DNA of 24,920 nt from the IMG/VR virus record IMGVR_UViG_3300044301_004528, positions 1 to 24,920 of that record. One strand, written 5' to 3'. Position numbers and translations under genes: made by a program. Below the pieces are notes generated by a model. The model saw only the letters and a program-made list of their open reading frames with translations. It ran no database searches and had not been told where the DNA came from. This document shows, piece by piece, positions 1-24,920 of the stretch (positions are counted from its first letter, which is position 1; every line of letters begins with the position of its first letter). The stretch comes from a virus.

Positions 1-321
1 GACGTTTGGGATCGTGGACTAAATGAAAAAGTTCTTCTAGTCGTTACCGGTGAGTTTGGCAGAACCAAAATCAACGCCAACGCTGGACGCGACCATTGGC
101 CTGCAATCACACCCATGATGATGGCTGGCGGAAAATATCAGTCTGGAAGAACCATAGGGAAAGCTAACAGATCATATGAGCCAACGGAAAATCCTGTTGG
201 CCCACTAGACTTACAAGCCACCCTGTTTGATCACTTTGGAATTGGACATGACGTTCAGAGGGTTGATATGGGTGGTCGTCCTAGATACTTATTAGAAGGA
301 GAAGCTAAAGTAATTTTATAG
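1..321 (+). CDS. DUF1501 family protein, C-terminal fragment (copy 1)
   Basis: The reading frame is open from the first base to TAG at 319-321, giving 106 residues with the N-terminus outside the window. GEFGRT (fragment residues 17-22) and GRDHWP (29-34) match the corresponding motifs in the two complete DUF1501 genes downstream, and the end (GGRPRYLLEG) matches the GRPQYLL end of copy 2. DUF1501 proteins belong to the alkaline phosphatase-like structural group and are usually exported; their substrates are not established. The Asp-His pair in GRDHW is a candidate metal ligand (inference). Copy 2 follows after 42 bases, so the genes are probably cotranscribed. Family assignment is firm; the activity is unknown. 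Confidence 0.85.
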   Translation, partial: DVWDRGLNEKVLLVVTGEFGRTKINANAGRDHWPAITPMMMAGGKYQSGRTIGKANRSYEPTENPVGPLDLQATLFDHFGIGHDVQRVDMGGRPRYLLEGEAKVIL

Positions 322-340
322 TAAAGAAGCCCCAATACTA

Positions 341-348
341 AAGGAGGT
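341..348 (+). promoter_or_regulatory. Strong Shine-Dalgarno sequence with long spacing
   Basis: AAGGAGGT is a near-perfect anti-16S complement, but it lies 15 bases before the ATG at 364, longer than the usual 5-9. No closer usable start exists in that frame, because TAA at 352-354 closes it. It therefore most likely serves the 364 start with relaxed spacing. Confidence 0.5.
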
Positions 349-363
349 TAATAAGATTTTAAA

Positions 364-1647
364 ATGTTAAATTTATCACGTAGAAGTTTTTTATCGGTTG
401 GAGGCTTAGGTCTACTTTCGATGCCGCAGGTTCTGTATGCTCAAGAACAAGGTGGTACATCTCATAAGGCAGTAATTAATATATTTTTGGGTGGTGGCCC
501 CCCGCATCAAGATATGTGGGATATAAAAACAGAAGCACCTTCGGAAATTCGTGGGCCATTTAAGCCGATCCCGACCAATGTGGCGGGTGTATACATCGGT
601 GAGTGTTTTCCACAGATCGCTTCTATGTTTGATAAGTTTACAGCAATTCGTTCTGTAGTAGGTTCAGATGGCTCGCATGATGGCCACCAATGCGTTACGG
701 GATGGAGCCGTAAGGATATGGTTTCAGGCAGTAGCTATCCTGCTATCGGGGCGTGTGCTTCTAAAATCTTGGGTTCAGTCGATCCTGCCGTACCAGTTGC
801 GGTAGGGTTGGCAGAGCCTACTCAACATTCCCCTTGGTCGGAAGCCGGAGGTGCTGGATATTTAGGAGATACCCATAAACCTTTTAAGCCCAATGGCGAA
901 ATGATGAAGGATCTTAAACTAAACATGCAGGTCGAAAGATTCAAAAATAGAAAAGATCTGCTCAATGGGTTTGCAGAATTAAACAAGACTATTGACAAAG
1001 CTGTTGATGTAGACACTTTTACTGAAGAGGCTTTTGGTGTTTTAACCTCAAGCTCTTTAGTTGACGCTTTGGACTTGTCAAAGGAAGATCCAAAGATCAA
1101 GGAAATGTACGGAGACGGTAAACCGTTTAAGTTCCAGTATGACGGGGCACCTACTGTAAACGAACATGTATTAATGGCTAGAAGACTTGTTGAAGCTGGA
1201 GCTAGGTCTGTTACTCTTTCTTACGGTCGATGGGATAGTCATGGCTCTAATTTTGATCTAGTTAGGGATCACGGGGTAAAATTGGATCAGTGCGTATCCG
1301 CACTCGTTCGAGACCTCGATCAGCGTGGTATGTTAGACGATACACTTGTTGTAGTATGGGGAGAGTTTGGTAGAACACCCAAGATCAACCCAAAGGGCGG
1401 TCGTGATCACTGGCCTCAAGTTTCTTGTGCTTTACTCGCAGGAGGAGGCTTCAATCATGGGCAGACCATTGGAGAAACCAATAGGCTTGGTGAGGTTCCA
1501 GAAACTAGACCCGTACATATTCAAGAAATTTGTGCAACGATGTACAGAGGGCTGGGTATTGACACTATGTCAACCACTTTATTAGATAGAACCGGAAGAC
1601 CTCAATATCTTTTAGACCACAGAGAACCACTTAAGGAGTTAATATAA
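364..1647 (+). CDS. DUF1501 family protein with Tat signal (copy 2)
   Basis: A complete 427-residue protein. The N-terminus carries a twin-arginine motif (SRRSFL, residues 5-10), a hydrophobic stretch and a likely cleavage after LYA near residue 26, so export in folded form by the host Tat system is predicted. Family motifs are GGGPPHQDMWD (43-53), GRWDSHG (288-294), GEFGRTP (333-339) and GRDHWP (346-351). The conserved Asp/His residues (H48, D50, D53, D291, H293, D348, H349) are plausible metal ligands for an alkaline phosphatase-like fold; that role is inferred. No sulfatase CxPSR signature is visible, so I do not call it a sulfatase. The stop overlaps the next ATG as TAATG. Family is secure, substrate unknown. 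Confidence 0.9.
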   Translation: MLNLSRRSFLSVGGLGLLSMPQVLYAQEQGGTSHKAVINIFLGGGPPHQDMWDIKTEAPSEIRGPFKPIPTNVAGVYIGECFPQIASMFDKFTAIRSVVGSDGSHDGHQCVTGWSRKDMVSGSSYPAIGACASKILGSVDPAVPVAVGLAEPTQHSPWSEAGGAGYLGDTHKPFKPNGEMMKDLKLNMQVERFKNRKDLLNGFAELNKTIDKAVDVDTFTEEAFGVLTSSSLVDALDLSKEDPKIKEMYGDGKPFKFQYDGAPTVNEHVLMARRLVEAGARSVTLSYGRWDSHGSNFDLVRDHGVKLDQCVSALVRDLDQRGMLDDTLVVVWGEFGRTPKINPKGGRDHWPQVSCALLAGGGFNHGQTIGETNRLGEVPETRPVHIQEICATMYRGLGIDTMSTTLLDRTGRPQYLLDHREPLKELI

Positions 1648-2132
1648 TGAAATATTTAGCATCACTACTATGTTTACTATTTGTGCCACTCTCTGTAAAC
1701 GCGGAACAGCCTGAACGCAAGGTTATTAAGCCTCCAACTACCGCGAGGCCGCAATCTTCCCAACAGCGAAGGGTCGTTACACCTCCAACTACTGCGAGGC
1801 CGCCAACCACCGCGAAGCCACAATTACCTCAAGGCTTTGGAAGACCCATACAAAGACCTGCGGGGTTTGGAAAACAAGAGTGGCAAAAACCTCAGCAGCA
1901 ACAGCAACAGGTCAGACCTAGCCACAACTATAGACATGGAAGTATAATAATTGGTAGACCATATGTTCACCCATTTAATTATCCTTCCGTAGAGACTAGG
2001 TTTCACCCAATACATGGCTTCTATAGGGTATACCACCCCCCAGTCTACGGCCCTCCTGTTATTGTTCAGCCACAACCAATGCCAGTTTATCCGGCACCAT
2101 TTCATGGGTTTTTCTTTCAATTTAGATTTTAA
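1647..2132 (+). CDS. Secreted proline-rich protein
   Basis: A 161-residue protein with a clear Sec-type signal peptide (MKYLASLLCLLFVPLSVNA, cleavage likely after residue 19). The mature part begins with three tandem PPTTARP-like repeats (residues 29-35, 46-52, 52-58), then a Gln run (84-89) and a Pro/Tyr/His/Phe-rich C-terminal half ending FHGFFFQFRF. There is no enzymatic motif. It resembles low-complexity exported or envelope-associated proteins. It is coupled by TAATG to the DUF1501 gene upstream and followed after 21 bases by the next DUF1501 gene, so it could be a linker or partner of those exported proteins (inference). I do not recognise a family. Confidence 0.8.
   Translation: MKYLASLLCLLFVPLSVNAEQPERKVIKPPTTARPQSSQQRRVVTPPTTARPPTTAKPQLPQGFGRPIQRPAGFGKQEWQKPQQQQQQVRPSHNYRHGSIIIGRPYVHPFNYPSVETRFHPIHGFYRVYHPPVYGPPVIVQPQPMPVYPAPFHGFFFQFRF
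1731..1820 (+). repeat. Tandem PPTTARP-coding repeats
   Basis: Three near-identical units inside the proline-rich gene encode PPTTARP, PPTTARP and PPTTAKP. The first two DNA copies (about 1731-1752 and 1782-1803) are nearly identical over 22 bases, and the third is contiguous with the second. The repeats keep the reading frame, so copy number may vary among relatives. Confidence 0.7.
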
Positions 2133-2153
2133 TCATTATCAGGAGTTGGACAA

Positions 2154-3371
2154 ATGAAAAGACGGGAATTTTTATCATCATTGGCTGGAGTTGCCGCATT
2201 AACAGGCACACTAAAAGCTAACCAGCAAGAGCTAAAGAAAAATGGTAAATCTGCCATCCTCCTTTGGATGGGTGGAGGCCCGTCAACTATGGATATATGG
2301 GACTTGAAACCAGACGCACCAACCGGAGGCCCGTTCAAACCTATTGCCACAACCGGCGATGTACAGATTTGTGAACACATGCCGTTGATGGCAAAGCAAA
2401 TGCACAACATGGCCATTGTGCGAAGCATGAGTACCCGTGAGGCAGATCACATGCGTGGGCGATATTATATGCATACTGGCTATGTTCCCAACCCAAGCAT
2501 GGTTCACCCCAGCTATGGATCAGTTATTTCCAAGCAGCTAGAAAAGCCAGATCTATTGATTCCACAATTTGTTTCCGTCAATGGTGGAAGTATGGGTGCT
2601 GGTTTTTTAGGCGCTCAGTATGATCCATTTGCCGTTAATAGTAATGGGCAGATTAGAAATCTAAACATGAAGATAGATCAAAGATTCTATCAAAGGGCGC
2701 AAGTCCTTGACATGATAGAGACTAACTTTATAAATAACAATAGGGGGTCTTTAGCCAAGGAACATCAAAAGGTATTAAGAAAAACCTTCAACGTCTTGAC
2801 CAGCAAGGAAATGGATGCAATGAAGGTAGATAAAGAGCCAGAAAACGTAAAAGAAAGATATGGAGACAACAACTTCGGCAAGGGTTGTTTAATGGCCAGA
2901 AGGCTTGTTGAGGTTGGGATACCGTTCATCGAGGTTGGACTGGGCGGCTGGGATAATCATCAGAATATCTTTCCAACATTAAGAGATACCAAACTACCTA
3001 TGCTCGATCAAGGAATGAGTGCATTGGTAGAAGACCTAGAACAGAGGGGTCTTCTTGATGACACGGTGGTTATATGGATGGGTGAATTTAGCAGAACCCC
3101 TCGCATTAACCAAAACGCTGGCCGTGACCATTGGGCACGAAGCTGGAGCGTCGTCGTTGGTGGTGGTGGCATGAAAGGTGGTATTGCCGTTGGCGAGACC
3201 AATTCAGACGGCACTCGTGTTGAAAGCGAACCATATACTTCTCAGGATATCATGGCTTCTGTCTGCAAGGCTCTTGGTATCTCACTACAGACAACGTTCT
3301 CAAGCAATAGCGGACGACCAATGAAAATAGCTAATTCAGGAAAGGTAATAAAGGAGTTATTCGTATCATGA
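2154..3371 (+). CDS. DUF1501 family protein with Tat signal (copy 3)
   Basis: A complete 405-residue protein. The twin-arginine motif is KRREFL (residues 2-7), followed by a hydrophobic segment ending LKA near 22, again predicting Tat export. Family motifs are GGGPSTMDIWD (40-50), GGWDNH (264-269), GEFSRTP (310-316) and GRDHWA (323-328). Relative to copy 2, HQD is replaced by TMD in the first motif and GEFGRT becomes GEFSRT. The copies are clearly divergent paralogues rather than a recent duplication. An AGGAG sequence at about 2140 precedes the start. The stop overlaps the next gene as ATGA. Family is secure, substrate unknown. Confidence 0.9.
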   Translation: MKRREFLSSLAGVAALTGTLKANQQELKKNGKSAILLWMGGGPSTMDIWDLKPDAPTGGPFKPIATTGDVQICEHMPLMAKQMHNMAIVRSMSTREADHMRGRYYMHTGYVPNPSMVHPSYGSVISKQLEKPDLLIPQFVSVNGGSMGAGFLGAQYDPFAVNSNGQIRNLNMKIDQRFYQRAQVLDMIETNFINNNRGSLAKEHQKVLRKTFNVLTSKEMDAMKVDKEPENVKERYGDNNFGKGCLMARRLVEVGIPFIEVGLGGWDNHQNIFPTLRDTKLPMLDQGMSALVEDLEQRGLLDDTVVIWMGEFSRTPRINQNAGRDHWARSWSVVVGGGGMKGGIAVGETNSDGTRVESEPYTSQDIMASVCKALGISLQTTFSSNSGRPMKIANSGKVIKELFVS

Positions 3372-3538
3372 AAAAAGAAGCGACAATGTTATTGAAAGCA
3401 TATCAAAGTAAGGACTGGACGATTGTAGCAAAAGCCTATGAGTCTATGACTGGAAAAGCAATGCCTGTCCCTGTTAAGTTCACCATAGACTACGACTGGA
3501 GAGAATCCGACAACAACAAAGCAGTAAAAGAAGGTTGA
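3368..3538 (+). CDS. Small hypothetical protein, 56 aa
   Basis: An ATG at 3368 overlaps the TGA of the DUF1501 gene (ATGA), the hallmark of translational coupling in this window. The 56-residue product ends at TGA 3536-3538, four bases before the next ATG, and so fills the only gap here. It is charged, with a short segment around KAYQSKDWTIVAKAY, and has no signal peptide or membrane segment. AAGGAG at 3351-3356 provides a ribosome binding site. I recognise no family. Support is positional: perfect tiling, start overlap and same strand. Confidence 0.6.
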   Translation: MKKEATMLLKAYQSKDWTIVAKAYESMTGKAMPVPVKFTIDYDWRESDNNKAVKEG

Positions 3539-3542
3539 TACT

Positions 3543-3821
3543 ATGAAGTTTTTTAAATGCGCTGTATATGTACTTTTTTTTCTATCTATTATAAATTTAG
3601 CGAGCACTCTATACCTGTATAACGATATAATAAAGAGACAACAGGTGGAGTTACCACTCGATCTGATAGAGATGCCAGAGCATCAAAGAACAAGAGAAAG
3701 TCAAATACTTCAAAGCATACTAATGCTTCACCATCAAGCAGGAATCCATAAACCCGGAAGTCAACCATTTTGTCCAATGTGTCAACAGGCTAGACCATCC
3801 GTAGTTTCAAACTTTCAATGA
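3543..3821 (+). CDS. Membrane-anchored small protein with CxxC
   Basis: A 92-residue protein. Residues 5-26 form one hydrophobic segment (CAVYVLFFLSIINLASTLYLY), an uncleaved anchor or signal. The rest is hydrophilic, with a C-terminal CPMC (Cys77, Cys80) and two adjacent His at 63-64. The CxxC could be redox-active or bind a metal, but one pair alone is weak evidence. The stop overlaps the next gene as ATGA. No family recognised. Confidence 0.65.
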   Translation: MKFFKCAVYVLFFLSIINLASTLYLYNDIIKRQQVELPLDLIEMPEHQRTRESQILQSILMLHHQAGIHKPGSQPFCPMCQQARPSVVSNFQ

Positions 3822-4705
3822 TAAAAAATCTTACAATACGAGGAAAGACAGACGGCTTTGGGTGTCAACTCAACGCCGTCTTTTCTGGCATAGCTTTCTG
3901 TGAACACGATCCTAACCACGTATATGTTCATACACCCTTCTATAGTGTTTCACATGGTTGGGGATGGAAAAAAGACGAAGAGGAATCGTCTTGGAAAAAA
4001 AGAACAAGCGAACTCAATGAATTTATAGGAATACCTGATGGCAGGAGCCCCGAAGTAACGATTGACGGAACCGTCAAGGGATGCAAAGCCGTTTTCAACG
4101 ACCGAAGACCTAGCAACTGGTACGACCAAAAAACGCTAAAAAAATTACGTAACTGGTACTGGTCTACACCCAAGCCGCCCCCATGCGAACAAGATATTGT
4201 TATACATATAAGAAGAGGGGACGTAAGACCAGATCGAGATTCATACAGAAGAAAAAGATACAGGCAATCCAAAAATGAATTTTATAACAAAAGGATGCCA
4301 GAGATATTACAACAATACCCCAGCCACTATACCATAGCAATCCATAGCGAAATACCCGAGGGGGGCTCTTCAAGTGAATTTGATGGAATTACTGATAATT
4401 GGCCAGCTCAATTAAAAAACAGGGTTACTTGGAAGCTGGCAAAAGACTACGTAGCTCACCAAAAATATAATTTAAAAGTGGCATTTCATGAGATGGTTAC
4501 AGCTAAAGTATTAATACAAAGTAACAGCGGATTTTCTTACACGGCTGCCATTTTAAACGAAAATGAAACATGGTTTAAGTCGGGAGCGTGGATCAAGGGG
4601 CAAAGATACCCACTTGATCATTGGCGACTTATAGAAACTTCTGCTGATTCCAACCGAAACGGTAAGACATACGGAGAAATATTTTGGCCGGATTATCAAA
4701 AATGA
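3818..4705 (+). CDS. Fucosyltransferase-like glycosyltransferase
   Basis: A 295-residue protein. An N-terminal TDGFGCQLNAVFSGIAF segment (11-27) and a central VIHIRRGDV (128-136) match the donor-binding pattern HxRRGD of alpha-1,2 and alpha-1,6 fucosyltransferases (GT11, GT23/NodZ type, GT-B fold). Further along are HSE (176-178) and SNSGFSYTAAILN (235-247), the usual C-terminal nucleotide-sugar region in these enzymes. The likely donor is GDP-fucose, by family analogy only. No signal peptide is present, so it is probably cytosolic. It begins a run of three glycosyltransferase-like genes joined by short overlaps. Confidence 0.75.
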   Translation: MIKNLTIRGKTDGFGCQLNAVFSGIAFCEHDPNHVYVHTPFYSVSHGWGWKKDEEESSWKKRTSELNEFIGIPDGRSPEVTIDGTVKGCKAVFNDRRPSNWYDQKTLKKLRNWYWSTPKPPPCEQDIVIHIRRGDVRPDRDSYRRKRYRQSKNEFYNKRMPEILQQYPSHYTIAIHSEIPEGGSSSEFDGITDNWPAQLKNRVTWKLAKDYVAHQKYNLKVAFHEMVTAKVLIQSNSGFSYTAAILNENETWFKSGAWIKGQRYPLDHWRLIETSADSNRNGKTYGEIFWPDYQK

Positions 4706-5433
4706 AAAAAGTATTTATCACCTTTGGGGCTCGCGGAGTAAATTTTCACAACGCCTCTAGAAGACTAGCCTGTCAAGCAGAAGACATCAAAGTGTTTGAT
4801 GAGATATATGCTTACAATGGTGATGAGTTAATGGCTGATCCGCTTTTTTGGCCCAGACATCACTATTTCATGCGCAAAACACGCAGAGGTCATGGGTGTT
4901 ACCTGTGGAAGCCATACATAATAATGAGACATCTGCACTCGCTAAAAGAAGGGGACATATTACTTTATTCCGATGCTGGCTGTGAGATACATCCTGACGC
5001 AGGAGAAAAAATGACGGAGATGTTTGCTGTTGCGAGTGAGTGTAAAAAAATACTAGGATCTGTAACAACACCGGAATGCAAATATAGCAAGATGGATTTA
5101 CTATTAGCATTAGACGCCAACAAGCCAGAATATATGGGCGCACAGTGGGCGAGTGGCGTAAATATGTTTGTCAAAACCCCAGCAATTATGGATTTAGTTG
5201 AGACTTGGTATGAGATAGGATGTGACTATCATATGATTGACGATACCCCCAGCGTGGCCGAAAATCTTCCCACTTTTAAGGCTCATAGGCACGATCAATC
5301 TATCTTTAGTCTTCTGGTTAAAACAAGAAATTTAATCAACGAAGATATTAATCTGAGAAAATCCAGAGTGGTTATAAGCTATAGAAATAAAAGTGGTAGA
5401 AGTAAAATAACTGGAAAAAACTACTTATGGTAA
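4702..5433 (+). CDS. GT-A-like glycosyltransferase, WKPYII/DAG family
   Basis: A 243-residue protein starting at ATG 4702, which overlaps the TGA of the preceding gene. A TTG 18 bases upstream is possible but less likely. HGCYLWKPYII (64-74), GDILLYSDAGCEI (84-96) and HRHDQSIFSLL (195-205) are signatures of a bacterial and viral family of nucleotide-diphospho-sugar transferase-like proteins found in capsule and O-antigen loci. The acidic residue in YSDAG stands where GT-A enzymes have their DxD metal site. Sugar and acceptor cannot be read from sequence. It shares a 7-base overlap with the next gene. Confidence 0.7.
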   Translation: MKKVFITFGARGVNFHNASRRLACQAEDIKVFDEIYAYNGDELMADPLFWPRHHYFMRKTRRGHGCYLWKPYIIMRHLHSLKEGDILLYSDAGCEIHPDAGEKMTEMFAVASECKKILGSVTTPECKYSKMDLLLALDANKPEYMGAQWASGVNMFVKTPAIMDLVETWYEIGCDYHMIDDTPSVAENLPTFKAHRHDQSIFSLLVKTRNLINEDINLRKSRVVISYRNKSGRSKITGKNYLW

Positions 5434-6482
5434 ACTTAATTGCTCCCATAAACAACTTAGGATATGGGGTGGCTGGATATAATATTTTTAAAAGCTTATT
5501 TGCGTTAGATCGCACCACCTCCCTGTATCCTATTTCAACACCAGAGTTCTTTGACGCAGCTATACAATCCGGATTGGATAATAGGTGTGACCAAACAGTT
5601 AAGCCATGCGTGAAGATATGGCACCAAAATGATTTGTTTCAATTTGTAGGACATGGGGAGCATATAGGTTTTCCTATATTTGAGTTAACTGAATTTAACG
5701 AAGAGGAAAAACTGAGCCTCAACCATTGTGATAAAATTTATGTTTGTTCCGACTGGGCAAAACAAATAGTATTAGATCAGATGGCTGGGTCTTTCTGCGA
5801 GAATCGTATCCATGTAGTTCCTCTAGGTGTTGACGCAGAGCTTTTCCAACCCGCCCTATCTAGCAGAACGCCTACAGTTTTCCTGAATTGTGGAAAGTGG
5901 GAAAAAAGAAAAGGTCACGATGTTTTACTAGAATGCTTCAATTCTGCATTTACCCAAGATGACGACGTTGAACTATGGATGATGTGTGATAACCCCTTCA
6001 TAGGTCAAAATAATCAAGGTTGGCAAAATCTATACAAGTCATCTCCTCTCGGAGATAAAATTAGAATAATTCCTAGACAACAAACGCACCAAGATGTGTA
6101 TAACATAATGAAGCAAGCCGACTGCGGGGTCTTCCCATCTAGAGCAGAAGGTTGGAATCTAGAGCTTCTTGAAATGATGGCATGTGGAAAGCAAGTCATA
6201 GCTACAAATTATTCAGCGCATACAGAATTCTGCGATAACAAAAACACACTTCTAGTGGATGTTGAAAAGTTAGAAACGGCTCATGATGGCGTTTTCTTCA
6301 ATGGTTCTTGCGGGCGATGGGCAAGCATAGAACAAAAACAGAAAGATCAAATAGTGTCTCACATGCGAACGGTTTACACTAACAAAAAACATAACTCCCT
6401 ATGCTTAAATGAAGAAGGTGTAAAAACCGCACTTCGTTTTTCATGGGACAACTCCGCGAGAGAGGTCATTAATGGACTTTAG
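5427..6482 (+). CDS. Glycosyltransferase family 4 (GT-B)
   Basis: A 351-residue protein. The N-terminal domain has a Gly-rich loop (NNLGYGVAGYN, 9-19) and a VPLGVD segment (131-136). The C-terminal donor domain opens with CGKWEKRKGHDVLL (155-168) and has the E-x7-E motif of retaining GT4 enzymes (E241 in SRAEGWN, E249 in LLEMMACG). It should transfer a hexose-type residue from a nucleotide sugar; the sugar is unknown. The length is typical of the family. The stop lies inside the start of the peptidase gene (11-base overlap), so the glycosyltransferases and the peptidase are one transcript. Confidence 0.85.
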   Translation: MVNLIAPINNLGYGVAGYNIFKSLFALDRTTSLYPISTPEFFDAAIQSGLDNRCDQTVKPCVKIWHQNDLFQFVGHGEHIGFPIFELTEFNEEEKLSLNHCDKIYVCSDWAKQIVLDQMAGSFCENRIHVVPLGVDAELFQPALSSRTPTVFLNCGKWEKRKGHDVLLECFNSAFTQDDDVELWMMCDNPFIGQNNQGWQNLYKSSPLGDKIRIIPRQQTHQDVYNIMKQADCGVFPSRAEGWNLELLEMMACGKQVIATNYSAHTEFCDNKNTLLVDVEKLETAHDGVFFNGSCGRWASIEQKQKDQIVSHMRTVYTNKKHNSLCLNEEGVKTALRFSWDNSAREVINGL

Positions 6483-7392
6483 CACACCACGCAATATCCT
6501 GAATCTTTATAGACAGGGATTTGTTGGCAGTATTTGCGATCCGGAAGATACTGCAAAATTAATGGGCGAGCTTCCAATGCCTGTATTTGGTGCAGCCGCT
6601 TATAGTCTTTATGGAGATGGAGAGGGTAAAAAGTCTTTGCCGTTTAAGTCTCTACTGAAATTTGACCCAAGCTTTGGGCCATATGAAAGACAAACCACAG
6701 GAGACTGCGTCTCTCACTCAACAAGAAATGCTGTAGATATTACCAGAGCTGTTGAGATAGACGTAAAGGGAGACAGGGAATCGTTTGAGGCTCGTGGAGC
6801 CACCGAAGCTATATATCAATCGAGGGGTCACATGGGGCAGGGGATGACATGCTCTGGTGCCGCTAGATATGTGCATCAAACGGGAGGTATACTCATAAGA
6901 AAAGACTACGGAGACATCGACTTATCAACATACAACTCCTCACTAGGTGCAAAAAAGAGAATACCTAAAAATGTCTATACCACAGAAGCCAAAAAACACC
7001 AAGTCAGAACAATATCTAACATCAGAACGGTCGAAGAAGCTAGAGACGCTATCGCTAATGGCTACGCTATGTCTGTATGTTCTGGGTATGGGTTTAGTAG
7101 TCGTAGGGATGGTAATGGCATTGCCAAACGCTCTAGTGGCTGGAACCATGCTATGGCTTGGATCGCTTGTGACGATAGTAGGGAAATATACAACGAAACA
7201 TTATTCTTAATTCAAAACTCGTGGGGCGTCTGGAACTCTGGGCCAAAAAGATTAGATCAACCTGATGGCAGTTTTTGGATCAGAGAAAAAGATGCTCGCG
7301 GAATGCTTTCCAGCGGTTCGGCTTGGGTCTTCAGCGACGTAGATGGTTTTCCCGCCAGAAAAATAGACTGGACAATAGACGAGGTTTTTTAA
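6472..7392 (+). CDS. Papain-like (C1) cysteine peptidase
   Basis: A 306-residue protein with the Cys-His-Asn arrangement of C1 peptidases: Cys79 in QTTGDCVSHS, His226 in GWNHAMAW, and Asn249 in LIQNSWG. The NSWG motif and the hydrophobic stretch after the His are typical of C1. The Cys box lacks the classical CGSCW, resembling divergent phage and bacterial members. No signal peptide or propeptide is obvious. It may cleave virion, host or envelope proteins or peptidoglycan peptides. The following genes encode small membrane proteins including a holin-like one, which is compatible with a lysis role (inference). Two bases separate it from the next gene. Confidence 0.8.
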   Translation: MDFSTPRNILNLYRQGFVGSICDPEDTAKLMGELPMPVFGAAAYSLYGDGEGKKSLPFKSLLKFDPSFGPYERQTTGDCVSHSTRNAVDITRAVEIDVKGDRESFEARGATEAIYQSRGHMGQGMTCSGAARYVHQTGGILIRKDYGDIDLSTYNSSLGAKKRIPKNVYTTEAKKHQVRTISNIRTVEEARDAIANGYAMSVCSGYGFSSRRDGNGIAKRSSGWNHAMAWIACDDSREIYNETLFLIQNSWGVWNSGPKRLDQPDGSFWIREKDARGMLSSGSAWVFSDVDGFPARKIDWTIDEVF

Positions 7393-7393
7393 T

Positions 7394-7774
7394 ATGAACA
7401 CAAAAAATACAACTACGATTGCTGGCAGATCGCTAATTGCCGGAGTAGCTTGCGTCTTACTGGGAATTTTATTTTCAGTAAAATCTGAAGTAAGCTCAAG
7501 AAATAGTTTGACAAATGACGAAACAAACACTATAATAAATAAGATAGACGAAGCCTTTGATTTGGCTGAACAAGAGGTTCTAAAGATAGAGCCAATACCA
7601 GACGACGAGCCAAGCAAACCCGATCCAGACGTAAATAAATGTGTATGTAAGGGTACGGGTGTAATAACTCATGGAGACGGACACACTACAGACTGCCCAT
7701 ACCACAAAAGGGAAGTCGCAAGTAAAAACATGGAATGTATAAGACCGAGAAGGATTTTTAATTTTTTTAGATAG
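7394..7774 (+). CDS. Membrane-anchored protein with CxCxGxG zinc-type motif
   Basis: A 126-residue protein with one hydrophobic segment (residues 9-27, IAGRSLIAGVACVLLGILF), an acidic linker rich in Pro/Asp (about 68-79), and a Cys/His cluster: CVCKGTGVITHGDGHTTDCPYH. The CxCxGxG pattern followed by CPxH resembles one half of a DnaJ-type zinc site. It is probably a small membrane protein with a metal-binding tail. No family is recognised. It follows the peptidase by two bases and precedes further membrane proteins. Confidence 0.65.
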   Translation: MNTKNTTTIAGRSLIAGVACVLLGILFSVKSEVSSRNSLTNDETNTIINKIDEAFDLAEQEVLKIEPIPDDEPSKPDPDVNKCVCKGTGVITHGDGHTTDCPYHKREVASKNMECIRPRRIFNFFR

Positions 7775-7812
7775 GGCAACTGGTGCCTAAATTTTTTATG
7801 GGAGATACCAAA

Positions 7813-7989
7813 ATGGATAAAGTGAAATCACTTTTAAAGTCACGAAGATTTTGGGTGTCGGCTGTCGGTTTGGCTGGCGTCTGTGCATCTGAGCTTTTCG
7901 GAATCACGCTTGATACCGAGCAAATTGTGGGCGTTGTAACCATCGTCGTTGCTTGGGTTATTGGCGATACGGTTCGAGAAACTAAATAA
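7813..7989 (+). CDS. Holin-like small membrane protein
   Basis: A 58-residue protein. I chose ATG 7813 because GGAGA at 7801-7805 sits 7 bases upstream; ATG 7798 and GTG 7783 are longer options. A short basic N-terminus (KVKSLLKSRRFW) is followed by two hydrophobic segments (about 13-29 and 36-51) and a charged tail. Small proteins with this layout, SRRFWVSAVG then an alternating V/I/A segment, are common in tailed phages and often called holins, but similarity at this size is weak. The neighbouring peptidase and membrane genes fit a lysis cassette (inference). Confidence 0.6.
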   Translation: MDKVKSLLKSRRFWVSAVGLAGVCASELFGITLDTEQIVGVVTIVVAWVIGDTVRETK

Positions 7990-8004
7990 TCAAGAGAGGG
8001 ATCA

Positions 8005-8319
8005 ATGATTGAACTTGTAAGGGGCCTAACCCCGATACAGTGGTTGTTGATTGGCGGTGGGGTGCTGTTATTAATCCCCACTGCCATAAACCTCCTAAAG
8101 AAGATGGCCGATAGCGTAGCTCCAAGCGTTCCCGCTATTGGACTTTCTCTAAAAACGAGTAACCTAACTTCAATAGTGCATAAATGGGAAGCTCTGGACG
8201 ACGCCTGCGAACAGGCCGGTTTGGTGGAAGCTCAAGAAAAATTAAGAGAAGTCTTTCTTGCGTTTGCCAAAAAGCCATCACCAAAGCCTAAAACTGATAA
8301 GGAGATTTCTACATTATGA
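8005..8319 (+). CDS. Small single-pass membrane protein
   Basis: A 104-residue protein with one membrane segment (about 12-31, IQWLLIGGGVLLLIPTAINL), a middle part that may be helical (SIVHKWEALDDACEQAGLVEAQEKL) and a Lys/Pro-rich end. GAGAGGG at 7994-8000 provides the ribosome binding site. The stop overlaps the next ATG as ATGA. I recognise no family. With its neighbours it could contribute to lysis or virion anchoring, but nothing in the sequence proves it. Confidence 0.65.
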   Translation: MIELVRGLTPIQWLLIGGGVLLLIPTAINLLKKMADSVAPSVPAIGLSLKTSNLTSIVHKWEALDDACEQAGLVEAQEKLREVFLAFAKKPSPKPKTDKEISTL

Positions 8320-8765
8320 AAACCAGACTCAGTTTAGTGTTGGCAGTTTTATTGATACTGTGTGGAGTTTTTTGGGAATCTATAAAAGACATAGTGCCAA
8401 CAATTCCAAACACGCCACAGGTAGTTATCGAAAAACCCGAAGAGTCTATTATCAATCAATGGTTTGAGGTTTCAAAATCAATCGACGATGAAAACGACAG
8501 ACTATTTCTCTGCCTATTTAATAAAGAGTTTGCAGAGAGGGTTTTAAACTACGATGTAAGCGCACAGGATGTAAACGATGTTTATGTCTTTGCCGCCAAG
8601 GAAGTTTTTGGAGACTCACTCAAGGGTAAGTACAAAGAGCTATCCAAGGCAACAAAAGACGCTATGGTCTCTATTTTAGGTGAGGAAAACCACGAAGTTA
8701 TAGAGACAGAAAAGATAGACTTAAGTAAAACATTCATGGGATTTGCTTGGTCTTTGAATAATTAG
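8316..8765 (+). CDS. Membrane-anchored or secreted hypothetical protein
   Basis: A 149-residue protein. The N-terminus MKTRLSLVLAVLLILCGVFW is a signal anchor or a signal peptide with a weak lipobox-like Cys (LILC, Cys17 followed by Gly). The remainder is soluble, acidic and probably helical. The predicted export fits the preceding membrane genes. It is the last gene before an internal promoter, so it probably ends the upstream transcription unit, although I see no hairpin terminator after it. Function unknown. Confidence 0.65.
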   Translation: MKTRLSLVLAVLLILCGVFWESIKDIVPTIPNTPQVVIEKPEESIINQWFEVSKSIDDENDRLFLCLFNKEFAERVLNYDVSAQDVNDVYVFAAKEVFGDSLKGKYKELSKATKDAMVSILGEENHEVIETEKIDLSKTFMGFAWSLNN

Positions 8766-8766
8766 C

Positions 8767-8794
8767 TTGACTTTTACATTGGGCCTGCTATAAT
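8767..8794 (+). promoter_or_regulatory. Sigma70-type promoter P1
   Basis: TTGACT (8767-8772), a 16-base spacer, and TATAAT (8789-8794) followed by GG. The -10 box is perfect and the -35 matches 5 of 6. It lies in one of the few real intergenic gaps (8766-8836), and a start near 8801 would leave a leader of about 36 bases before ATG 8837. It probably uses the host housekeeping sigma factor and drives the genes up to the sigma-like factor. Confidence 0.8.
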
Positions 8795-8836
8795 GGATTG
8801 TAGTGGGCTCATTTTAATAACTATAAGGACAGGAAA

Positions 8837-9067
8837 ATGAATATATTAGAAGCGGTAGAAAGCTCTTTACAATCCCGCATGGATAAGCACGCATTTGATA
8901 TAAATGTGTGGGTAAATAATCAGCACGCAGAAGGTGCTTTGGATAAGCTTCTCACCTCAATATCTAAATACGAGAAGGCGGCCTCAGAATTTGAGGTGCT
9001 TAAGAAAATAAAAGATCAGGTTTCTTCTGAACCGCCTGTAGAACCAGTTGCCAACAATGAAGATTAA
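8837..9067 (+). CDS. Small hypothetical protein, 76 aa
   Basis: The first gene after promoter P1, preceded by an AAGGACAGG ribosome binding site. The 76-residue product is mostly helical by composition, with an acidic, Pro-containing tail (SSEPPVEPVANNED). No signal, membrane segment or enzymatic motif is seen. The position right behind a strong host-like promoter suggests early expression (inference). It overlaps the next gene by 11 bases. No family recognised. Confidence 0.65.
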   Translation: MNILEAVESSLQSRMDKHAFDINVWVNNQHAEGALDKLLTSISKYEKAASEFEVLKKIKDQVSSEPPVEPVANNED

Positions 9068-9476
9068 AATAACTCTGCTTATCTGCAAGCTGGTAAAGGG
9101 TCTACCCTTTAATCATCCTGAGTTTTTTCAAATATACCTAGATGACAACAGACAGGTTCCAAATAAGTATATTTCAACAAAGGATGAGAGTGAAACAGTA
9201 GATGAGATTGTATCAAAACACTTTCACATAGACCCAAGCTGGATGTATAGCGAGGTTTGTGGTTTTAGAAAAATAGACCAGTCCAATGCTGAGGTTACAT
9301 ACGCATGTACCATGCCAGAAGTATTAGGCTCCAACAAGTTTGGCGAATTCTTTTCGCCTAAAAGACTACAAGAGCAGGATATAAAAATAGATCCATATTA
9401 TGAACAAATATTATCAAGAACATCAAAATCATTCCTCAGAGGAACCAATAGCACAGCTAACCGTAACAGTCTCTAA
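9057..9476 (+). CDS. Hypothetical protein, possible degenerate Nudix-like fold
   Basis: A 139-residue protein from ATG 9057 (a TTG at 9048 is also in frame). The pattern of an N-terminal strand (KIKITLLICKLV), a Pro-Asn step (RQVPNKYIS), a helix with ETVDEIVSKHF, and a strand ending EVTYACTMPE resembles the order of elements in Nudix-like domains. The catalytic Nudix box (GX5EX7REUXEEXGU) is absent, so hydrolase activity is not supported. The fold suggestion is weak. The 3' end overlaps the next gene by 77 bases. Confidence 0.5.
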   Translation: MKIKITLLICKLVKGLPFNHPEFFQIYLDDNRQVPNKYISTKDESETVDEIVSKHFHIDPSWMYSEVCGFRKIDQSNAEVTYACTMPEVLGSNKFGEFFSPKRLQEQDIKIDPYYEQILSRTSKSFLRGTNSTANRNSL

Positions 9477-9759
9477 AGACCAAGAATATGGATATACGTG
9501 CGATTGGGATTCCGATGATAATGGCATACGTGCAATATCATCTATATTTTATGGGATTGCGTATGACGATCTTATAGAAAAAATATTAAATGAACTTAAG
9601 GCACAATGTGTATTAGAAGGTAACGAGGAGGATTTTTTATCTATAGTTCAAACTATAAAGGATTTTGTATTATCTAAAAATCACGTTAAGGACGGTGCTT
9701 CAGGAGATGTTTCGGGTGAGTCTTTGGCGGTTTCACCCCGTGACGTATTAAAACTATAA
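9400..9759 (+). CDS. Hypothetical protein, 119 aa
   Basis: A 119-residue acidic protein starting at ATG 9400 inside the previous gene. I found no later start codon before the apparently structured part (QLTVTVSKDQEYGYTCDWD), so the 77-base overlap seems real. It appears to have strands first and then a helix (DDLIEKILNELKAQCVL). No motif is recognised. It lies within the P1 transcription unit upstream of the sigma-like gene. Confidence 0.6.
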   Translation: MNKYYQEHQNHSSEEPIAQLTVTVSKDQEYGYTCDWDSDDNGIRAISSIFYGIAYDDLIEKILNELKAQCVLEGNEEDFLSIVQTIKDFVLSKNHVKDGASGDVSGESLAVSPRDVLKL

Positions 9760-9778
9760 TCGCTCAACGGAGGTTTCC

Positions 9779-10417
9779 ATGTCTAAACCTAAACAAATAG
9801 CTTGGGAAAGCTGGAACGCTAGAGTAGAAGACATCATGTCACCAAAAGATATAACGCTACCAGAAATTGATGCGAGCGAAGCAAATTATAGCGAAATTGA
9901 AATACCAGTAGATTTTTTCCCTCCAGAAATGTTCCTACAACAACAAAGGGTTTTATATACACCTCTGGGCATTTATCCAGAAGAGTCATCATTAAAACCT
10001 TCTGACAGATGGGACTGTTGGATGGGGTACAGTAATTTTGATATAACAAATGACATAGCAGACAAAATAGAGATGATTGAAGGAGTAGAGGCTCTCAGGG
10101 TAATGGGCAGATACTCATTTTTCATAGGCATTGGAAAGCTTTTCGATATCAAGGAGGTCAGAACAGACATAGAAAAAGAGCTGTGTGTTTATACAGAGCA
10201 GGAGATATTTTCAAACGAAAATACTCAAGCTACTGTAAATCTAGTAAAAGAACAACTAAAGACTAAAAAATATTGGTCTATGTTAGTATCGCCTGAAGGC
10301 GAAGTTGAATATATTGTTTCAGACAAGATGGATAAAGGTTATCTTGACGGTTTGAGCGGACTACTTGAACTTAAACAAACCCGTGGTGGGATCATATTGA
10401 GAGGAAATAATGGATAA
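9779..10417 (+). CDS. Hypothetical protein, 212 aa
   Basis: The gene has a GGAGGT ribosome binding site (9769-9774), so it is probably well translated. The 212-residue acidic product has Trp-rich spots (IAWESWNARV near the start, DRWDCWMGYSNFDI in the middle) and no signal, membrane segment or catalytic motif that I can name. Its last 8 bases overlap the sigma-like gene, which implies coupled translation. Function unknown; a role alongside the sigma-like factor is only a guess from position. Confidence 0.65.
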   Translation: MSKPKQIAWESWNARVEDIMSPKDITLPEIDASEANYSEIEIPVDFFPPEMFLQQQRVLYTPLGIYPEESSLKPSDRWDCWMGYSNFDITNDIADKIEMIEGVEALRVMGRYSFFIGIGKLFDIKEVRTDIEKELCVYTEQEIFSNENTQATVNLVKEQLKTKKYWSMLVSPEGEVEYIVSDKMDKGYLDGLSGLLELKQTRGGIILRGNNG

Positions 10418-10892
10418 AATTGACAAACTTTTGAAAGACCCTAATATTGTAAATATAATGAACGCCGTGTCAAGCCGATACACTCGATCTATAGACAGGG
10501 ACGAGATAGAATCAATAAAGATGATTACTCTTTGGAAATGTATAGACAAATACGACGCCTCAAGGGGGGCCAAATTCACCTCGTATTTATACCAGCAACT
10601 GTCCTTTGCTTTCAAAAACGAACTAAAGAAGCGAAAGCAAATGCTCTATCTTGACAGCGTTAAGCTGGACTTTATTAAATCTGACTCTGTTTACAGAGAC
10701 AGCTCTAGGGAGTTTATAGACACCCTTCTCGGATTGCCAGAAGACGTATCAAGTATCCTAAAACAAAGGTATCTTGGAAACATGACTATGGTTGAAATTG
10801 CCAAGGCTAACGGATACAGTCGAGAGACAGCCAGAAGAAGGCTTAAGAGGGCAATAAAAATGTGTAAAAAAAGTAACGGGCAAATGACATAA
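10410..10892 (+). CDS. Small sigma70-like factor
   Basis: A 160-residue protein. Residues 43-75 (including KYDASRGAKFTSYLYQQL and the basic ELKKRK) match sigma region 2, which carries core-RNAP binding and -10 recognition. Residues 117-149 (KQRYLGNMTMVEIAKANGY, then SRETARRRLKRAIK) form a region 4 helix-turn-helix. The linker is short and region 1.1 is absent, as in compact phage or alternative sigma factors. It probably redirects host RNA polymerase to later viral genes, and the isolated virion gene directly downstream is a natural target (inference). Role as a sigma factor is likely; specificity is unknown. Confidence 0.75.
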   Translation: MDKIDKLLKDPNIVNIMNAVSSRYTRSIDRDEIESIKMITLWKCIDKYDASRGAKFTSYLYQQLSFAFKNELKKRKQMLYLDSVKLDFIKSDSVYRDSSREFIDTLLGLPEDVSSILKQRYLGNMTMVEIAKANGYSRETARRRLKRAIKMCKKSNGQMT

Positions 10893-10946
10893 TTTGTGTA
10901 TGTTAAAAAGGAACCGGATCTCTTTTTGGATGAATAGGATAAGATA

Positions 10947-10954
10947 TATTAATA
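10947..10954 (+). promoter_or_regulatory. Possible late-promoter-like element
   Basis: TATTAATA lies 35 bases before the ATG of the virion protein gene and differs at one position from the T4 late consensus TATAAATA. The surrounding AT-rich run makes chance occurrence likely. No good -35 box sits at the right distance. It is offered because an independent promoter is needed between the sigma-like gene and the terminator-bounded virion gene. Confidence 0.25.
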
Positions 10955-10975
10955 TTTACTTTAATTGATTTTCAA

Positions 10976-10983
10976 AAGGAGAT
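10976..10983 (+). promoter_or_regulatory. Very strong ribosome binding site
   Basis: AAGGAGAT lies with GGAG ending 7 bases before ATG 10989. It fixes the start at 10989 rather than the upstream in-frame codon at 10965 and predicts high translation of the following gene. Confidence 0.75.
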
Positions 10984-10988
10984 CTATC

Positions 10989-11675
10989 ATGGCAGTTCCT
11001 GCTAACGAAGCCGCCTATCTAAAAAATACCACGGGCGGTGCTTACAACGACACTACTGAAGGTGGTACTATTCTTGGTAACACAAGTACCGGAACAGTAA
11101 TTACCAAAGCTTTGGCATTGAAAGATAATGCAACCGACTTTAAAGATGGCACAAGGCCGAAAGTTCTTAACGATGGCTTAAGCCATAATCAAAAAGCTCT
11201 TTCCGCTGGTACTTTTGGATATGAAGAAGCTGGCAAGTACGTTATTGCTACAATTAGCGATACCCTTTCTGGCGTTTCCAAAACCAACATTCTTATCACT
11301 GGTCGCGGAACAGACTTGAATCCAATCGCCAAGTTCCAGCATCAGTTTGGTGCAAAAACCGTTTCTGCTTTCAGAGCAAACAGATTCAGTTGGACAAGCA
11401 CCAAATCTCGAAATACGGCTGGTGCTGCTTTGGCTAGTAGAATCAACTGGGTTGCTGCTGCGTCCGGCGGTGCTGACAGTGCTTCTGCTCCAGATGCCTT
11501 GAACGAGAACATGTTTGACATCGCAGACGGCAACGCTACAGATAGAGCGTTTGACGGAGCGGCAGAACCTACTCGTGCGATTCCGGGTGAATTGGTGATG
11601 AAGGTTGACTTTGTTACTACTTCTGTCTCATCTGGTGGTGACTTCTTCGATTACAAAGCCATAACCGGCATGTAA
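10989..11675 (+). CDS. Putative virion structural protein
   Basis: A 228-residue protein (MAVPANEAAYLKN...). Composition is rich in Ala, Gly, Thr, Ser and Asn with few Cys, and looks like beta-rich virion proteins. The start is fixed by the ideal ribosome binding site. The gene is flanked by a 96-base upstream gap and a strong terminator downstream, so it forms its own highly expressed unit, typical of an abundant capsid decoration, head or tail protein. No family is recognised from sequence. GC-richer, regular codon use compared with its neighbours (many GCT, GGT, ACT, AAC) also suggests high expression. Confidence 0.6.
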   Translation: MAVPANEAAYLKNTTGGAYNDTTEGGTILGNTSTGTVITKALALKDNATDFKDGTRPKVLNDGLSHNQKALSAGTFGYEEAGKYVIATISDTLSGVSKTNILITGRGTDLNPIAKFQHQFGAKTVSAFRANRFSWTSTKSRNTAGAALASRINWVAAASGGADSASAPDALNENMFDIADGNATDRAFDGAAEPTRAIPGELVMKVDFVTTSVSSGGDFFDYKAITGM

Positions 11676-11692
11676 TACGGGCTGTTTTAAAC

Positions 11693-11730
11693 GAGGGGTG
11701 GAGGAATACTCCTTCGCCCCTCTTTTTTTT
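11693..11730 (+). terminator. Rho-independent terminator
   Basis: An uninterrupted 13-bp stem pairs 11693-11705 with 11710-11722 (11 Watson-Crick and 2 G-U pairs, six of them GAGGGG/CCCCTC at the base) around the loop ATAC, followed by eight T (11723-11730). It lies 18 bases after the stop of the putative virion protein. This is the only clear intrinsic terminator I see in the window. Confidence 0.93.
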
Positions 11731-11753
11731 AACAAATTACCGGAGTTATTCAG

Positions 11754-12050
11754 ATGCCAGAAACATGGGAAGTAATAAGCAGTATGATTCAAATGGTTGT
11801 GCTACCCCTACTGGGATGGGCATTGTTCAGCATTGTTAGTCACGGTAAGCAAATTATTATCTTGGAGGAAAAAGTGAACGACGCATTAAATCGAAGAATG
11901 ACCTCTATAGAAGATAAAGTAGTTAGCCTAGAAAGTAAAATGGAGACAAAGATAGATTCGCTCGAAGAGAGCGTCGTAGATTGTAAGCTAACAATCAACG
12001 ATAAGCTCAACGAAAAATTCGACACACTAATCTCTAAACTGGAGAAATAG
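11754..12050 (+). CDS. Membrane protein with coiled-coil tail
   Basis: A 98-residue protein. Residues 10-29 (MIQMVVLPLLGWALFSIVSH region) form one membrane segment, and from about residue 35 to the end heptad-like Leu/Ile spacing with Lys/Glu predicts a long coiled coil (EEKVNDALNRRM, IEDKVVSLESKMETKIDSLEE). The shape resembles phage small membrane coiled-coil proteins, sometimes annotated as holins or spanin components, but it also fits other roles. The gene begins 24 bases after the terminator, with CCGGAG upstream. One base separates it from the next gene. Confidence 0.65.
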   Translation: MPETWEVISSMIQMVVLPLLGWALFSIVSHGKQIIILEEKVNDALNRRMTSIEDKVVSLESKMETKIDSLEESVVDCKLTINDKLNEKFDTLISKLEK

Positions 12051-12051
12051 C

Positions 12052-12240
12052 ATGGAAGAAAACCGTTATGGCGGGTTAACGTCTATGATTATTAAACAAG
12101 TTATGGCGGAATTAGGAATTAAGCAAGAAACAGTTGACAAAATACAATCTATAGTAGATAATATTGATATACAACAGTACGACCAAAAAACAGTAATACA
12201 ACTCAAACTTAAAGATATCACGATTGTGGTAAATAAATAA
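12052..12240 (+). CDS. Small hypothetical protein, 62 aa
   Basis: A 62-residue soluble product with a helical first half (SMIIKQVMAELGIKQETVDKIQSIVDNI) and a beta-like end (TVIQLKLKDITIVVNK). GGAG at 12041-12044 is placed for translation and the gene tiles exactly between its neighbours. No family recognised. It may act with the coiled-coil protein just upstream, given the one-base gap. Confidence 0.55.
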   Translation: MEENRYGGLTSMIIKQVMAELGIKQETVDKIQSIVDNIDIQQYDQKTVIQLKLKDITIVVNK

Positions 12241-12265
12241 TTGATTACAAGGAATAAGGATACAT

Positions 12266-14464
12266 ATGTCTATAAAGTCTCTGATGAACTACACCTTCGT
12301 TTCTAAATATGCAAGATGGATACCAGAAAAGAAAAGAAGGGAGACTTGGCCAGAGGCTGTTGGTAGAGTTAAGCAGATGATGCTTACCAAATATGAAGAC
12401 ACGGATGTTTTAGAAGACATCAACTGGGCATACGAAAAGATGCTTAAGAAGCGTGTGCTGGGAAGCCAGAGAGCATTGCAATTTGGCGGCTCCCCAATTT
12501 TTAAGCACAACGCTAGAATCTATAACTGCATAACCTCTTTTGCCGACAGGGTTCGTTTCTTTCAAGAGTGTATGTATCTGTTGCTATGTGGTTGCGGCAC
12601 CGGTTTCTCTGTTCAGAACCACCACATAGATAAGCTCCCACCATTAATTAAGAATAAAAACGGGTCAAAAAAGTTTGTTATTCCAGACTCGATAGAGGGT
12701 TGGTCTGATGCTGTGGGCGTTTTAGTATCTAGTTACTTTATGCAGGATGAACTTTTTCCAGAGTACAACGCTAAAAATATAAAGTTTGACTATTCTCAAA
12801 TTAGACCCGCTGGCTCACCTCTCAAATCAAGCGGCGGCAAAGCTCCGGGGCCAGAACCTTTAAAAAATGCTCTATCAAATATAAAAAAGGTTTTAGACAA
12901 AGCCCTCAAAGACTTAGATTTTTGCCATGAGTCAATAAGAAAGTTAAAACCTGTTCAGGCATATGACATAGTAATGCATGGTGCTGACGCTGTGATTAGT
13001 GGGGGAGTGAGAAGAAGTGCTACGATTTGCGTTTTTAGTCCAGACGACGAAGAAATGGCAAAAGCAAAAACGGGAAACTGGTTCATTGAAAACCCACAAC
13101 GAGGAAGATCAAATAATTCAGCACTATTACTTAGGGATAAAACAACTAAAGCCCAATTCTCGGAACTTATGAACTCCGTAAAGGATTTTGGAGAACCGGG
13201 ATTTGTATGGTCTGACTCTACAGAGCTAATAGTTAATCCGTGTGTAGAGATTGGGATGTGGCCAGTAGACGAGAAGACAGGTGAAACCGGATGGCAAGCC
13301 TGCAATTTAAGTACGATAAACTGTGCAAAGATAAAAACAGAAGAGGATTTTTACGACGCTTGCAAGGCCGCATCTATCATAGGAACGCTTCAGGCTGGAT
13401 TCGACAGCTTTGAGTACTTAGGAGAAACGTCAGAAAACATTATTAAAAGGGAGGCCCTCTTAGGCGTTTCCATGACGGGCATTATGGAACAACACGACAT
13501 ATGTCTAGATCCAACCGTTCAGAAAAGAGGAGCGGCAATAGTAAAGAAAACCAATGAGATTCTGGCAAAGAAGATTGGTGTAAATCAGGCCGCTCGAACA
13601 ACCTGCATAAAACCAGAAGGAACTTCAAGTTGTATACTGGGAACTTCTAGTGGCATACATCCACACCACGCCAAAAGATACATAAGGCGTGTGCAGGCAA
13701 ACAAGATGGAGCCAATTTATAACTATTTCAGGGAAGTCAACCCAAGGGCGTGTGAGGAGTCGGTTTGGTCAAACAATGACAGCGACGACGTAGTTGGATT
13801 TTGCGTAGAGGTTCCAGCAGGTTCAAAAACGAAAAACCAAGTAGGGGCTTTAGACCTGCTAAATTATGTCAAAAGCACACAGCAAAGCTGGGTAATCCCC
13901 GGAACAAACAAGAAGCTTTGCACACAGCCTTGGCTAGTTCACAACGTTTCAAATACAATTAATGTGAAGCCAGATGAGTGGGACGAGGTTGAATCATATA
14001 TCTACAAGAATAGAAAATATTTTTGTGGAATATCTCTTCTGCCAATAACAGGAGACAAAGACTATCCCCAAGCCCCATTTACAACTATTTATTTACCCAC
14101 TGAACAAGTTTCCCATTATGGAGACGCATCTCTATTCGTTAGTGGTTTAATAGAGGTTGCATTAAACTTGTGGGAGGATAATCTCTGGGCCGCTTGCGAC
14201 TCGCTGCTTGGGGTTGGTGAAAAAATAAAGGGAAATGGAAAGAAAGAATGGTCAGATAGATGCAAGAAATTTTCTGATAGATACTTTGAAGGAGACCTTA
14301 GAAAGCTAACCTACTGCATGAAAGATGTGTATAACTGGAAGGAGTGGGTTGATATGAAAAGAGAGTATCAAGATGTTGATTTTACCTGTGTTATCGAAGA
14401 AGTAGACAATGTTAAGCCAGAACAAGAATGGGCTTGTAGTGGTGGAAGTTGTGAAATAGTATAG
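12266..14464 (+). CDS. nrdJ: Class II (B12-dependent) ribonucleotide reductase, monomeric
   Basis: A 732-residue enzyme of the Lactobacillus leichmannii RTPR type, which reduces ribonucleoside triphosphates with adenosylcobalamin. Cys88 (ARIYNCITS) and Cys346 (ACNLSTINC) match the active-site pair, Cys326 in NPCVEIG matches the radical cysteine with Asn324 and Glu328 beside it, and Cys724/Cys729 in the tail (CSGGSCEIV) match the redox shuttle pair with the same 5-residue spacing. The common NPCGEI is NPCVEI here, and the spacing between radical Cys and Cys346 is longer (20 versus 11 in the Lactobacillus enzyme). All essential residues are present, so it should be active. It supplies dNTPs for viral replication and is followed by dUTPase. 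Confidence 0.92.
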   Translation: MSIKSLMNYTFVSKYARWIPEKKRRETWPEAVGRVKQMMLTKYEDTDVLEDINWAYEKMLKKRVLGSQRALQFGGSPIFKHNARIYNCITSFADRVRFFQECMYLLLCGCGTGFSVQNHHIDKLPPLIKNKNGSKKFVIPDSIEGWSDAVGVLVSSYFMQDELFPEYNAKNIKFDYSQIRPAGSPLKSSGGKAPGPEPLKNALSNIKKVLDKALKDLDFCHESIRKLKPVQAYDIVMHGADAVISGGVRRSATICVFSPDDEEMAKAKTGNWFIENPQRGRSNNSALLLRDKTTKAQFSELMNSVKDFGEPGFVWSDSTELIVNPCVEIGMWPVDEKTGETGWQACNLSTINCAKIKTEEDFYDACKAASIIGTLQAGFDSFEYLGETSENIIKREALLGVSMTGIMEQHDICLDPTVQKRGAAIVKKTNEILAKKIGVNQAARTTCIKPEGTSSCILGTSSGIHPHHAKRYIRRVQANKMEPIYNYFREVNPRACEESVWSNNDSDDVVGFCVEVPAGSKTKNQVGALDLLNYVKSTQQSWVIPGTNKKLCTQPWLVHNVSNTINVKPDEWDEVESYIYKNRKYFCGISLLPITGDKDYPQAPFTTIYLPTEQVSHYGDASLFVSGLIEVALNLWEDNLWAACDSLLGVGEKIKGNGKKEWSDRCKKFSDRYFEGDLRKLTYCMKDVYNWKEWVDMKREYQDVDFTCVIEEVDNVKPEQEWACSGGSCEIV

Positions 14465-14475
14465 GAGATTAGGAT

Positions 14476-14973
14476 ATGACGTTAGAAGTACACTGTGATC
14501 AGCAAGCCCGAATTAACATGCTTGCCAATAGTCAAAAACCGTGCCCAGAAAAAACCATAAAATGCAAAAGGTTGTCTGATAAGGGAACGCTGCCAACAAG
14601 GGCACACAAATATGATGCTGGCTGGGATTTATATTCTTCAGAAAATCTTCAGATAGTATCAAATCATAGAAGAACAGTCTCAACTAGCATAGCTTTGTCA
14701 ATTCCGGACGGTTATGTTGGTCTTATTTGGCCGAGATCGGGACTCGCTGTAAAAAGGGGAATAGATGTTTTTGCGGGAGTGATTGATGCCGGATACAGAG
14801 GAGAAATAAAGATTTGCCTTTACAACTCATCAGGCACTACTGTAGAAATAAACAGCGGTGATAGGGTTGCCCAGATTATTTTCCACAAACTTCCTGAAAC
14901 AAATATGTTAGAAGTTGACGACTTAGAGGATTCAGAAAGAGGCGTTGGTGGCTTTGGCAGTAGTGGGGTTTAA
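14476..14973 (+). CDS. dut: Deoxyuridine triphosphatase (dUTPase)
   Basis: A 165-residue protein with all five trimeric dUTPase motifs in order: DAGWDLY (47-53), PRSGLA (86-91), GVIDAGYRGEI (101-111, catalytic Asp104), GDRVAQII (128-135) and RGVGGFGSSG (155-164). It hydrolyses dUTP to dUMP and pyrophosphate, limiting uracil in DNA and feeding dTMP synthesis. The N-terminus has about 25 extra residues before the usual first strand. The gene lies 11 bases after the reductase and the two form a nucleotide pair; 2 bases separate it from the tail-like gene. Confidence 0.95.
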   Translation: MTLEVHCDQQARINMLANSQKPCPEKTIKCKRLSDKGTLPTRAHKYDAGWDLYSSENLQIVSNHRRTVSTSIALSIPDGYVGLIWPRSGLAVKRGIDVFAGVIDAGYRGEIKICLYNSSGTTVEINSGDRVAQIIFHKLPETNMLEVDDLEDSERGVGGFGSSGV

Positions 14974-14975
14974 TT

Positions 14976-16283
14976 ATGTCTATATATCCATTTAGTGAAA
15001 TTAATGGGCGTATGTTTTACGCCTGCATGGGGGTTTTGGTTAATACCACAGGAACCCGCTTTGGGAGGCTTACGCAAACAGGAGATCAAACTCCAACCGA
15101 CTCCACGTTTCTTACCGGCGTTCAAACCGTTGGTGTCAGCTCCGAAAACGCCTCTGAATCACTAATGGATGTTGGTAGGTTTCAAAGGAAATATCATTAT
15201 TACGGACAACAACAGTTTGAAATAGTAATCGAAAGAGTCATAGATCAGTCATCCAACTTTTTCTATCATGTCGATCCATCTAGTTATGTCTCTAGTGACT
15301 CAGGTTATAAAAACTGCCACATCCTAAAAGATGACAATATAGGATGTCAAGGGGCAACAAACCCTAATTCAAAGTCTATAAGAAATTTTGACATCACAAT
15401 ACTTTATGGGCCCGATAAGTTTGATAGACTTGGAAGTGAAAATCACACAACTCCAAGTAGTAGCGATGCTGACAAAAACGTTGTATTTCAGGTCACATAC
15501 AGAAACTGCTTAATAACATCAATTAGCTATAGTATGGCAGTGGGTGAACCAATAAGAGAAAGCATCACACTAATAACTAAAGGAGCCACCTACAACGAGG
15601 CTACAGCAACCAGCTCATATACACTCCCCTCAGCTTCAGCGGCTCAAGTCGGAAACATTTTAAAACACGATGATCTAGACATCTTAAACTCTGACACGCA
15701 GTCCACTCTTCCGGAAGAGGTTATAAGAATGTTTAAGGCTGAGAACTCCTCTGGAGAAACCGCTACTGAAGGAAAGCCAGCTAAAGAAATATTAGGACTA
15801 AATTCAGTCTCTATAGATGCATCAATAGACTACTCAGAAATAGCAGACATTGGGAAATGGCGAGGCTCTATTGATCAAGGGCTGCAAAATCTCTGGAGAT
15901 ATGTTGTGCTTCCTGTTCAGGTCACAGCCTCATTTACAGGAACACTAAGACAACCGTTACCCAGAAGGTCTTCACCAAGTAGCTATCTGCCAAACACGGA
16001 TACTACATTTTCAAAAGCTGACGGAGTTACTTCTTCGACAGATTGGCCACATGTAGACCGAGAGATAAAACTGGTAGCCAAAAAACACACAGATCCAAAC
16101 CCCAATTTTTTCGTGTGGGATCTTGGAAAGAAAAACTATTTAACCAACTTTAGCTATGATGGAGGGGGAACCGATGGTGGAAACTTAGAAGGAACTATAT
16201 CATATCAAAATGATGTTAGCGATATAGTTCTAGTTAGAGACACCACCGTTAGAGATCTTCCCGCACCAACTTTGCCTTATTAG
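14976..16283 (+). CDS. Putative tail tube or tail-associated virion protein
   Basis: A 435-residue soluble protein rich in Ser, Thr, Asn and aromatic residues. FQVTYRNCLITSISYSMAVG (around 171-190) followed by EPIRESITLITKGATYN resembles the strand-turn-strand region of phage tail tube proteins, in which a surface ISY segment precedes an E-S-I-T strand. Beginning SIYPFSEINGRMFYACMGVLV also looks like a virion protein. Length is larger than a minimal tube protein, leaving room for extra domains (a large insertion at about 200-330). The identification is by general resemblance, not an exact motif. It sits between dUTPase and PhoH, so structural genes are mixed with metabolic ones. Confidence 0.45.
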   Translation: MSIYPFSEINGRMFYACMGVLVNTTGTRFGRLTQTGDQTPTDSTFLTGVQTVGVSSENASESLMDVGRFQRKYHYYGQQQFEIVIERVIDQSSNFFYHVDPSSYVSSDSGYKNCHILKDDNIGCQGATNPNSKSIRNFDITILYGPDKFDRLGSENHTTPSSSDADKNVVFQVTYRNCLITSISYSMAVGEPIRESITLITKGATYNEATATSSYTLPSASAAQVGNILKHDDLDILNSDTQSTLPEEVIRMFKAENSSGETATEGKPAKEILGLNSVSIDASIDYSEIADIGKWRGSIDQGLQNLWRYVVLPVQVTASFTGTLRQPLPRRSSPSSYLPNTDTTFSKADGVTSSTDWPHVDREIKLVAKKHTDPNPNFFVWDLGKKNYLTNFSYDGGGTDGGNLEGTISYQNDVSDIVLVRDTTVRDLPAPTLPY

Positions 16284-16294
16284 GAGCAATTAAA

Positions 16295-16963
16295 TTGCCT
16301 AAGCGTAGAAATCAAAAAAACAAACAGCCCGTCAGACCTCGTAGAAAACAATTAAAGCCAAAGACAGACAATCAAGCAGACTACATTAGATGTATGATTG
16401 AAAGTGATGTCACCTTCTGTTCAGGCCCAGCGGGATCAGGTAAAACAGCCGTTGCTGTTGGCTTGGCTTGTCAACACTTTTTACAGGACCATGTTCAAAG
16501 GATTGTAATTACAAGACCGGTTGTTGAGGCTGGAAGAGGACTTGGCTTTCTCCCCGGATCTCTAACTGAAAAAATATCACCTTATCTTGTTCCGGTCGTT
16601 GAAGAGATGAAGCTATATCTTAGTCCGGACACATACAACTCTGCGAGGTCAACCAATATAATCGAAATGTGTCCTCTAGAGTATATGCGAGGAAGAAATT
16701 TTCACGACACCTTTATGATACTTGACGAAGCTCAAAATGCTACATATGAACAAATCAAAATGTTCATAACCCGTATAGGTCTCGGCTCAAAGGCTGTGAT
16801 TAATGGAGACCTTAGTCAAACAGACCTAGACCATCGCTCTGACGGCGGCCTAGACATATGTATGGATAGACTAGAAGATGTTGAAGGAGTTTCTATTTGC
16901 GAACTAACATCTGAAGATATTGTTAGAAATAGAATTATCTCAAAAATACTTTCCAAATTATGA
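16295..16963 (+). CDS. PhoH-like ATPase
   Basis: A 222-residue P-loop protein starting at TTG 16295, with AGGAG at 16282-16286 eight bases upstream. The next in-frame ATG would remove the N-terminal NQADYI segment that precedes the P-loop in this family. Walker A is GPAGSGKT (44-51), Walker B is FMILDEAQ (140-147), and ITRPVVEAGRGLGFLPG (72-88) and ELTSEDIVRN (near the end) are PhoH signatures. Phage PhoH proteins are widespread; an RNA helicase or nuclease-linked role is proposed for the family but the phage function is not settled. It is the last gene before promoter P2. Confidence 0.9.
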   Translation: MPKRRNQKNKQPVRPRRKQLKPKTDNQADYIRCMIESDVTFCSGPAGSGKTAVAVGLACQHFLQDHVQRIVITRPVVEAGRGLGFLPGSLTEKISPYLVPVVEEMKLYLSPDTYNSARSTNIIEMCPLEYMRGRNFHDTFMILDEAQNATYEQIKMFITRIGLGSKAVINGDLSQTDLDHRSDGGLDICMDRLEDVEGVSICELTSEDIVRNRIISKILSKL

Positions 16964-16972
16964 GCAATTTTC

Positions 16973-17001
16973 TTGACTAAGAGCTTATAACAGTATATAA
17001 T
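16973..17001 (+). promoter_or_regulatory. Sigma70-type promoter P2
   Basis: TTGACT (16973-16978), an ideal 17-base spacer, and TATAAT (16996-17001) followed by GG, the same boxes and flank as P1. It occupies the 53-base gap after PhoH. A start near 17008 would leave a leader of only about 9 bases before ATG 17017, within the AAGGAAGG run that serves as ribosome binding site. Confidence 0.85.
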
Positions 17002-17016
17002 GGAAGGAAGGAAATA

Positions 17017-17358
17017 ATGCCTACATATGATTTTGAATGTTCTGCGTGCGCTTACTATACAGAAATAGTACAGAAGCACAACGACCCATCTGTCTACGAG
17101 TGCCCACACTGCAACGAAAAGTCGCTGCGTAAAATTTTTATCAATCCTCCGGCAATGTTTGTTAGAGGCGAGCCTAGCACAATAGGCCAGCTTGCAGATA
17201 GAAATACTGAAAAAATGGGCAGATATGAAATGTCAGACAGGAAAGAAAAGGACGGTATAAATAAAAGCAGAGAAGGTCAGGAAAGAAGAGACATGCACAA
17301 AAAGATAAATTCAATGACCGAAACACAAAAGCTTAAATGGATACGTGATGGAAAGTAA
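17017..17358 (+). CDS. FmdB-type zinc ribbon protein
   Basis: A 113-residue protein. The N-terminal MPTYDFECSAC start and the four Cys at 8, 11, 29 and 32 (CxxC...CPHC) define the FmdB/CxxC regulatory zinc ribbon. It is followed by a PPAMFVRG segment and a long charged helix (about 65-113). FmdB-like proteins are short zinc-binding proteins of uncertain regulatory function, and phage versions occur. It is the first gene after promoter P2 and overlaps the next gene by 11 bases. Confidence 0.8.
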   Translation: MPTYDFECSACAYYTEIVQKHNDPSVYECPHCNEKSLRKIFINPPAMFVRGEPSTIGQLADRNTEKMGRYEMSDRKEKDGINKSREGQERRDMHKKINSMTETQKLKWIRDGK

Positions 17359-17587
17359 AGAAAGCAAATCGCTAGAAAGAAGACTTCATCCTCATCACGC
17401 AACGGTAACACTAAAGATTGACGTGAGACAAATGAATAAGGATGGAACCCTTGACCACTACGTTATGGGAAATTCGGCGTTGTCAAAATATGGGATGTCT
17501 ACAAAGGCTCAAATTTGCATAACCGGCCCAACCGAAGCCGACTGCATAAGAACATTAAAAGAAAAATTGGAGAGACTCAATGGCTAG
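17348..17587 (+). CDS. Small hypothetical protein, 79 aa
   Basis: Start ATG 17348 lies within the end of the FmdB gene (a GTG at 17345 is also in frame). The 79-residue product has alternating strand-like segments (ATVTLKIDVRQM, AQICITG) and a C-terminal helix (EADCIRTLKEKLERL), a compact alpha/beta domain by appearance. No motif is recognised. It overlaps the following gene by 8 bases. Confidence 0.6.
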   Translation: MESKESKSLERRLHPHHATVTLKIDVRQMNKDGTLDHYVMGNSALSKYGMSTKAQICITGPTEADCIRTLKEKLERLNG

Positions 17588-17927
17588 ATGGGAAAATGAA
17601 GATGTGTCTGAACTCAATATACCAGACCCAGAAAACGTAGAAACAACTTTTCTAGATGTCAACGGAGAGCAATCGGTAGAAAATAAGGCTGTCGCAAAGC
17701 TCGTAAAATCCTCTACCGGCTCTATCACATTCTACATTAAGTACGGAAGAAACGAGCTTTTAGATCCACACCAGACAGACTCTTCGTATGCCTCCAGCAG
17801 GAGGCAATCTCACATGTATAAATTCAAAAAGGTGTCTAAAGACACTTTCGAGAGTTATACCAAGTACCTTGAAAGCAAAAACAGATTGTATTTTACCAAA
17901 GCTAGAAGATTTTTAATGGAGACCTAA
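17580..17927 (+). CDS. Hypothetical protein, 115 aa
   Basis: A 115-residue soluble protein with an acidic N-terminal half (ENEDVSELNIPDPENVETTFLD) and a basic C-terminal half (YKFKKVSKD, NRLYFTKARRFL). No signal, membrane segment, Cys cluster or catalytic motif is present. The charge split could suit nucleic-acid or protein binding, but this is not evidence of function. It is part of the tightly packed P2 unit, with one base to the next gene. Confidence 0.6.
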   Translation: MARWENEDVSELNIPDPENVETTFLDVNGEQSVENKAVAKLVKSSTGSITFYIKYGRNELLDPHQTDSSYASSRRQSHMYKFKKVSKDTFESYTKYLESKNRLYFTKARRFLMET

Positions 17928-17928
17928 G

Positions 17929-18228
17929 ATGAAAAAGGGACCACTTTCTAAAAAAGAGAAAGCGTTTATTGATGACAATAAGTCTATGAGTACAGAGGAT
18001 ATTGCTAACAAGCTCGAAAGATCGGTTAGTGTTGTTTCTCGGTATGTCGAGATCAACAACCAAGAAGACCCGACATACACCTCTGAGTTATTTGCAAGAA
18101 AAGAAGATCGTGGCGTGACGGTAATGACCGAAGCCGCTTCTATGGCTGGGGATGAAAATAAGAGCAAAAGAAAAACAGAATCTCCAAAAAGATACCAAGG
18201 GGTCATCCATAAGATCAAGGAAGACTAA
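17929..18228 (+). CDS. Small helix-turn-helix protein
   Basis: A 99-residue protein. LSKKEKAFIDDNKSMSTEDI followed by ANKLERSVSVVSRYVE (about 6-41) reads as a helix-turn-helix of the kind found in resolvase or sigma-4-like DNA-binding domains: helix, STEDIANKL turn, and recognition helix SVSVVSRYV. The remaining C-terminal part is charged and probably disordered. It could be a viral transcription regulator in the early P2 unit (inference). Confidence 0.6.
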   Translation: MKKGPLSKKEKAFIDDNKSMSTEDIANKLERSVSVVSRYVEINNQEDPTYTSELFARKEDRGVTVMTEAASMAGDENKSKRKTESPKRYQGVIHKIKED

Positions 18229-18229
18229 G

Positions 18230-18745
18230 ATGCTTTGTACCGAGTTTGATAGTTACATGAAGGAGCTTTGCCATCATGAGCTAATGATTAGCTGGCAAAT
18301 AACGCTTACCGATGGAACCGTTGTATACGGAGATTATGAGCGAGAAGGTCTTGATAACCCTTGGATAAGATTGACACAGTATTGTAAAGACAATAACGTT
18401 CTCCCGGCCAAAGTGCAACTCTACATGTTTGGTGCTAGGCAGGAGATCTTTTTTGAAAACGAAAATGGTCTTGATGGGTTATCAGTTGTTAGGGGCGTTG
18501 CTCAAGACCAAGCCATAGACGGATCTTACTCTAAATCATATCAAACACTAACCGTCTCTCTACTTAAAGACGATTGTTCTGAAATAGATGTGCGTAAGTT
18601 TGTTTGGCCACACAACGAATTTGAAAAACGTGTTTCCACTAGGAAGCTAACCAAAGAAAATTTGAAGAGAATGATTTTTAGAAATGAATCAGAAAAAAGA
18701 AAACACCCGAAAGTTCAAGAGTGTCTCAACCGGACAGGAATGTAA
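18230..18745 (+). CDS. Hypothetical protein, 171 aa
   Basis: Start ATG 18230 is one base after the previous stop; an in-frame codon at 18152 would overlap the helix-turn-helix gene by 77 bases and is less likely. The 171-residue product opens with beta-like segments (MISWQITLTDGTVVYGDYERE), continues through an LPAKVQLYMFGARQEIFF segment, and ends basic. No motif is recognised. The beta-rich beginning with TDGTVVYGDY resembles small barrel-like domains. The 3' end overlaps the next gene by 62 bases if that gene starts at its first ATG. Confidence 0.6.
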   Translation: MLCTEFDSYMKELCHHELMISWQITLTDGTVVYGDYEREGLDNPWIRLTQYCKDNNVLPAKVQLYMFGARQEIFFENENGLDGLSVVRGVAQDQAIDGSYSKSYQTLTVSLLKDDCSEIDVRKFVWPHNEFEKRVSTRKLTKENLKRMIFRNESEKRKHPKVQECLNRTGM

Positions 18746-19178
18746 TGCTGCCCAATATGCCGCAGAAAAAGTGTGCATTCGCAAAAGCGAAAGGGAAAAC
18801 AAGGGTAGCTTAGAATATAAGTTTTGGAACAAGTCACACAATGAAGAATACCAGATTCAGGTACGTGTTGCTTGGAAGCTCATAAAAAAGTTTGGAGAAG
18901 AGGCTCTTATACGCTATATCAATAGCCCCAGTGCGAAAAAAATATACTCGCTGGGGTTTCTGCACAACTCTGGCAAGTTTGTTCTCGCTCTCCGCTTTGT
19001 AGAGAAGGGGGTATCTAAAGCTCTGGAACAAATAGAAAAAGAAAAAAGCAAGAAGAAGGAAGTGTTAAAACTACCAGAGAATCCCCAATATAAATCTAGA
19101 GCACCGCAGAAATCAAATACATTATTTTCAAAGATTAGGAATATAGAGAATGGCAAAAGCGACAGAGAAGAAACCTGA
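18684..19178 (+). CDS. Hypothetical basic protein, 164 aa
   Basis: A 164-residue, Lys-rich protein. ATG 18684 gives a 62-base overlap; GTG 18771 would avoid it but would remove the ECNAAQYAAEKVCIRK segment, which looks structured. Neither start has a strong ribosome binding site. The middle contains EYQIQVRVAWKLIKKFGEEAL and the tail is highly charged (KEKSKKKEVL). It ends 29 bases into the recombinase gene, so it may be a DNA-binding partner in recombination (inference from position and charge). No family recognised. Confidence 0.55.
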   Translation: MNQKKENTRKFKSVSTGQECNAAQYAAEKVCIRKSERENKGSLEYKFWNKSHNEEYQIQVRVAWKLIKKFGEEALIRYINSPSAKKIYSLGFLHNSGKFVLALRFVEKGVSKALEQIEKEKSKKKEVLKLPENPQYKSRAPQKSNTLFSKIRNIENGKSDREET

Positions 19179-20241
19179 ATATCTAGCCAAGATGATTAAG
19201 GAATATGGAAACATAATTTCTAATGGGCTTGATGTCTTAAAAGAAAAAAAGGGATACAAGGTAATATCCATCAGTCCTGCCATCGACATTGCTCTAGGTG
19301 GTGGCGTAAAAGAAGGCTCATGGCTAACACTAACCGGAGATCCAAAGAGCGGGAAAACCACCACTGCTATGCAGATAGCATCGAATTGCCAAAAGGAAGG
19401 TCGTCCCGTCATTTATCTTGATGTAGAGGGCAGGTTAAAAGACATGAACTTTGAGGTTCACGATTTAGACCCAGCCAAGATGAAGGTTATCCATCCAGAT
19501 GACAAGCCTCTTCCCGCAGAAGACTTTCTAGAAGCCGCACACAAGCTCATGAGCCATCCAGATTACTACGGGGCTGTTCTTATTATTGATTCTATATCTT
19601 CGCTGATTCCCAAAAAAGAGCTTGACGGCGATTTTACACCGGGACGGGCGGGGCTTCCAAAGATTCTCTCTATCTTTACAAAAAAGGTGGGGCAGCTTCT
19701 TCCAAGACAGCGTGGACTGGTTATAGCTATTACTCACTACATAGCAAACACGGCGGGATTCGGAAAATCTAAACTCTCTGACGGTGGTAATAAGATTCAG
19801 TATCAAGCCGACACCAGAATGGAGATTGCTGGCGGGGGCGAGAGGGTATCGGCTGTTTCCCCTTGGACAAGCACAGGAGGAGACAGGATTGGGCAGGTAG
19901 TAAATTGGAAGATAATCTGCTCTTCTATGGGAGCGCCCGGAGGACAGGTTCAAAGCTATATTAGATATGGACACGGTATAGACAAGACACAGGAAATTTT
20001 GATGCTGTCGTGTGACTTGGGACTGATACAAAAATCAGGAGCTTGGTTTAACTGTGTTTTTATGGCTGATTGCAAAGAATTAGCAAAAAAGATAAAGCCA
20101 GAGCTAAATGTTGACGATGAAGAAGCATTGGGTAAAGCTTTCAAGTTTCAGGGACAAGATAATCTATACACCTTTTTATCAGAAAACAATAGCTTGGTTG
20201 AATTCCTCGAAACATCAATAAAGGAAATGCTCGGTGGCTAA
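19150..20241 (+). CDS. uvsX: UvsX/RecA-like recombinase
   Basis: A 363-residue P-loop ATPase. Walker A is GDPKSGKT (63-70), the YLDVEGRL segment has Glu93 at the catalytic Glu position of RecA, and Walker B is AVLIIDS (142-148). The ITHYIANTAGFGKSKLSDGG stretch (around 194-213) matches the L2 DNA-binding region of phage UvsX-type proteins, where QxN of RecA is ITH here. It forms filaments on single-stranded DNA for strand exchange in recombination-dependent replication. The N-terminus is short like UvsX, without the RecA C-terminal domain. It sits in the P2 unit and overlaps a GTG-start gene at its 3' end. Confidence 0.88.
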   Translation: MAKATEKKPEYLAKMIKEYGNIISNGLDVLKEKKGYKVISISPAIDIALGGGVKEGSWLTLTGDPKSGKTTTAMQIASNCQKEGRPVIYLDVEGRLKDMNFEVHDLDPAKMKVIHPDDKPLPAEDFLEAAHKLMSHPDYYGAVLIIDSISSLIPKKELDGDFTPGRAGLPKILSIFTKKVGQLLPRQRGLVIAITHYIANTAGFGKSKLSDGGNKIQYQADTRMEIAGGGERVSAVSPWTSTGGDRIGQVVNWKIICSSMGAPGGQVQSYIRYGHGIDKTQEILMLSCDLGLIQKSGAWFNCVFMADCKELAKKIKPELNVDDEEALGKAFKFQGQDNLYTFLSENNSLVEFLETSIKEMLGG

Positions 20242-20413
20242 GAAAAAGAGATTTAAAAAACCAGAAATTGACCAAGAAGAACTTGACAATTTTCGATTAC
20301 ATACTAAAATAATAAATGAAAAAACCAAAGCGATATGTGAAAAGTATAGAAAGTGGTGGGACAAGGATAAGAAGACATGGAGAAAGGGATTCAAGGGACA
20401 TGGGAATTCGTGA
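20234..20413 (+). CDS. Small basic protein with GTG start
   Basis: GTG 20234 overlaps the recombinase stop (TAA 20239-20241) and is preceded by AAGGAAA (20221-20227). The 59-residue product ends at TGA 20411-20413 and is very rich in Lys, with a WW pair (KYRKWWDKDKKTW) and probably a single helix plus basic tail. It may bind nucleic acid (inference). It explains the start assignment of the next gene, whose supposed upstream extension reads through this gene in another frame. No family recognised. Confidence 0.6.
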   Translation: MAKKKRFKKPEIDQEELDNFRLHTKIINEKTKAICEKYRKWWDKDKKTWRKGFKGHGNS

Positions 20414-20666
20414 AGAGCTTAGTGAACATTATGGCGATGATTTGCTTTTTGCCGATGGCTATGACGGTGCTATTATTGGGGTTTGTAGCGGCTTCGATTC
20501 AGGAAGGGTTGCTTACTCTGTTGCGAAAATGATAGAGATATGCGCTAAGGATTTATGCGTAGACTACGATGAGGCTGCTGAATGGCTTGAGTACAATACT
20601 TTTGGGGCTTATGTTGGGGAAAATACACCAATTTACATAGAAGGAAATTTGATAAATGACAATTAA
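20400..20666 (+). CDS. Hypothetical protein, 88 aa
   Basis: I place the start at ATG 20400 (MGIREELSEHYG) because the upstream in-frame extension to 20316 is Arg/Lys-rich shadow sequence lying over the preceding gene. AAGGGA at 20384-20389 is the likely ribosome binding site. The 88-residue acidic product has a GVCSGFDSGRVAYSVAKMIE segment and a YDEAAEWLEYNTFGAYVGENTP segment, the latter resembling a small domain in phage proteins that I cannot name. It overlaps the sugar dehydrogenase start by 11 bases. Confidence 0.65.
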   Translation: MGIREELSEHYGDDLLFADGYDGAIIGVCSGFDSGRVAYSVAKMIEICAKDLCVDYDEAAEWLEYNTFGAYVGENTPIYIEGNLINDN

Positions 20667-21492
20667 AACAGTTGGAATAGTTGGTCAGGGTTTTGTCGGA
20701 CAGGCTCTTAAAGAAGAGTTTTCAAGATACTATCCGGTAAATACATACGATAAGTTTTTACCAGAACTTTCAACACACAACAGCATAGCTACGCTTTCCG
20801 ATTCATCAGATGTTGTATTTGTTTGCGTGCCTACGCCAATGAGAGAAGACGGTTCTTGCGACACGTCGATAGTAGAGCAGGTTTGTTCTGATGTTGTGTC
20901 TGCTGGAAACCCTATCATTAGCATAAAGTCTACGATAACCCCCGGCACAACAGCGTCTCTAAATAGCAAATTAAACACAGACAAGATTGTATTTAATCCG
21001 GAGTTCTTAACAGAAAGGTTTGCATCCAGAGATTTCAAAAACACAAACAGGGTTGTTTTAGGTGGGTCAATACAGGCCACTACCGCATTAAAACAATTCT
21101 ACTCACATGTGTTTCCAAATGTAAAAGTCATAAAGACACAATCAACAATCGCTGAATATGTAAAATATTTATCTAACTGCTTCTTGGCGGCAAAGGTTTC
21201 AGTCGCCAACGAATTTGCCAAGCTGTGCGAGGCTAGCGGGGTTGACTATGATAAGGTTACAGAGTACGCAAACTTTGACCCCCGTCTTGGCGACACACAC
21301 TGGGTAGTTCCGGGGCCTGATGGCAAGAGAGGTTTTGGAGGAAGCTGTTTTCCAAAAGATCTAAACTCAATAATAACGCTTGCGGAAGAGCTGGGTACTC
21401 CGTGCCACACCCTTCGTGGGGCTTGGGAAACAAATCTAGAAGTTAGACCTGAAAAGGATTGGGAAAAACTAAAGGGGAGGGCTGTAGTATAA
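20656..21492 (+). CDS. Short nucleotide-sugar dehydrogenase (UDP-glucose/GDP-mannose type)
   Basis: A 278-residue protein. The NAD-binding domain starts with GQGFVG (10-15) and continues with VFVCVPTPMREDG (54-66) and STITPGT (92-98). The central domain has YLSNCFLAAKVSVANE (171-186, Lys180) and the catalytic box GFGGSCFPKD (226-235, Cys231). These enzymes oxidise UDP-glucose or GDP-mannose to the uronate using two NAD+. The family's C-terminal nucleotide-sugar-binding domain is missing: the usual length is near 390-450, and the stop comes after a coherent end rather than a frameshift. Substrate cannot be decided. The stop overlaps the next ATG as TAATG. Confidence 0.85.
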   Translation: MTIKTVGIVGQGFVGQALKEEFSRYYPVNTYDKFLPELSTHNSIATLSDSSDVVFVCVPTPMREDGSCDTSIVEQVCSDVVSAGNPIISIKSTITPGTTASLNSKLNTDKIVFNPEFLTERFASRDFKNTNRVVLGGSIQATTALKQFYSHVFPNVKVIKTQSTIAEYVKYLSNCFLAAKVSVANEFAKLCEASGVDYDKVTEYANFDPRLGDTHWVVPGPDGKRGFGGSCFPKDLNSIITLAEELGTPCHTLRGAWETNLEVRPEKDWEKLKGRAVV

Positions 21493-21617
21493 TGCAGGCT
21501 GTATTTGCTGGAGTTATGGCATGGACTATAGAGGTGGGTATAGTATTGCTTGCACTCTATCTTTTAAAAAGAGAAGAGACAAAGGTTATAGAGAGAAGGA
21601 AAAAAAGAGATGGCTAG
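21492..21617 (+). CDS. Small single-pass membrane protein, 41 aa
   Basis: ATG 21492 overlaps the dehydrogenase stop (TAATG) and is preceded by AGGGGAGGG at about 21473-21481. The 41-residue product has one membrane segment (about 4-25, VFAGVMAWTIEVGIVLLALYLL) and a basic cytosolic tail (KREETKVIERRKKRDG), obeying the positive-inside rule. It is followed by an overlapping start at 21610. Function unknown. Confidence 0.6.
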   Translation: MQAVFAGVMAWTIEVGIVLLALYLLKREETKVIERRKKRDG

Positions 21618-21780
21618 TTTTTGCTATGATTGTACCGCCGATTTGTTTGGAGAAGAGCACGCAGATAAAAATGAGTTTGCGGGAATTGTCAGAAAGCATG
21701 AAAGATACTTCTGCCTGTGCGAAGGATGTGGGTGGGTAACGCTTGATGGAGATGGTAAAAAGGTAGAAGAGGATGATTAA
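21610..21780 (+). CDS. Small zinc-ribbon protein, 56 aa
   Basis: ATG 21610 lies inside the end of the 41-residue gene, with AAGGA at 21596-21600 nine bases upstream. The 56-residue product has CYDC (Cys5, Cys8) and CLCEGCG (Cys35, Cys37, Cys40), a spacing that fits one structural zinc site, and an acidic tail. It overlaps the phosphomannomutase start by 8 bases. Such mini zinc ribbons are common in phage early regions; the function is unknown. Confidence 0.65.
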   Translation: MASFCYDCTADLFGEEHADKNEFAGIVRKHERYFCLCEGCGWVTLDGDGKKVEEDD

Positions 21781-22489
21781 TTACCTGTTTGATATTGACG
21801 GAACCTTAACTCCGTCAAGGGAAAAAATAGACGATAACTTTAAACACATATTTGCAGACTGGGTTTTATACCAGCAGTCCTTAAATAATAAGGTGTTCTT
21901 TGTTACTGGCTCCGATAGGGATAAAACCGTAGAGCAAGTTGGGGTTCCTTTATGGAGATTGGTTGATGGATCTTACCAGTGTTGCGGAAACCAGCTATAT
22001 AAAAATGGTAAATTAACAAAAGAATCCAAATGGAAAATGTCTGCCTATCTGCATCTAGATCTTATGCTAGCTATGGAAAAAAGCCCTTGGTTTGGAAAAG
22101 CTAGAAATAACATAGAAGAGCGTATTGGCATGGTAAACTTTACCACGCTGGGTAGGAGCGCAACAACCCAACAACGCAAGGCGTACCATATATGGGATAA
22201 TACAGTTCGAGAGAGAGAAAGAATTGCAAAGTCGCTTTCATTTGCGTATCCCAAGCTAGAGTTTTCAGTAGGTGGAGAGATAAGTATAGACATCTACCCA
22301 AAAGGCAAAAACAAATCTCAGGCACTTAAGGACATGGTTGGAAAAACTGTATTCTTTGGAGACAGATGTGAGCCTTCTGGAAATGATTTTCCCATATACT
22401 CTAAGGCGGATGTGTCTCACCACGTATCCGACTGGACAGAAACTTGCGAGATTTTAAGGAACAAGTATAGTGAACATAAAGGGTCTTGA
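21773..22489 (+). CDS. Eukaryotic-type phosphomannomutase (HAD superfamily)
   Basis: A 238-residue HAD enzyme. DIDGTLTPSR (7-16) carries the nucleophile Asp7 and Asp9; TGSDR (45-49) is motif 2; ERIGMVNFTTLGRSA (116-130), GGEISIDIYPKGKNK (167-181) and FFGDRCEPSGND (194-205) match the PMM-type motifs (in human PMM2 the corresponding GRS, GGQISFDVFPDGWDK and FFGDKTMPGGND). The enzyme interconverts mannose-6-phosphate and mannose-1-phosphate, the entry to GDP-mannose and GDP-fucose. Length is typical. With the sugar dehydrogenase and the glycosyltransferases it indicates a viral sugar pathway. It overlaps the nuclease gene by 20 bases. Confidence 0.85.
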   Translation: MINYLFDIDGTLTPSREKIDDNFKHIFADWVLYQQSLNNKVFFVTGSDRDKTVEQVGVPLWRLVDGSYQCCGNQLYKNGKLTKESKWKMSAYLHLDLMLAMEKSPWFGKARNNIEERIGMVNFTTLGRSATTQQRKAYHIWDNTVRERERIAKSLSFAYPKLEFSVGGEISIDIYPKGKNKSQALKDMVGKTVFFGDRCEPSGNDFPIYSKADVSHHVSDWTETCEILRNKYSEHKGS

Positions 22490-22877
22490 TGGGAGAGAGT
22501 ATAGCTGGAATCCCTCGGCTAGCGAGGCAAAGGCGTCTAGCAGATCATCTCTACACAAAAAAGCAAAAGAACTTCTTGACAAACTGTTTCCGTATGATAG
22601 AATATTAGAAGAGGTTTCACTACCCGGAAGCAAAACAGAAAGAAGGCGTAGCACATTAAGGGCTGATCTTTTTATACCAAACAGAAATTTAATTGTTGAA
22701 GTACATGGCGAACAGCATTACAAGTTTAACAAATTCTTCTACAAAGATAAGTTGTCATTTTATAGAGCCAAAGCAAGGGACTCAGAAAAAAAAGAGTGGT
22801 GCGAGCTTAACGATATACGCTTAATAGAATTTAATTACAATGAGGATATAGATGAGTGGCGAAGAAAGATTAAATGA
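22470..22877 (+). CDS. PD-(D/E)XK-like (Vsr/DUF559-type) endonuclease
   Basis: A 135-residue protein from GTG 22470 with AAGGA at 22456-22460; I see no other start. ADLFIPNRNLIVEVHGEQHY (65-84) matches the catalytic core of small Vsr/DUF559-type nucleases, D-x10-E-V-(D/H)-G-x-x-H: Asp66, Glu77, His79 and His83. RDSEKKEWCELNDIRLIEF (103-121) is the following helix-strand pair. Such stand-alone nucleases in phages act as homing endonucleases or in DNA repair; which applies here is unknown. It overlaps both neighbours and so does not interrupt a gene. Confidence 0.7.
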   Translation: MNIKGLDGREYSWNPSASEAKASSRSSLHKKAKELLDKLFPYDRILEEVSLPGSKTERRRSTLRADLFIPNRNLIVEVHGEQHYKFNKFFYKDKLSFYRAKARDSEKKEWCELNDIRLIEFNYNEDIDEWRRKIK

Positions 22878-23313
22878 ATTCATAAATGCCGTAGAAGATT
22901 GGAAATCGTCCAAGAGTATCGCTACAGTAAAAGAAAACGAAGAGATAGAAATAATACTCAACCTTAAAACCGAAGACATAAAATCTCTGTCATCGGAGGT
23001 TCAGGCTTCATATGCATATGAACTATACGCTTATTCGGAGTACATAGAAACGCAGAAAGCTAAAGAAAGTATCATTTTAGAATGGGCAGATTCCAGTATT
23101 TGGTATATAATATCTACAGTGATGAATAACTATGGATCACAATATACCAAGTGGCAAGAGAAATATTATTCTGCGATAAGAGAAAACCCTCTAGCATCTG
23201 AAATATTGAAGGTGAAAAATCACGCTGAGGCTAGGGTTAAAATATTGAGCGGCAAAGCCGACAGAGTACAGAGTATGGCAAACATTTTAACAAACCTATC
23301 TAGAAGGAGATAA
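22852..23313 (+). CDS. Hypothetical helical protein, possible UvsY-like mediator
   Basis: A 153-residue, almost entirely helical acidic/basic protein ending LTNLSRRR. The order of features (N-terminal LSSEVQASYAYELYAYSEYIE, a central lysine-containing segment, then a C-terminal helix with repeated small and charged residues) recalls the recombination mediator UvsY, which loads UvsX on ssDNA. I cannot confirm homology from sequence alone. Its place between the nuclease and the helicase supports a replication or recombination role. Confidence 0.45.
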   Translation: MSGEERLNEFINAVEDWKSSKSIATVKENEEIEIILNLKTEDIKSLSSEVQASYAYELYAYSEYIETQKAKESIILEWADSSIWYIISTVMNNYGSQYTKWQEKYYSAIRENPLASEILKVKNHAEARVKILSGKADRVQSMANILTNLSRRR

Positions 23314-23315
23314 GT

Positions 23316-23741
23316 GTGGACAGACTTGAAGAAGCCAAGAAACTATTAAAAAACGCTATCGCCACAAACGATGCTGAATTGATATCCTTAGCAAATAACC
23401 TGCTAGAGCAGGAGAGTAAGCCCCCAGTAGAAGAAAAGAAAACACCTCCCACTAACAACAAGAACGAATCTGAGTTTCTTTCCCCCATCATTGGAGGGGA
23501 CGCTATTGAAACTAGAAAAGGCGGCGTACCTGTAAATGAAGTTAAGAACAGATCAAATGAGTTTGTTGATGACGGTAAGGACGCCAGAGACATTACAACA
23601 CCAGACTTTCAGCCAACTGAAAGACGAAGGGCGACAGTAAAATACGTGGATCAACACTGTCAGAGATGTAATAAAGACTTTTCCGTACACCCAACCCACG
23701 CAAGAGAATTTTATACGTGTGACAAATGTCTAGCAAAATAA
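23316..23741 (+). CDS. Zinc-ribbon protein with disordered N-terminal half
   Basis: A 141-residue protein from GTG 23316, placed by AAGGAG at 23304-23309. The first third is helical (EEAKKLLKNAIATNDAELI), then a Pro/Glu/Lys/Asn-rich linker (about 35-90), then a C-terminal zinc ribbon with CQRC and CDKC (Cys114, Cys117, Cys135, Cys138) around HPTHAREF. It overlaps the helicase gene by 16 bases, hinting at a helicase partner or loader-like role (inference only). No family recognised. Confidence 0.65.
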   Translation: MDRLEEAKKLLKNAIATNDAELISLANNLLEQESKPPVEEKKTPPTNNKNESEFLSPIIGGDAIETRKGGVPVNEVKNRSNEFVDDGKDARDITTPDFQPTERRRATVKYVDQHCQRCNKDFSVHPTHAREFYTCDKCLAK

Positions 23742-24920
23742 CAACAAAAAAACTTGAAGATATGGCGGCTGAGAGAGCTGTCATAGCGGCTCTTTGTCAG
23801 TATGGCCTCGACGCTTATCTAGAGATAGATTTTATTCAGTCGGATCATTTTACCAATGAGATGAATCAGCTTATCTTTAGCTGTGTACAAAAGTCAATAT
23901 TTGACACGTCTAAGGTTGAGCTTTCATCAATATTGTCTGCCGGAAACGATCTTGGTATTTACGATCAGATTAATACCAAAGATGAGATAGGGTTCATTAG
24001 ATCCCTATTTAACTTCCCAATACTTAAAGATAACATAGGCATCCACGCCTCTAAGCTAGCAAAGCTTAAGCTAGCAAGAGATCTCAAGAAAACACTTAAG
24101 GCTTGCGAAAAACATCTAGACTCACTCACCGGTGATGAGGACATTATAGATGTAATATCCAAGGTGGAAGAACCAATACTGGATGCGACTGGCGATATCT
24201 ATAAAGGTTCCAGTAAGCAGACCGAACTGATTGGTGAAGATCTTGACGAGTATGTACAGTACCTTATAGATAACCCATCGGACTTTGCTGGCATCCCCAG
24301 CGGGTTTCCAAGATTTGATGTAGCTATTGGCGGCGGACTAAGAAGGAAGTGTGTTGACTTGGTTGCCGCACGACCAAAGGTTGGTAAGTCCATGTTTGGA
24401 GACGCTGTCGCCATGCATGTGAGCGGAGAGCTAAATATTCCCGTATTGGTTTTGGACACGGAGATGTCCAAAAAAGACCACCACAACCGTATGCTCGCGT
24501 GCCTTTCTGGTGTAGAAATAAACAAGATCACCACGGGTAGGTTTGCTGAGAGCGAAATAGACAAAGAAAAAGTCTTGGCAGCTAGTGATAAACTAAAGAA
24601 AATACCCTATCACTATATTAGTATTGCGGGAGAATCCTTTGAAAACATACTAAGCCAAATGCGTAAATGGATATATCAGCACGTAGGCTTTGACGACAAT
24701 GGACAAACAAAAGATTGTTTAATTGTATATGACTATCTTAAACTTATGGGTTCTGAGGGAATTAGTTCTTCAATGCAAGAATATCAGGTTCTTGGGTTTC
24801 AGATTACAAAGCTTCACAATTTTATGGTTAAATACGATGTTCCATGCTTGGCGTTTGTGCAGCTAAATAGAGACGGTATCACAAGAGAAACGACAGACGT
24901 TGTTTCTGGATCTGACATCT
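23726..24920 (+). CDS. DnaB-type replicative helicase (3' truncated by the window)
   Basis: 398 residues are visible from ATG 23726; the stop lies beyond the window. The N-terminal domain (about 10-130) has EDMAAERAVIAAL and SDHFTNEMNQLIFSC, matching the DnaB N-terminal helical domain. The RecA-fold domain has Walker A ARPKVGKS (215-222), motif 1a LDTEMSKKDHHNRM (243-256), Walker B LIVYDYLKL (332-340, Asp336) and the FVQLNR motif (377-382). It unwinds the fork 5'-3' as a hexamer and would recruit primase. Linker residues between the domains are longer than in Escherichia coli DnaB. With UvsX it forms the replication core of the virus. Confidence 0.9.
   Translation, partial: MSSKITTKKLEDMAAERAVIAALCQYGLDAYLEIDFIQSDHFTNEMNQLIFSCVQKSIFDTSKVELSSILSAGNDLGIYDQINTKDEIGFIRSLFNFPILKDNIGIHASKLAKLKLARDLKKTLKACEKHLDSLTGDEDIIDVISKVEEPILDATGDIYKGSSKQTELIGEDLDEYVQYLIDNPSDFAGIPSGFPRFDVAIGGGLRRKCVDLVAARPKVGKSMFGDAVAMHVSGELNIPVLVLDTEMSKKDHHNRMLACLSGVEINKITTGRFAESEIDKEKVLAASDKLKKIPYHYISIAGESFENILSQMRKWIYQHVGFDDNGQTKDCLIVYDYLKLMGSEGISSSMQEYQVLGFQITKLHNFMVKYDVPCLAFVQLNRDGITRETTDVVSGSDI

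Follow-up and report, generated by a model that had tools for sequence, protein, structure and literature searches.

Gene content of the window

The window, which is the whole stretch of DNA analysed and comprises an entire IMG/VR record of 24,920 bases, opens with a block of genes at positions 1–3371. Outside this block it holds phage genes, encoding a glycosyltransferase, ribonucleotide reductase, dUTPase, and PhoH-like, UvsX-like and DnaB-like proteins. An earlier note, made from the letters alone, had described three DUF1501 genes in the block, and a Pfam profile search identifies all three as PF07394 matches, one of them partial and two spanning the full profile. The genes of the block and their immediate neighbours are as follows.

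1..321, + strand: copy 1, 3' fragment of a type-D DUF1501 gene (PF07394, E = 1.1e-20, profile positions 283–386)
364..1647, + strand: copy 2, complete type-C DUF1501 gene, 427 aa, start MLNLSRRSFL (PF07394, E = 5.7e-83, full profile)
1647..2132, + strand: 161-aa protein between copies 2 and 3, with a Sec-like signal followed by a Pro/Gln-rich region
2154..3371, + strand: copy 3, complete type-B DUF1501 gene, 405 aa, start MKRREFL (PF07394, E = 8.8e-107, full profile)
3368..3538, + strand: 56-aa open reading frame read from the sequence, with an ATGA overlap with copy 3
3543..3821, + strand: small membrane protein of 92 aa that bears a CPMC motif at its C terminus, the usual neighbour downstream of type B

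The match of copy 1 covers only the C-terminal quarter of the profile (74.6 bits), and its start cannot be read in the window because the contig end cuts the gene. Copies 2 and 3 score 279.7 and 358.1 bits, respectively, against a curated cut-off of 27. Compared with the corresponding types of a second array, L005, copy 1 is 89% identical to type D, copy 2 is 98% identical to type C, and copy 3 is 91% identical to type B. The motifs GEF(G/S)RT and GRDHW are present in all three copies, and copies 2 and 3 carry the twin-arginine motifs SRRSFL and KRREFL in their first residues, all as first reported. The copies described as tandem do not all adjoin one another, as the 161-aa gene separates copies 2 and 3.

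Neither Pfam nor NCBIfam returned a match for the 161-aa protein, whose family occurs within the array at 22 of 78 loci. The family of the 92-aa membrane protein, for which no Pfam match was found, is seen at 42 of the 78, and most other array loci have no relative of the 56-aa open reading frame. The block runs into the phage genes with no break, as had been claimed: a TAATG overlap at 1644–1648 joins copy 2 to the 161-aa gene, and ATGA overlaps follow at 3368–3371 and 3818–3821.

The DUF1501 genes belong to phages

Scanning IMG/VR with copy 3 returned 75 loci, and with copy 2, 46 loci; identity to these copies is 59–98%, except for one match across types. Dozens of independent contigs in IMG/VR show the DUF1501 gene types in one recurring order, a recurrence that exceeds chance. 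The 28 long contigs with DUF1501 carry one to four copies apiece. One of the viral genomes, G002, is complete at 166,833 bases, as judged from a 100-bp direct terminal repeat of 99% identity, and holds the cluster in its interior. It encodes a terminase large subunit (phrog_2, E = 6.7e-23; PF03237) as well as a tape measure protein. Clear terminase matches (E about 1e-24) were found in 6 of the 28 long contigs; weaker matches in the others were not counted because they are located at PhoH-like genes.

Continuity across base 3371 was assessed by gene order, since the relatives are too diverged for DNA alignment and with blastn no single aligned piece crosses this junction. Several contigs, among them L022, L076, L083 and L084, keep the gene order of the window on both sides of it. 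The position of the block on the phage backbone varies: it lies upstream of the glycosyltransferase genes in the window, and between a tail-like gene and PhoH in L101, L109 and L114.

If the window were a product of misassembly or bacterial contamination, bases 1–3371 would be chromosome fused to phage DNA, a concern raised by the otherwise bacterial distribution of DUF1501, which is present in dozens of copies in each planctomycete genome. We regard this as vanishingly improbable. The cluster and the phage backbone that surrounds it recur together in many contigs, a complete genome has the cluster in its interior, the viral sequences make up their own clades in the tree described below, and the GC content of 1–3371 (0.43–0.45) is close to that of the remaining window (0.37–0.44). 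Recurrence, synteny and the complete genome rule out a chimera or flanking chromosome, and the DUF1501 genes belong to phages. The earlier proposal of an accessory viral gene set is thus supported, G002 answers the suggested check for relatives in complete viral contigs, and carriage is variable.

Four conserved types with export motifs

The phage genes fall into four types, D, A, C and B, usually arranged in that order on one strand. The window array is D (partial)-C-B; the order D-A-C-B is found at 24 loci and D-A-B at 20, and some of these loci lie on a shared contig. Identity between types is 31–35%, and each type resembles its own bacterial group more than it does the other phage types, which rules out tandem duplication within the phage. 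The word tandem is therefore not to be read as duplication: these are four old paralogues, each from a separate host locus.

All four types begin with twin-arginine starts. Judged by an RRxFL-type motif and the hydrophobic stretch that follows, a Tat-like signal is present in all 52 of the unique full-length type-D sequences, and in 28 of 28 sequences of type C, 63 of 64 of type B and 32 of 38 of type A. Most of the type-A exceptions are over-extended starts, and when the start falls in the normal length range the RR pair is present in all A and in all but one B sequence. The DUF1501 proteins thus look Tat-exported, and the prediction of export made for copies 2 and 3 extends to the whole set. 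PMC5122149 likewise reports a Tat motif, there in a DUF1501 protein whose neighbours are bacterial chitin synthase genes.

Median dN/dS values are 0.055 for A, 0.031 for B, 0.038 for C and 0.057 for D. Purifying selection on all four types is strong, and they retain the motifs at the core of the family; W-D-x-H, GEFGRT and GRDHW are kept in viral and bacterial DUF1501 groups alike.

Origin in Pirellulales orthologues

The link to Planctomycetota suggested at the outset is borne out and can be narrowed to orthologues in Pirellulales. The top matches of type B in genome contigs are all from Planctomycetota, led by metagenome-assembled genomes (MAGs) named Rhodopirellula at 73–74% identity. In a search set of 98 Pirellulales genomes, a type-B orthologue 57–76% identical is present in most, the next paralogue being at about 45%; 86 genomes lie above threshold, a few of them merely via paralogues or fragments. 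Type A has orthologues of 52–78% identity in 65 of the 98 genomes, and type C of up to 62% in 49; those of type D are more distant (up to 44%, 16 genomes).

In a tree with bacterial DUF1501 sequences, the viral types are nested in (B, A) or sister to (C, D) their bacterial orthologues. Viral B forms one clade (support 100) within bacterial B, where the Rhodopirellula MAGs are its sister group (98); viral C branches beside most bacterial C as their sister, and viral D is paired with bacterial D (100). Viral A is placed in bacterial A, next to Rhodopirellula-named MAGs, with a sequence from the bacterial genome G029 inside it. The data are compatible with a single clade of viral A (p-AU 0.2), so that multiple captures of type A are not taken as proven.

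Each phage type groups with a separate host orthologue family, and the host orthologues checked are scattered: A, B and C lie on contigs C48, C8 and C13 in G029, and on C13, C5 and C8 in G092. The Pirellulales orthologues resemble the phage copies in their full-length domain, core motifs, Tat-like start and 44–78% identity. They differ in setting, as the host genes are dispersed with A and B beside PSCyt2, whereas the phage types stand in one block without it. Host type-B genes come after a PSCyt2-PSD1 gene, and the operon of host type A also holds genes for a PPC-domain protein and PSCyt2-PSD1, along with a cytochrome-like gene, while host C and D orthologues do not clearly adjoin PSCyt2. The type-B gene of one genome adjoins the S13-rpoA-L17 ribosomal operon, a location that marks a core gene and is uninformative on function.

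This gene ancestry points to Pirellulales-like Planctomycetota as the probable hosts of the phages. A search of 397 Pirellulales genomes for the phage terminase, run without a positive control, turned up no match, and hence no prophage or contaminating contig in support of this host. The setting is presumably marine, judging from the MAG names and the IMG study numbers.

DUF1501 genes in other phages

A broader scan of viral contigs gave 518 related stretches, among them contigs whose viral status rests on the IMG/VR assignment together with gene make-up (G001 and G447–G452). Type B occurs at 64–69% identity in G001, G447, G448 and G449 (152–238 kb), type A in G450 (320 kb), A with B in G451, and D with A in G452. 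In G001, G448 and G449, type B adjoins a VWA-like membrane protein of 624–629 aa, for which the Pfam match has an E value of 8.6e-6 in G448, is weak in G001 and is missing in G449; homologues up to 41% identical are present in 81 of the 98 Pirellulales genomes. Further contigs with a related UvsX, terminase or tape measure, many of them fragments, carry DUF1501 in 2 of 20 cases, which rules out universal carriage and makes DUF1501 accessory in the wider phage group. There is no near phage isolate: UvsX is less than 31% identical to those of the INPHARED phages listed.

It is conceivable, though somewhat unlikely, that one small set of DUF1501 genes, chiefly B and A, was captured independently and repeatedly by several large-phage lineages of Planctomycetota, since these exported core enzymes would control a cell-surface step critical to infection. 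If so, the phage set would be a natural handle on the function of a family of which each planctomycete holds dozens of copies.

One of these phages, G449, additionally encodes PSCyt1-PSCyt2-PSD1, which bears on how the DUF1501 proteins might work with host components. The phage proteins could act together with the cytochrome and PSCyt2/PSD1 proteins of the host and so boost or divert a host module outside the cytoplasm, to which the phage brings the DUF1501 half only. The pairing in G449 is in keeping with such a supply of partners, as are the adjacency of host A and B to PSCyt2-PSD1 and the distribution of PSCyt2, which is absent from all 12 phages of the window's lineage examined and numbers 26–100 in each of five Pirellulales. 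We nevertheless think this unlikely, as the neighbourhood of host D and C lacks the same clear association.

Within the literature and databases searched, no viral role for DUF1501 is on record, in agreement with the earlier note. DUF1501 has been called uncharacterised, and its clusters have been linked to compartmentalised PVC bacteria (PMC4452313); the papers found that name DUF1501 report neither a function nor a biochemical datum. BFVD contains one DUF1501-named phage protein, which gives the occurrence of this domain in a phage some precedent. This protein, A0A6J5M742 (uncultured Caudovirales phage, UniProt/BFVD), shares with the copies described here the DUF1501 name and a predicted fold match (E = 6.7e-8); it differs in its identity of 13% and in being a single entry for which no cluster is described.

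Predicted fold and candidate chemistry

An AlphaFold model of copy 3, built from a 60-sequence alignment, has a pLDDT of 82.6. A Foldseek search of the PDB with this model returned sulfatases, LtaS/LtaP and alkaline phosphatase (E = 4e-7 to 2e-5, probability 1.00); as the TM-scores are modest, at about 0.35–0.45, the match is at the superfamily level only. The predicted fold is thus that of the alkaline-phosphatase superfamily. A search by sequence found no solved structure, and profile searches against the PDB gave weak matches to LtaS and sulfatases, in which GEFGRT aligns with the sulfatase D-H-G-R strand and E311 is placed opposite the D of D-H-G. A weak Phosphodiest match was also seen.

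Residues kept in both viral and bacterial members are D/E47, H99, W266-D267-x-H269, D285, E311-F-x-R-T (which includes R314) and H326, among which D/E47, D267, H269, E311 and H326 are putative metal ligands from their positions in the motifs. DUF1501 shares with the alkaline-phosphatase superfamily a predicted fold and a metal-site strand that aligns weakly in profile searches, but departs from it at three points. E-F stands in place of the usual D-H metal motif, the alignment of viral and bacterial members has no conserved Ser, Thr or Cys at the expected nucleophile position, and the formylglycine-type sulfatase signature C/S-x-P/A-x-R is found in none of 182 unique viral sequences. Membership of the PF00884-type sulfatases is rejected on the last point. 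Support for the earlier suggestion of enzymes acting on sulfated or phosphorylated polymers stops at the level of the fold, which resembles that of sulfatases and alkaline phosphatases; as the signature is missing and no nucleophile is evident, that chemistry is plausible at most.

These same departures could mean that the proteins keep the fold without catalysis, as inactive decoys or structural parts such as virion- or surface-bound binding proteins. The family is not restricted to viruses, so it might be non-hydrolytic as a whole. We consider this quite unlikely, because the putative metal ligands do not vary among the members, whether viral or bacterial, the dN/dS of 0.03–0.06 favours a precise function, and a Tat signal is at odds with virion assembly in the cytoplasm.

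Proposed role in infection

We favour, at a probability of about 0.45, a reading in which the cluster is a cassette of host-derived, Tat-exported metallo-hydrolases that act on envelope or surface polymers of the infected cell, carried by large tailed phages of Pirellulales-like Planctomycetota. Folded and loaded with metal, the enzymes would be exported by the host Tat system during infection and, once in the periplasm or at the cell surface, would hydrolyse ester groups on envelope or extracellular polymers of the host. The small exported and Cys-rich proteins encoded between the DUF1501 genes may be their partners. The phage could gain by remodelling the surface, for release or for the exclusion of competing phages, or by maintaining a host surface function after host gene expression falls, in the way of cyanophage psbA. 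That the proteins are exported hydrolases is somewhat probable; that their substrates are polymers of the envelope or surface and not small nutrients has slightly less than an even chance.

The enzymes might instead scavenge nutrients, cleaving organic esters so that the phosphate or sulfate freed could feed phage DNA synthesis. Alkaline phosphatase is among the fold relatives, Tat export is common among metal-loaded phosphatases, and the nucleotide-supply genes of the window (ribonucleotide reductase and dUTPase) and its PhoH-like gene would suit such a role, by analogy with cyanophage phosphate-acquisition genes. On the other hand, the array has no transporter or Pho-type partner, the canonical phosphatase D-H metal motif is replaced, and four diverged paralogues fit varied polymer linkages better than a single bulk nutrient; we find scavenging doubtful.

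The surface-polymer cassette has much in common with the auxiliary metabolic genes of marine phages (such as cyanophage psbA, phoH and pstS), namely host orthologues, a nested phylogeny, purifying selection and variable carriage. It is unlike them in that several members of one family are clustered and that the product is predicted to be Tat-exported. In planctomycetes, DUF1501 and PSCyt genes, which have no established role, run to tens of copies, and few planctomycete phages have been described. A cassette of four selected orthologue groups that recurs in unrelated large phages indicates which DUF1501 genes matter in infection and suggests a host for a large group of uncultivated phages, and its DUF1501 copies are compact proteins for expression and assay.

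Neighbors of the DUF1501 genes in other viruses

In other large phages, type-B DUF1501 is adjoined by a membrane protein with a homologue that is widespread in Pirellulales, and planctomycete-type genes lie within viral contigs (L-numbers denote viral loci):

L132:7280-9163, L550:4115-6004 and L543:7248-9122, VWA-like membrane protein of 624-629 aa (weak Pfam support for VWA)
L543:9168-11552, PSCyt1-PSCyt2-PSD1 gene of a viral contig 152 kb long
L613:2239-3219, DUF1559 pilin-like gene (PF07596, 4.6e-50)

The PSCyt1-PSCyt2-PSD1 gene is followed by another DUF1501 gene. The pilin-like gene, whose family is typical of planctomycetes, belongs to a viral contig of 158 kb and sits immediately upstream of DUF1501 types B and A. 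Between the DUF1501 genes of L013, L120 and other array loci lie small proteins that are exported or membrane-bound; two of their families (64 and 161 aa) are very Cys-rich and metallothionein-like.

Other genes of the window and of phage G002

Window 6472-7392, protein of 306 aa that shows papain-like landmarks
Window 10410-10892, small protein with sigma-70-like regions 2 and 4
L125:15084-15400, tmRNA-like gene of the complete phage genome G002 (tag GVENYAMAA)

The papain-like landmarks (QTTGDCVSHS, WNHAMAW and QNSWGVW) were read by eye, and a Pfam search of this protein matched nothing at 0.01; it is kept across the lineage, at 72-76% in G002, L105 and L106. The sigma-70-like protein is possibly a phage transcription factor. 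In G002, four tRNA genes adjoin the tmRNA-like gene.
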